A stretch of DNA of 42,055 bases, from positions 1 to 42,055 of the forward strand of contig JAGWWF010000028.1 of NCBI GenBank assembly GCA_018970445.1, given 5' to 3'. Shown here one piece after another: positions 1-42,055 of the stretch. A program made the translations under genes and the position numbers. This stretch comes from Alphaproteobacteria bacterium. GTDB taxonomy: Bacteria > Pseudomonadota > Alphaproteobacteria > Sphingomonadales > Sphingomonadaceae. The first letter of the stretch is position 1. Each line of letters starts with the position of its first letter. Below the pieces are notes generated by a model, which saw only the letters and a program-made list of their open reading frames with translations, was not told where the DNA came from and ran no database searches.

Positions 1-104
1 CCGCCGTTCCCCGCATATGCGCCATAACCCAGAAGGACCCATGGCGGTGGGGGGCGGTATTGCCAATATGGTTGATGCCCTGTTCATCGGCGCTCACTTG
101 AAGG
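1..104. repeat. Left copy of 104-bp terminal direct repeat
   Basis: These 104 bases are identical to the last 104 bases of the window. The simplest reading is that the contig is a closed circle (circular phage DNA or an assembly of a concatemer), with the overlap left by the assembler. It could also be a true short terminal redundancy. The repeat lies in the non-coding gap upstream of the small terminase gene, where a cos or pac site is expected. Confidence 0.9.
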
Positions 105-120
105 TGGCCAGAACTTTGGG

Positions 121-144
121 ATGATCCAACTATGTCAAGAGTGG
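121..144 (-). promoter_or_regulatory. Putative late promoter, copy A
   Basis: On the minus strand this reads TTGACATAG, then TTGGATCAT; the perfect -35 hexamer is at 138-133. A second copy with 22 of 24 identical bases lies at 27883-27906. No convincing -10 is seen at 16-18 bp spacing, so an activator may be needed. On the circular map it points across the contig junction into the small terminase gene (start 41881). Its place ahead of the packaging and head genes suggests the main late promoter. The role is inference. Confidence 0.5.
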
Positions 145-152
145 CCATTGCG

Positions 153-1142
153 TCAAGCCCTCATGGCTTTGGCGCGTTCGATCCACCGCGCCAGCGCCTT
201 GGCGTTTTGCACCCCCACCGTCACCACCACCGGCTTGCCATCTTGCATCACCATGGCCGTTGGCACCGCCCGCACCTCATACGCCGCTGCCTGGGCGGCC
301 GCTTCATCCACATCGATCACAGTCACTTCGTGCCGCCCCATCCCGCCCAGTGCGGCCACCATCTGCATCGACAGCGCATCCCAACGCGCCACCCACAGCA
401 CCATGCCCATCGACGGCACTGCCGCCTGCAACGGCACCAACGGCTTCACCGCTTGCGCCCACGGCTCCCGCGGCGAACCCGGCGGCAGCACCACAAAGCC
501 CAAATTCATCAGCGACAGTTCAAAACCCAAATCCGCCACGGCCTGCCACCAAAGCGCATAGATCGCCCGCCGCTCCCCCACCTCGCGCATCACCACATCA
601 GGATCGCGCGCCACAATCGGCAGCGCCCGCCGCTGCCCACCCGCCGCACCACCCACCAGATCATAGATCGGGGCGGCCTTGGCAAACCGCTCCCCATCCA
701 CCCATCCGTTCACCGGCTCCACCCAGCGCGGCGGGATGGCCCAACCGCCCGGCTTGGCGCCAGTACGGGCCCAGGCCATCAGCAGGTCGCGCTGCGGCGA
801 ACATTCGATCACGTTCATCACCGCTTCCGCCACCGGATGCACATTGCTGTTCAGGCTTGCCCGGCTCACATCCACCCGCGTGTCCAGCTTGGCGATATCC
901 GCCGCCCGCGCACAGCCGCAGCCGGAACGCCCCTGCCAGGTCAAGCCCGCCGCCAGCGCCTCAATTTCGTTCAGCCCTGCCGCAGCCGCGCCAACGCGCT
1001 GATCATCAAACGCCCAGGCCACCAGCGTTTCCACATCAATCCGCCCGGTCCGCTGCCACGGCAACAACCGCACCGCCGGCGCCACGGCCGCCGCCCCCAT
1101 CGCCCCGTTCAAATGCACACCCGAACCCGTCAACCGCAGCAT
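153..1142 (-). CDS. Phage protein with C-terminal, cysteine-less thioredoxin fold
   Basis: The 329-aa product begins at the ATG at 1142, preceded by an AAGGGAAG ribosome site; an in-frame TTG at 1196 is less likely. Residues 1-240 are not recognised. Residues about 245-327 read as a thioredoxin fold: strand VLWVARW, helix, strand VTVIDVDE, helix, then AVPTAMVMQDGK with the cis-proline near 294. Where thioredoxins have WCGPC this protein has WDALS (254-258), so both redox cysteines are gone and it is probably structural. It is the last leftward gene, separated from the helicase by 217 bp, and seems to have its own promoter. Function unknown; a role in replication or as a moron is possible. Confidence 0.7.
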   Translation of the reverse strand: MLRLTGSGVHLNGAMGAAAVAPAVRLLPWQRTGRIDVETLVAWAFDDQRVGAAAAGLNEIEALAAGLTWQGRSGCGCARAADIAKLDTRVDVSRASLNSNVHPVAEAVMNVIECSPQRDLLMAWARTGAKPGGWAIPPRWVEPVNGWVDGERFAKAAPIYDLVGGAAGGQRRALPIVARDPDVVMREVGERRAIYALWWQAVADLGFELSLMNLGFVVLPPGSPREPWAQAVKPLVPLQAAVPSMGMVLWVARWDALSMQMVAALGGMGRHEVTVIDVDEAAAQAAAYEVRAVPTAMVMQDGKPVVVTVGVQNAKALARWIERAKAMRA

Positions 1143-1162
1143 GGGAGCTTCCCTTTCCCTAC

Positions 1163-1183
1163 GGGATGGCCCTTTGCCATCCC
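1163..1183 (-). other. 8-bp perfect hairpin in the leader of the 153-1142 gene
   Basis: GGGATGGC (1163-1170) and GCCATCCC (1176-1183) form a perfect stem around a 5-base loop. On the minus strand it would sit at or near the 5' end of the transcript from the promoter at 1188-1216, about 20 bases before the start codon. There is no U-run, so it is more likely to affect mRNA stability or translation than to terminate. Confidence 0.45.
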
Positions 1184-1406
1184 TCCCGTTAAACAACCTA
1201 TTGAAATAACTGACAATTAAAGCCCTATGGGAGGGATGGGAGGATTGGGAGGCATTTCCAATAATGTGTAAGAGAAAACACCTTCACCCTTCCCCCTGTT
1301 TTCCCATGCACGTCACGCGCGCAAAATCCTCCCGTTCCTCCCACGCATTGAAATCATTGCTAAAACCCCTCCCATCGCTCCTCCCGTCCGGGAGGCAAAC
1401 CCTCCC
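1182..1406. repeat. Cluster of ten GGGAGG/CCTCCC iterons around an AT-rich segment, candidate origin
   Basis: GGGAGG occurs on the plus strand at 1229, 1238, 1247 and 1390, and its complement CCTCCC at 1182, 1328, 1337, 1368, 1380 and 1401. The plus-strand run at 1229-1249 has four GGG tracts separated by 1, 2 and 6 bases, a G-quadruplex pattern. AT-rich stretches lie at about 1189-1226 and 1253-1280. The cluster starts inside the helicase 3' end and fills the 217-bp gap. P4-type helicases act at iteron origins near their own gene, so this is a candidate replication origin. Origin activity is inference. Confidence 0.4.
1188..1216 (-). promoter_or_regulatory. Sigma-70-like promoter for the 153-1142 gene
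   Basis: On the minus strand, TTGTCA (1216-1211) is followed after 17 bases by TTTAAC (1193-1188), matching 5/6 and 4/6 of the consensus hexamers. The segment is AT-rich against a very GC-rich background. It would let the thioredoxin-fold gene be expressed apart from the early operon, possibly in the lysogen. Confidence 0.45.
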
Positions 1407-3183
1407 GCGCCACTTCGGGAGCCACTGCATCCCATTCATCCGACACCCCGTCTGTCCGGGGTCCAAGGGTGGCGCGGCGCACCATCGCCCCGCTGGGCCC
1501 TTCATCGGCAAAACAATGCCACGACCGCACCAGGCGCATGCCCATCCAGAACATCGAACTGATCTTCTTGGCCTCAATGCCCTTGTCCCGCATCGCGGCG
1601 GCCAGGCCCTTTTCACTCCAGCCCTTCTCCCCTTCCCACAGCGCCCACGCGCTGTGCGCTTTGTGCAGTTCAGCCGCGCCGATCTTGCCCAGCGGATCAA
1701 CCACCGTGGCCAAGCGCAGGAACCGCCCCAAGGGATCGCGCTGGTCCCGCACTTCCGCCGTGGCCCGCTTCACCGCATCCGGCGGCTGCAAGCCATCGCA
1801 TCCCCAATCCACCAACCCGGCCAGCACCCGGTTCAAGATGCCGCTGCGCTCCGCCCACAGCTTGGCCGGCAGGTCCAGATCGCGTTCGGGCGGCGGAATC
1901 TCCACCAGCCAGCCCACCACCACCACACGCCGCCAGATCGCATTGTCGCTCGAAAGCTGCGGCGTCGGGTTCTGGCTCATGTGCAGCTTGAATTCCGGCA
2001 GATATCGGAAAAACGGCTTGTTGAGATGCCGGGCCTGCATCGGCTCACCGCCAGTCAATTGTTTCACCAGCGCTTCCGCCACATGCTGGCCCTTTTCCGG
2101 CTCGCTGGTCGCCAGCAGGCGCTTGCGCGGCAGTTCCGCCAGCGCCGGGCTAGGGCTGTTGCCGTTCTGCATCTTGGTGTCCATGAACAGCGCGATGTTG
2201 ACGGTCAGGGCATAATCGCCCCACATCCGCGCCAGCAGGCCCACCCAGGTGGATTTGCCGTTGGCCCCCTTTGGGCCATAATTGATCACCAGCTTCTGTT
2301 CACCGGTGTTCCCGGTCAGGCTATAGCCGGCATAGCTGTGCAGGAACTGCCGCACCTGTTCATCCGGCTGCACGCGCTCCAGGAACGCATCATAGGCCGG
2401 GCAAGCGGCCGCCGGGTCATAATCCACCGGCGCCAGCATGGTGATCAAATCCTCGCGCCGATGCGGCACCAGCCTGATCTTGCACCCCACGCCCGGCAGC
2501 CGGTCAAAATGCAGCGTGCCGTTCATCACGGTCAGCGCCCACGGATTGGCATCCAGCGCCTCAAGCCGCACCGGCACCAGGCTCAACGCCAATTCGGCCA
2601 TCGCCTTGATGCGCGCCTGGCCTTCCGATGTGCGGCCCCACCTGGCCACGCCTTCGCTGGCCAGGGTGATTTCGCCGCCCCGGCCGCGCTTGATCACCGG
2701 ATCAGGGCTCTCGCCCAACGCATCGCGCGCCGCAGCAAGTTCGGCATCATCGATTTCGCCCTCTTGGTGCCGCTGGGCAAGCGCAGCCCATTTCTCGGCC
2801 CAGGCCTCCCCCAGCTGCCGCCGCTGGCCGGCTTCAAACTGGATTGCCCGCACCGTGTCGAACACCGAATCCATCAGGCGGGTGTCGGCATTGTCCCGGC
2901 TCCACCGCCGTGCATCCCACGCCAGCCAGCCCACTTCCGGGCAATATCGAAAATCCCGGCCATGCCGCAGGTGCCAGCGTTCAGCATTCCCCAGATCGGT
3001 CAACGGCAAAAACGCCGCCCGCTTGTCATCGGCCTGCTGTTGCGCCGTGCGTTCGCTGCTGCCTCCCATTTGGGACCAGCCCCGCGCCTCCCCGCCCATC
3101 AAGGGGCCAGGGTCCAGCACATCACCGGCCGCCGCCATCACCTGGGCCGCCAGGTCATCCAGGCCGCCACCATCCCCGATCAT
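1360..3183 (-). CDS. P4-type DNA helicase, superfamily 3 (phage/plasmid primase C-terminal family)
   Basis: The 607-aa protein has the layout of D5/P4-type replicative helicases. A leading region up to about residue 200 is followed by an SF3 ATPase core. Walker A is GPKGANGKST at 303-312. The acidic Walker B region is near LATSEPEKG at 357-365, motif C is in FKLHMSQN at 398-405, and an arginine finger is in NAIWRRV near 414-420. A winged-helix C-terminal domain follows. It would unwind phage DNA as a hexamer. The ATG overlaps the primase stop by 4 bp (3180-3183), so the two are translationally coupled and probably act together as primase and helicase. It is the last gene of the leftward early operon. 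Confidence 0.92.
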   Translation of the reverse strand: MIGDGGGLDDLAAQVMAAAGDVLDPGPLMGGEARGWSQMGGSSERTAQQQADDKRAAFLPLTDLGNAERWHLRHGRDFRYCPEVGWLAWDARRWSRDNADTRLMDSVFDTVRAIQFEAGQRRQLGEAWAEKWAALAQRHQEGEIDDAELAAARDALGESPDPVIKRGRGGEITLASEGVARWGRTSEGQARIKAMAELALSLVPVRLEALDANPWALTVMNGTLHFDRLPGVGCKIRLVPHRREDLITMLAPVDYDPAAACPAYDAFLERVQPDEQVRQFLHSYAGYSLTGNTGEQKLVINYGPKGANGKSTWVGLLARMWGDYALTVNIALFMDTKMQNGNSPSPALAELPRKRLLATSEPEKGQHVAEALVKQLTGGEPMQARHLNKPFFRYLPEFKLHMSQNPTPQLSSDNAIWRRVVVVGWLVEIPPPERDLDLPAKLWAERSGILNRVLAGLVDWGCDGLQPPDAVKRATAEVRDQRDPLGRFLRLATVVDPLGKIGAAELHKAHSAWALWEGEKGWSEKGLAAAMRDKGIEAKKISSMFWMGMRLVRSWHCFADEGPSGAMVRRATLGPRTDGVSDEWDAVAPEVAREGLPPGREERWEGF

Positions 3184-4343
3184 CGCCCATCCCCCCCGGC
3201 ATCAGCCGCGGCAAACCCCTTTGCCGCCGCCACTGCCGCATCGTTGAAATCCTGCCCCCATTCCGGGCGCACCGCCCGCGGGGCCGCACCAATGCGGCGC
3301 CAGTGTTGCGTGGCCAGCTGCGCGCACAGATCGGCGCGCAGCGCGGCATCCAGCACCACATCACGCCGCACCACCCCACCAGCCATCACGCTGGCCCTGA
3401 TCGGGTTCATGTCCGCATCGATGCCCAAAATCACGTCGCGCGCGCCGCGCACCAGAAACGGCGGCCGCGCCGGATCGGCCGCCACAGGCAACATCAATTC
3501 GCCGGCAGGCCCGCGCAGCGCCCCGCCCTGCAGATTGTCCAGCGACAGCGTTGCCGCCACCGATCGCGCCCGGTGCGCCGTGCCCAGCGCCCAGGCGCTC
3601 TCAATGCCTTCGCCCACCACCAATGGGTTCGCCCCGGCCGTGCGACACAGCCACACCGCGCCGCCGGTCACCCGGCCAAACATCTTGCGGGCGGTTTTCA
3701 CCGCCGCCTTGGCCCGGCCATCGGCGCGCAAATAGGTCACGTGGCACGCAGGCCAGCGCAGGCCGGTTGGCCCGCTGATCGGGGCCACCATCGCCGGGCA
3801 CCGCGGCACATCATCCGGCCCGCCATCCACCTTCCACGCCCACACCGGCCAGGCCGGGTGGAACAACAGGCCTGAAACCCCGCCGGGCAGGCCATGCGGA
3901 TCAAGCCCGCGCGCCCAGAACCATTGTTCCACAATCGTACCCACCGCGCTCACCGCTTCCGGCAGGAACAGCTTGGCCACTTCGGCGCTGTCCACCGTGT
4001 CAGGTTCGGGCGCGGCGGCGGCGGCCCGCTCCCGCCGCGCCACCGCCGCCGGCCGGGCCGCTTCCCCCACCAATGCCCGCGCCGCCTCCAGGGCGCCGGC
4101 ATGGCCACCGGCCAGCTTTTCAAACTTGATCACATCGCCCGATTGGCCGCAGCCGTGGCACTTCCACAGCCCGTCCTTCACCTTGGCGCTAAACGGTGCC
4201 GATTTCGATTTCTCGCCCGCCCCGCACAGCACACAGGCCCCGCGCGCCGCATCACCGCGCGCTTTCAGGCTGCCGCCACGCGCGCGCACAGCGTCCATTA
4301 TGGAAACCGCGCGCGCCCTGGCAAAGATGTCATCGCCGGGCAT
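3180..4343 (-). CDS. Phage DNA primase with zinc finger and TOPRIM domain
   Basis: The 387-aa protein starts at the ATG at 4343, which has a GGGGG ribosome site; an upstream in-frame extension to 4544 overlaps another gene and looks non-coding. A zinc ribbon uses C37, C40, C62 and C65. The TOPRIM core begins with VVGEGIES near 242-249 (catalytic glutamate about 245) and continues to GIDAD near 306-310, the metal-binding acidic pair. It would make RNA primers on phage DNA. The zinc finger and TOPRIM domain are on this protein and the helicase is the next gene, so the split resembles phages in which the two activities are encoded separately. The adjacent ORF in the operon is joined by ATGA. Confidence 0.9.
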   Translation of the reverse strand: MPGDDIFARARAVSIMDAVRARGGSLKARGDAARGACVLCGAGEKSKSAPFSAKVKDGLWKCHGCGQSGDVIKFEKLAGGHAGALEAARALVGEAARPAAVARRERAAAAAPEPDTVDSAEVAKLFLPEAVSAVGTIVEQWFWARGLDPHGLPGGVSGLLFHPAWPVWAWKVDGGPDDVPRCPAMVAPISGPTGLRWPACHVTYLRADGRAKAAVKTARKMFGRVTGGAVWLCRTAGANPLVVGEGIESAWALGTAHRARSVAATLSLDNLQGGALRGPAGELMLPVAADPARPPFLVRGARDVILGIDADMNPIRASVMAGGVVRRDVVLDAALRADLCAQLATQHWRRIGAAPRAVRPEWGQDFNDAAVAAAKGFAAADAGGDGR

Positions 4344-4395
4344 CGTGCCCCCATTTTCTTGACACGCCGCCACCTGCACCGCGCGCAGATGGCGA

Positions 4396-4650
4396 TCAGA
4401 TCGGCTGCAGGGACGGTGGATGAAAAATGATGGGATTGCTGGTAAATTCCAGCGGCGCATCGGGATTCTGCCGCATGATATGCAGATCCACCCGTAACCC
4501 ATCGGGCAGCGGCACACACACGATGGTGCCCACGTCACCCACATTGCCAGCCCCTTCGCGCACGAACGCCGCCAGCCGGTGCCAGGCCGCGCCCACCCGC
4601 CGGTGCGCCTGTTCCCAATCGGCGGCCACAGGTTCCAGTTCGGCAGTCAT
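4396..4650 (-). CDS. Small early protein of unknown function (84 aa)
   Basis: It starts at the ATG at 4650, with GGTGAG as ribosome site, and its start overlaps the stop of the preceding gene as ATGA. A longer reading from 4740 would overlap that gene entirely and is rejected. The sequence is acidic to neutral with a tryptophan-rich N-terminal helix and a strand-rich second half. No family is recognised. It lies 52 bp upstream of the primase start in the early operon. Confidence 0.7.
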   Translation of the reverse strand: MTAELEPVAADWEQAHRRVGAAWHRLAAFVREGAGNVGDVGTIVCVPLPDGLRVDLHIMRQNPDAPLEFTSNPIIFHPPSLQPI

Positions 4651-4853
4651 ATTCTCACCATGCGAACAATTTGCCGGCGCCAACCAGCGTGTCGATGCGG
4701 CAGCGACACCACCACCAGCGCGCTGAACCATCCTCGCCACGTCCGATCAAAGCTGATCAGCACGCTCGGCAGCCACCAAATGCGCGGAACACCCATGTTG
4801 AAGCTGCCCCACATGGCCACGGCGCTGTAATCAAATTCGATCATGCCCCTCAT
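4647..4853 (-). CDS. Small tryptophan-rich early protein (68 aa)
   Basis: The ATG at 4853 overlaps the previous stop as ATGA; a second in-frame ATG at 4844 has a closer AGGGG ribosome site and may be the real start. The product has seven tryptophans (FRTWRGWFSALVVV-like hydrophobic centre) and a basic C-terminus. It might touch the membrane, but no clean membrane segment is seen. No family is recognised. Confidence 0.6.
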   Translation of the reverse strand: MRGMIEFDYSAVAMWGSFNMGVPRIWWLPSVLISFDRTWRGWFSALVVVSLPHRHAGWRRQIVRMVRI

Positions 4854-5164
4854 GCCGGGCACCCCACCGGGCCGTGATCATCTGCAACCAGCGGCGCGGC
4901 CGATTGGGCCAGCGCCAGCGCGGCAAACGGCAATGGCGACAATCCGCGTTCGGCCTGATCGATCCAGCGCCCGGCCTGTTCGATCACCACTTCCCACGTG
5001 CTGCCCAGATAATGCACCGGCCGGCAGGCCAGCAGCTTGCGCAGATCACCCACGTCCGCCAGCCTGGGCTGCACCTGCAGGCGAATCAAACAATCGCGCA
5101 TTTCCAGCGTCCACGATTGCAGCGAAACCGGCACCGGCCGGCCATCGGAAAGCAGCATCATCAT
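4850..5164 (-). CDS. Early protein of unknown function (104 aa)
   Basis: It starts with three consecutive ATG codons (5164, 5161, 5158), and the first overlaps the upstream stop as ATGA. A longer reading to 5329 runs antisense-like through low-complexity alanine and glycine and is rejected. The N-terminal half is strand-rich (SVSLQSWTLEMR type) with a helical C-terminal half. It lies within the tightly overlapped early operon. No family is recognised. Confidence 0.65.
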   Translation of the reverse strand: MMMLLSDGRPVPVSLQSWTLEMRDCLIRLQVQPRLADVGDLRKLLACRPVHYLGSTWEVVIEQAGRWIDQAERGLSPLPFAALALAQSAAPLVADDHGPVGCPA

Positions 5165-5499
5165 GCCGCCCGCCGCCGGCCGGCCACGCCCGCATCCGAA
5201 AGTCCGCGCGCGGCATGGCCCATGATCGCCTGCACCGTGGCCGGCCGCGGCAGCGCCGGCCAAGTGGCCGGCAGCGGCCGCTGCGTGCGCCGCAAATGCC
5301 ACTCCCACCCGTGCTCGCCGCGTTTCCACGCCGCGATGATCACCCGGCCCTGGTCCAGCACCTGCACACGATCCGCCAGATCACGCTGCACATGGCCGGT
5401 CATTTCCACCGGCCCCAGCATCAACCGGGCACCGGGCACCGCCTTGGCCGCCCAGGCATTCAGCCAGTTCACCGTGCCAGCCTGCACCGTTCGTTCCAT
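5161..5499 (-). CDS. Early protein of unknown function (112 aa)
   Basis: The start is the ATG at 5499, with GGGGAG six bases upstream; the adjoining GTG at 5502 is an alternative. The upstream stop and this ATG share one base (TGATG). The N-terminal half contains regular strands (MLGPVEMTGHVQ, VQVLDQGRVIIAAW), followed by a proline-rich linker and a basic tail ending GRRRAA. It could bind nucleic acid through the basic tail, which is only a guess. No family is recognised. Confidence 0.65.
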   Translation of the reverse strand: MERTVQAGTVNWLNAWAAKAVPGARLMLGPVEMTGHVQRDLADRVQVLDQGRVIIAAWKRGEHGWEWHLRRTQRPLPATWPALPRPATVQAIMGHAARGLSDAGVAGRRRAA

Positions 5500-5975
5500 C
5501 ACGCTCCCCTTTCCAATTCCATTGCCCAGGCGCGGATCGATGCGGCCTTGCGCACCAGATCATCGGCTTCCGCCACGATGCTGCGCACACTGCCCTTGCG
5601 CTGGGCGTGGCCGGCCAGCGCAGCCACCAGCTCCGCCGTTTCCTTTGAAAGCACCGAAATCGCGTCCAGCGGATCAAGATCAGCCGCGCCGTCCACCGTC
5701 ACCGGCACCAGCACGCATCCCGCATTCGCCGCCAACAGGCCCAGCAAGGCCAATTGCCCTGCATGCCCGCGCGTCACCGCCGCCAGATCGCGCAGCACAT
5801 CCACCGGCATGAACCGGTCCGGCTCGGTGATCGAACCAAAGGCCGCCAGCTGCGATTTGCCCACCCGGCACAGGCCGGCGGCGGCATCACACCCGCCGGC
5901 GGCATGCACCAGCTGCGCCGCGGCGCGCTTCAACGCCTGATCGGCCGGCGGCATCGGGGCCAGCAACGCCGTCAT
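5499..5975 (-). CDS. CII-like phage regulatory protein (CP76 family, probable)
   Basis: The 158-aa protein starts at the ATG at 5975, overlapping the upstream stop as ATGA. Residues about 10-75 read QALKRAAAQLVHAAGG, then a DNA-binding helix pair with RVGKSQLAAFG, then ITEPDRFMPVDVLRDLAAV. This order matches the Phage_CP76 (CII-type regulator) family in proteobacterial prophages. The C-terminal half (90-158) is helical, including a likely coiled coil for oligomerisation. As the third gene behind the Cro-like repressor it is placed where a CII-type lysis-lysogeny activator would be. The family call is from memory of the motif; the role is inference. Confidence 0.6.
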   Translation of the reverse strand: MTALLAPMPPADQALKRAAAQLVHAAGGCDAAAGLCRVGKSQLAAFGSITEPDRFMPVDVLRDLAAVTRGHAGQLALLGLLAANAGCVLVPVTVDGAADLDPLDAISVLSKETAELVAALAGHAQRKGSVRSIVAEADDLVRKAASIRAWAMELERGA

Positions 5976-6235
5976 GCCCGCACCCCTGCGGAAATCCCGC
6001 CCAACTGCCCGCATGACACGGTGCAGCGCGGCGCGGTAATGCCACGGCCATGATGCACACCGCCGGCCGTCAACACCGCCAGATCAACCGGCCAATGCTG
6101 CGCCCCGCGCGGGATGTGGGTGGTGATGGGGCTGCGCCAGGGGGAGGAAACGGCATCCACCCCACCACCACCCGCCGCGCCAGGGCCAGTCGGGGGTCCA
6201 CCCCGTCGCGGAAACGTGATCAGATCGGCGCTCAT
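5972..6235 (-). CDS. Early protein of unknown function (87 aa)
   Basis: The start at 6235 overlaps the stop of the Cro-like gene by 4 bp and its stop overlaps the CII-like gene by 4 bp, which is the main support for it being real. The sequence is glycine- and proline-rich in the first 30 residues, then shows short strands (HWPVDLAVLTAGGVHHGRG). No family is recognised. Confidence 0.55.
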   Translation of the reverse strand: MSADLITFPRRGGPPTGPGAAGGGGVDAVSSPWRSPITTHIPRGAQHWPVDLAVLTAGGVHHGRGITAPRCTVSCGQLGGISAGVRA

Positions 6236-6462
6236 GCCGCTTCCCCTTTCGCAAAATCGGCAAACAAATCAGGGCGCAACCGAACGCGGGGCACAGCGCC
6301 GCCAGTTTCCCGTTCGATCTTCACAGCCAGTTCAGCAGACGCGCGGAACCGCCCGGCCATGATATGGGACAGGTGCCCTTTGCTGATGCCCAGGGCCGCC
6401 GCCAGGCTGATGGCGGTTCGCCCTTCGGATTTCAGCCAATCCTGAATGCTGCTTTCACTCAT
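6232..6462 (-). CDS. Cro/YdaS-like HTH repressor, first gene of leftward operon
   Basis: The 76-aa protein starts at the ATG at 6462; the longer frame to 6546 crosses the operator region and is rejected. Residues 3-50 form a compact helix-turn-helix: IQDWLKSEGRTAISLAAALG, then ISKGHLSHIMAGRFRAS. The pattern of alanine-glycine turn and SxxHLSxI recognition helix is typical of Cro/YdaS-type phage repressors. It faces the CI-like gene across a 91-bp divergent control region, as cro faces cI in lambdoid phages (left-right mirrored here). It likely binds the GTTGT-N7-ACAAC operators to favour lytic growth. Confidence 0.8.
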   Translation of the reverse strand: MSESSIQDWLKSEGRTAISLAAALGISKGHLSHIMAGRFRASAELAVKIERETGGAVPRVRLRPDLFADFAKGEAA

Positions 6463-6469
6463 GAGGTAT

Positions 6470-6486
6470 GTTGTGTCTGAAACAAC
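6470..6486. promoter_or_regulatory. Operator copy 1, overlapping the leftward early promoter
   Basis: The site GTTGTGTCTGAAACAAC has 5-bp inverted arms around 7 bases and is identical to 7702-7718. On the minus strand a -35 TTGACG lies at 6498-6493 and the operator covers the spacer and the likely -10 (CAACAT at 6473-6468, spacing 19, weak). Occupancy would block transcription of the Cro-like operon. Confidence 0.7.
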
Positions 6487-6503
6487 TTCTGCCGTCAAGA
6501 CAG

Positions 6504-6553
6504 GTTGTGTGGCGACTGCTCGACTGCCGCCGCCGCTTTGGCACACTCACAAC
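6504..6553. promoter_or_regulatory. Degenerate operator halves before the CI-like gene
   Basis: A lone GTTGT half-site lies at 6504-6508 and an ACAAC half at 6549-6553, directly against the repressor ATG. The 17 bp ending at 6553 match the operator only in part. They may be weak autoregulatory sites. No ribosome site precedes the ATG at 6554, so the message could be leaderless, as known for lambda cI made from PRM. Confidence 0.3.
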
Positions 6554-6898
6554 ATGCGCAAGACTCGCCTTGGTCCGCAGTCCCTTCGCCCGAACTTCAT
6601 TCGGCAATGGCGGGAATATCGCGGCTACAGCCTGGAACGCCTTGCCAGCATGGTGCCGATGGACAAGGGCAATTTGTCCAAGGTCGAACGTTCAATCGCG
6701 CCCTACACCCAACCCATGCTGGAACGCCTGGCCGATGCCTTGATGACCGAACCGGCCAGCCTATTGATCCGCGATCCGTCCGATCACAGCGGCATTTGGT
6801 CGCTGTGGGATCAGGCCAAGGTGGGCGAACAACAACAGATCGTGCGCTTGGCCGAAGCGGTGCTTAGCTTCCGCCACCAGACTGGCACCGATGGTTGA
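6554..6898 (+). CDS. CI-like HTH repressor without peptidase domain
   Basis: The 114-aa protein has a Cro/C1-type HTH at about residues 13-65: FIRQWREYRGYSLERLASMV, then PMDKGNLSKVERS and a third helix pair ending ALMTEPASLL. The remaining 45 residues form a short helical tail, too small for the LexA/CI-type S24 self-cleavage domain. It therefore cannot be induced by RecA-stimulated autocleavage. It diverges from the Cro-like gene and is followed, with a TGATG overlap, by the WYL-TerB gene. It is the likely master repressor binding the three operators. It lacks a visible ribosome site and may be leaderless. Confidence 0.8.
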   Translation: MRKTRLGPQSLRPNFIRQWREYRGYSLERLASMVPMDKGNLSKVERSIAPYTQPMLERLADALMTEPASLLIRDPSDHSGIWSLWDQAKVGEQQQIVRLAEAVLSFRHQTGTDG

Positions 6899-7674
6899 TG
6901 CTGGATTTTGCGCCTTGGGAATTGATTGTCCCTGACGAAAAGTCCCGTCAGCTGTTGTTGAAGGGCGCGCTGGGCAGCCGGCCACGCTCCCGCGTTCCAC
7001 CCGGCCGGTCACCTGCCGCCGGCGCCTGCACCCTGCCCGATTGCAACGTAGCGCCGGGCCGCATCGCCGGCCGCGAACTCTATATCGTCTACGAAGATGC
7101 CCGCGGCTGCGAAACCGAACGGGGCATCACCCTGCGGCACATCACCCCGCACCCGGCCGGGCAGCATCTGGTGCACGCCTTTTGCCACGAACGGTTTGCG
7201 CCGCGCGCTTTTCGGGCTGATCGCGTGGTGGAATGCTATGACCCCGAAACCGGCGAGCAACTTGATTTCCCAGCTTTGCTGGCCGGCATGATGCGCCGCG
7301 ATTGGCAGGTTGACCGCGCCGATCTGGAAGATTTTGTGCGCGTGCTGGTGTTCATGGCCTATTGTGACGGCCGCTTGGCAAGCGAGGAAGTGGGCGCCAT
7401 CGATGATTGGCTGTCGCGGTTCGTGCTGCGACTTGATGGCACAGATCAGGATTTCGAACAGGCCCAGCGCTTCGCGCGCAGCGCCGCCATTGAGGGCATC
7501 GACTATCTGGCTGCCCTGCGCCGGTTGACCCAAGGCAGCAACGCTGCCGCTGTTTGCCACCTCGCCATTCAGGCCCTGCAAGACGTGGCCGAAGCCGATT
7601 TCGAACTTTCCACCGAAGAAGCCAACTGGCACGCCGTTGCCATGCGGACGATCAGGCGCGCCGCGATGTTGTAA
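6898..7674 (+). CDS. WYL-like and TerB-like domain protein, partner of the repressor
   Basis: The 258-aa protein starts at ATG 6898, sharing one base with the repressor stop. Residues about 55-120 resemble a WYL ligand-sensing domain: LYIVYEDARG, RGITLRHITP, then LVHAFCHER and FRADRVVEC. Residues about 145-255 resemble the TerB helical domain, with LVFMAYCDGRLASEEV followed by helices. WYL domains are known as regulators that sense nucleic acids or nucleotides, and WYL-TerB fusions occur near DNA-repair and defence genes. Encoded in one transcript with a repressor lacking an induction domain, it may be the sensor of the lysogeny switch. That role is inference. Confidence 0.65.
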   Translation: MLDFAPWELIVPDEKSRQLLLKGALGSRPRSRVPPGRSPAAGACTLPDCNVAPGRIAGRELYIVYEDARGCETERGITLRHITPHPAGQHLVHAFCHERFAPRAFRADRVVECYDPETGEQLDFPALLAGMMRRDWQVDRADLEDFVRVLVFMAYCDGRLASEEVGAIDDWLSRFVLRLDGTDQDFEQAQRFARSAAIEGIDYLAALRRLTQGSNAAAVCHLAIQALQDVAEADFELSTEEANWHAVAMRTIRRAAML

Positions 7675-7684
7675 GAGACACAAC
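7668..7684. promoter_or_regulatory. Operator copy 2
   Basis: GTTGTAAGAGACACAAC has the same 5-7-5 layout as the operators at 6470 and 7702 but a different core, showing that the arms are what is conserved. It overlaps the last codons of the WYL-TerB gene and lies 34 bp (about three helical turns) from the next operator, a spacing that would allow cooperative binding on one face of the DNA. Confidence 0.65.
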
Positions 7685-7691
7685 TTTCCTG

Positions 7692-7721
7692 TTGACATCC
7701 AGTTGTGTCTGAAACAACTAT
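7692..7721 (+). promoter_or_regulatory. Rightward early promoter with embedded operator copy 3
   Basis: A perfect -35 TTGACA lies at 7692-7697. A -10-like AACTAT lies at 7716-7721 (spacing 18), or CAACTA at 17. The operator GTTGTGTCTGAAACAAC at 7702-7718 fills the spacer and edge of the -10, so a bound repressor would exclude RNA polymerase. It drives the operon from 7752 through replication genes to the integrase. Confidence 0.7.
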
Positions 7722-7751
7722 GCAGCCCTCCACAACGGAAGGGCTGCACAT

Positions 7752-8069
7752 ATGGCCGACATGACTGCACTGATGGGCGCCGCACAGGCCGGGGTTGGCC
7801 TGTGGATTGGTTTGGCCGGCGGCTTTGGCGCCGGGATGCTGCTGGCGCTGCGCCGCGATGAACGGCTGCGCCAGCGCCTGGACGAAGAATTGGCCCACAA
7901 CGCCGATCTGCGCAGCAGCTTGGCTGCACATCGCAACATCATCCGCGCTCACGCGCTGCAGATCAACCTGCCGCCCATCCCGCCCGCCCCGCGCGCCGGC
8001 ACCTGCTGGCCCGCCCGCGCTCTCACGGCGCTGGGCCGCGCCGTGGGCTGTGATCAACGGGTGTATTGA
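7752..8069 (+). CDS. Small membrane protein with coiled coil (105 aa)
   Basis: First gene of the rightward operon, with GGAAGGG eight bases before the ATG. A single membrane segment is seen at about residues 15-33 (VGLWIGLAGGFGAGMLLAL), followed by a charged helix (DERLRQRLDEELAHNADLRSSLA) and a proline-rich C-terminus. A spanin is unlikely because lysis genes lie elsewhere. An early membrane protein could serve superinfection exclusion or anchoring of replication. No family is recognised. Confidence 0.7.
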   Translation: MADMTALMGAAQAGVGLWIGLAGGFGAGMLLALRRDERLRQRLDEELAHNADLRSSLAAHRNIIRAHALQINLPPIPPAPRAGTCWPARALTALGRAVGCDQRVY

Positions 8070-8374
8070 TGCGCCGCCGCGATATCCTGCACGTCGCCAG
8101 CGCGCCCACGCCCTATGCCGCGCGCATGGCCGTGGTGAAACAGGTGGCCGCCCGCCACGGCTTTGATGCCGCCGATCTGTGCGCGCCCAGCACCACAACC
8201 GGTGCCGCCGGCCGCGAACTGGCCGCCGCCCGCGGCGAAGCCGCCGCGGCCCTGCGCACCCGGTTCAACGATAGCTGGCCGCACATCGCGCGCCTGCTGG
8301 GCAATCGCCATCACACCACAATGATCACCGCTGCCAAGCGTTACAGCACCCGCGCGGCCAATATGAAACCCTGA
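8069..8374 (+). CDS. DnaA domain IV-like DNA-binding protein
   Basis: The 101-aa protein starts at ATG 8069, overlapping the previous stop by one base. It resembles the C-terminal DNA-binding domain of DnaA: helices VVKQVAARHGF and ALRTRFNDSWPHIARLLG, then NRHHTTMITAAKRY, which parallels the DnaA signature GGRDHTTVLHA. The ATPase and N-terminal domains of DnaA are absent. It may bind DnaA-box-like sites in phage DNA to recruit host proteins. The next gene is a sliding clamp, so the pair copies the bacterial dnaA-dnaN order. Stand-alone versions are known in alphaproteobacterial phages. Confidence 0.75.
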   Translation: MRRRDILHVASAPTPYAARMAVVKQVAARHGFDAADLCAPSTTTGAAGRELAAARGEAAAALRTRFNDSWPHIARLLGNRHHTTMITAAKRYSTRAANMKP

Positions 8375-8384
8375 TCCCCAGATT

Positions 8385-8458
8385 CCGGGGGATGGTCCCC
8401 CGGACGCCGGCGCGGGCGGGCATGGTGCCCACCTTCAGGTTGCACAACCCGCGCCGGC
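8385..8458. other. Two strong inverted repeats between DnaA-like and clamp genes
   Basis: CCGGGGGA/TCCCCCGG (8385-8392, 8396-8403) is an 8-bp stem with a 3-base loop. Then GCCGGCGCGGG (8406-8416) pairs with CCCGCGCCGGC (8448-8458), an 11-bp perfect stem whose 31-base loop holds an inner 5-bp stem, GGGCA/TGCCC at 8418-8422 and 8426-8430. No T-run follows, so neither is a standard terminator. Candidate roles are an mRNA processing structure, an attenuator before the clamp gene, or part of a replication origin. Confidence 0.55.
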
Positions 8459-8480
8459 ACTCATCTTGAAAGGCAAAACC

Positions 8481-9650
8481 ATGTCCGCTCCCTGCGATAC
8501 CAACCGCGTTGCCCTGCCTTTGGCACCCTTGCGCCGCGCGCTGCAGCTGCTCACCACCGTGGCCCCGCGCCGGGCAACATTGCCGATCCTGTCCCACGTC
8601 TATCTGCACGTGGCCGGAAATCTGGCGGCGGTGACAGCTTATGATTTTGATCAGCACCTGCGCATCACCGTGCCATCCGATGGGCCTTGTGCCAATACTG
8701 CCTGGGGCACCTGCCTGCCCGCCGCGCCGCTGGCCGCCCTGCTGGCCAGGATGGATGGCGCCACAGTGCTGATCAGCACGGATGAAGCCGGCAAGGCCAC
8801 AGTACAGGGCGCTGGCATCGCCGCCACCCTGCCCACCATGGCCGAAGCCGATTTCCCGGTTTGCTACGCGGTGCAGGCCGAAACGCCGTTCGTGTGGCCC
8901 AGCGCCGCGCTGGCCGATGCGCTGGCCCTTGTCGCGCCCGCCATTTCCAAGGAAAAAACGCGCTATTATCTGAACGGCATCAGCTTCGCTGGCGGCCAGC
9001 ACGGCGAACAGGCCGGCCCGCCACAAATGGTGGCCACCGATGGCCACCGCGCGCACCTGGTGGATTGGCCGGCCGGCACGCCGTGGCCGACAGGCTGGCC
9101 CATCCTGCCGCGCGCTGCCGTGGCCACGCTGCGCAAGCTGCTGGCCGCCGCCGGCGATCAACAATGGATCACCGCCGATTTCGTTGGCGCCCGCGCCCGC
9201 TTCACCATCGGCGCGTTCGAACTCACCAGCAAACTGATCGATGGCACCTTTCCCGATTATCGCCGCATCTTGCCAAAGCCCGATGCCGCCACCCTGCGAC
9301 TGGCCGCGCCGGGCAAGGCCGTGATCCGCGCCCTGCGACAGGCCACCAGCCTGTGCACCAAACGCACTCGCGCCGTTCGCATGATCGACGGCGGCAACGT
9401 GTGGCAGGCGCAGTGTGTCAGCCCTGAAAACGGCGTGATCACGGTGGATGTGGCCGGCGGCACCGCCAGCGCCAGCCCGGATTGGGCCGACAGCCTGGCG
9501 TTCAATGCCGCCTATATGGCCCAGGCCGTGGCCGCGCTGGGTGGAAGCGATATCGTCGTCGAAGCGATCGGCAGTGGCAGCAGCCCTGCCCTGATCACCA
9601 ATCCGGCCCGGCCCACGCACCGCGCGGTGCTGATGCCAATGCGGTTCTGA
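8481..9650 (+). CDS. dnaN: DNA polymerase III sliding clamp (beta subunit) homolog
   Basis: The 389-aa product is the usual length for DnaN. It starts at ATG 8481 with AAAGG eight bases upstream. Recognisable beta-clamp features are RATLPILSHVYLHV near the N-terminus, TMAEADFPVC, VATDGHRAHLVDW in the second domain and LIDGTFPDYRRILPK opening the third, and a C-terminus ending LMPMRF, close to the bacterial LxPMR motif. It would form a dimeric ring tethering a polymerase to phage DNA. The phage shows no polymerase gene, so the clamp probably recruits host Pol III or other clamp-binding host proteins. Phage-encoded DnaN is uncommon. Confidence 0.92.
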   Translation: MSAPCDTNRVALPLAPLRRALQLLTTVAPRRATLPILSHVYLHVAGNLAAVTAYDFDQHLRITVPSDGPCANTAWGTCLPAAPLAALLARMDGATVLISTDEAGKATVQGAGIAATLPTMAEADFPVCYAVQAETPFVWPSAALADALALVAPAISKEKTRYYLNGISFAGGQHGEQAGPPQMVATDGHRAHLVDWPAGTPWPTGWPILPRAAVATLRKLLAAAGDQQWITADFVGARARFTIGAFELTSKLIDGTFPDYRRILPKPDAATLRLAAPGKAVIRALRQATSLCTKRTRAVRMIDGGNVWQAQCVSPENGVITVDVAGGTASASPDWADSLAFNAAYMAQAVAALGGSDIVVEAIGSGSSPALITNPARPTHRAVLMPMRF

Positions 9651-9655
9651 TTGCC

Positions 9656-9895
9656 ATGGCCACCCACACCGCCGATGAAACCGATTTGCGCCAGGGCGTC
9701 ACCGCCGCGCAGCACGCCGTTCTGGATGAACTGGAACGCCGCGTGCCGACGTGGGCGATGATGCAAGTGCCCGAACTGGAACGCCTGACGGAACGCGCCC
9801 TGATCGATGAAGCCACCCCCAACTGGCCCCGCATCGCCGCCCTGGCGCTGCACCTGGCCGAACGCACCGCGAAGGATGCCCGCAATGGCAAGTGA
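9656..9895 (+). CDS. Small protein of unknown function (79 aa)
   Basis: ATG at 9656 lies five bases after the clamp stop. The product is a mainly helical acidic protein (VLDELERRV, QVPELERLTERALID). The stop overlaps the next start by 11 bp. No family is recognised; position suggests a replication or early accessory role. Confidence 0.65.
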   Translation: MATHTADETDLRQGVTAAQHAVLDELERRVPTWAMMQVPELERLTERALIDEATPNWPRIAALALHLAERTAKDARNGK

Positions 9896-10085
9896 ACAGC
9901 CCAAGGCCACTTTGCGCATCACGCTTGAAGTGGGCGGCCAAGTTTTTGGCAACATCATCGAGATCACCCGCGAAACGCTTGAAACCGATCGCGGCCACAT
10001 CATCGGCTTGATGAACGATGTCGCCAAAGCCGCGCTGATTGTTGCCGATCGGCGGCTGCCGGCTGCTCAACAGGTTGCGGGATGA
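9885..10085 (+). CDS. Small protein of unknown function (66 aa)
   Basis: It starts at the ATG at 9885, in a different frame from the preceding gene and overlapping it by 11 bp. It contains strand segments ATLRITLEVGGQVFGNIIEI and a C-terminal helix. Its stop overlaps the next ATG by 4 bp. No family is recognised. Confidence 0.6.
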   Translation: MASEQPKATLRITLEVGGQVFGNIIEITRETLETDRGHIIGLMNDVAKAALIVADRRLPAAQQVAG

Positions 10086-10387
10086 TGCGCCTTTTGATCA
10101 CAGCGGCCGACAGCCTTGCCGCTGCCACCCTCCCCGAAGGCGCGCGCTTGGCGCTGCTGCACTGGCCGTGGGGCATGCCGGATTGGCTGGCGCTTTCCAA
10201 AGCCGCCGGGCCAAACAAACGTGGCAGACTGCGCGCACGTTGCCAGATTGTTCCGCCGCTGCTGCAACACGGGCTGATCGAACCTGCAGAGCCTTGCACC
10301 GACATTGCTGGAAGCACCCGCTTCCGCCTCACCCAGGCCGGACGCCGCGCCGTGGATGCCATCCAAAGCGGGGAGGCCGGGCAGTGA
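10082..10387 (+). CDS. Small winged-helix-like protein (101 aa)
   Basis: The ATG overlaps the upstream stop as ATGA. Residues about 35-90 resemble a winged helix: PDWLALSKAAGPNKRGRLRA, VPPLLQHGLIEP, then a wing ending FRLTQAGRRAVD, the FxLTxxGR pattern seen in MarR-like and phage winged-helix proteins. The next gene has a similar pattern, so the two may be paralogues or act as a pair. It may be a DNA-binding regulator; no precise family is recognised. Confidence 0.6.
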   Translation: MMRLLITAADSLAAATLPEGARLALLHWPWGMPDWLALSKAAGPNKRGRLRARCQIVPPLLQHGLIEPAEPCTDIAGSTRFRLTQAGRRAVDAIQSGEAGQ

Positions 10388-10662
10388 CCCGCCCGCTCAC
10401 CCACCGCATGCGGCACACATTGGGCCTGCTGGATGTTGATGGCCACTGGGTGGCAACGCGGCAGATCATCGCCAACGATTGGGTACGATCAGGCTATCGC
10501 CAGCTGCGCGGCCTGGAAGAACGCGGCCTGATTGAAATGGAGCATTTGGCCCCCTACACCTTCTATGCCTGCGGCACTGCCACCGCCCACTGGCAACAGG
10601 CTCACTACTTCGCCCGCCTCACCGCTGCCGGCCAGGCCGTCTTGGAAGGGCCATGGGCATGA
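10384..10662 (+). CDS. Second small winged-helix-like protein (92 aa, GTG start)
   Basis: The GTG at 10384 has GGGGAGG six to seven bases upstream and overlaps the previous stop as GTGA; an internal ATG at 10408 is the alternative. The order VATRQIIANDWV, YRQLRGLEERGLIEME and HYFARLTAAGQAVLE looks like a winged helix in which a helix-turn-helix is followed by a strand and the LTAAGQ wing. It may have arisen by duplication of, or act with, the preceding gene. Role unknown. Confidence 0.6.
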   Translation: MTRPLTHRMRHTLGLLDVDGHWVATRQIIANDWVRSGYRQLRGLEERGLIEMEHLAPYTFYACGTATAHWQQAHYFARLTAAGQAVLEGPWA

Positions 10663-11312
10663 CCAACGGCACCATGCTGGCCGGCGGCCGCCGCAAAGAC
10701 GCGGGCAGGCGCGATCCGTTTGATTTCGATCCCACCCCGCCCGAAGCCGTCACCGCCTTTGTCGCGGCCGAACGCACCGCGCTGGCCGGGCATCGCATCT
10801 GGGAACCGGCGGCCGGCGATGGCCGCATGGTCGATGCGCTCATCGGGGGCGGTTGCACCGTGATCGCCGGCAGCGACGTGATCGATCGCGCCGCCGGCCG
10901 CTTCCCGCTGGCCAATTTTCTTGATGCGCCGTTGCCAGATGGCTGCACTGCGATCATTACCAACCCGCCGTTCAATCAGGCTGAAAAGTTCATCAGGCGG
11001 GCGCTGGCCGATCACCACATCCCCTATCTGGCGCTGCTGTTGAAGGCGCAATTCTGGCACGCCGCCACCCGCCTTGGCCTGCACAACCGCTTCCCGCCCA
11101 CCGCTTGCCTGCCGCTCACGTGGCGGCTTGATTTTCGGGGCGGCGGCGCGCCGGTGATGGATTGCAACTGGTTTGTTTGGGATGCGCGCCACGTCGGCAC
11201 CTTCCGGCACCAGCCCTTGCCAAAACCCACCACCCGCGCCGCTGCCGTGGCCGATCTGCTGGCGGCGCAGCCACCTTCCACCCCCGCACCGAAAAGGCCG
11301 CGTCATGGCTGA
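10653..11312 (+). CDS. DNA N6-adenine methyltransferase-like protein
   Basis: The 219-aa protein carries the S-adenosylmethionine motif IWEPAAGDGRMVDAL near residues 48-62 and the catalytic NPPF motif (IITNPPFNQAEKF) near 104-116, the N-PP-F/Y signature of N6-adenine or N4-cytosine methylases. A C-terminal VMDCNWFVWD strand follows. ATG 10659 has better spacing from GGAAGG than ATG 10653. No restriction partner is next to it, so it is probably an orphan enzyme that protects phage DNA or tunes gene expression. Such short orphan methylases are frequent in alphaproteobacterial phages. Confidence 0.85.
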   Translation: MGMTNGTMLAGGRRKDAGRRDPFDFDPTPPEAVTAFVAAERTALAGHRIWEPAAGDGRMVDALIGGGCTVIAGSDVIDRAAGRFPLANFLDAPLPDGCTAIITNPPFNQAEKFIRRALADHHIPYLALLLKAQFWHAATRLGLHNRFPPTACLPLTWRLDFRGGGAPVMDCNWFVWDARHVGTFRHQPLPKPTTRAAAVADLLAAQPPSTPAPKRPRHG

Positions 11313-12393
11313 CAACACCAAGATCGAATGGGCCGACGCCACCTGGAACCCGCTGCGCGCGGTGACGGCGGATGGCAAGAAGGGCTGGCATTGTGAGCAT
11401 GTCTCGGAAGGGTGCCGCAACTGCTACGCCGAAACCTTCAACGAGCGCCGGCTCGGCACTGGCCTGCCCTACAAGCCCGGCCACCGGGGCGACGTGCAGC
11501 ACATCCTCGACGAAAAGCTGCTGCTGGCCCCCCTGCGCCGCCGCAAGCCCACACGCTATTTCCTGTCCAGCATGACGGACGTGTTTGGCGGATGGGTATC
11601 GCAACACCACCTGGATCGCATCTTCGCCGTGATGGCACTGGCACCGCAGCACACCTTCATGGTGCTGACCAAGCGGCCGGAACGGATGCGGGATTACTTC
11701 CGCGACATTGGAGGAACGACCCGCGCGGACTGGATTTTTTCAGCTATGGGCCGCCAATTGAACGTGTCGCGGTTCAAGTATCCAGTTTGGCCCCTCCCCA
11801 ACGTCTGGCTGGGCACCAGCGTAGAGGATCAGCACGCGGCCGATGAACGCATTCCGCACCTGCTGGCCACCTCCGCCGCCATCCGTTTCCTGTCGTGTGA
11901 GCCGTTGCTGTCAGCGGTGGATCTTGAACAAGCATGGAATGGCGAAAACAGCCTTGATTCCGAGTGCTGGGGCGATTGCGCTTGGTGCGACAATGGCCAC
12001 CCGCCGCTTCACAATTGCAGCAAGCGCCGCCAGTCCGAGAATGAACTGATCAAAGGGCGCAGCGGCATCGACTGGGTGATCGCCGGCGGCGAGAGCGGCC
12101 CCGGCGCGCGGCCGATGCATCCGGATTGGGCCCGCTCCCTGCGCGACCAGTGCGCCACCGCCGGCGTGGCGTTCCATTTCAAGCAGCACGGTGAATGGGT
12201 GCCGCTTGGCATGAATGAGCCGCTTACTGGCGGAGATTGGCCGACAGCAGCCGGTGGCAGCATCCGATTGAACCCGGACGGCACACGCGGGTCAGATGGC
12301 TGGCCAATGCAGCGCGTCGGTAAATCCCGCGCCGGCCGCCTGCTGGACGGCCGCACCCACGATGATTTTCCGGGAGGCCAGGCCAATGGCTGA
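11305..12393 (+). CDS. Phage Gp37/Gp68 family protein (DUF5131)
   Basis: The 362-aa product begins MADNTKIEWADATWNP at ATG 11305, the family's hallmark N-terminus. It has the three-cysteine motif CEHVSEGCRNC (CX6CX2C), then YFLSSMTDVFG, FMVLTKRPERM, NVWLGTSVEDQ, IRFLSCEPLL and WVIAGGESGPGARPMHPDW, all standard blocks. The three-cysteine cluster and barrel-like order suggest a radical-SAM-like fold, although the activity is not known. A central insertion (about 215-245) adds four cysteines (ECWGDCAWC and a later C). It sits between two methyltransferase-type genes. Confidence 0.9.
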   Translation: MADNTKIEWADATWNPLRAVTADGKKGWHCEHVSEGCRNCYAETFNERRLGTGLPYKPGHRGDVQHILDEKLLLAPLRRRKPTRYFLSSMTDVFGGWVSQHHLDRIFAVMALAPQHTFMVLTKRPERMRDYFRDIGGTTRADWIFSAMGRQLNVSRFKYPVWPLPNVWLGTSVEDQHAADERIPHLLATSAAIRFLSCEPLLSAVDLEQAWNGENSLDSECWGDCAWCDNGHPPLHNCSKRRQSENELIKGRSGIDWVIAGGESGPGARPMHPDWARSLRDQCATAGVAFHFKQHGEWVPLGMNEPLTGGDWPTAAGGSIRLNPDGTRGSDGWPMQRVGKSRAGRLLDGRTHDDFPGGQANG

Positions 12394-12442
12394 CCGGCCG
12401 ATCCGCATTCAGCTTTCCCGCGCGAAAGGCGGTGACGCATGA
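12386..12442 (+). pseudogene. 18-codon remnant resembling the N-terminus of DUF4326
   Basis: ATG 12386, with GGGAGG eight bases upstream, opens an 18-codon frame reading DRPIRIQLSRAKG before ending GDA and stop. DUF4326 phage proteins begin with a very similar RPxRIQLSRxKGW stretch, then continue for 80 or more residues. Here the frame ends just after the match and its stop overlaps the next ATG as ATGA. It looks like a deletion that kept the start and coupling signals. It may now serve only as a leader for translation of the next gene. Confidence 0.5.
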
Positions 12443-12717
12443 CCGCTGACGAACTGCGCGCGCTGGCCGAGCAGGTGATGGCGCTGACGGGCGATCTTGA
12501 GCACAACAAACTGGATGTCCAGTGTGAAGTCGCGCTGTTCAAGGCGGGCAGGATTTACACCGCCGTTCGCGCCAATGCTGCCGGGACAAAGGTGGTTTAT
12601 TCGCAGGCCAGCGGCGCGCCAGACGTGACTTGCTGGGCTCAAGCATGGACGGTGGCACATAGACGCGCGTCAACCGCCGCCGCGCTGCTGGCACGTGCTG
12701 GCCAGGTGCAGCCGTGA
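12439..12717 (+). CDS. Small protein of unknown function (92 aa)
   Basis: The ATG overlaps the stop of the 18-codon frame. The protein has an N-terminal helix (DELRALAEQVMALTG), a central strand region (VQCEVALFKAGRIYTAVRANAAG), and an alanine-rich C-terminal helix. Its stop overlaps the next start by one base. No family is recognised. Confidence 0.65.
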   Translation: MTADELRALAEQVMALTGDLEHNKLDVQCEVALFKAGRIYTAVRANAAGTKVVYSQASGAPDVTCWAQAWTVAHRRASTAAALLARAGQVQP

Positions 12718-13364
12718 TGCGCGTGCTCATCGCCTTTGAACAGACCGGCGTGATGCGGCGGGCGTTTGCCGCGCGGGGGCACGACGCTTGGAGCCTCGAC
12801 ACAGCCCCGGCATGGGATCGCAGCAATCGCCACATCGTGGGCGATGTGCGCGACCATCTGAACGATGGCTGGGACTTGCTGGCGGTCATGCACCCGCCTT
12901 GCACCCGCCTGTGCAATTCCGGTGTGCGATGGCTGCACACCCCGCCGCCAGGGCGCAATCGTGATGAACTGTGGCGGGAACTGGATGAAGCCGCCGATCT
13001 GGTGGCGACCTGCTGGGCCGCGTCGATTCCGCGCAAGGCGCTGGAAAACCCGGTGATGCACAAACACGCGCGCGAACGCCTGCCGATGCTGCCGAAACCG
13101 CAGATCGTGCAGCCGTGGTGGTTCGGCGAACCGTTCTTCAAGGCGACGGGCTTCTATCTTGATGGCCTGCCGCCGCTGGTGCCGACCCGCCGCCTGACCC
13201 CGCCACGTGCCGGAACAGCCGAACACAAGGCTTGGAGCCGGGTGCATCGGATGCCGCCCGGCCCCCGCCGCGCCATTGAACGCGCCGCCACGTTTCCGGG
13301 GCTTGCCGAAGCCGCCGCCGATCAATGGGGCGGTTACGCGGTGAATGAAGGGAGGGTGGCATGA
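12717..13364 (+). CDS. Cytosine methyltransferase-like phage protein
   Basis: The 215-aa protein starts at ATG 12717 (GTG 12714 also possible). It opens with VLIAFEQTGVMRRAFAARGH, then DVRDHLNDGWDLLAVMHPPC and TRLCNSGVRWL. The PPC motif and preceding Rossmann-like elements resemble C5-cytosine methyltransferases, but the ENV motif is represented only by ALENP and the full motif set is not visible. Proteins of this type are common in phages and are often labelled DNA methylase-like. It may be active or a derived DNA-binding form. Confidence 0.7.
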   Translation: MRVLIAFEQTGVMRRAFAARGHDAWSLDTAPAWDRSNRHIVGDVRDHLNDGWDLLAVMHPPCTRLCNSGVRWLHTPPPGRNRDELWRELDEAADLVATCWAASIPRKALENPVMHKHARERLPMLPKPQIVQPWWFGEPFFKATGFYLDGLPPLVPTRRLTPPRAGTAEHKAWSRVHRMPPGPRRAIERAATFPGLAEAAADQWGGYAVNEGRVA

Positions 13365-13534
13365 AGTGCCTGAACGACCGCCAATCTGGCGCGATGAAAT
13401 GGAACGGCTGTTATTCCCGCGAGGCGTGCCGGCATTGGGGATATTGTCGCCAGCGTAATGTGGACGCTGGCGGCATGAAGAACGTCACGCCAGAACTGCA
13501 AGCACAGTGGCGCGCACTGGACGCCGCCCCCTGA
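13361..13534 (+). CDS. Small four-cysteine protein (57 aa)
   Basis: The ATG overlaps the upstream stop as ATGA and GGGAGGG lies seven bases before it, so translation is well supported. Cysteines are C3, C17, C23 and C29, with histidine 25 between them, in CYSREACRHWGYC. The spacing CX5CX5C could bind zinc. Its stop shares a base with the excisionase ATG. It is too short for most gene callers. It may be a small DNA-binding or protein-binding factor. Confidence 0.65.
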   Translation: MKCLNDRQSGAMKWNGCYSREACRHWGYCRQRNVDAGGMKNVTPELQAQWRALDAAP

Positions 13535-13881
13535 TGGCCACGCGCGCTGCCTTGCCATGCTTCACGGTGGCCCAGCTTGCCGAACGCTGGGCTTGCCACC
13601 GCAGCCATGTCTATCGAATGATAGATCGCGGGGAAATAACGCCCTTCTATGTCGGCACGCTGGCGCGCATCCATGCCAGCGAAGTGGAGCGCATTGAATG
13701 TCCGAAGCCCCTTTCAGCATCCAGCGCTTCCGCACCGGATGGGCCGTTGTCTGGCGCGACGGCGACGGCACACGGCGGCGTCACCGCCTCTACGCGCCCG
13801 ATCGGCTTGGGGCAGAGGCGGAAGCCCGCAGGCGATGGCAAGCCGGCGACGGTGCTGCCTGGACGGTGGGGCGGGCAGTGA
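13534..13881 (+). CDS. xis: Excisionase-like HTH protein (MerR/HTH_17 type)
   Basis: The 115-aa frame starts at ATG 13534. Residues 10-55 form the excisionase-type winged helix: FTVAQLAERWACHRSHVYRM, IDRGEITPFYVG, then LARIHASEVERIE. It would bend DNA at attP to direct excision. The conserved part ends by about residue 58, and the rest (60-115) is low-complexity and overlaps the integrase reading frame for 184 bp. This tail may be an out-of-frame by-product with no function. The position directly before the integrase supports the role. Confidence 0.75.
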   Translation: MATRAALPCFTVAQLAERWACHRSHVYRMIDRGEITPFYVGTLARIHASEVERIECPKPLSASSASAPDGPLSGATATAHGGVTASTRPIGLGQRRKPAGDGKPATVLPGRWGGQ

Positions 13882-14720
13882 CAGCCTATATCGACGCGCG
13901 CGAAGCCGAAGGCATCGCCACAGCCCCCCGGATGCGCGACGCCTGGAAGGCCATGAAAGCCCTGTGGCAGGACGTGCGCCCCGGCGACATAGATGAGGCC
14001 ATGGCGCGCGGCTATGCCCGCCAGCGGGCCAAGGCAGCAGCAACAGTGCGCTATGAGCTGGGGCTGATCGGCCAGGCGCTGCGCTGGGCTGAAAAGCAGC
14101 GCCACATTGAGCGCGCGCCCACGATATGGCTGCCAGCCTTGCCGCCACGCCGCGAACGCCACCTGAACCGCGAACAGGTGGATGCGCTGATTGCCGCCGC
14201 CGTAGCGCCGCACGTGCGCCTTTATATGGAAATCGCCTACGCCACCGCCGCGCGCCCGCAGGCGATTCTTGATCTGCGCTGGGCACAGGTGGACTTCGCC
14301 GCCGGCCTGATCCGCCTGAACCCCGATGGCCGGGTGCAGACGGCAAAGCGGCGGCCCACCGTGCCGATGACGCCGCACCTTGCCCAGGTGCTGGCCATAG
14401 CCTTTGAAGGCCGCGCCTGTGATTTTGTGATCGAACACGGCGCACAGCCGATTGCCAGCATCAAAAAAGGCTTTGCCGCCGCCGCCACCCGCGCCGGCCT
14501 TGATGCCACCCCCTACACGCTGCGCCACACGGCGGCGGTGCACATGGCCAATGCCGGCGTGCCCATGTCCGAGATCGCCAGCTACATGGGCCATGCCGAC
14601 AGCCGGATCACCGAGCGCGTCTATGCCCGCTACCTGCCCGACTATCTTCGCAGCGCCGCCGCCGCGCTTGATCGAGGTTCACGCGAACCTTTGGCCCTTG
14701 TCGTAAAGGGCGCGGCGTGA
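13698..14720 (+). CDS. int: Tyrosine-family integrase
   Basis: The 340-aa protein has an N-terminal arm-binding strand region (FSIQRFRTGWAVVWRDGDG), a SAM-like core-binding domain (about 55-150) and a C-terminal catalytic domain. Catalytic residues are R186 (ATAARPQAIL), K217, R276 in YTLRHTAA, H299 in YMGHA and the nucleophile Y309 in ERVYARY. The usual histidine of HxLRH is tyrosine 273, a known variation. It would recombine attP just downstream (14742-14786) with a host tRNA-Val gene. Its start is buried inside the excisionase frame, so the two are likely translated in a coupled way. Confidence 0.93.
   Translation: MSEAPFSIQRFRTGWAVVWRDGDGTRRRHRLYAPDRLGAEAEARRRWQAGDGAAWTVGRAVTAYIDAREAEGIATAPRMRDAWKAMKALWQDVRPGDIDEAMARGYARQRAKAAATVRYELGLIGQALRWAEKQRHIERAPTIWLPALPPRRERHLNREQVDALIAAAVAPHVRLYMEIAYATAARPQAILDLRWAQVDFAAGLIRLNPDGRVQTAKRRPTVPMTPHLAQVLAIAFEGRACDFVIEHGAQPIASIKKGFAAAATRAGLDATPYTLRHTAAVHMANAGVPMSEIASYMGHADSRITERVYARYLPDYLRSAAAALDRGSREPLALVVKGAA
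14675..14690. promoter_or_regulatory. Inverted repeat left of attP
   Basis: AGGTTC-ACGC-GAACCT lies in the integrase 3' end, 52 bp before the attP core. It shares the GGTTCAC...GAACCT pattern with the palindrome at 14882-14900. The pair could be accessory-protein or integrase arm sites. This is inference from symmetry around attP. Confidence 0.35.
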
Positions 14721-14741
14721 TGGCTAAGTCATTGGGGAAAA

Positions 14742-14786
14742 TGGTGGACGCGGCAGGGATTGAACCTGCGACCCCTGCGATGTCAA
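14742..14786 (-). other. attP: attP core: 3' half of tRNA-Val(GAC)
   Basis: Read on the minus strand, these 45 bases are a tRNA 3' half: anticodon loop TTGACAT (anticodon GAC), stem strand CGCAG, variable GGGTC, T-arm GCAGG-TTCAATC-CCTGC, acceptor strand CGCGTCC and ACCA. The 5' strand of the anticodon stem (GCGTG) does not pair with CGCAG, so homology stops at the anticodon loop and the tRNA is incomplete. Integration into a host tRNA-Val gene would restore its 3' end. It starts 22 bp after the integrase stop, the usual place for attP. Confidence 0.85.
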
Positions 14787-14881
14787 CACGCGGGCCGGCT
14801 GTCGCTTCCATCGTGGATCGTCGCAACTGTCTGGAACAAATGTCGCTTTGTTCGCCTGCTGTTCCCGGTGTGTCGCATGGC

Positions 14882-14900
14882 AAGGTTCACGGTGAACCTT
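14882..14900. promoter_or_regulatory. Perfect 9-bp palindrome right of attP
   Basis: AAGGTTCAC-G-GTGAACCTT is a perfect inverted repeat with a single central base, 96 bp beyond the attP core. Such symmetry suggests a dimeric protein site. It could belong to the recombination complex or be an operator for the genes that follow. TGTCGC occurs as direct repeats at 14800, 14841 and 14871 in the same stretch. Confidence 0.45.
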
Positions 14901-14941
14901 CAGGCACTGTGTCGATTCACGGCTCGTGCTGCGCCGCCCTG

Positions 14942-14974
14942 GCCCTTTGGGTGCTGGGCCAGCATGACATGGCC
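14942..14974. repeat. 33-bp direct repeat, copy 1
   Basis: This sequence matches 16419-16451 in 32 of 33 bases (one G/C difference at the 16th base), 1,477 bp apart and in the same orientation. Copy 1 is also part of a hairpin: TGCTGGGCCA (14952-14961) pairs with TGGCCCGGCA (14970-14979) over ten bases with one G-T pair. The two copies bracket the accessory genes at 15007-16391. Confidence 0.8.
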
Positions 14975-15006
14975 CGGCAGGCAGCGGCTGAATGTGTGGG
15001 CGCTGC

Positions 15007-15558
15007 ATGATCTGGCGGCTTTTGCATAGGGCCGATCCGGCAGCGTGTGCCATTGCTGACCGGCACTATAACCGGCAGAATATTGGCTCGCCGCAATTCG
15101 TGCCACCGGGTCGTCGCCTTGTGCTGACAGCCGAAACCCCGACCGGCAAAGCGCTGTGGGTCACGTCTTGGCCCTTAGCTGAATACGTTCGGCACGCATG
15201 GCCAGGCGCATGGGTGTGCAGTGCGTTTCGGAACGAAGGTGCGGGTTTGGCCAGCGAAATGATTGTTCAGGCGATCGCCGCAACCGTGCATCGGTATGGG
15301 CCACCGCCCGAACCGCACCGCATGATCACGTTTTTGGATAGTCGGAAGGTGCGTCCGATCAAGGTTCGTGGCCGCGATACCTTTGGCCGGTGCTGGGCAC
15401 TTGCCGGCTTTGAGCATGTAGGGTGGACGGCGGGCGGGCTGATGGCGTGGCAACTGCGTGCAGATCGTGTTCCAGCGCCTGAACCGGCGAAAGGACAGAC
15501 TTTGATGTTGTTTTCGATGGCCCGCGAAGCTGCCGCGCTGTGCGGCAAAGGAGAGTGA
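15007..15558 (+). CDS. GNAT-like phage protein, possibly Mom-related
   Basis: The 183-aa protein starts at ATG 15007 (or ATG 14992) with only a weak ribosome site. It has CAIADRHYNRQ near the N-terminus, FVPPGRRLVLTAE, ALWVTSWP, AWVCSAFRNEG, a helix, MITFLDSRKV and a C-terminal GRCWALAGFEHVGWTAGGL. The last block resembles the acceptor region of GNAT acyltransferases and of Mu Mom, which modifies adenine in DNA. Related proteins occur in many phages without known function. It lies alone right of attP and inside the 33-bp repeats, as morons often do. The Mom link is a guess. Confidence 0.6.
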   Translation: MIWRLLHRADPAACAIADRHYNRQNIGSPQFVPPGRRLVLTAETPTGKALWVTSWPLAEYVRHAWPGAWVCSAFRNEGAGLASEMIVQAIAATVHRYGPPPEPHRMITFLDSRKVRPIKVRGRDTFGRCWALAGFEHVGWTAGGLMAWQLRADRVPAPEPAKGQTLMLFSMAREAAALCGKGE

Positions 15559-15598
15559 GATTTTTTCATCCCGCCACCAAAAACACGCTTTTTTACAC

Positions 15599-15627
15599 TT
15601 GACGCATACCACAACGTTGTATATATC
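15599..15627 (+). promoter_or_regulatory. Strong promoter with palindromic operator for the 15676-16391 unit
   Basis: TTGACG (15599-15604) and TATATC (15622-15627) are separated by exactly 17 bases. The spacer holds the perfect 10-bp palindrome ACAACGTTGT at 15611-15620. This is the best sigma-70 promoter seen in the window and stands in an AT-rich island. A dimeric repressor bound to the palindrome would block it; the HTH protein at 16035 is the obvious candidate. Its arms resemble the immunity operator arms in reverse order, so repressor cross-talk is also possible. Confidence 0.7.
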
Positions 15628-15675
15628 CACTTCATCGGCAGCGGGATTGGCCCGCCGCCAGATGGGAGAGCCCAC

Positions 15676-16038
15676 ATGATCGAAGCCACCGCCCTTTTTG
15701 CCGCCGCCCGCGCCGTCCGCTATGCCGGCCCTGCCAATTGCGATGCCCGGATTTCGGCCTTGATCGCCGCCCGCGCCGCCTTCCGCGCGGCGGCCGGCCC
15801 GTCCTACATTCTGTCAGACACGATGAATCGGATTGAAACTGCCGCGCGCGGCAACCGCCAAATCGATCTGGCCGCCCAGTTCGTGGCTGCCCAGGCCGCC
15901 AGCGATGCCATGGCCAGCCGCGCGGCCCGTCTGGCGGCGATTTCCGCCAGCGATGCCAAGGTTGCGGCCAAGCTGGCGGCCGGTGGCCGTGCTCGCAAGA
16001 ACGCCCTGCGCGCCCTTCGCGCCGATGGTGCCTTGTGA
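15676..16038 (+). CDS. Small helical protein of unknown function, candidate anti-CRISPR-type moron
   Basis: The 120-aa product starts at ATG 15676 with GGGAGA eight bases upstream. It is rich in alanine and predicted by eye to be nearly all helix (AARAVRYAGPANCDARISALIAAR and later repeats), with a basic C-terminus (GRARKNALRALRA). No family is recognised. It is the first gene behind a strong promoter and is followed, with a GTGA overlap, by an HTH protein. That layout matches known acr-aca operons, but nothing in the sequence itself shows an anti-CRISPR function. Confidence 0.7.
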   Translation: MIEATALFAAARAVRYAGPANCDARISALIAARAAFRAAAGPSYILSDTMNRIETAARGNRQIDLAAQFVAAQAASDAMASRAARLAAISASDAKVAAKLAAGGRARKNALRALRADGAL

Positions 16039-16391
16039 CCCTTTACGCGGCCTGCCTGCGCCGCCTTGGCCTTTCGCTGGCCGAGGCGGCTGCCCTGCAC
16101 AACGTGCGCCGTGATACAGTGGCCAGCTGGTCAAATGGCCGAAACCGCCCGCCGGCCGGGGCGTGGGATGATTTGCGGCGTCTGGAAGCGGCGGTGATTG
16201 ATCGTAGCGAGGCCATGCGCGCCCGGTGGGCCGATGTGCGCGCCGATGTGGCGATTGGCCTGCGCGATGCCGATCTTGCCGGAACGCTCGCCGCGGCGGA
16301 TTTTGTGCTGAACCTGCCGGCCGGGGTGGCGGTGACAGATGAAGAAACGGAAGCCGTGCTGGCAGCCCGACGGGCGCGCCAAGGCATTTAA
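16035..16391 (+). CDS. HTH regulator, Aca-like (118 aa, GTG start)
   Basis: The GTG at 16035 overlaps the previous stop by 4 bp. Residues 3-45 contain a helix-turn-helix: LYAACLRRLGLSLAEAAALH, then NVRRDTVASWSNGRNRPP, similar in order to DUF1870/YdiL and Aca2-type repressors (LSxxEAAxxIG...SWxxGRxxPP). The C-terminal part is a helical region probably used for dimerisation. As the second gene of a two-gene unit whose promoter holds a palindrome, it is likely an autorepressor. Whether it is a true Aca protein is unproven. Confidence 0.7.
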   Translation: MTLYAACLRRLGLSLAEAAALHNVRRDTVASWSNGRNRPPAGAWDDLRRLEAAVIDRSEAMRARWADVRADVAIGLRDADLAGTLAAADFVLNLPAGVAVTDEETEAVLAARRARQGI

Positions 16392-16418
16392 CTTCAGTTT
16401 TGTGGATACCCCGCATCT

Positions 16419-16451
16419 GCCCTTTGGGTGCTGCGCCAGCATGACATGGCC
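16419..16451. repeat. 33-bp direct repeat, copy 2
   Basis: The second copy of the repeat at 14942-14974. It lies 27 bp after the HTH gene. The single mismatch and different downstream bases weaken the hairpin seen in copy 1 to a four-base core. Together the copies suggest duplication or insertion of the accessory segment by homologous recombination. Confidence 0.8.
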
Positions 16452-16518
16452 ACCGCATGGCGATGCAGCGGAACAGCGGGCGCGGCCAGTATCGCAAGCC
16501 CCCACCACTAACCGAATA

Positions 16519-16597
16519 GCACCGCCGCCACGGTGCAGCCGCGCACTTCACCCTCCGACTGCCACTACGAACGCTGCACAGGTTGGCCGCTGTGCAG
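16519..16597. terminator. Inverted repeats between convergent genes, possible bidirectional terminator
   Basis: GCACCG/CGGTGC (16519-16524, 16531-16536) and CTGCACAG/CTGTGCAG (16574-16581, 16590-16597; 8-base loop) are perfect stems. They lie in the 277-bp gap between the rightward HTH gene (ends 16391) and the leftward nuclease gene (ends 16669). No T-run follows on either strand, so termination is plausible from context only. No gene is seen in this gap. Confidence 0.35.
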
Positions 16598-16668
16598 AGC
16601 AGGGAAATGGGGACAGGGGCGCGGCAACCTATTTGATGGCAGCACACGCCCTCAGCCGCCCCGCCAGG

Positions 16669-17031
16669 TCAGCACCCTGCCGGCGAATAACGCGCCACCG
16701 CCCAGTTGGTTGCGATCTGAGCGCAGCTGGCGCTGATGCCGGCGGCCAGCACGTGAGCCAGGATGCGGCCGTATCGATCTGATTGGGGGGATGGGTGCAC
16801 CACAACGGGGCCGGCGGCCAGCAGGGCGGCGAGGGCGCGGCGGGCGGCGTGGCCGTCGCCGGGGGTGCAGATGCGGCCGGGCCGGCAGTGGCCGGGCAGT
16901 TCGGGGGCATCGATGCCGATCAGGCGGATAGCGCGCGGAATGTTGGCGCACCGGATCGTGTCCCCATCCACTGCACGGGGCTGTTCGCAAATGATTGCGG
17001 GCGGCGGTGCGGGGGGCGGCGCTGCGGGCAT
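16669..17031 (-). CDS. Staphylococcal nuclease-like (SNase) thermonuclease
   Basis: The 120-aa protein starts at ATG 17031; the upstream in-frame extension overlaps the spanin and is rejected. The SNase core is complete: AVDGDTIRC (D22, D24), AIRLIGIDAPE with R36, D41 and E44, and SDRYGRILAHVL with R86 and R89, matching the calcium ligands and catalytic arginine and glutamate of the family. There is no signal peptide, only a proline-rich start. It is the final gene of the late block, after the spanins. It may degrade host DNA late in infection or released DNA after lysis. The weak ribosome site suggests low expression. Confidence 0.82.
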   Translation of the reverse strand: MPAAPPPAPPPAIICEQPRAVDGDTIRCANIPRAIRLIGIDAPELPGHCRPGRICTPGDGHAARRALAALLAAGPVVVHPSPQSDRYGRILAHVLAAGISASCAQIATNWAVARYSPAGC

Positions 17032-17056
17032 GGCGGCAGTGTAACGGACTTGTGTT

Positions 17057-17431
17057 TCAGAACAGCCCGAAACGCTTCCGTTTTGGTTGCAATGCGGTGC
17101 GAATTTCGGCCTCCCGCGCCTCGCACCGCTGGATGATGGCCGCAGTGGTGCGCTTGTCGCGGTTGGCACTGGCCAGTTGCGCGGATTGCGCCACAGCAAA
17201 CCCCATCCAGTCCTTGGCCAGCGCCAACAAATCGGCGTGGCCGGCGGGCGACGGCGGCAGGGCGGCGCCGGGCGTATCAGCCTTCAGGCTGTCGGGCACC
17301 TGGTCCAGGCAGTGGACAGGCGGGATTGTCAGCGCCACCTGGGGGCGGGGCAAGCAGGCACACAGCGCGCACAGCGGCAGCATGGGCAGCAGCCGCATCA
17401 GGCGTGGTGCGGATTTCGGCTGTGGCTGCAT
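17057..17431 (-). CDS. Outer-membrane spanin (Rz1-like lipoprotein)
   Basis: The 124-aa product starts at ATG 17431, inside the Rz-like gene and in another frame, with AAGGA seven bases upstream. The N-terminus is a lipoprotein signal: basic residues, then MRLLPMLPLCALCAC with a lipobox ending at C26. A proline-rich stretch follows, then a helical C-terminal part. With the inner spanin it would form the complex that fuses inner and outer membranes at the end of lysis. It is longer than lambda Rz1 (60 aa) and extends 220 bp beyond Rz. Confidence 0.75.
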   Translation of the reverse strand: MQPQPKSAPRLMRLLPMLPLCALCACLPRPQVALTIPPVHCLDQVPDSLKADTPGAALPPSPAGHADLLALAKDWMGFAVAQSAQLASANRDKRTTAAIIQRCEAREAEIRTALQPKRKRFGLF

Positions 17432-17660
17432 CGCGGATCCTTTCGATTTCGCGGGTGTGGGTGAAATGCTGTTCAATGATGCGGGCGGCATCCTTGGCCG
17501 TGTCTCCGCGTTTTTTCGCCACGATCTGGCCGGCCTGCGCCGTGACAGTGGCCACGGCGGCGCGCTGCGGGCGTTCGATCAGCGCCCACCACAGCACGGC
17601 CGTGCCGGCCAACCCAATCAGGGCGATGATGGCGGTGGCCCAATCGATGCGATGTTTCAT
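17277..17660 (-). CDS. Inner-membrane spanin (Rz-like)
   Basis: The 127-aa protein starts at ATG 17660, overlapping the holin stop as ATGA. One membrane segment (about 8-27, ATAIIALIGLAGTAVLWWAL) near the N-terminus is followed by a long periplasmic helix (VTAQAGQIVAKKRG to HTREIERIRDAATAEIR), the usual inner spanin shape. The last 155 bp are shared with the lipoprotein gene in another frame, the classic embedded spanin arrangement. The C-terminus becomes proline- and glycine-rich where the overlap is. Confidence 0.78.
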   Translation of the reverse strand: MKHRIDWATAIIALIGLAGTAVLWWALIERPQRAAVATVTAQAGQIVAKKRGDTAKDAARIIEQHFTHTREIERIRDAATAEIRTTPDAAAAHAAAVRAVCLLAPPPGGADNPACPLPGPGARQPEG

Positions 17661-17956
17661 GCTCCAGCCCCCTGCGCGTGCACGTTGGCCTCTGCCCCAT
17701 CGCGGTTCAGCTTGAACGACCAATTGCGCACCAGATTGCGACTCACCAAGCCCAGCACCACCAAGCCGATGATGGCCATGCGTGCCCAATCGGCCTGCAC
17801 CAGCGCCTCGATCACGCGCGGCTGCAGCGGCGGTGGCCAATTGGTTGCGCGCAAAAAGCTGGTGTGCACAGCATGATCCCACAGCATCACGGCAGTGATC
17901 GCCACCATCTGCACGCGATATATCCACGCGGCCCAGGCTTCGGCTGGCGGCTTCAT
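17657..17956 (-). CDS. Holin-like membrane protein (99 aa)
   Basis: It starts at ATG 17956 with an ATGA overlap to the endolysin stop. Two hydrophobic segments are seen at about residues 14-34 and 57-74 (ARMAIIGLVVLGLVSR), followed by a positively charged and hydrophilic tail. Size, two membrane passes, charged tail and location between endolysin and spanins fit a class II type holin. No specific family is recognised. Confidence 0.7.
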   Translation of the reverse strand: MKPPAEAWAAWIYRVQMVAITAVMLWDHAVHTSFLRATNWPPPLQPRVIEALVQADWARMAIIGLVVLGLVSRNLVRNWSFKLNRDGAEANVHAQGAGA

Positions 17957-18477
17957 GCCTCGTTCCCATCGGTGATCTGTGTTGCCGCGTTTGCCCATGG
18001 CGCGGGCCCCGCCATGGCAGCACCAGGCGGCCAGCGAAACGCGGTGAGGCGCGCGCGCGGGAAGCGGCGGATGTTCACCGCGTTGGCCTGATTCCCGCCC
18101 AAAATGTCCAGATCGCCGTTTTCATACACCGCCACCACGAAACCCACATGGCCACCGCCGGCGCGGGTGAACACGGCAATGCTGCCCAGCGGTGGCCGGG
18201 TGCCAGTGCTGGAAATCGCTTCACCCCAGCCAGCCCACCAGATGGCGCGCGCCCCGATCGCTCCGCGCGGCGGCCGAAACCCGGCAATTGCCATGCAGCT
18301 GGCCACAAAGGTGCCGCACCACGGCGTTTCATCATCGTGTACCGCAATGCCAAGCCAACCCTTGGCCCGCTGCACCATCCCCATCACGCCGGGGCTGTGG
18401 CGCGGGCCGGGGATTTCCCGCACGCCAATCTGCGAACGCGCAGCGCGCAGCCACGGCGGATCAATGGGCAGGTTCAT
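17953..18477 (-). CDS. Endolysin, CHAP/NlpC-type peptidoglycan hydrolase (TIGR02594-like)
   Basis: The 174-aa protein starts at ATG 18477. Key blocks are AARSQIGVREIPGPRHSP near the N-terminus, ETPWCGTFVASCM with nucleophile C54, GSIAVFTRAGGGHVGFVVAV with H110, and DILGGNQANAV with N129, giving a Cys-His-Asn active site. These match the TIGR02594 family of phage cysteine hydrolases. It has no signal peptide, so it depends on the holin for release. It lies in the order endolysin, holin, inner spanin, outer spanin. Confidence 0.88.
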   Translation of the reverse strand: MNLPIDPPWLRAARSQIGVREIPGPRHSPGVMGMVQRAKGWLGIAVHDDETPWCGTFVASCMAIAGFRPPRGAIGARAIWWAGWGEAISSTGTRPPLGSIAVFTRAGGGHVGFVVAVYENGDLDILGGNQANAVNIRRFPRARLTAFRWPPGAAMAGPAPWANAATQITDGNEA

Positions 18478-18665
18478 GCGACCATCCTTTCGGGGTTTGC
18501 AGCCTTGGCCAGTGCCGCGGCCAGTTCGGCTTTGCGGGTGTGGATCAGGGGCGCCCACAGGCGTTTTTCTCGTTCCACCAAATGACGGATCGCAGCCGCA
18601 CGGGCCGCGCGGGCCAGCGCCAGCTGCTGGCGGGCGGCCGTCACGGTTTCCGGTTCATGCGTCAT
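18474..18665 (-). CDS. Small helical protein upstream of endolysin (63 aa)
   Basis: It starts at ATG 18665 and its stop overlaps the endolysin start as ATGA. It is almost entirely helical and charged (VTAARQQLALARAARAAAIRH, HTRKAELAAALAKAANPERM). It could be a lysis chaperone or coiled-coil structural part. No family is recognised. Confidence 0.65.
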   Translation of the reverse strand: MTHEPETVTAARQQLALARAARAAAIRHLVEREKRLWAPLIHTRKAELAAALAKAANPERMVA

Positions 18666-18816
18666 GGGCCGCCGCCTCTGCCTGCGCCAGGCGAGCATAG
18701 CCAACAATGCCCGCCCACAAATCCGCGCAAGCGCCGCCGCGCACGGCCTGATCGATCAAGTCCTTGATCTTTTCGGCCGCCAGTCGCTGGCATGCTGGCA
18801 GTTTATTCCTGTTCAT
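18655..18816 (-). CDS. Small protein of unknown function (53 aa)
   Basis: ATG 18816 is preceded by AAGGATAGGTG. The frame overlaps the end of the upstream gene by 14 bp and the start of the next by 11 bp. The product is helical with two cysteines (NRNKLPACQRLAAEKIKD, VRGGACADLWAGIVG). It is below the size cut-off of many gene finders; coding is supported mainly by its ribosome site and by filling a gap in the operon. Confidence 0.5.
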   Translation of the reverse strand: MNRNKLPACQRLAAEKIKDLIDQAVRGGACADLWAGIVGYARLAQAEAAAHDA

Positions 18817-19099
18817 CACCTATCCTTTTGGCTTTGCCGCGGCAAAGCACGGCGGCGCAGATATCGAACAGCAGCGCATCCATCTGCGCCTGCTTTGCTT
18901 CAATCTTGTCGAGCCGGGCGGCTTGGCCCTTGTCGATCAACGACTGCTGGATCTGGCCATTGCTGATCGCCGTCGCCAACGTTGCATCACCGCTGCGCAG
19001 GCCGGAATAGGCCATGGCCGATGCCGCCACCCAGCCTGCAAAGGCCAACACTGTCTTGGTGCTCCACCGCGGCGCGGGATCACTCACGAGATCGGTCAT
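18803..19099 (-). CDS. Membrane-anchored coiled-coil protein (98 aa)
   Basis: It starts at ATG 19099, overlapping the upstream stop as ATGA. A membrane segment at about 15-33 (KTVLAFAGWVAASAMAYSGL) is followed by a coiled coil (QQSLIDKGQAARLDKIEAKQ) and a short hydrophobic patch with CAAVLC. Its place among lysis genes suggests a holin or antiholin partner, but this is uncertain. Confidence 0.6.
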   Translation of the reverse strand: MTDLVSDPAPRWSTKTVLAFAGWVAASAMAYSGLRSGDATLATAISNGQIQQSLIDKGQAARLDKIEAKQAQMDALLFDICAAVLCRGKAKRIGDEQE

Positions 19100-19599
19100 C
19101 GCGCCGCCGCCTCTGCCATGCCCGCGGCAAGCGCCACGCCAGCCAGACCAGCCCAGATACCCACAGGCCAAGGCCGATCAGGGGGGGCAAACCATCGTTT
19201 TCCGGGACCATTGGCCAAGCCTCCTGCGGCCAACGCCGCAATCTGTGCCCAGCCCCCGCCGGCAGTCCAGTTGAGATAATTCGCGATGCTGGCCGACCCT
19301 GATGCCCACACCCGAATGAGATAGCCGCCATCGATGACGAACAGCGCCAGATAGACAGCGCCGATTGCCACTTCGGCCGTGGCGCGCTCATCCCTCAACA
19401 AGCACGCCGCACACAGAAAATGGATGAACGCAAAGGCTTCGGCCGGATCAAGCCGGCCGGACGCGGCAACAGCGCCGTTGCACGCCGCCCATTCAAGCAG
19501 CATCACGCTGGCCGCCAGCCAAAACCCTCTGGCAGACATCGCGCCGGCCACCCCAATGGCCAGCGCAAGGCCCAGCCCATAGGCTTCAACCCCGGTCAT
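19096..19599 (-). CDS. Polytopic membrane protein (167 aa)
   Basis: It starts at ATG 19599, sharing one base with the upstream stop. About five hydrophobic segments are visible, including GLGLALAIGVAGAMSA, LAASVMLLEWAACNGAV, AFAFIHFLCAACLL, AIGAVYLALFVIDGGYLI and WAGLAGVALAAGMAEAAA. Two small late membrane proteins in a row before the endolysin are unusual; it might be a second holin or an exclusion protein. No family is recognised. Confidence 0.65.
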   Translation of the reverse strand: MTGVEAYGLGLALAIGVAGAMSARGFWLAASVMLLEWAACNGAVAASGRLDPAEAFAFIHFLCAACLLRDERATAEVAIGAVYLALFVIDGGYLIRVWASGSASIANYLNWTAGGGWAQIAALAAGGLANGPGKRWFAPPDRPWPVGIWAGLAGVALAAGMAEAAAR

Positions 19600-19841
19600 C
19601 AATCGTCGGCCGGTTTTGGCGTGGCGCTGAAGGTGCCCACTTCGATGCTGCCGGGCGGGGCGGTTTCGGCCACCTGTTGCAACCGGTGATGCAGCCGGCG
19701 CCACAGCACCAGGCCGCGCGCATCATCTTTGGCCGCCAAGTGGCGGCCCAGATCAGTGAGCATGCCGGCGATATCGGCCACATCCTGGGCATAGGGCGGC
19801 CGCGCCAGCCTGCACCTGGCCAGCATCCTGCGAACAAACAT
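19599..19841 (-). CDS. Small late protein of unknown function (80 aa)
   Basis: ATG 19841 has AAAGGAA at good distance. The N-terminus is basic (MFVRRMLARCRLARP), followed by helices (DVADIAGMLTDLGRHLAAKD, LWRRLHHRLQQVAET) and an acidic tail. No family is recognised. It sits between the tail fibre region and the lysis genes. Confidence 0.65.
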   Translation of the reverse strand: MFVRRMLARCRLARPPYAQDVADIAGMLTDLGRHLAAKDDARGLVLWRRLHHRLQQVAETAPPGSIEVGTFSATPKPADD

Positions 19842-19853
19842 CGGCAGTTCCTT

Positions 19854-20135
19854 TCAGTGGTTGATTTCGCGCGCCAGGTGCGCAGCGGCGGCGCGGCGGC
19901 AATGGTGCCAGCGCGCCCCATCAGGCAGGAACATGATCACATCGATCACCGGGGCGGCCACCTGCGCCCACCAGGCACCATCGGCCCGCCGCCGGCCGGT
20001 GACGGCCGACAAGGTTTCATCGGGATCGGGCGCAGGCGCGGCATCGATCAGGAACAACAGGCCCAACAACAGCGAGGCCAGAAGCTGCGAAGCGGCTGAA
20101 CCCACCGCGCCGGCCATGATGCCAATCCGGCGCAT
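19854..20135 (-). CDS. Small protein with one membrane segment (93 aa)
   Basis: ATG 20135 shares a base with the upstream stop. A hydrophobic stretch at about 18-31 (LLASLLLGLLFLIDAAP) could be a membrane anchor or uncleaved signal. The rest contains a second moderately hydrophobic stretch (VAAPVIDVIMFLP). No family is recognised. Confidence 0.6.
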   Translation of the reverse strand: MRRIGIMAGAVGSAASQLLASLLLGLLFLIDAAPAPDPDETLSAVTGRRRADGAWWAQVAAPVIDVIMFLPDGARWHHCRRAAAAHLAREINH

Positions 20136-20644
20136 CAATCTTCCACCGTCCAGGTGATGGCAGCAATGCCGGCCAGCGTGGTGGCGGCATCGATCCGGGA
20201 TTTCAGCACGCGGGCGCGGCTGTGCATGGCATCCACATGGGCGGCCACGGCCAGCCCGGCGGCGATGATGCCCGCCGCATCCAGCGTCACCACATTGTTG
20301 TTCGCCAGCGTCCAGTTGATGCTGAACGGCTGTCCCTGCGCCAGTGCGATTTGCGCCGCCACCACCGCCCCGTTCAGAAATTCCCGGCTGCGGCTTGCGC
20401 TGTCGAACCGCCCGCTGGGGGTGTCAGCCCCGCCATCCTGCGCCGCATCGCGGCCTGCGTTGATCATCGCCCGTTGTCGAGCGCGCGCCGCTGCCAGATC
20501 GGGCACAAGCACGCCATTTTCGATGCGATAGGGCCGATCAAAATAATCGGCCGGCAGCGGATCGGCCGCCACCGTCCACCCGGCGCAGCCATCCAGGTTG
20601 GCCACGATCTGCGGATTGCCCGCCGGATCAATCACCATCATCAT
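20135..20644 (-). CDS. Tail fibre accessory/assembly-like protein (DUF4376-like)
   Basis: The 169-aa protein has three possible ATG starts (20644, 20641, 20638) after AAGG. The N-terminus (VIDPAGNPQIVANLDGC) resembles fibre-assembly proteins. Residues about 80-169 (FDSASRSREFLNGAVVAAQI, SINWTLANNNVVTLDAAGI, then helices ending TLAGIAAITWTVED) match the DUF4376 pattern common beside tail tip genes. It directly follows the receptor-binding tip gene. Assignment rests on motif memory and context. Confidence 0.6.
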   Translation of the reverse strand: MMMVIDPAGNPQIVANLDGCAGWTVAADPLPADYFDRPYRIENGVLVPDLAAARARQRAMINAGRDAAQDGGADTPSGRFDSASRSREFLNGAVVAAQIALAQGQPFSINWTLANNNVVTLDAAGIIAAGLAVAAHVDAMHSRARVLKSRIDAATTLAGIAAITWTVED

Positions 20645-20646
20645 GG

Positions 20647-23600
20647 TCAACCGCCTTGCAACGTGGCACTGCCACTGATGCTGACAAGATTGCCCGCGCC
20701 GCCCGCGCCAAGACGGCGGATCAGCAAGCGGAAATTGTGCAGCGATCCGCCGCCCAGGCCAGTAAGGGTCTGGTTAAGGCCCGCGCCAAACGCCGCCCCG
20801 GTGCCCGGTGCCATGCTGACAATGCTTGTTTCAGCAGCCACGTCCGTCCAAATGCCGCCGATATCCCGCTGCCATTTGGCCGCAATGCCGTAATCCGTGT
20901 CATTGCCGGCATCGGCAAAGCCGCTCAACGCATGGCTGATGACAATCTGCCCCAGCGGCCCGGCGCGGCATGTGATCTGTTCAATGGCGGGCGTGCTGCC
21001 ATAGCTGGTGCTGCCCGTTGTCGCGCCGCTGCCGCCGGGCGTGCCGCTGACTGCGCCATCAGCGGCGGGTGACAGCAACTGCCAATAGGTTGCATCAGGC
21101 GGCCGATTGCCGGTTGCAGCCGTGTGATCGGCACGGCAGACATAGGTGTTGGTGGCAAACTGAACGATATCGCCCTTGAAATAGGCGCTGGCCGATACCC
21201 AGTTGCCACGTGGCAAGCCGGGCAAGGTGGCGGGGGTGACATCAGCCCCGTCATCGGCGTTCAGGCCGCGCACATAGTCCGGGTGGAGCGTCTGGCCGTC
21301 CGCCGCGCCCGTCACCATCGGATACAGCAGCGCGATGCGCAGCACACCCGCGGCGCTGCTTGTCACCTGATATTGCAGCCTGCCGCGCCGCGTATCGCTG
21401 CGCACAGTGACGAAATCCGCCCGGCGATTGAGCGCCGATGTCGTGCCGCTGCCGCTCACCACGTTCGCCTGGGTGGGCGCACCGGCAGCGTCCAGTTGAT
21501 CCAGATAGAGCCGCCACGTCGCCGGGGCCGGCCCGGTCAAGGCAAAGGCGTCCAGCCCGCTGCCAATTGAAAGCCGCTCGCTGGCCGCCACCGGAAAACT
21601 GCCAATCTGGCCAATCGTAATGGTCTGCCCCGCCGCAGTGAAGGTGACATCGGCGCTGATAAATTTCAGCCCTTCAAACGTGACGGGCTGCAACACCACC
21701 GCCAGCCCGGCTGGATTGGCCGTCACCTGCCACCCTTGGCCGCGTTCATATTCAGAAAACTGCACCCGGTTGGCGTTGCCCGGCGCGGTGGCGGTGGCCC
21801 CGTCTTCTGGCCGGCCAGCGCCAGCGACGTTGGCCCACACCACAACTGGCTCGCCCGCCGTGACCGGCCCCAGAACGCGGCGTGCGCCGATCATGCCGCG
21901 CACCCGGTAACTGATCGCCACATCATATTGCGTGCCGGGGGTGACGGCGGTGATTTCGTGGCGGGTGGCGGTGGCGGCCCCGCTGCCAGCGGCGCGCCAC
22001 ACGCCATCACCGCCAGTCGGCCGATACCAGAACAGGATTTCGGTGGCGGCGGCATTGTCGGCCGCGCCGCTGATCACCAGCGCCGGGATGGCGCCGCCAG
22101 TGTCGCTGATGGCAGTCCCGGTGGCGGTCCACGCGCCGGACGCCGGCGCTGGCGGGCCAGCAGGCGCGGCGGGCGGTGTCACCACTGGCGGCGCTTGCCC
22201 AACCAGTGCCAGCGCCTGGGCATGCTTGGCCGTGGTTTCGGTGCGGCACACCAAGGTGACGGTGGCCGCCGCCAGATCGATGACGCGGCGTTCGATGCGC
22301 AGCAGCTGGCCGCCGCCTTCCGGCGTGTCATCGGTGAGACAGTCGCCGGGTTTGAAAGCGGCAAAGCGCAGGCCCAGCGAATAGGTAATGGGATCGGCCT
22401 CCCGGCTTTCCAGCACCTGATAACCGGCCAGCACCGTGGCCTGATCCACATCCTGCACCAACGGCAGCGCCAGGGTGAGCGGCCGCTCTTCGTCGCGATC
22501 GGCGGTGATCAGGGTGGCAAAGCGCACCGGGGCGGCATCCACCATTTCATATTCGTGCGCCGGGCTGCGATAGCTGACAAAGGCAATATTCTTGCGTTCG
22601 CGGCGCGGCCGGCTGCTGGGGATGGAAGCTTCGCCGCGCAGATCGCCGGGCGTGATGCTGCCCACCGCCACGCGCGGCATCTGGTTGCGGCACCCAATGC
22701 GCCCGCCGGTGTTATAGGGTTCGGCCCCGCCGGCCTGCAGGATCAACTTCAGGCTATTCCAAGCAGTTTGCGGGCGCGTGCTGATCACCCCGTCACAATG
22801 CCAGCCATTGGCATCGCAGATGTTGGCCCCTTCGATGAACTGATCCACGATGATGTTGGCCATCGGCGCGCCCAGGCCACACACCAGCTTGCCATTGGCA
22901 TAACGGCCCATCGCCCAGGTGAGGGCGTGCAGATGCGGGTTGCGGCTCCACACATAGGTGGATTCGTTGAACGGGCGGCAGGCGCCCGAACCGCCGGGAT
23001 AGGTGCTGTCCAGGCGCGGATCATACACCTTCACCCATTTGCCGCGCCGCCGGATCTGCGGTTCGGACAGGCCAAAGCGATCACCCTTGCTGTCATAGCG
23101 CATGCGCACCATGTCTGCCGCCAGGCCAGACAATTTGTGCGCGCTGGTCCACCCGGCCGGGGCGCTGCTGCTGCCGGCGGCGATGTTGATCTGCGCCGAT
23201 TCCGGCGTGGCGCCCAATTGGCCCTTCCACCACACATAACCGGCCAGCGGGCCGGTGGCCTCGCCCGTGCTGGCGTTGAATGTGGTGGCGTTGCGATCCA
23301 CGTCCACCCCGTCGATCGATTCCACCGGCCCGGCGCACGACAGGACGCTTACAACGGTTTGCAGATCATTTTCGGCCCCGCCGGCCCAGGCATCCTGTGC
23401 CCGGCGATAGATGATCTGGCCACCCACAGCGGTTTCGCCCATGGCATAGGGCAGGCCGGCATAGGGATCGGCCTGCCAATCGGTGCCAGTGCTGATCGGA
23501 TCAAAGCGGGGCTTTGGCGCGGTGAGCGCACCGGCAAAGGACAGACCGGCAGCGGCAAAGGCCGAATATTTGGCCACAGTGAAGGCCACCACCTGCGCCG

Positions 23601-23715
23601 TGGCCGCGCCGATGCCGGTGCCGAACACACCGGCAGCGGCGGCAACACCCACGCCGGTGGCCACCAGCGCGATGCCGCCCACAACCATAGCAGCGGTTTG
23701 CAGCACCTTGCTCAT
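20647..23715 (-). CDS. Tail tip / host specificity protein (gpJ-like)
   Basis: The 1022-aa protein starts at ATG 23715 with an ATGA overlap. It opens with alternating hydrophobic segments (VVGGIALVATGVGVAAAAG), as in alphaproteobacterial tip attachment proteins. Then come DWQADPYAGLPYAMGETAVGG, a region with conserved tryptophans and cysteines (about 240-360), and a beta-rich second half with fibronectin-like strands (AVTPGTQYDVAISYRVRG). Glycine- and threonine-rich segments near the C-terminus are probable receptor-contact parts. It would form the tail tip hub and bind the host. Order after tape measure, distal tail and peptidase genes supports this. Confidence 0.85.
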   Translation of the reverse strand: MSKVLQTAAMVVGGIALVATGVGVAAAAGVFGTGIGAATAQVVAFTVAKYSAFAAAGLSFAGALTAPKPRFDPISTGTDWQADPYAGLPYAMGETAVGGQIIYRRAQDAWAGGAENDLQTVVSVLSCAGPVESIDGVDVDRNATTFNASTGEATGPLAGYVWWKGQLGATPESAQINIAAGSSSAPAGWTSAHKLSGLAADMVRMRYDSKGDRFGLSEPQIRRRGKWVKVYDPRLDSTYPGGSGACRPFNESTYVWSRNPHLHALTWAMGRYANGKLVCGLGAPMANIIVDQFIEGANICDANGWHCDGVISTRPQTAWNSLKLILQAGGAEPYNTGGRIGCRNQMPRVAVGSITPGDLRGEASIPSSRPRRERKNIAFVSYRSPAHEYEMVDAAPVRFATLITADRDEERPLTLALPLVQDVDQATVLAGYQVLESREADPITYSLGLRFAAFKPGDCLTDDTPEGGGQLLRIERRVIDLAAATVTLVCRTETTAKHAQALALVGQAPPVVTPPAAPAGPPAPASGAWTATGTAISDTGGAIPALVISGAADNAAATEILFWYRPTGGDGVWRAAGSGAATATRHEITAVTPGTQYDVAISYRVRGMIGARRVLGPVTAGEPVVVWANVAGAGRPEDGATATAPGNANRVQFSEYERGQGWQVTANPAGLAVVLQPVTFEGLKFISADVTFTAAGQTITIGQIGSFPVAASERLSIGSGLDAFALTGPAPATWRLYLDQLDAAGAPTQANVVSGSGTTSALNRRADFVTVRSDTRRGRLQYQVTSSAAGVLRIALLYPMVTGAADGQTLHPDYVRGLNADDGADVTPATLPGLPRGNWVSASAYFKGDIVQFATNTYVCRADHTAATGNRPPDATYWQLLSPAADGAVSGTPGGSGATTGSTSYGSTPAIEQITCRAGPLGQIVISHALSGFADAGNDTDYGIAAKWQRDIGGIWTDVAAETSIVSMAPGTGAAFGAGLNQTLTGLGGGSLHNFRLLIRRLGAGGAGNLVSISGSATLQGG

Positions 23716-24161
23716 GCGCCGGCACCCATTTCGAACAGCACCCGCCACGCCATGGCCGGCGGCTGCACCGGTTGCAGCACGGCGCAGCCCGGCGCGGCAT
23801 CGCCGCCAATCCACGAGAGCACGCGGCCATTGCCCAGCACGATGCCCAGCGCCTCGAACCGATCTTCAGATGGCAGCGCCACGATATCGCCCTGCATTGC
23901 CGCTGCCGGGGCGATGCGCAGCAACGGAACAGCATCCAACGCATCGGCCAGGTTGGCAAAGCCGGCGCGCTGCAACGCCCGCGCCGCGCCCAGCGCGGTG
24001 CGCCACTGGCCGCTGCGGTTCAACGGCGGCTGATGCCCGGCCCGGCGAAGGTGGCACGCAGCCAGGCGGGCGCAATCGGCCGTGCCCCAGGCAAATTCAC
24101 GGCCCTGCCACCGCTTCAGGGTTTCGGCGGTGACGGCGTGGCGCTGCAGCAGGCTCATCAT
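23712..24161 (-). CDS. Tail-associated cysteine peptidase-like protein (DUF6950/NlpC-like)
   Basis: The 149-aa protein starts at ATG 24161 or 24158. WQGREFAWGTADCARLAACH contains the nucleophile-type cysteine C30 of NlpC/P60 and DUF6950 tail proteins, which cut peptidoglycan during DNA entry. The second block reads ALGIVLGNGRVLSW, where the family usually has a histidine ahead of the glycine; no histidine is seen there, so the enzyme may be altered or inactive. It sits between the second distal tail protein and the tip gene, the usual place of gpK-like peptidases. Confidence 0.72.
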   Translation of the reverse strand: MMSLLQRHAVTAETLKRWQGREFAWGTADCARLAACHLRRAGHQPPLNRSGQWRTALGAARALQRAGFANLADALDAVPLLRIAPAAAMQGDIVALPSEDRFEALGIVLGNGRVLSWIGGDAAPGCAVLQPVQPPAMAWRVLFEMGAGA

Positions 24162-24805
24162 CAATCCAGCAGGTTGCGTTCGCTCAAATCGCCGGGCCGC
24201 CTGAACGCATCGCCGCCGGCGCCAGAAATGGGCGGTGAAGGTGCCCGCTGGCCCCAATAGATGCGCTGGGCCACGCCGGTGACATATTCCAGGCCCAGTT
24301 CACCCGGCCACACTGATTGGTGGAAACTGTTGGAAAGGCTGTTGCCGCGATCGGTGTCGAAGGCGGATTCGAGCGCGCTCACCAGCTGCAGCGACAGGCG
24401 GCGGCCTTTTTCGCTGAAGGTGAGCACCGCCACATCCACCATGAACTGGCCCACCAGATCAGGATCGGGAACCACCGCGCCGGTGCCGCCATCCACACAG
24501 CCCATCCAGATGCGCACGGGGCTGCCCTGCATCGCCGGATCGCGCAACGTGGCCGGCGCGGTTTCGGCCGGCGGGTTGAGATCAAGCGACAGGGCCGGGG
24601 CATCATCACCGCCGCCTTCTTCCAATTCCTCGATCAGGCCCAACGTGCCAAACACGGCATCGCGGCCGGCAAAGCTGTTGCCAAACAGGGTCAACCGGCC
24701 GTTGCCATCCAGCAGCCGCACGGTGCGCGTGGGCAGCACCAGTTCCACCGCGACAAACAGGGTGAGCCGCGGCCCCGCCAGCGCGGTTGCCAGATCAGGC
24801 GTCAT
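24161..24805 (-). CDS. Phage distal tail protein (214 aa)
   Basis: It starts at ATG 24805, overlapping the end of the upstream gene by 11 bp. The sequence is beta-rich (RLTLFVAVELVLPTRTVRLL, GNGRLTLFGNSFAGRD) and has a C-terminal part with WPGELGLEYVTGVAQRIYWG. Proteins in this place attach the tape measure and tube to the tip. No cysteine cluster is seen. Assignment is mainly by gene order; the family is not firmly recognised. Confidence 0.65.
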   Translation of the reverse strand: MTPDLATALAGPRLTLFVAVELVLPTRTVRLLDGNGRLTLFGNSFAGRDAVFGTLGLIEELEEGGGDDAPALSLDLNPPAETAPATLRDPAMQGSPVRIWMGCVDGGTGAVVPDPDLVGQFMVDVAVLTFSEKGRRLSLQLVSALESAFDTDRGNSLSNSFHQSVWPGELGLEYVTGVAQRIYWGQRAPSPPISGAGGDAFRRPGDLSERNLLD

Positions 24806-25397
24806 CGCCCAATTCTTCGATGCTGAAACTGATTGGCGCGGTGCGATAGGCGGCCAGCGTCCACTGCGCCGCATGGCCTTTCAGGCGGCCTTCGATCACC
24901 GGGGTGGCAACATCGATCACCGCATTGTCCCCCGGTGGCGCGCGCAACATGGTGGTGAGGGGCAGCGACACGCCGCCGCTGCCATTGGCAGTGGCATCGG
25001 CGGCCATCTGGTACAGATAACGCCGGCCAGAAATGATGACGTTGAAAAAACGCCCGGCTCGCATCACGAATCCAGCGGTGAAGCCATCGCACACCAACGT
25101 GCGCCCGGCCTGCCCAGCCCCGTTGACCAGCGGCGTGCCGGGCGTGCCCAGTTCCAGCCCCGGCTGCGGCCAGGGCCAGATGGCGCTGTCGCCTGCGGCG
25201 TGGGCGCGGGCCAGCGCAGCGCCGAAAATGCGGCCATCCGGTTCGGGTTTGAGGCTGGGCAGCACCACATCCAGCGCCCAGCGCGTGCCAAGCCGTTCAA
25301 CGAATTGATCAGCGCCGCCGCTTTGCCACGCGCCCATGTTCATCAGGCGCGGGGTGGCGCGTTGGGGCTGGCGGGGGATGGGCAGGGTTATGGGCAT
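24795..25397 (-). CDS. Phage tail protein, distal tail (Dit)-like (200 aa)
   Basis: ATG 25397 shares one base with the tape measure stop. The sequence alternates strands and turns (RWALDVVLPSLKPEPDGRIF, VCDGFTAGFVMRAGRFFNVI) and shows GRRYLYQMAADATA. Its location right after the tape measure gene is that of Dit or gpM/gpL-type proteins. The exact family is uncertain. Confidence 0.65.
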   Translation of the reverse strand: MPITLPIPRQPQRATPRLMNMGAWQSGGADQFVERLGTRWALDVVLPSLKPEPDGRIFGAALARAHAAGDSAIWPWPQPGLELGTPGTPLVNGAGQAGRTLVCDGFTAGFVMRAGRFFNVIISGRRYLYQMAADATANGSGGVSLPLTTMLRAPPGDNAVIDVATPVIEGRLKGHAAQWTLAAYRTAPISFSIEELGDDA

Positions 25398-27808
25398 CAG
25401 ATCAACCGCCGCCGGGCGCGCCGGGCCAGATCAGCCCGCGCCAGCGCTGCGCCACCGGCCGCGCCGCGCACCGCGGCGGCCGTCGCCTGCTGGTTCATCT
25501 GTTCGATCAGATCGGCGGTGGTGACAGCGCCGCGCAGATCAAAGGTGGGGGCATAAATCGTGCCACCACCGCCTTGCAGCATCCGGCGCGTAGCGCTGGC
25601 CGTATCAATGCGGCTGCCGCGCGGAAGAGTTACCCGTTCGGGCCCTTGTTCGCCCACCAGCGCGGTGCCACCACCAAACCACGGCGTGCCCATGGCAAAG
25701 CCGCGAATATTGTTGGCCTGCACCACATTCATGGAACCGCCGCGGCTTTTGCCAAACAGCCCGCCCAGCGAAGCCAGGCCCGGCAGGTCTGTGCCGAACA
25801 GCGCGTTTTTCAGCGGATTTATTGTGGCCAGCACAAGAAATTCACGCATCAGCATGTTGATCACTTGCTTGCCCAGATTTCCCCAGTCGCGCCAATTGTC
25901 AGGATTGAACACCGTATCCAGCAGCTGGCCGCCAAATCGCTTCATTTCCTGCATGCCGGCCGCGGCCTGTTGCTGGGCGCGCACCTGGGCCACAATGGCC
26001 CGCCCCTGTTGATCGGCAATATCGATGCCGACGCGCGACAAGCTGTTGGCCAGCGTGACCAGATCGACAAATTGGGCCTGGCCGCTGTTGATCTGCGCCA
26101 GAAGATTGGCCCGTTCCAATTCAATTTCCGCCTGTTCTTCGGCCACCGCCAGCCCGGCGCGTTGCGCAATCTGGTGGCTGTTCAGATCGGGATCGGCGGC
26201 GGCATCGCGCAGCGCAGCGCGCCGCACCATTTCAAGCCGGGCCGCCGCGCTGTTATCGCCGGCAAAGGCGGCCTGATCCTGCAGGCCGGCCACACGGCGG
26301 CCACTGGCGGCGGTTTCATCGGCAAGCCGCCGGGCCAGATTGTTGGCGCGGGTTTCTTCGGCGCGTTCTTCATCGGCGATCACGCCGCGAATCCGGTCCA
26401 CAAAGCGCTGGCGTTCGGCAATTTCCTCATTGCGCGCGCGTGCGGCTTCGGCCGCGATGCTCTTCGCGGCGGCGGCACGATCGGCCTTGCGGCGCGCGGC
26501 GTCCTTTTCGGCCTCATCCGCGCGCTTTTGCGCATCGATATTGGCCTGGGCATCGCCGGCCTGCTGCTGCGCGGCCTGCCGGCGTTCGGCGGCCTGGCGC
26601 TTCAAAAAGGCGATTTGGCTGTCCAGCCCCGGCGTGTCAAAGCCCAGCAAATTGGTAAAGCGCTTGTCCGCCTCCAACCGGCTGATGCGTTCGGCATCGG
26701 TGGTGGTGAGCAGATCGGCGGTGAAGCGGCCCAGGGCCTGCCACGCGCCATCAATCTTGGTAGCAAGCACACCCCACCCGGCGGCGGCGGCGCTGGTTTT
26801 CTGGGCGCTGCCGTCCAGCAACGGGGCCAGTTCTTCCAGCAACAGATTTTGCGCGCCGAACTTGTCGTTGGCATCCACCAACTGGCGCACCTGTTCGATC
26901 TGGGCTTGCGACAGCAGGCCATAACGCCGCGCCAAATCCTCGGCACCCTTGGCCGGATCGGCAAAGGCGGCGGCCAGATCGCCAATTGCATCCTTGGCTT
27001 CGCGTCCCGTCGCGGCGGCGAAATCATCGGTGAGGCCAATCAGGCCCTGCAGCACGTCGCGGCCGATGCCGCCGGCCTGCACATAACCGGTGACGATTTC
27101 GCGCGATGCGCCCACGGTGATGCGCGCGGCTTCGGCACCCTTCACCGCGATCTCGTTCAATTCTTCGCCGGTGAGGCCCAGGGTGCGGGCACTGCCTGCG
27201 CCAAGCCGATCAAAGCTGGCAATGGCACCGGTATAGCTGACCCACGCCGCCGCGCCAATGCCCAGCACGGCGGTGAGCGCGCCGATGCCCACCGTGACGG
27301 GGTTCAGCAGCCCGCGCACCTTGGCCAGGCCGCCGGCAATGCCGCCTTCATCGGCAGCCAAAATGGTGGGAATGTCGCTGGCCTGGGTGACAAAGGCGCG
27401 CAGCACCGGGGTGCCGGCAGCCACCTGCTGGGTGAAGTTCAGCACACTGGCCTGCGCCACCACGCGCTGGGTGCGGTTCAGGCCGCCTTCTTCGATGGCA
27501 AAGGCGCGTTCCAGTTCGCGGCGGCGCGCTTCACTGGCGCGCGTGTCGAAATCGCGCACGCCCAGCACGCTGTTGAACTGGGCGTTGCGGGCCTGGGCTT
27601 GTGCTGCGCTGGTGGCGGCGGCGGCCTGGCGTTTCCATGCGGCAATCTGGCGATCGGCGGCGGTTTCACCGGCCTTGCCGGCCGCCACGCTGGCGGTTTC
27701 GATCTGCTGCATGGCTTCGGTGCCAGCGCGCCCCACCTCCCGAAAATCATTGCGAACCTGCGCCGCGCCATCCGTGCCAAGACGGATCGCGACCTTGGTT
27801 TCGGGCAT
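25397..27808 (-). CDS. Tail tape measure protein
   Basis: The 803-aa protein starts at ATG 27808 with AAAGGAA as ribosome site. Long helical, alanine-rich coiled-coil stretches (about 35-130 and 400-560) flank a hydrophobic stretch near residue 175 (VTVGIGALTAVLGIGAAAWV). A glycine-rich C-terminal region includes FAMGTPWFGGGTALVGEQGPE, a pattern frequent in tape measures. At 803 residues it predicts a tail near 120 nm, using about 0.15 nm per residue. It would scaffold tail assembly and set its length. A candidate second late promoter and a strong hairpin precede it. Confidence 0.92.
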   Translation of the reverse strand: MPETKVAIRLGTDGAAQVRNDFREVGRAGTEAMQQIETASVAAGKAGETAADRQIAAWKRQAAAATSAAQAQARNAQFNSVLGVRDFDTRASEARRRELERAFAIEEGGLNRTQRVVAQASVLNFTQQVAAGTPVLRAFVTQASDIPTILAADEGGIAGGLAKVRGLLNPVTVGIGALTAVLGIGAAAWVSYTGAIASFDRLGAGSARTLGLTGEELNEIAVKGAEAARITVGASREIVTGYVQAGGIGRDVLQGLIGLTDDFAAATGREAKDAIGDLAAAFADPAKGAEDLARRYGLLSQAQIEQVRQLVDANDKFGAQNLLLEELAPLLDGSAQKTSAAAAGWGVLATKIDGAWQALGRFTADLLTTTDAERISRLEADKRFTNLLGFDTPGLDSQIAFLKRQAAERRQAAQQQAGDAQANIDAQKRADEAEKDAARRKADRAAAAKSIAAEAARARNEEIAERQRFVDRIRGVIADEERAEETRANNLARRLADETAASGRRVAGLQDQAAFAGDNSAAARLEMVRRAALRDAAADPDLNSHQIAQRAGLAVAEEQAEIELERANLLAQINSGQAQFVDLVTLANSLSRVGIDIADQQGRAIVAQVRAQQQAAAGMQEMKRFGGQLLDTVFNPDNWRDWGNLGKQVINMLMREFLVLATINPLKNALFGTDLPGLASLGGLFGKSRGGSMNVVQANNIRGFAMGTPWFGGGTALVGEQGPERVTLPRGSRIDTASATRRMLQGGGGTIYAPTFDLRGAVTTADLIEQMNQQATAAAVRGAAGGAALARADLARRARRRLI

Positions 27809-27830
27809 GCAAATTCCTTTGCAGCACGCG

Positions 27831-27869
27831 GCAGCGCCGGCCTGCCATCAGGTGGCAAGCCGGCGCTGC
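27831..27869 (-). other. Strong hairpin in the leader of the tape measure gene
   Basis: GCAGCGCCGGC (27831-27841) pairs with GCCGGCGCTGC (27859-27869), and an inner stem TGCCA/TGGCA (27843-27847, 27853-27857) nearly continues it. On the minus strand it lies between the promoter-like motif (27906-27883) and the gene start at 27808. No U-run follows. It may protect the mRNA 5' end or reduce read-through. Confidence 0.5.
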
Positions 27870-27882
27870 GCGAAATTTCGGA

Positions 27883-27906
27883 ATGATCCAGCTATGTCAA
27901 GGGTGG
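27883..27906 (-). promoter_or_regulatory. Putative late promoter, copy B
   Basis: On the minus strand, TTGACATAG then CTGGATCAT, matching copy A (121-144) in 22 of 24 bases. The stop codon TGA of the upstream membrane protein gene lies inside the TTGACA. The -10 (AATTTC at 17 bp) is weak. It would boost expression of the tape measure and downstream tail and lysis genes. Confidence 0.5.
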
Positions 27907-28211
27907 GGCGGGGTGTCAACCGCTGGCAGCGCGGCACGGCACGTGGCGGCCTGCCTTTTCATGATTTCGATCTGCCAGTGCATCGAAATCACCTGTTTCT
28001 GTTCAATATGGTGCAGCCAGCGCAATCCTGTGCCCCAGGCCAGCAGGCCTGAACCGATTGCCAGCAACGGGCCGCCGGCACCCGTGCTGCCAAACGACAA
28101 CAGCACCCCCAGCACAAGCAACAACCACCCAGCCAGCAACTGCCATTTTCCATCCGGAATTTGCAGTTGCAGGCGGGGATCGCCGTGCGGATCGGGCAAA
28201 AGATCAGTCAT
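27897..28211 (-). CDS. Two-pass membrane protein between tail chaperone and tape measure (104 aa)
   Basis: It starts at ATG 28211. Two adjacent hydrophobic segments are seen (about 24-41, WQLLAGWLLLVLGVLLSF; and 47-64, GPLLAIGSGLLAWGTGL), with an N-terminal acidic region and a C-terminal helical tail. Tail chaperone and tape measure genes are normally adjacent, so a membrane protein here is out of place. It could be a moron for superinfection exclusion. No family is recognised. Confidence 0.65.
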   Translation of the reverse strand: MTDLLPDPHGDPRLQLQIPDGKWQLLAGWLLLVLGVLLSFGSTGAGGPLLAIGSGLLAWGTGLRWLHHIEQKQVISMHWQIEIMKRQAATCRAALPAVDTPPHP

Positions 28212-28220
28212 GCCCGCATC

Positions 28221-28933
28221 CTATCCCTGATCATCGCCGCTGTCATCATCCGCTTGATCGCGCAGGGCGGCGATGATTTCCTGTTCCACATCCGGCAACA
28301 CTTCGGCCAGCAGGGCGGCATCGGCACCCATGGCCTGGGCCATCATCATCACCGCGCCAAAATCCAGCCCGAACGCGCCGCCCATCGGGGCCACGCGCAA
28401 CTGGTTCTGGCAGGCGGTGACGATGTGCCAGATCAGTTCGCCAGCGGGGGTTTGCGGGGCGGCTTCGCTGTAGGGGCAGGCGGCGCATCGCCCGGCGGCG
28501 GCGGCGTTGCAGGTGAGCTGGCAATATCGCTGCCCGGCATCGCCGCCGTGCCAGTGCCACTGGGCGAGCCGGATGATGCGTTTTTTTCCCGATCCCGTTC
28601 ATACCAGGGCCGGCAATAGGCGATATCCAGCGCCAGAAACGCATCGGGATGCAGCAGGAATTGTTCCACGGTTTCGGGCGTGACCGGCACCGGGTTGCCA
28701 TCCGCATCGCCCACGCCTTCCCAATCCACCAGCCCGGCGCGCATCAGCGCCGCGCTCATCTGTTCGGACAGTTCCAGCGTGTCGGGCGCTTCATCGCCCT
28801 GCATGGCCTTGAACGCCAGTTCGCGCGCCTGGCGCACCGCGTGGCGGGTGATGGCGCGCATCCGCACCCGCACCCGCCCCTGCGGCAGATCAAGATCAAG
28901 CCATTCGGCTTCCGTGCCTGGCAGTTTAAGCAT
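28221..28933 (-). CDS. Tail assembly chaperone GT, made by -1 frameshift
   Basis: The frameshift product would be 237 aa: the first 118 residues as in G, then 119 residues from the -1 frame, which stays open from 28580 to the TAG at 28221-28223. The extension reads RIIRLAQWHWHGGDAGQRYC, a cysteine-rich stretch, then ELIWHIVTACQNQLRV, APMGGAFGLDFGAVMMMAQA and an acidic helix. This looks like real protein, unlike the low-complexity zero-frame tail. As in lambda G/GT, the T part would recruit tail tube subunits to the tape measure. There is no good independent start in the -1 frame. Confidence 0.8.
28433..28933 (-). CDS. Tail assembly chaperone G
   Basis: The zero-frame product is 166 aa from ATG 28933, overlapping the tail tube stop by 8 bp. 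Residues 1-118 are well ordered (EWLDLDLPQGRVRVRMRAIT, ETVEQFLLHPDAFLALDIAY). After the slip site (residue 118) the sequence is proline- and alanine-rich and ends KPPRKPPLAN. Together with GT it would bind the tape measure during tail assembly. The ratio of G to GT is set by the frameshift. Confidence 0.82.
   Translation of the reverse strand: MLKLPGTEAEWLDLDLPQGRVRVRMRAITRHAVRQARELAFKAMQGDEAPDTLELSEQMSAALMRAGLVDWEGVGDADGNPVPVTPETVEQFLLHPDAFLALDIAYCRPWYERDREKNASSGSPSGTGTAAMPGSDIASSPATPPPPGDAPPAPTAKPPRKPPLAN
28580..28586 (-). other. Slippery heptamer A AAA AAC for -1 frameshifting
   Basis: On the minus strand, codons 116-118 of G are GAA AAA AAC, giving the canonical A AAA AAC heptamer in frame. 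A seven-A run is striking in such GC-rich DNA. GC-rich sequence downstream may form a stimulatory structure. It links G to the -1 frame that extends to 28221. Confidence 0.82.
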
Positions 28934-30539
28934 AGCTGGGCACGTCGTTGATCAGCGTGACGGTCATGGCGCTGGCCAGCGCGCCCGATGCGGTGATGGT
29001 GGCCTGCGCCTGGATACCGCCGGGGCCTTCCACCGGGCGCTTGGTGCGCGGCAGGAACACGCGCGGCATGGCGAAGGTGAGGCTGTAGGGCCCGTTGACC
29101 CACCCGAACGACAGCGCCACCGGGGCCTGGTTGGTGGCATCATCCATAAGCACGGTATCGGCATAACGGGTGGTGATGTTGGCCCCCACCATCACCATGC
29201 CGGGATCGGCATCTTCGATGCGGCCATCGGCCTGGATGGTTTCCACTGCCTCCAGATTGTTGCTGAAGGTGATTTCGGCCTGCACCACGCTGCCCAGCGC
29301 CGCGCCGTTGCGGCTGATTGAACCGGTGGCCTGGGCAAAGCGGGTGGTGACGCCGGGGCTGAACAGTTGCGCGCCGGCCGCCGTGGTGGTGGTGGCGGTG
29401 GCTTCACCCTTGGCGATCAGGCCCACGGTGGCGTTCAGCAGGCCGCTGCGCGCCAGGCCGATGCGCAGCTGGTTGCCGCGGATGCCATAGTGCATCGAAA
29501 AGGCCGGCACATCGGGTTGGCCCAGTTCGATGCTGGCCGAAGGCAGCGCCAGCGCGCCCACGGTGAACACATGTTGCACCGTGCCGCCGTTGGCGCAGGT
29601 GACCGCCGCCGCTGCAGTGAGCGTGGCGTTGCTGGCCGGGCTGGAACTGGGCGCGGCGGTGACATAATCCGCCGCCGCGATGCCGGGCCGCACCAGCGCG
29701 AACAGGGTGGTGGCATTGGCGGCATAGGTGGCTTTCATGAAGGCTGGCAGGCGCGAGGCGTTCAGGAAGGCGGCAGTGGCGGTGAGCGTGGCGGCCAGAT
29801 CAGCGCCGATGTTCACCTGGTTGCCGCTGGCGCCGCTGGAGACGAAGGTGAGGGTTTGGCCGTTGATGCTGATGGTGGAATTGTTGGCCGGCTGATTGCT
29901 GAAGGCCCAGCGCGCCATGATGCGATCAACCGTGCCCACCAGCGCGGCGTTGCTGGCCGGGCTGGTGCTGGCGGCCAGGGTGAAGCCGTTGCCGGCCAGG
30001 CCGGCGTCATCCAGCGTGATGGTGAGATCGGGGCTGGCGGCGGCATAGGTGGCCAGCGCCACGCCGGCCACCGCCGATGCGTTCAGCACGGTGACGGCGT
30101 TGGCGATGGTGGTGGCCAGATCGGTGCCGATGTTGATCTGTGCGCCGCTGGCACCGCTGGCGACAAAGGTGAAGGCGGTGCCGTTGATGGTGATGGTGCT
30201 GTTCACCGCCGGCTGCGCCGCAAAGCGCAGGCGGGCCGTGGCCGCGCCGCTGGTGGTGGTGGTGGGTTGCCCCATCAGCAGGGCCAGCCAGCAGCCAAAG
30301 GAGCGCACGTCAACCGGCACGACCTGATCGCCGGTGTTGGTGGCGACATCATAGGTTGGGTCTTGCGGCTGCCGGCCCAGGCCCAGCAGATCGGATTCGA
30401 TCAGCGGACGTTCCTCGCCCAGCGCGCTGGACACCATCGGCAGGCGCAGATAACCCCGCGCGGCAGGATTTGGCGGGCTGCCATATGTGCTTTCCAACGC
30501 GGCAGCCTGCAGCGTGTTTGAACCAAGGCCACGGCCCAT
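28926..30539 (-). CDS. Major tail tube protein with duplicated inserted domain
   Basis: The 537-aa protein starts at ATG 30539 with AAAGGAAAT. The N-terminal and C-terminal parts (VPVDVRSFGCWLALLMG; FSMHYGIRGNQLRIGL; TFAMPRVFLPRTKRPVEG) look like a siphophage tail tube. Between them lie two tandem copies of about 100 residues (103-203 and 210-310) sharing STITING/STISING, GASGAQINIG/GASGNQVNIG and SPASNA. The insert makes it much longer than typical tube proteins (200-350 aa). It probably decorates the tail surface and may bind carbohydrate. Six copies per ring would be displayed. Confidence 0.85.
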   Translation of the reverse strand: MGRGLGSNTLQAAALESTYGSPPNPAARGYLRLPMVSSALGEERPLIESDLLGLGRQPQDPTYDVATNTGDQVVPVDVRSFGCWLALLMGQPTTTTSGAATARLRFAAQPAVNSTITINGTAFTFVASGASGAQINIGTDLATTIANAVTVLNASAVAGVALATYAAASPDLTITLDDAGLAGNGFTLAASTSPASNAALVGTVDRIMARWAFSNQPANNSTISINGQTLTFVSSGASGNQVNIGADLAATLTATAAFLNASRLPAFMKATYAANATTLFALVRPGIAAADYVTAAPSSSPASNATLTAAAAVTCANGGTVQHVFTVGALALPSASIELGQPDVPAFSMHYGIRGNQLRIGLARSGLLNATVGLIAKGEATATTTTAAGAQLFSPGVTTRFAQATGSISRNGAALGSVVQAEITFSNNLEAVETIQADGRIEDADPGMVMVGANITTRYADTVLMDDATNQAPVALSFGWVNGPYSLTFAMPRVFLPRTKRPVEGPGGIQAQATITASGALASAMTVTLINDVPSYA

Positions 30540-30551
30540 GGCGATTTCCTT

Positions 30552-30995
30552 TCAGTTGAGGGGGATGGTGGTGGAATAGTGTGCGGTGATGATCAGATTG
30601 GCCGCACTGCCGCCGCGCGCGCCATCGGCGTTGGTTTCATCCACCGGCGGGGTGCCGGCATCGATGAAGTGACACAGGCCGCCCAGAGTGCGATTGGCGG
30701 CGATGGCCTGGCCGATGGCGACCAGCGCAGCATCGATCTGAACCGTGGGTTCGGGCAGGCTGGGGTGTTCCAGCACATCCAGTTCGATCGGGATGGTGTG
30801 GGCATAATTATAGGTGAGCGGCGACAGATCCATTTCCGGTTCACCCGGATCACCTTCGCGCAGCACGGCGCGCCCGCCGGCGGGCACGCGCGTGGGTTTG
30901 GCCGCAGCGGCGGTGAGGCCCACCACTTCAAACCCCGGCAGGGCCGCCGCCACCAGCGCCAGCACGGCGCGCAGCACATCGAGGCGCTTGCTCAT
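30552..30995 (-). CDS. Tail terminator/minor tail-like protein (147 aa)
   Basis: ATG 30995 overlaps the upstream stop as ATGA. An N-terminal helix (RLDVLRAVLALVAAALPGFE) is followed by strands (YNYAHTIPIELDVLEH) and a helix (VQIDAALVAIGQAIAANRTL), then a strand-rich end (NLIITAHYSTTIPLN). The fold order matches gpU-type tail terminators, and the gene lies directly before the tail tube. Similar proteins are sometimes mislabelled acyl-CoA transferase. Assignment by order and pattern. Confidence 0.65.
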   Translation of the reverse strand: MSKRLDVLRAVLALVAAALPGFEVVGLTAAAAKPTRVPAGGRAVLREGDPGEPEMDLSPLTYNYAHTIPIELDVLEHPSLPEPTVQIDAALVAIGQAIAANRTLGGLCHFIDAGTPPVDETNADGARGGSAANLIITAHYSTTIPLN

Positions 30996-31651
30996 CGCCA
31001 ATTATCCTGCAGATGGCGCGGGAAGGCCTGTTGCCCCACCTGCGCGATGCGATCCAGATTGAGCACGGCGGGGCGGGACACGCTGCGCACCACGCTGAAC
31101 ATCTTGATCAGTTTGGATTCGCGGCCTTGGCGGCGGCGGCCAGCGGTGGCGGGGCGAAAGGTGCCAGCGCGGCGGCCGGCCACGGCGTTGACATAAGCGC
31201 CCAGCTTGCCGCCTTTTTCGCGAATGAAGATCAAATCCTGATTGAACATGATTTCCACCCGGTGCGCGAGACTTTGCTTGCGGCTGCGCGCTTCCTTGCG
31301 GGCGCGGGCCGGCACGGCCGGCGTGGGGATCATCAGCCATTGGCTGCCGCCGCGCGTCATGATCGGACGGCCAGATGAAAAACTGTCGATGATGGCCGGC
31401 GCGTTTGACCACAGATAGGCCGCCGGGTTCAGGCTTTCGCGCCGTTCCGGATAGACCGTGCCGCGCCAGGTGTTGGCCAGGCGGCGGCCAAAGCCGGCCT
31501 TTTCAACTTGTCCGCGCGCCTCGGCCTTCATCGCGCTGGCCGTTTCCCGCATGGCCTGGGTGACATAGCCGGCGATCTGATCTTCGGTGCCGGCCAGTTG
31601 CCGTTCCAGTTCGCGGCTGATCTTGCCCGCATCCAGTGTGATCCTAAGCAT
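30992..31651 (-). CDS. DUF6441-like minor tail/connector protein (219 aa)
   Basis: It starts at ATG 31651, overlapping the upstream stop by 8 bp. It has an N-terminal helical part (SRELERQLAGTEDQIAGYVT), RRLANTWRGTVYP, a central IIDSFSSGRPI and MTRGGSQWLMIPTPAV, then a basic segment and NQDLIFIREKGGKLGAYV. This block order fits DUF6441 proteins found between head connector and tail terminator genes (gpZ-like tail completion). Family call is moderately sure. Confidence 0.7.
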   Translation of the reverse strand: MLRITLDAGKISRELERQLAGTEDQIAGYVTQAMRETASAMKAEARGQVEKAGFGRRLANTWRGTVYPERRESLNPAAYLWSNAPAIIDSFSSGRPIMTRGGSQWLMIPTPAVPARARKEARSRKQSLAHRVEIMFNQDLIFIREKGGKLGAYVNAVAGRRAGTFRPATAGRRRQGRESKLIKMFSVVRSVSRPAVLNLDRIAQVGQQAFPRHLQDNWR

Positions 31652-31964
31652 CTTCGATCACACCGATGGTCCATTCCAGGCCTTCGACATCAAGCCGGGG
31701 TTCTTCGTTGATCAGCAGCGTGGTGCTGCCGATGGTGAAACTGTCGCCAAAGCCCGGATTGGGCACCTGGGCCAGCTGCACCTTGATCACGTCGCGATCC
31801 TGCACGGTGCCGCCGGGGCTGAACCGGCCGGCATCCTGCACCGAATCGACAGCCCGGATGACGGTGCACGCCACCGGGCTGCCGATCTGCGGCGCATAGG
31901 TGGCCGCCACCGCCCCCGGATGGCTGCGATACAGCGCAGCGAGGGCGGCGGCGAACACGGTCAC
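31644..31964 (-). CDS. Head-tail connector-like protein (106 aa, GTG start)
   Basis: The GTG at 31964 gives VFAAALAALYRSHPGAVA, then strands (VACTVIRAVDSVQDAG) and DVIKVQLAQVPNPGFGDSFT. The pattern of an initiating helix and small beta-barrel resembles lambda FII-type head-tail joining proteins. No clear ribosome site precedes it; it follows the decoration gene by 4 bp and may be coupled. Moderate certainty. Confidence 0.65.
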   Translation of the reverse strand: MTVFAAALAALYRSHPGAVAATYAPQIGSPVACTVIRAVDSVQDAGRFSPGGTVQDRDVIKVQLAQVPNPGFGDSFTIGSTTLLINEEPRLDVEGLEWTIGVIEDA

Positions 31965-31968
31965 CAGA

Positions 31969-32304
31969 TCAAATCTTGTTGTTCAAAAGCACAGTGCCCA
32001 CGGCGGCACCGGATGCCGCCGCTGCGCCGGCGCAGGCACCAACATCGCTGTTGCCGCTGCTGGTGGTGGTGAAGCGGAAGTTGGTGTTGTCCCAGTACAG
32101 CAAAGCGCCCAGGGTCCAGGCTTCGCCGGTCGCCTTGGCGATGTTCTGGAACAGGCCGTGGCGTTGCAGCACGACAGTGCCGCCGTTGGTGCAGGCTTCC
32201 TTCACGAAGCCGAAGATGCGGCCGATCAGCATGCCGGCATCGGCGGCTGCCGCGCGGTTGGCAATGACGGTCGGCGAGTCACCCGAATTGAGATAGCTGC
32301 GCAT
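31969..32304 (-). CDS. DUF2190-like capsid decoration protein (111 aa)
   Basis: ATG 32304 follows AAGGAA. The sequence ends its strands in GLFQNIAKATGEAWTLGALLY, followed by WDNTNFRFTTTSSGNSDVG and GAAVGTVLLN, typical of DUF2190 proteins, which decorate or stabilise the capsid. It is two genes after the major capsid fusion. Confidence is good by motif order and position. Confidence 0.8.
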   Translation of the reverse strand: MRSYLNSGDSPTVIANRAAAADAGMLIGRIFGFVKEACTNGGTVVLQRHGLFQNIAKATGEAWTLGALLYWDNTNFRFTTTSSGNSDVGACAGAAAASGAAVGTVLLNNKI

Positions 32305-32319
32305 GATTGCGGTTCCTTG

Positions 32320-32523
32320 TTACTTGGCCTTGCCGGGCGTGGCCGGCAGGCTGGTTTCGGGGGCATCGGCATCGGGATCAGCGAAATCGGCGCTGACATC
32401 CGTTGCCAGGCCGGCGGCGATAAGCCGTTCGGCCTCGGCATCATCGGCGGTGACGATGCCATCATCGGGCGTGCGGAACTGGGAATTGACCCAGGCGCGG
32501 CCCAGCAGTTGCAAATGTTTCAT
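32320..32523 (-). CDS. Small acidic head protein (67 aa)
   Basis: ATG 32523 has AAGGAA at proper distance. It starts MKHLQLLGRAWVNSQFRTPD and has a helix (DDAEAERLIAAGLATDV), then an acidic, proline-rich tail. It resembles small head-completion proteins seen next to capsid genes in other phages. No family is firmly recognised. Confidence 0.65.
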   Translation of the reverse strand: MKHLQLLGRAWVNSQFRTPDDGIVTADDAEAERLIAAGLATDVSADFADPDADAPETSLPATPGKAK

Positions 32524-32547
32524 GTGAATTTCCTTGGCGGCCCGAAA

Positions 32548-32581
32548 CGCCAGCGCCCGCCGGTGAGGGCGGGCGCTGGCG
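32548..32581 (-). terminator. 14-bp hairpin after the capsid gene
   Basis: CGCCAGCGCCCGCC (32548-32561) pairs with its complement (32568-32581) around a 6-base loop, a perfect stem. On the minus strand TTTC follows. It sits between the capsid fusion gene and the next head gene. It probably acts as a partial terminator or mRNA stabiliser, keeping capsid message in excess. Confidence 0.6.
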
Positions 32582-32606
32582 GATCAGGTCAAAGGGTAGA
32601 TGTGGA

Positions 32607-34652
32607 TCAATCGCCGTCGTTGAACACAGCGCCTTCCCAGCCAATGGCGCCCACGGCGTAATCCAGCTGCACCTTCCATTCGGTGCCGTCAAACCGCCAG
32701 CCATCCTGCATGTCGATGAAGGGTTCCTGCACGCCGTTGAGGAAGGCCACTTCGATCACCGGCGCAATGGCCGGATCGGCAAACAGATAATGGCCGGTGC
32801 CGGTGATGCGGGCGGTGTCGATGATGGCCTGCAGCATGCCCAGCAGCGGGTTGGCCGATTGCTGGCCGCGCGTGCCGCCCGAATCCGGGTTGAACTGGCT
32901 GGTGTTGACCACGCGGGCCGCGCTGCCCAACGCAGTGGGGCCAAGCCAGATCACCGGGTTGAGATCAAGCACTTCGTTGCCGGACACATCACGCTGATTC
33001 TTCATCAGCACGCGCATGGCATCAATCTGGGCGATGCTGGGCGCACCGCCGCCGGTGGTGATGATGTTGTTGTGCTGGGTGCTGAACAGCGCGTTGCCAT
33101 CGGACATGGTGGGGTTGGACGCGAGCAGGGCATAGGCATCCAGTTCGACCGACAGGCCGGCGGAACGGCCCAGATCAACCGCAAGGCTGCTGAACACCGA
33201 CAGATCATCATTGGCGATGGCCTGGCGGGTGAGGCCAATAATGTTGGCGCGGGTGGCCGCCGTGATGGTTTCCTTGCGGCCATCGCTGATGCTGCGCTGG
33301 CGAATTTCGCCGTTGGCGTTCAGCAGATCAAGCGCGCCGAAGCTGCCGGCGCGATAGCGCGGGTGCGGGCGGAAATCGGTGACCGAACCGGTGCGGCACC
33401 AACGGTTCCAGGTGCGCGGCGCCAGCGCATAGGACGCCAGCAGCGTCTTGTTCAGGGTGTTTTCGAGCAGAATGGCAAAATCGCCGGCATTGTTGAGGCC
33501 GGGCACCGAGGATTTGGCGGTGAAGGCCTGGCCAACCACCATCATCGGATCGCGGCTGCGCGCGGTTTCGCCGGCCCGCTGCAGCGCCTCGCTGGCCAGG
33601 GCGGCCATGGTGGCACCGCGGAATTCGCCGGGATTCAGATCGATGGTTTCGCCGCGGGCCTGGGCGGCCTTCATCACGATATCGGCCACACCGGCGCGCA
33701 TCAGGATGGCGTTGCTGGCGCCCTGCAGCCACTTGTCGCGCGCATCGGCAGTGACAACGGCAGGGCTGTGGCTGCTGGCGGTGGCATCGCTGGCCATGGC
33801 CAGCTTGTCCAGCACCTTGGCGCGGGCCTGTTCCAGCGTGGTGCCATCGGCGATCATCTGGGCGCGCAGTTCGGCTTCGATGCCGTGCTTGCGGCACAGA
33901 TCTTCGATGCCGGTGACGCGGGTGCGTTCGGCAGTGACGGCGGCGCTGGCCGCCATGGTGGCATCAACCGGCGCAATTGCACCGGCCGGCGGCTGCGCGG
34001 CAGCCGCAGGGTTCGGGGTCGTCATGTTCCCATTCTCCTGGGGTTTGCCGGCGGTTGCCGGCGGGGTGGCGCCGGCCATCATGACCAGCGGGTGATCGGG
34101 CACCTTGCGGTAGCCGAATTTGGAAAGATCAACCGAAGCGGCGGCGGCCATGGGTTCCAGCACGCCGGTGACATAGCCGGCGGCCAGCGCTTCATCGGCA
34201 GTGAGCCACAATTCGCCGCCCGCGGCATCGATCTGGGCCTTGAGTTCATTCACGGTGATGCCGGCGCGGGCGGCATAGGTGCCAAAGGCCTGATCGCGCA
34301 GCTTGTCCAGCATGTCAGCCTTCTGGCGCATCTGTTCCGGGGTGCCATAGGCGCCATCATGGGGGCTGTGGATCATGAACAGGCCGTTTGCAGCCATCAT
34401 CACGTCTGGCGCGGCAATGGCGATCAGGCTGGCCATGCTGGCGGCGATGCTGTCGATATAGCAGCGCACGGTGCGGCCGCTGGCCACCTGGCTTTGGATT
34501 GCCGACGCAATGGCCAGGCCATCGATCACATAGCCGCCGCCGCTGCTGATGTGGATATCCAGCGCATCATCGCCAGCCATGATCTGCGGCACGACATTAT
34601 CGGCCGTGAGCGGCCAATAGCCGATATCACCATAAAGAAAAACCTTGCTCAC
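32607..34652 (-). CDS. ClpP-like prohead protease and major capsid protein fusion
   Basis: The 681-aa protein uses GTG 34652, with AAGGA eight bases upstream, overlapping the portal stop as GTGA. Residues 1-170 are a ClpP/S14-type serine protease: HISSGGGYVIDGLAIASAI, catalytic S72 in IDSIAASMASL and H95 in MIHSPHDG. An alanine- and proline-rich linker follows (about 205-260) with helical scaffold-like sequence to about 330. The rest is a major capsid protein (GEFRGATMAALASEALQRAG, DLSVFSSLAVDLGRSAG, IWLGPTALGSAARVVNTSQF). The protease must cut itself from the capsid part after assembly. Such fusions are known in a minority of siphophages. Confidence 0.9.
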   Translation of the reverse strand: MSKVFLYGDIGYWPLTADNVVPQIMAGDDALDIHISSGGGYVIDGLAIASAIQSQVASGRTVRCYIDSIAASMASLIAIAAPDVMMAANGLFMIHSPHDGAYGTPEQMRQKADMLDKLRDQAFGTYAARAGITVNELKAQIDAAGGELWLTADEALAAGYVTGVLEPMAAAASVDLSKFGYRKVPDHPLVMMAGATPPATAGKPQENGNMTTPNPAAAAQPPAGAIAPVDATMAASAAVTAERTRVTGIEDLCRKHGIEAELRAQMIADGTTLEQARAKVLDKLAMASDATASSHSPAVVTADARDKWLQGASNAILMRAGVADIVMKAAQARGETIDLNPGEFRGATMAALASEALQRAGETARSRDPMMVVGQAFTAKSSVPGLNNAGDFAILLENTLNKTLLASYALAPRTWNRWCRTGSVTDFRPHPRYRAGSFGALDLLNANGEIRQRSISDGRKETITAATRANIIGLTRQAIANDDLSVFSSLAVDLGRSAGLSVELDAYALLASNPTMSDGNALFSTQHNNIITTGGGAPSIAQIDAMRVLMKNQRDVSGNEVLDLNPVIWLGPTALGSAARVVNTSQFNPDSGGTRGQQSANPLLGMLQAIIDTARITGTGHYLFADPAIAPVIEVAFLNGVQEPFIDMQDGWRFDGTEWKVQLDYAVGAIGWEGAVFNDGD

Positions 34653-36160
34653 TGCGGTGTCCTTTCATCGGCATTGGGAATGATCACGCCGTTGCCGGCC
34701 TGGGTGACGCGGCGGGGATCGGTATCGAACACCAGGCCATCGCGATCAGCGGCCTGGGCATCGGCCAGCAATTCGCCGTGGACCATATCGGCATCATCGC
34801 CGAAGCGGCGGATCACCGATGACCGGCTGCGGAAGCCGGCGCGCACGGCGGCGATTTCGGCGCTGATTTCGCTGGCCGGATCCATCAATTCAAAGGCGGG
34901 CGGGGTCCAGTTGACACGGGTGCCAGGCGGCACATTGTGGCCGGCCAGCTGCGCTGCTTCGAGAAACCAATCGCCTGCCGGTTCGCAGAACATCGGAATA
35001 AACACGCCATATTGCCAGGCTTCGATGCTGCGCTTGAAATAGAGGCGGCCCAGGCGGCCGGAAATGAAGCTGACCTGGCTGTTGTCACCGGTAAGGGCCT
35101 CATAAGGGATGCCGATGCCGGCAGCGAGTTCCAGCCCGGTGACGGTGAACAGATCGCGATAGCCATCGATGCTGGGCGGGGTGGGAAATTTGACGTCGCC
35201 GCCCGGCGGCAGATCGAAGATGGCGCCGGGTTCCAGATGGAATTGTTCGGGGCCGGCGTTGGCCACCGGTTCGCCGTTGCCGTCCACGGCCGGATCGGCT
35301 TCAGGATCGCCGCTGCGGAAGGCGGCGAAGGCAGCGGCCACCTTTTGCTGCATGATGCGGGCATCCACCGCATCATTCCAATCCTTGCTGCGCACGATGA
35401 TGGGCGCAAACCAGGGCTGGCCGTGCACGGATTCGGCGCGATCATCGCGATAGACGTGGGCGATTTCGCTGGCCGGCACGGGCCTTGTGGCCTGCATGCC
35501 GGGAATGACGCTGCCCGGATGACCGATATACATGTTGTATGCCGTGCGGCGGCCCAGCGCATCGAAATCCACGCCGCCAAGCCGATAGCCGCCGCCGGGC
35601 AGGCCATTGGCCAGGTTCATATCGACATATTCGATTTCCATCAGCTGCAACTGCATCGGCAGCGGCAGGCCATCGGCGGCGCGGCGCCAGCGGCGGCGCA
35701 GCAGGCTGCCGCCGGATGTGACCATGCCGCGACAGGCGACATATTGCTGGCGATAGAAGTTCACCCGGCCCTGGGCATCGCAGGCCTTGCTGTCAAACCA
35801 TTGCCGGGCCAGGGCGTTCAGTTCGGCAATTGGTTTGCCATCAGGCCCCACCACGGTGGGGATGATGCCGGCACCCACCACATGATCGGCGATCACGGTG
35901 ACGGCCTTGGCCGCCCAGGCATTGTTGCGCACCAGATCGTGGCTGATGCCGCGCAGATCATTCATGACGCGCGGCGACAGGGCGGCATCGGCCGCCAGCA
36001 GCGGGCGGCGCCAGCCATCGGTGCGGCGGCCGTGGGCAGCGCCTTCATAATTCATGCGGGCGGCCACCCGTTCCAGCTGGGCGCGGGCCTGCAGGCGTTG
36101 CAGCCCACGCGCCGGGGCCACCGCGCCGATTACGCGGTCAAGCAAATTCGGCTTTGCCAT
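34649..36160 (-). CDS. Portal protein, lambda family
   Basis: The 503-aa protein has the lambda portal layout: LRGISHDLVRNNAWAAKAVT, VVGAGIIPTVVGPDG, QQYVACRGMVTSGGSLLRRR, then IEYVDMN and IAHVYRDDRAESVHGQPWFA, and YEALTGDNSQVSFISGRLG near the C-terminal stem. Twelve copies would form the DNA entry channel. It lies between the gpW-like connector and the capsid fusion, the expected order. The ribosome site is weak. Confidence 0.93.
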   Translation of the reverse strand: MAKPNLLDRVIGAVAPARGLQRLQARAQLERVAARMNYEGAAHGRRTDGWRRPLLAADAALSPRVMNDLRGISHDLVRNNAWAAKAVTVIADHVVGAGIIPTVVGPDGKPIAELNALARQWFDSKACDAQGRVNFYRQQYVACRGMVTSGGSLLRRRWRRAADGLPLPMQLQLMEIEYVDMNLANGLPGGGYRLGGVDFDALGRRTAYNMYIGHPGSVIPGMQATRPVPASEIAHVYRDDRAESVHGQPWFAPIIVRSKDWNDAVDARIMQQKVAAAFAAFRSGDPEADPAVDGNGEPVANAGPEQFHLEPGAIFDLPPGGDVKFPTPPSIDGYRDLFTVTGLELAAGIGIPYEALTGDNSQVSFISGRLGRLYFKRSIEAWQYGVFIPMFCEPAGDWFLEAAQLAGHNVPPGTRVNWTPPAFELMDPASEISAEIAAVRAGFRSRSSVIRRFGDDADMVHGELLADAQAADRDGLVFDTDPRRVTQAGNGVIIPNADERTPQ

Positions 36161-36164
36161 GCGT

Positions 36165-36389
36165 TCAGCCCAATCCGTTGTTGTAGCGCAGGAAACGCAT
36201 GCGGCGGGGCGGGGTGCCAGCGGCGGCCTGATCCTGTTTGGAAAGTTCCGACACGATCAGCGCGCGCGCCGCGCGCATGGCATCGGCATCCTGATATTCG
36301 GTGGTGCGGCCATCGGCAAAGGTGACGCGGCGCACACCGCTGGCAATGGCTGAATCAATGCTGTCCAGATCGGTACTGGTGAATGGCAT
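36165..36389 (-). CDS. gpW-like head-tail connector (74 aa)
   Basis: ATG 36389 follows the SGNH-like gene by one base. It starts FTSTDLDSIDSAIASGVRRV, then TFADGRTTEYQDADAMRAA and a basic C-terminus, matching the gpW family and related phage head-tail joining proteins. gpW would stabilise DNA in the packaged head and prepare the portal for tails. In lambda W also lies between the terminase and portal genes. Confidence 0.82.
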   Translation of the reverse strand: MPFTSTDLDSIDSAIASGVRRVTFADGRTTEYQDADAMRAARALIVSELSKQDQAAAGTPPRRMRFLRYNNGLG

Positions 36390-36390
36390 G

Positions 36391-39075
36391 TCAGTTTCCC
36401 GTCACGGCCAGCGTGCGTTCGCGCAAGATCGTCACCCCATCGGCCGCCATCATTCGCACCGTCACGCTGCGGCTGCCTGTCCAGCGTTCGCCATTGGCGA
36501 CCAGCTTCGCCGGCCCGCGCGCCGCCACCGCCACGCCGGCACTGCCGGTGCCGGTGCGGTTGGTGCCTTGGCATGGATTGCCCGGCCGCACCCCGGCGGC
36601 AAGATCGGTACCGCCACGGTGCGTCTGATCGTCATACAGGATGCCATCCAGCAGCCGTTCGGCCAGGGTTTCATCGGCGTTCTGCGACGGGCCGAACGGC
36701 CAGTTGCGGGCATAATCCACCCGAACATTGCTGGCCGGCCACGCCGCGCCGGTGCTGGTGAGCACGGCGCGCGTGGCATCGGCAGACAGCGCCAGCGTGA
36801 ACCCGCTTTGCGCCCAGGTCGCGCCATTGTCGGTGCTGATCCAGAACTGGTTGCTGATCGCCGCCCCGTTCAGGCTGCGCACCGCCCGGCCCAGTTCCAC
36901 TTCGATCACCGTGCGCGCCCCATCGCGATACCAGGCGGCCAGCACGCGCGGGCCATGCGCCTTGATCGTGCGATCAAACACCCACGCTGCCGTGCGGCCG
37001 TGGCCGCGCGCCAGGCGGGTTTGCCCCACCTGGTTCTGATCGCTCACCAGCCCGGCCGGCACCGATGGCGTGCCGATGTTGGCCGAATGCAGGCTGCCGG
37101 TGCCGCCGGCGCTGGCCGGGTTGGGGTTGCCATCCATCACCGCATCGGCCCAATAGGGGCCAAGCAGGCCGCGCGCGCCCAGTTCGGCCACGAACGTCAC
37201 ATGGTTCTGCCGTGTCTGCACCGTGGCCGAAAGATCGGGCGGCTCCCGATGCCCGCGCCACGGCGGATAGATCACCCACGGCGCCGCGCCGGCATTGCTG
37301 AACCGGGCATCGATGGCCGCCACATAGGCGGCGCGCACCGCCGGATCGGTGGAAATGTTCGGCGTCCACATGAACAGGTGCAGATCGGCCACCCGGCCGG
37401 TGGCGGCGGCATAGGCTTCCACCACGCCGCTGCCGTTGCCGCTGGATGGGCCAGCCACGCTGCCGATGCTGCCCAGGAACGTCCAGCTGGCATGGCCGCC
37501 GTTGATCGTGGTGTCGTTGGCCCAATCCACCTGCGCGGTACCGTTGATCGCCATGTTGCAGATCAGCAGCGGGTGGCCGGGGTTGTGCACCTGCCATTCG
37601 TTCAGCATCGCCACCGCGCCCGAACCGCAGGCCGGGGTTTGCCCGCCGATCAGGCGCGTCTGTGTCATCACCGGCTGCGCATAGGTGGCCGCCGTGCCGC
37701 CGGTCTGGTTGTTCAGTTTCAGGAACAGGCCTTGCGCCCCGGCCGCCACCGCCATCGCCAGATTGTTGGCCCCTGGCGGCGTGCCGTTGAACAGCGACAA
37801 TTCCATGCCCGACTGGCCGTGCGTGGCCAATATGGTGCCCGCCAGCCAGTCATCGGAACTGGTGGCCTGGGCCGTGATGGCCTCATAGCGCACGCGCAGG
37901 CGATAGGGGCCGCCAACGGGCAGCACATCGGCCACGGTGAAGCTGGTGCCGGATTGCGTGGCCACCACCGCCCAATCCAGCCCGGCCAGCGCGGCATTGT
38001 CGCTCATGCGTTCCCAGCGCCGCTCCACCGTCTGCCCGGCGGCGCGGGTGCCGGCCACGCTGGCGGTGCGGGCGCCGCGCCCGCCGATGAAGCGCACGGC
38101 CGGGTTGGTGATGGTGGGATCGGCCACGCCGCCGCTGGCATACCAGTGGGCAGGCGCGATATCGCCATCGTCCACCAGGCCGGCGGTCAGGCTGTTCCAG
38201 TCGGTTTGCGCCAGGGTGGCGGTGCCGGCGGTGCCGCTGTTGGCCAGCCCGCCGGCCAGCGTGCGCAGCGTCCAGTGATAATCCAGATTGCCGCGGCCCT
38301 GATCGATATTGGCATAGGGCAGGGTGCCGGCATTTTGCGCCGCCACTAGATCGGCATAGGTGAGGAAGGGATTGCCGCCCACGCCGGCCAGCGCGGCAAT
38401 CGCATCATGGTGCGGGCGGTTGTTGGCGGTGTCCCACGGGAAATCGCCGGCCACCAGCGCCACCTGTTCGATGGCCACGCCCACCGGGGTGCGCGCGCCG
38501 CCGGTGCCTTGCGCTGCAAACAGCTGGCGCAGCAGCGTGCCGGTGGTGTTGCTGATCCAGGATGCGGCGATATCGGTGGCGGCGATGTGGCTGGCCGGCG
38601 TGCCGGTGCCGATGCGGCAGGCCGCGCCCCAGCCTTTCCACACCGGGGCGGCGTTGGTGCCCACGTTGCGCACGCCTTCGATGATCAGCATCACGGCCGG
38701 CGCCAGCGGCATCTGCGGGATGGACTGGAACGCGCCTTCGGCCCCGGTGGTGCCGGCAAAGGCATCCACCGCGCCGCCGCGATAGCGGGCGATGGGCCGC
38801 ACCCGGTTGGCGGCCTGGCTGGCGTGATCGCCGCCGATGCGCAGCACCGTGTCTTCGCCCTGGGTGAAATTGCCATCATTGGACGAACCCAGCATGGCAT
38901 AGGCGGTGTTGTTGGTGAAACCGGGGCTGGGCAGACGCACCATCATGGCGCGCCAATGGCCCATCACCCGGCCGGCGGTGCCGCCGATCGTGCGCCCGGC
39001 GGCGTAATTGGGCTTCACGATGGCGGCACCAAGCCGCAGATCGGTGGCCCCCAGGGTTGCAACACGAATAGCCAT
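36391..39075 (-). CDS. Large SGNH/GDSL-like structural protein in the head module (894 aa)
   Basis: ATG 39075 shares one base with the upstream stop. The N-terminal 250 residues look like a lectin/LamG-like sandwich (YAMLGSSNDGNFTQGEDTVL). The middle has DDWLAGTILATHGQSGMELS, a block-I-like serine motif (S422) of SGNH esterases, with HPLLICNMAINGTAQVDW and LHLFMWTPN as later blocks. Where the usual D-x-x-H is expected it has DQNQVG, so the catalytic histidine may be missing. The C-terminal third is beta-rich. Its place between terminase and gpW is unusual; it may be a head fibre or a displaced tail enzyme that removes acetyl groups from surface sugars. Confidence 0.65.
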   Translation of the reverse strand: MAIRVATLGATDLRLGAAIVKPNYAAGRTIGGTAGRVMGHWRAMMVRLPSPGFTNNTAYAMLGSSNDGNFTQGEDTVLRIGGDHASQAANRVRPIARYRGGAVDAFAGTTGAEGAFQSIPQMPLAPAVMLIIEGVRNVGTNAAPVWKGWGAACRIGTGTPASHIAATDIAASWISNTTGTLLRQLFAAQGTGGARTPVGVAIEQVALVAGDFPWDTANNRPHHDAIAALAGVGGNPFLTYADLVAAQNAGTLPYANIDQGRGNLDYHWTLRTLAGGLANSGTAGTATLAQTDWNSLTAGLVDDGDIAPAHWYASGGVADPTITNPAVRFIGGRGARTASVAGTRAAGQTVERRWERMSDNAALAGLDWAVVATQSGTSFTVADVLPVGGPYRLRVRYEAITAQATSSDDWLAGTILATHGQSGMELSLFNGTPPGANNLAMAVAAGAQGLFLKLNNQTGGTAATYAQPVMTQTRLIGGQTPACGSGAVAMLNEWQVHNPGHPLLICNMAINGTAQVDWANDTTINGGHASWTFLGSIGSVAGPSSGNGSGVVEAYAAATGRVADLHLFMWTPNISTDPAVRAAYVAAIDARFSNAGAAPWVIYPPWRGHREPPDLSATVQTRQNHVTFVAELGARGLLGPYWADAVMDGNPNPASAGGTGSLHSANIGTPSVPAGLVSDQNQVGQTRLARGHGRTAAWVFDRTIKAHGPRVLAAWYRDGARTVIEVELGRAVRSLNGAAISNQFWISTDNGATWAQSGFTLALSADATRAVLTSTGAAWPASNVRVDYARNWPFGPSQNADETLAERLLDGILYDDQTHRGGTDLAAGVRPGNPCQGTNRTGTGSAGVAVAARGPAKLVANGERWTGSRSVTVRMMAADGVTILRERTLAVTGN

Positions 39076-39299
39076 CAGCCGTTCACCACAGCAAGGCCGG
39101 CAGGTTCACCCACCAGCACGAAATAGGCCCCGGCCGGCGTGGCGGCATTGGGGATCAGATCGCCGAACGCCACCGCGCTGTTCCACGCCGGCGTGGCCGT
39201 GGCGCCAGACAAGGTGAAATCCGGGGTGCCGGCGGGGGCGGCGGCCAGTTGGCTTTGCGCTGTGACGGCAAACATGGCGAGGGCGGCGGGACTGATCAT
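39075..39299 (-). CDS. Small protein of unknown function (74 aa)
   Basis: ATG 39299 has a strong GGAGG ribosome site right over the large terminase stop. The N-terminal half is helical (ISPAALAMFAVTAQSQLAAA); the rest is strand-like (FTLSGATATPAWNSAVAFGD, GAYFVLVGEPAG). It is translated just before the SGNH-like gene and could be its partner or a fibre chaperone. No family is recognised. Confidence 0.65.
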   Translation of the reverse strand: MISPAALAMFAVTAQSQLAAAPAGTPDFTLSGATATPAWNSAVAFGDLIPNAATPAGAYFVLVGEPAGLAVVNG

Positions 39300-39300
39300 T

Positions 39301-41322
39301 TCAACGCCTCCTTCCAAAGAAGCCGGGGCTGCGCCGGGCCGGGGCGGCGCGGCGGGGTGGTTGGAGCGCCGCCGCCGATCCGGGGAAGGCAGATGGCGGC
39401 GGCGCGTGGGCGACGGCGCGGCCGGGGGAAGCCGTTGCCGCGCCCAATTCGGGGACGCGATATTCCAGCGGCACCCAGCCCATATCGGACCGGGTTTGCG
39501 CAAAGGGCGGGCGCATCAGGCTGGCAAAGCCATAGACCAGCAAATCCCAGGTTTCGTTGCGCTTGCGGATTGCGCGCCATGTGCCTTTTTCAAACACTTC
39601 GGCGGTCATTTCTTCCAGCCAGCGCCATTCAAAGCCGTTCGGCAGGTGGATATAGCCCGGCCCCGGCACCTGGCGGCGCAGGCGGTGGCCCAGCATGTTT
39701 TTCAGCATCAGCGTGTTAACGTTCCACAGGCGCAGGCCGGTGCGGCGGTTGGTGCCCGAACTGTCTTTCTTCTGATCGACCCAACTGCCGGCCATGGCCA
39801 CGCGCTGGCTGTGTGGGCCGCCGCGCAGCAGGGTGATGCGATCCTTGGCAATGCCCAGCGCGTGGGCGCTGCGCGCCCAGGCATAGGCGTTGACGGTGGC
39901 ACCCGGTTCGCCGTGAATATCCACCGCGATGGTGAGCGGGGGCACGGTGACATCGGGGAAGCCCGCCACCGGCCAGCGGCGCAGCAGCAGGATGGTGAGT
40001 TCAGCCCAATGTTCCGGGCAGCTGGCGGGATCGATGGATTCAAGGCCGCTGGCGGTGGTGCGGATATCGCCGCGTTCGATGATCCAGCATTCCAGCCCGT
40101 TGCCAAAGCCCAGCAGTTGCCATTCAAACCGGTTTGATTGCACGTCCACCTGCAGGCAGGTGACGCGCACGCCGGCCGGGATATTGCCCATTTGCCAATC
40201 GGATTCGATGCGTTTGGCCAGATCGGCCGGTTCGAGTTGCTTTTCGCCGGCCAGCTTGGACCGGTAGTTGCGGCCGCCCACCGTGTTGTGGAAGCTGCGC
40301 AGCGGGCCTTCGTCCTGCCGTTCTTCCCAGGCGATTTCGGCTTCGCGCCATTTGCGGGCAAATTCCGGCCAGCTGCGGACGTTCAGCAGGCCATCGATGG
40401 CAAAGCTGCGGCGCGGGGCAAGCGGGTTGGTGGGGATGAAGCCGCGCTTGGGCAAGGTTTTGAGCGTGGCCAGCAGCTTGGTACGATCGGCAGGCAGCAG
40501 CACACAGCCACAGGGCGGCTGCACCGTGACGCTGATGCCGGCCTCTTCCGGGGTGCCGGTGCGGTTGAAGTGCAGATGCTGTTCGTAATCGATGACAAAG
40601 CGTTGTTCGCATTGCGGGCAGGCCGGCGCCAGGCGTTCGTGGCTGCCGCCCTTCACGCGGGCTTCGATGCCGCCGCCCTCGCTCACCAGATTGGTGCCGG
40701 CGGCCGGGCTGGAACAGGTGTAGGTGCCGGCGCGGCCTTCGAACCAGGTTTGCCGGGAGCCCATCAAGCCGTGGGCATCGCCCTGGCCTTCGATATCTTC
40801 CGGGATCTGATCGAAATCGTCCAGCCAGCCCATCGGCACCGGCCGGGCGCGGAATTGCGATGCGACGGGCCAGATGTGGCTGGAAAGCATGCCCTTGAAC
40901 TGTTTGAGAAAGATGTTGTCGGCACCGATCTTGTCGAGCATCGCGGCCTTGAGCACGGCCACGCGATCAACCATCGGTTCCATCCGGCGGATGACGAAAT
41001 CCTTCGTCATGTCCTTGTCGCCGTTGCAATAGATGAAATCGGCCGGGCGTTGATCGATGGTCCAGCCCCAATAGGCCAGGCCGATTTCAGACTTGCCGCA
41101 CTGGGCCGGCCCCATCAGATCAACATCGCCGCCCACCAGCGCATCCATCACTTCGGCGTGCCAGGGCAGCACATCACAATCGTAACCGGCCTTGACCATA
41201 TGCGTGACGGCCCATTCGCTCACCCGAACCGGCACCCGCGGCCGCAGCAGGCCGGCAACCGCCGCAAACAGTTCTTCAGGCCGGCGGAACGGTGCGATCG
41301 GGGGCAGCGGGCGCATCCGCAT
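39301..41322 (-). CDS. Terminase large subunit, lambda GpA family
   Basis: The 673-aa product is given from ATG 41322 with GGGAG eight bases upstream; ATG 41337 is an alternative. The ATPase has Walker A in LMGPAQCGKSEIGLAYWGW and downstream acidic residues (GWLDDFDQIPEDI). A zinc-like region has CPQCEQRF and QPPCGC. The nuclease domain includes LQVDVQSNRFEWQLLGFG and a later IAVDIHG. This order is that of the GpA family (PF05876), which cuts cos sites and translocates DNA. The start overlaps the small subunit by 47 bp. The C-terminus is proline- and arginine-rich. Confidence 0.93.
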   Translation of the reverse strand: MRMRPLPPIAPFRRPEELFAAVAGLLRPRVPVRVSEWAVTHMVKAGYDCDVLPWHAEVMDALVGGDVDLMGPAQCGKSEIGLAYWGWTIDQRPADFIYCNGDKDMTKDFVIRRMEPMVDRVAVLKAAMLDKIGADNIFLKQFKGMLSSHIWPVASQFRARPVPMGWLDDFDQIPEDIEGQGDAHGLMGSRQTWFEGRAGTYTCSSPAAGTNLVSEGGGIEARVKGGSHERLAPACPQCEQRFVIDYEQHLHFNRTGTPEEAGISVTVQPPCGCVLLPADRTKLLATLKTLPKRGFIPTNPLAPRRSFAIDGLLNVRSWPEFARKWREAEIAWEERQDEGPLRSFHNTVGGRNYRSKLAGEKQLEPADLAKRIESDWQMGNIPAGVRVTCLQVDVQSNRFEWQLLGFGNGLECWIIERGDIRTTASGLESIDPASCPEHWAELTILLLRRWPVAGFPDVTVPPLTIAVDIHGEPGATVNAYAWARSAHALGIAKDRITLLRGGPHSQRVAMAGSWVDQKKDSSGTNRRTGLRLWNVNTLMLKNMLGHRLRRQVPGPGYIHLPNGFEWRWLEEMTAEVFEKGTWRAIRKRNETWDLLVYGFASLMRPPFAQTRSDMGWVPLEYRVPELGAATASPGRAVAHAPPPSAFPGSAAALQPPRRAAPARRSPGFFGRRR

Positions 41323-41881
41323 CGCTGTTGCTCCCATAGGTTGAACCGATGTTGGCGGCCAGGTTGGCCAGCGTGTTGAGGGCCTGGGTGGTGAGGGTGT
41401 TCAGCATGGCCAGCACTTCGGCCGGAACTTCAACACGGCGGGACAGTTTGACCGGCAGATCGGTGAAGCTGGCCGCCGTGGCCTGCATGAATTCGGACAG
41501 GCGGGCCAGGACTTCATCGGCGCGCACCAGCTCGCCGCGTTCCTTGCCCAGCTTGATGGCGGCCAGTTCCGCTTCGAGGGCGGCGCGCTGTTCGGTGGCG
41601 GAAATGGTGCCAAGGTTGGCATCGGCAAGGGCGGCATCATCGCCGAGCAGTTCGAATTGCAGGGCGCTGATGCGTTCGCGCCGCTGGGCGGCTTCGGCAT
41701 CATCGGCGGCTTTCAGGGCCTGCCACCAGGCGGCGCAGGCGGCGGGATCGATCTCATAAGCATCGCCGTGGGTGCCGCGTTTCAGGATAACACCGGGCGG
41801 CGCATCGACAAGGCGGCGGCGAAGCGTGGGTTCGGAAACCGAAAGGATATTTGCCATTTCAGAAAGGCTGACAGCGTTCAT
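41276..41881 (-). CDS. Terminase small subunit (Nu1-like)
   Basis: The 201-aa protein starts at ATG 41881 with GAGG upstream. A winged-helix DNA-binding domain is at the N-terminus: VSLSEMANILSVSEPTLRRR, LVDAPPGVILKRGTHGDAYE, IDPAACAAWW. A long helix (RRERISALQFELLGDDAALA, RAALEAELAAIKLGKERGEL) and a C-terminal part for binding the large subunit follow. It would bind the cos site, most likely in the adjacent non-coding region (41882-152 across the junction). It is the first gene of the late block. Confidence 0.85.
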   Translation of the reverse strand: MNAVSLSEMANILSVSEPTLRRRLVDAPPGVILKRGTHGDAYEIDPAACAAWWQALKAADDAEAAQRRERISALQFELLGDDAALADANLGTISATEQRAALEAELAAIKLGKERGELVRADEVLARLSEFMQATAASFTDLPVKLSRRVEVPAEVLAMLNTLTTQALNTLANLAANIGSTYGSNSDADAPAAPDRTVPPA

Positions 41882-41951
41882 GGCCGCTAACCTCAACAGA
41901 AACAAAAACAATTCATGCCCGGAAAAACACCGGACATTTTTACGAACAGCG
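41882..41951. other. Non-coding leader and candidate packaging (cos) region
   Basis: From the small terminase start, across the contig junction to base 152, about 320 bp hold no gene. Known GpA-type phages place cos next to the small terminase gene. The stretch has A-rich tracts (AACAGAAACAAAAACAATTC), the hairpin at 41915-41937, and an inverted repeat CGCCAT/ATGGCG within the 104-bp repeat (about 20-47). Cohesive ends cannot be fixed from sequence alone. Confidence 0.4.
41915..41941 (+). terminator. Hairpin with T-run, terminator-like on the plus strand
   Basis: ATGCCCGG (41915-41922) pairs with CCGGACAT (41930-41937), one G-T pair, followed by TTTTT. It would stop plus-strand transcription entering from the left. 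On the minus strand it lies in the leader of the small terminase gene and lacks a direct U-run. No plus-strand gene precedes it, so it may block antisense reading across the late block. Confidence 0.45.
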
Positions 41952-42055
41952 CCGCCGTTCCCCGCATATGCGCCATAACCCAGAAGGACCCATGGCGGTG
42001 GGGGGCGGTATTGCCAATATGGTTGATGCCCTGTTCATCGGCGCTCACTTGAAGG
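41952..42055. repeat. Right copy of 104-bp terminal direct repeat
   Basis: Identical to 1-104; together they show that the sequence is circular or terminally redundant. The unit genome length is therefore about 41,951 bp. It contains an inverted repeat CGCCAT...ATGGCG and lies in the region expected to hold the packaging site. Confidence 0.9.

Follow-up and report, generated by a model that had tools for sequence, protein, structure and literature searches.

A two-gene unit of a temperate phage is, as read from its sequence, very probably an autorepressed operon of the Aca2-like kind, that is, a small gene followed by the gene for a helix-turn-helix (HTH) protein, here P0002. The product of the first gene, P0001, is likely to be an anti-defence protein, and the chance that it acts against Cas9 in particular we would place a little below even. 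The best explanation of the whole, held here with slightly more belief than disbelief, is that a temperate phage carries an acr-aca-like, self-regulating operon with P0001 as its anti-Cas9 payload. An acr-aca-like layout had indeed been claimed for this DNA in a preliminary description, and it gains support from the Aca2-like character of the HTH protein, from the hypervariability of the gene in front, and from covariation of the operator with the recognition helix.

The mechanism would be as follows. A strong promoter of the phage, which was found as a circle, presumably fires early. P0002 then would accumulate as a dimer with the Aca2 fold, bind a 17-bp palindrome between the -35 and -10 elements and, while sitting on that operator, shut its own promoter. 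By analogy with Aca2, it may bind as well the two-hairpin 5' leader, blocking ribosome access to the Shine-Dalgarno sequence of hairpin II. The payload gene before the HTH gene appears to be swapped freely between phages, and here that payload is P0001, which would let the phage survive a host type II-C Cas9 whose spacer 1 matches the phage perfectly. Comparison of sequences reveals the layout of the operon, its operator, the covariation of operator and helix, the leader hairpins, a predicted Aca2-like fold, the variable slot, the spacer match and a full-length cas9 gene.

Operons of acr and aca genes are already known. What is new here is a regulator family which the libraries searched recognise only in part, along with an orphan payload. 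Tentatively, P0001 could be the founding member of a new type of Cas9 inhibitor, a small and strongly basic helical protein that is rich in alanine and arginine, is without recognisable relative, and lets its phage live despite spacer 1. More widely, and equally tentatively, operator plus two-hairpin leader could be the mark of a group of anti-defence loci carried by phages, probably those of alphaproteobacteria. The payloads of the 35 loci fall into some 33 clusters, and control at both the DNA and the RNA level would come from Aca2-fold repressors whose helix and operator have drifted together. An orphan open reading frame (ORF) in this way becomes an anti-Cas9 candidate open to direct testing, and the assembly also contains the system that it would target. 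The signature of 17-bp operator, two-hairpin leader and Aca2-fold HTH protein would also index dozens of candidate anti-defence genes without a prior Acr sequence, and the dual control of DNA and RNA described for Aca2 may extend past the recognised Aca2 family.

The unit within its phage genome

Table 1. Features of the two-gene unit and of its surroundings, in window coordinates.
Feature	Position	Strand	Basis and remarks
Tyrosine integrase of the phage	13698..14720	+	Pfam Phage_integrase 5.1e-21; upstream of the two-gene unit
att core, 55 bp	14735..14789	+	98% match to 3' part of host tRNA-Val(GAC), contig C38 54212-54266
Protospacer	14985..15015	+	31/31 match to spacer 1, C36 6380-6410; 3' flank CGGCTTTTGCAT
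P0003	14992-15558		Single ORF between att and the two-gene unit; phrog_24928, function not assigned
-35 element TTGACG	15599..15604	+	Read directly; like element at same position in most relatives (by eye)
Operator ATACCACAACGTTGTAT	15606..15622	+	17-mer, arms 5/6; family consensus RTACAC-N5-GTGTAY
-10 element TATATC	15622..15627	+	Read directly; 17-bp spacing from -35
Leader RNA hairpin I, GGCAGCGGG-ATTGG-CCCGCCGCC	15637..15659	+	Alignment, covariation, folding
Leader RNA hairpin II, TGGG-AGAG-CCCA	15663..15674	+	1 nt before ATG; Shine-Dalgarno-like purines in stem and loop
P0001, 120 aa, ATG start	15676..16038	+	Orphan; candidate anti-defence (anti-Cas9) payload
P0002, 118 aa, GTG start	16035..16391	+	Aca2-like HTH protein, candidate autorepressor
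CHAP-domain gene	17953-18558	-	Downstream of the unit; Pfam CHAP 4.2e-10

The window, i.e., the whole stretch of DNA analysed, is an entire contig of assembly G000, of 42,055 bases. Because 104 bases are common to its two ends, it appears to be a phage genome in circular form, which is the best reading of it. The tRNA-Val(GAC) site on host contig C38 has 1.5-kb flanks without phage match, and thus is empty in the assembly; a second host match to the att core, on contig C27, is weaker (86-88%). The unit had been said to stand alone between attP and the lysis genes, which is nearly so. P0003 does intervene, however, and the identity of the downstream genes as lysis genes is plausible rather than certain: the CHAP-domain gene has as its best PHROG tail lysozyme (5.6e-29), then endolysin (1.7e-5), and a Pfam holin match after the unit is weak and below cut-off. 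The ORF of P0003, which carries most of the protospacer, has relatives in Micromonospora, Salinibacter and Paenibacillus phages.

Elsewhere in the window, at 6446-6898, is another HTH gene (HTH_31, 2e-8, a Pfam match over cut-off). It is followed by the gene for a TerB/WYL protein, and together these (6446-7674) are possibly the main repressor region of the phage. Two pairs of small plus-strand ORFs, at 19420-20099 and 28161-28951, lie within the minus-strand structural module; with coding-like GC content by codon position and no Pfam match at 0.01, they are further moron candidates.

As had been described, the stop of the 120-aa ORF overlaps the GTG of the 118-aa HTH ORF (TGA at 16036-16038, a 4-nt overlap). 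P0001 is taken as a real gene because of its GC content by codon position, because a conserved leader ends at its ATG, and because the 4-base overlap is common to the related locus L027. The predicted protein is 35% alanine and 12% arginine and is very basic (pI 11.3), with a predicted structure of long helices in a poor model (pLDDT 67), too poor for structure search. Relatives among INPHARED phages were none, and in IMG/VR none confirmed; in 149 genomes of the bacterial family there were, along with its own, 13 weak alanine-rich matches, the best of which (E 3.0e-4) lies in a stop-containing frame. The best PDB match, at 0.82, leaves P0001 without significant match to any solved protein, and from Pfam came only DUF6257 at 0.031, below cut-off. 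Over these searches P0001 has no convincing homologue. Among the small genes of the phage P0001 is a natural candidate for the payload.

Operator, regulator and leader

The consensus-like promoter with 17-bp spacing that had been described is present (Table 1). The palindrome placed between its elements is there as well, i.e., ACAACGTTGT, a 10-bp perfect palindrome at 15611-15620, but it is off-centre, and the conserved operator is instead the 17-mer of Table 1; as operator core, ACAACGTTGT was dropped once the promoters of relatives were aligned. By simple arithmetic, a perfect 10-bp palindrome alone is weak evidence, as one occurs at about 1 in 1024 positions, that is, some 40 times per window. 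What raises the window's palindrome above chance is its conservation in related promoters. Of 35 such promoters, 25 have a best 17-bp palindrome whose arms match perfectly (6/6), versus 0.8 expected from dinucleotide shuffles, and 24 of these 25 perfect palindromes are found at one common place, 43-60 bases before the ATG; that of L027 is also perfect once the operator place is fixed. Within the window, the operator is the best match to the consensus by one letter (9/12 versus 8/12 for the next, among the best 12 matches listed), and in a consensus-free palindrome test another, chance 5/6 palindrome equals it. The operator lies where Aca proteins are expected to have theirs, as an inverted repeat within the core promoter, a rule given in PMC9410906.

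Operator and protein, moreover, vary together. Where residue 30 of the recognition helix is K (27/27 loci), both arms carry C at half-site position 6, and where residue 30 is other than K (5/5 loci) that position is other than C (Fisher 5e-6 over 32 usable loci, a statistic which ignores relatedness of loci and which concerns a residue picked post hoc, after viewing of the alignment). L030, L044 and L098 were dropped from this test. The window is among the five non-K30 loci, with A30 and operator ATACCACAACGTTGTAT. A like test of residue 24 gave 0.056, which is not significant. Going by these alignments, an operator letter and a recognition-helix residue thus change together among the HTH relatives, and this covariation indirectly supports P0002 as a candidate autorepressor of its own promoter. 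That residue 30 might correspond to R30 of Aca2, a residue discussed in PMC8434428, was an idea dropped upon hhalign placing Aca2 R30 against D27.

P0002 has, clear in its predicted fold, the N-terminal HTH that is looked for in an Aca protein, and its gene is the second of a short operon. In IMG/VR there is one relative, L027, with 50% identity over residues 1-116, and INPHARED phages gave two matches, one in a Bradyrhizobium phage. As the one named phage among the relatives, the latter suggests that the host of the window's phage is an alphaproteobacterium. A three-row HTH profile led to 18 loci and a 21-row profile to 32, many of which are common to both. As single query, P0002 weakly matched 10 others of the 149 family genomes (best 1.3e-5), and yielded no plasmid match and no confirmed genome-contig match. 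An HTH profile matched 21 of 385 genomes of the class at E<=0.001, the strong matches besides its own being L048 and L049. Open-licence literature yielded no paper describing this HTH family.

The preliminary description had suggested a profile search of the 118-aa protein against Aca families, and with a profile of its relatives Aca2 is the best solved match. Among 177,635 distinct PDB sequences, the 21-row family profile has as top match Aca2 (7ezy, E=4.8e-4), as second 7xi5 (Aca10, 7.8e-4), and three more Aca2 sequences at 0.19-0.20; P0002 alone gave no Aca match there. The AlphaFold model of P0002 (pLDDT 91.8, pTM 0.77) has near-full-length Foldseek matches with SO3848 (E 0.005) and with five Aca2 entries (E 0.011-0.077), none of its matches falling below E 0.001. 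TM by query length is 0.62-0.65 for the Aca2 entries and 0.59 for YdiL (rank 47, E 0.78). In PMC8434428, YdiL and SO3848 are the only structures aligning with both Aca2 domains, and the topology of Aca2 is given as HTH, long helix 4 and small C-terminal domain. The P0002 model has this same fold, i.e., that of the PF08965 family. Pfam Aca2_YdiL (PF08965) itself matches 6/19 members of the HTH family, best 2.2e-4, and does not match P0002 at E<=1, the other Pfam HTH matches of P0002 being below cut-off. As there is no Foldseek match below 0.001, no Aca found in the PDB by P0002 alone, and no PF08965 match, P0002 is described here as Aca2-like rather than as Aca2, i.e., as a protein predicted to act like Aca2 without being filed as such. 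The converse case, a non-Aca HTH protein unconnected with the palindrome, is not what emerged, given Aca2 as top match, an Aca2-like fold, and covariation of operator with helix.

Between the -10 element and the ATG, alignment of related loci yields two hairpins in common. With a covariance model built on 27 rows, this leader is recovered (E<=0.05) from 34 of 41 sources, among them 8 outside the training rows, and is missed in seven (L028, L048, L049, L080, L089, L096 and L102). Among these misses L049 scores 0.15 and L048 0.32, the latter having been one of the training rows. When 36 matches are aligned by fitting, two-sided changes occur at 9 of 12 leader pairs, and the covariation score reaches 0.325, whereas shuffling gives 0.108 and sliding no more than 0.088; fitting and relatedness both favour the 0.325. 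Free of any alignment, a stem of at least 4 Watson-Crick pairs within the 24 bases before the ATG is seen in 29/35 leaders, versus 7.1 expected. These stems include AGGT/ACCT, AGGC/GCCT, AGGA/TCCT, TGGG/CCCA, TTGG/CCAA and GTGG/CCAC, and most enclose, by eye, a purine-rich, Shine-Dalgarno-like loop.

Folding of six leaders as single sequences gives a mixed outcome. L027, L029 and L084 have hairpin II in their folds of lowest energy; it is absent from those of the window, L040 and L078, in which the Shine-Dalgarno side pairs upstream instead. In the window, the competitor of hairpin II is a lengthened hairpin I. The 51-nt window leader folds better than 192/200 shuffles and a 96-nt window stretch more poorly than 186/200. 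Such mixed folds may indicate a switch, or else a weakness of the RNA argument. Rfam at its own thresholds has no match for the window, L040 or ZF40 leaders. Of the 149 family genomes, 7 match the leader model at E<=0.01, and six other places found there were dismissed by eye as chance, only the window and L105 being leader operons; among the 385 class genomes, only its own genome matches at E<=5e-4.

Similar leaders are also seen ahead of HTH-like genes of other kinds. A two-hairpin leader in L030 (4715-5394, E 0.0087) precedes a 62-aa ORF and then a 134-aa HTH-like gene, and one in L087 (1442-2068, E 0.062) precedes a 53-aa ORF and then a 137-aa HTH-like gene with no solved relative. These extra HTH-like genes are of another family, and lie upstream of the same phage's Aca2-like operon. 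In L105 (G027 C1, from 275491 on) a leader match at E 3e-5 is followed by ORFs of 126 and 99 aa, the third gene encoding a 119-aa HTH-like protein of a third type, with another promoter palindrome visible by eye.

The payload slot, the matching spacer and other readings

In the 35 loci with readable operon, HTH proteins are similar at E<=1e-3 in 595/595 pairs, but payload proteins in only 13/861, counts which include related contigs and which rest, for HTH proteins and payloads alike, on E-values from a small database. The 42 payload proteins form 33 clusters. In L027 the promoter, leader and HTH gene are kept and the payload alone differs, and the payload position sometimes is occupied by two genes. 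The gap between payload and HTH genes is -4, -1 or +2 bases in 23/34 loci. The gene before the HTH gene, on this comparison of sequences, is a hypervariable slot. That aca genes recombine with differing acr genes is called very common in PMC9765179, and for Aca2-like proteins PMC9410906 gives 3% (35 of 1223) as having upstream acr genes.

The set of 35 left out repeats or copies (L032, L041, L069, L071, L073-L076, L079, L081, L085, L086, L088, L092, L093, L099) as well as L028, L049, L080, L089, L096 and L102, for which no leader start was set, some being cut short and some lacking a leader match. It retains two near-identical pairs, L094/L095 and L100/L101. The 17-aa payload listed for L077 probably is not a real gene, and L090 is without payload directly before the HTH gene.

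No known Acr was found among the 18 of 42 payloads run against libraries (Pfam, PHROGs, PADLOC, NCBIfam, PDB), function checks having covered 10 in Pfam, 10 in NCBIfam and PHROGs, and those of L072 and L046 in the PDB; nor was an Acr found upon comparing the L072 payload and one second-operon gene with INPHARED. One 226-aa payload frame matches phrog_8020, function not assigned. A small payload family recurs in 5 of the 42, as first or second genes of L033, L035, L072, L077 and L087, several with an EVRGLHTKTG-like motif, and its L072 member is without PDB or INPHARED match. In L035 (1773-2045) a 90-aa payload is weakly similar to endonuclease and Holliday-junction resolvase families.

On contig C36 the host encodes a 1044-aa, full-length Cas9 that contains HNH and RuvC domains. 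In the PDB it is matched best by 8ja0 (a 1082-aa Cas9, 2.2e-65), which we take to be of the Nme type; the residues that we take to be catalytic are present in this alignment. Cas1 was found by family search, and an array of six repeats and five spacers lies on C36, such that cas9, cas1 and array together make up a type II-C locus. An anti-repeat-like stretch is visible by eye upstream of cas9, the automatic search finding none at its threshold. Comparison of the C36 repeat with the Neisseria repeat, which presumably orients the array, and a terminator-like end together suggest that spacer 1 is leader-proximal, thus newest. Its 31-mer is found, at <=3 mismatches, only in its own phage and own array among 298 family genomes, and the other four C36 spacers have no window match at <=6 mismatches.

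It is due to this perfect match of the host's Cas9 array to the phage that P0001 is an anti-Cas9 candidate. A phage coexisting with a perfect spacer is, according to PMC6990116, a situation from which several Acrs were found, with mutated PAM or target, or mutated or unexpressed cas genes, being other escapes from self-targeting. Depending on the PAM, the perfectly matching protospacer may not be cleavable by the predicted C36 Cas9. Attempts at deriving that PAM gave 0/14 spacers of a congeneric array with window match at <=5 mismatches, and two own spacers, slightly shortened, without exact IMG/VR match.

A reading which keeps the same Aca2-like operon, but in which the target of P0001 is a different defence (restriction, abortive infection) or its role some other accessory one, is unlikely by our estimate. 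The phage then would have withstood its spacer through lack of a valid PAM, silent cas genes or escape of the free circle. With 33 clusters among 42 payloads, a single common target is itself improbable, P0001 is strongly basic, and Aca2-like regulators, by PMC9410906, often are without known acr neighbours. Against this stand the host's full-length type II-C cas9, its cas1 and array, the 31/31 match of spacer 1 to this very phage, and the precedent of self-targeting leading to Acrs (PMC6990116). Somewhat unlikely, and bearing solely upon the RNA portion of the mechanism, is that the leader hairpins are generic stability elements, with P0002 acting on DNA alone. Hairpin II being outside of the lowest-energy fold in three of six leaders, the window's included, and the same leader preceding other HTH types (L030 4715-4770, L105) would fit that; the two-sided compensatory changes and the stem found at this place in most leaders do not, nor does the similar folding of the ZF40 leader or the RNA binding which, by the title of a 2024 report by Birkholz, an anti-CRISPR-controlling HTH protein is said to display.

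Control of lysogeny or recombination is improbable. P0002 here would be a phage repressor, or an excisionase-like or Xer-activating factor (VC1465 family) at att, with P0001 as its partner. The unit does lie about 0.8-1.6 kb from att, beyond the integrase, and the NCBIfam VC1465 model (NF040522) matches 18/21 HTH family members (best 5.5e-6) and, weakly, P0002 (E 0.0041, 17.2 bits versus a cut-off of 70). The phage, however, has its other HTH gene at 6446-6898, the relative in the Bradyrhizobium phage likewise has a second HTH regulator, the operator in relatives sits in the unit's own promoter, and a partner gene that is swapped is unlike a recombination cofactor. More improbable still is a toxin-antitoxin pair, i.e., P0001 as toxin and P0002 as antitoxin-repressor. 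Two small overlapping genes, the second for an HTH protein, would suit such a pair, and some members of the HTH family weakly match toxin-antitoxin-related HTH models (MqsA family, 4/21; YdaS, 3/19), but the first gene varies by locus and sometimes is two genes, P0001 belongs to no such family in Pfam, PADLOC or NCBIfam, and the predicted fold of P0002 is Aca2-like through its C-terminal part.

Comparison with known systems

The nearest point of reference for the Aca2-like operon is Pectobacterium phage ZF40 (JQ177065), of which gp31-gp30, labelled hypothetical in the record, presumably are the acrIF8-aca2 operon. There too a small payload is followed by an HTH gene of similar fold, with an inverted repeat before the -10, and the leader likewise has two hairpins, the first with loop AUGG and the second with a Shine-Dalgarno sequence (12/200 shuffles fold as well). 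In sequence, however, the ZF40 HTH protein is distant from the P0002 family (15% identity in hhalign, E=9.8e-6, probability 82.5), its operator is, by eye, TGTTCGC-N4-GCGAACA rather than RTACAC-N5-GTGTAY, and its genes are separated by a 10-base gap rather than overlapping as in the window. The family RNA model misses the ZF40 leader with default filters and, unfiltered, matches it weakly (7.5 bits, E 0.02, 321-base stretch). At 116 aa, ZF40 gp30 has the length given for Aca2 in PMC8434428.

As to the Aca2/YdiL family more broadly (PF08965; Aca2 7b5j/7ezy, YdiL 1s4k, SO3848 2ox6), the predicted P0002 fold is alike over nearly its full length (TM by query length 0.55-0.65), and sequence likeness with solved members is weak, at 15-23% identity in Foldseek, it being the family profile, and not P0002 itself, which is recognised. 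Aca10 (7xi5) has an HTH domain like that of P0002 (rmsd 1.0 over 44 columns), but is of only 65 aa, the likeness thus being limited to the HTH. On the payload side, type II-C anti-CRISPRs are known as AcrIIC1-5. These would share their target class with P0001, the host Cas9 being closest to PDB entries of the Nme type, whereas P0001 lacks significant sequence match to any solved protein. For RNA control, Aca2 reportedly is the HTH protein of the 2024 work, binding RNA as well as DNA and acting through stem-loops of the leader. In the P0002 family, single-sequence folds are mixed, the two-hairpin leader covaries and the ZF40 leader is alike, such that control of the Aca2 type, acting upon RNA as well as upon DNA, may by analogy apply here too.
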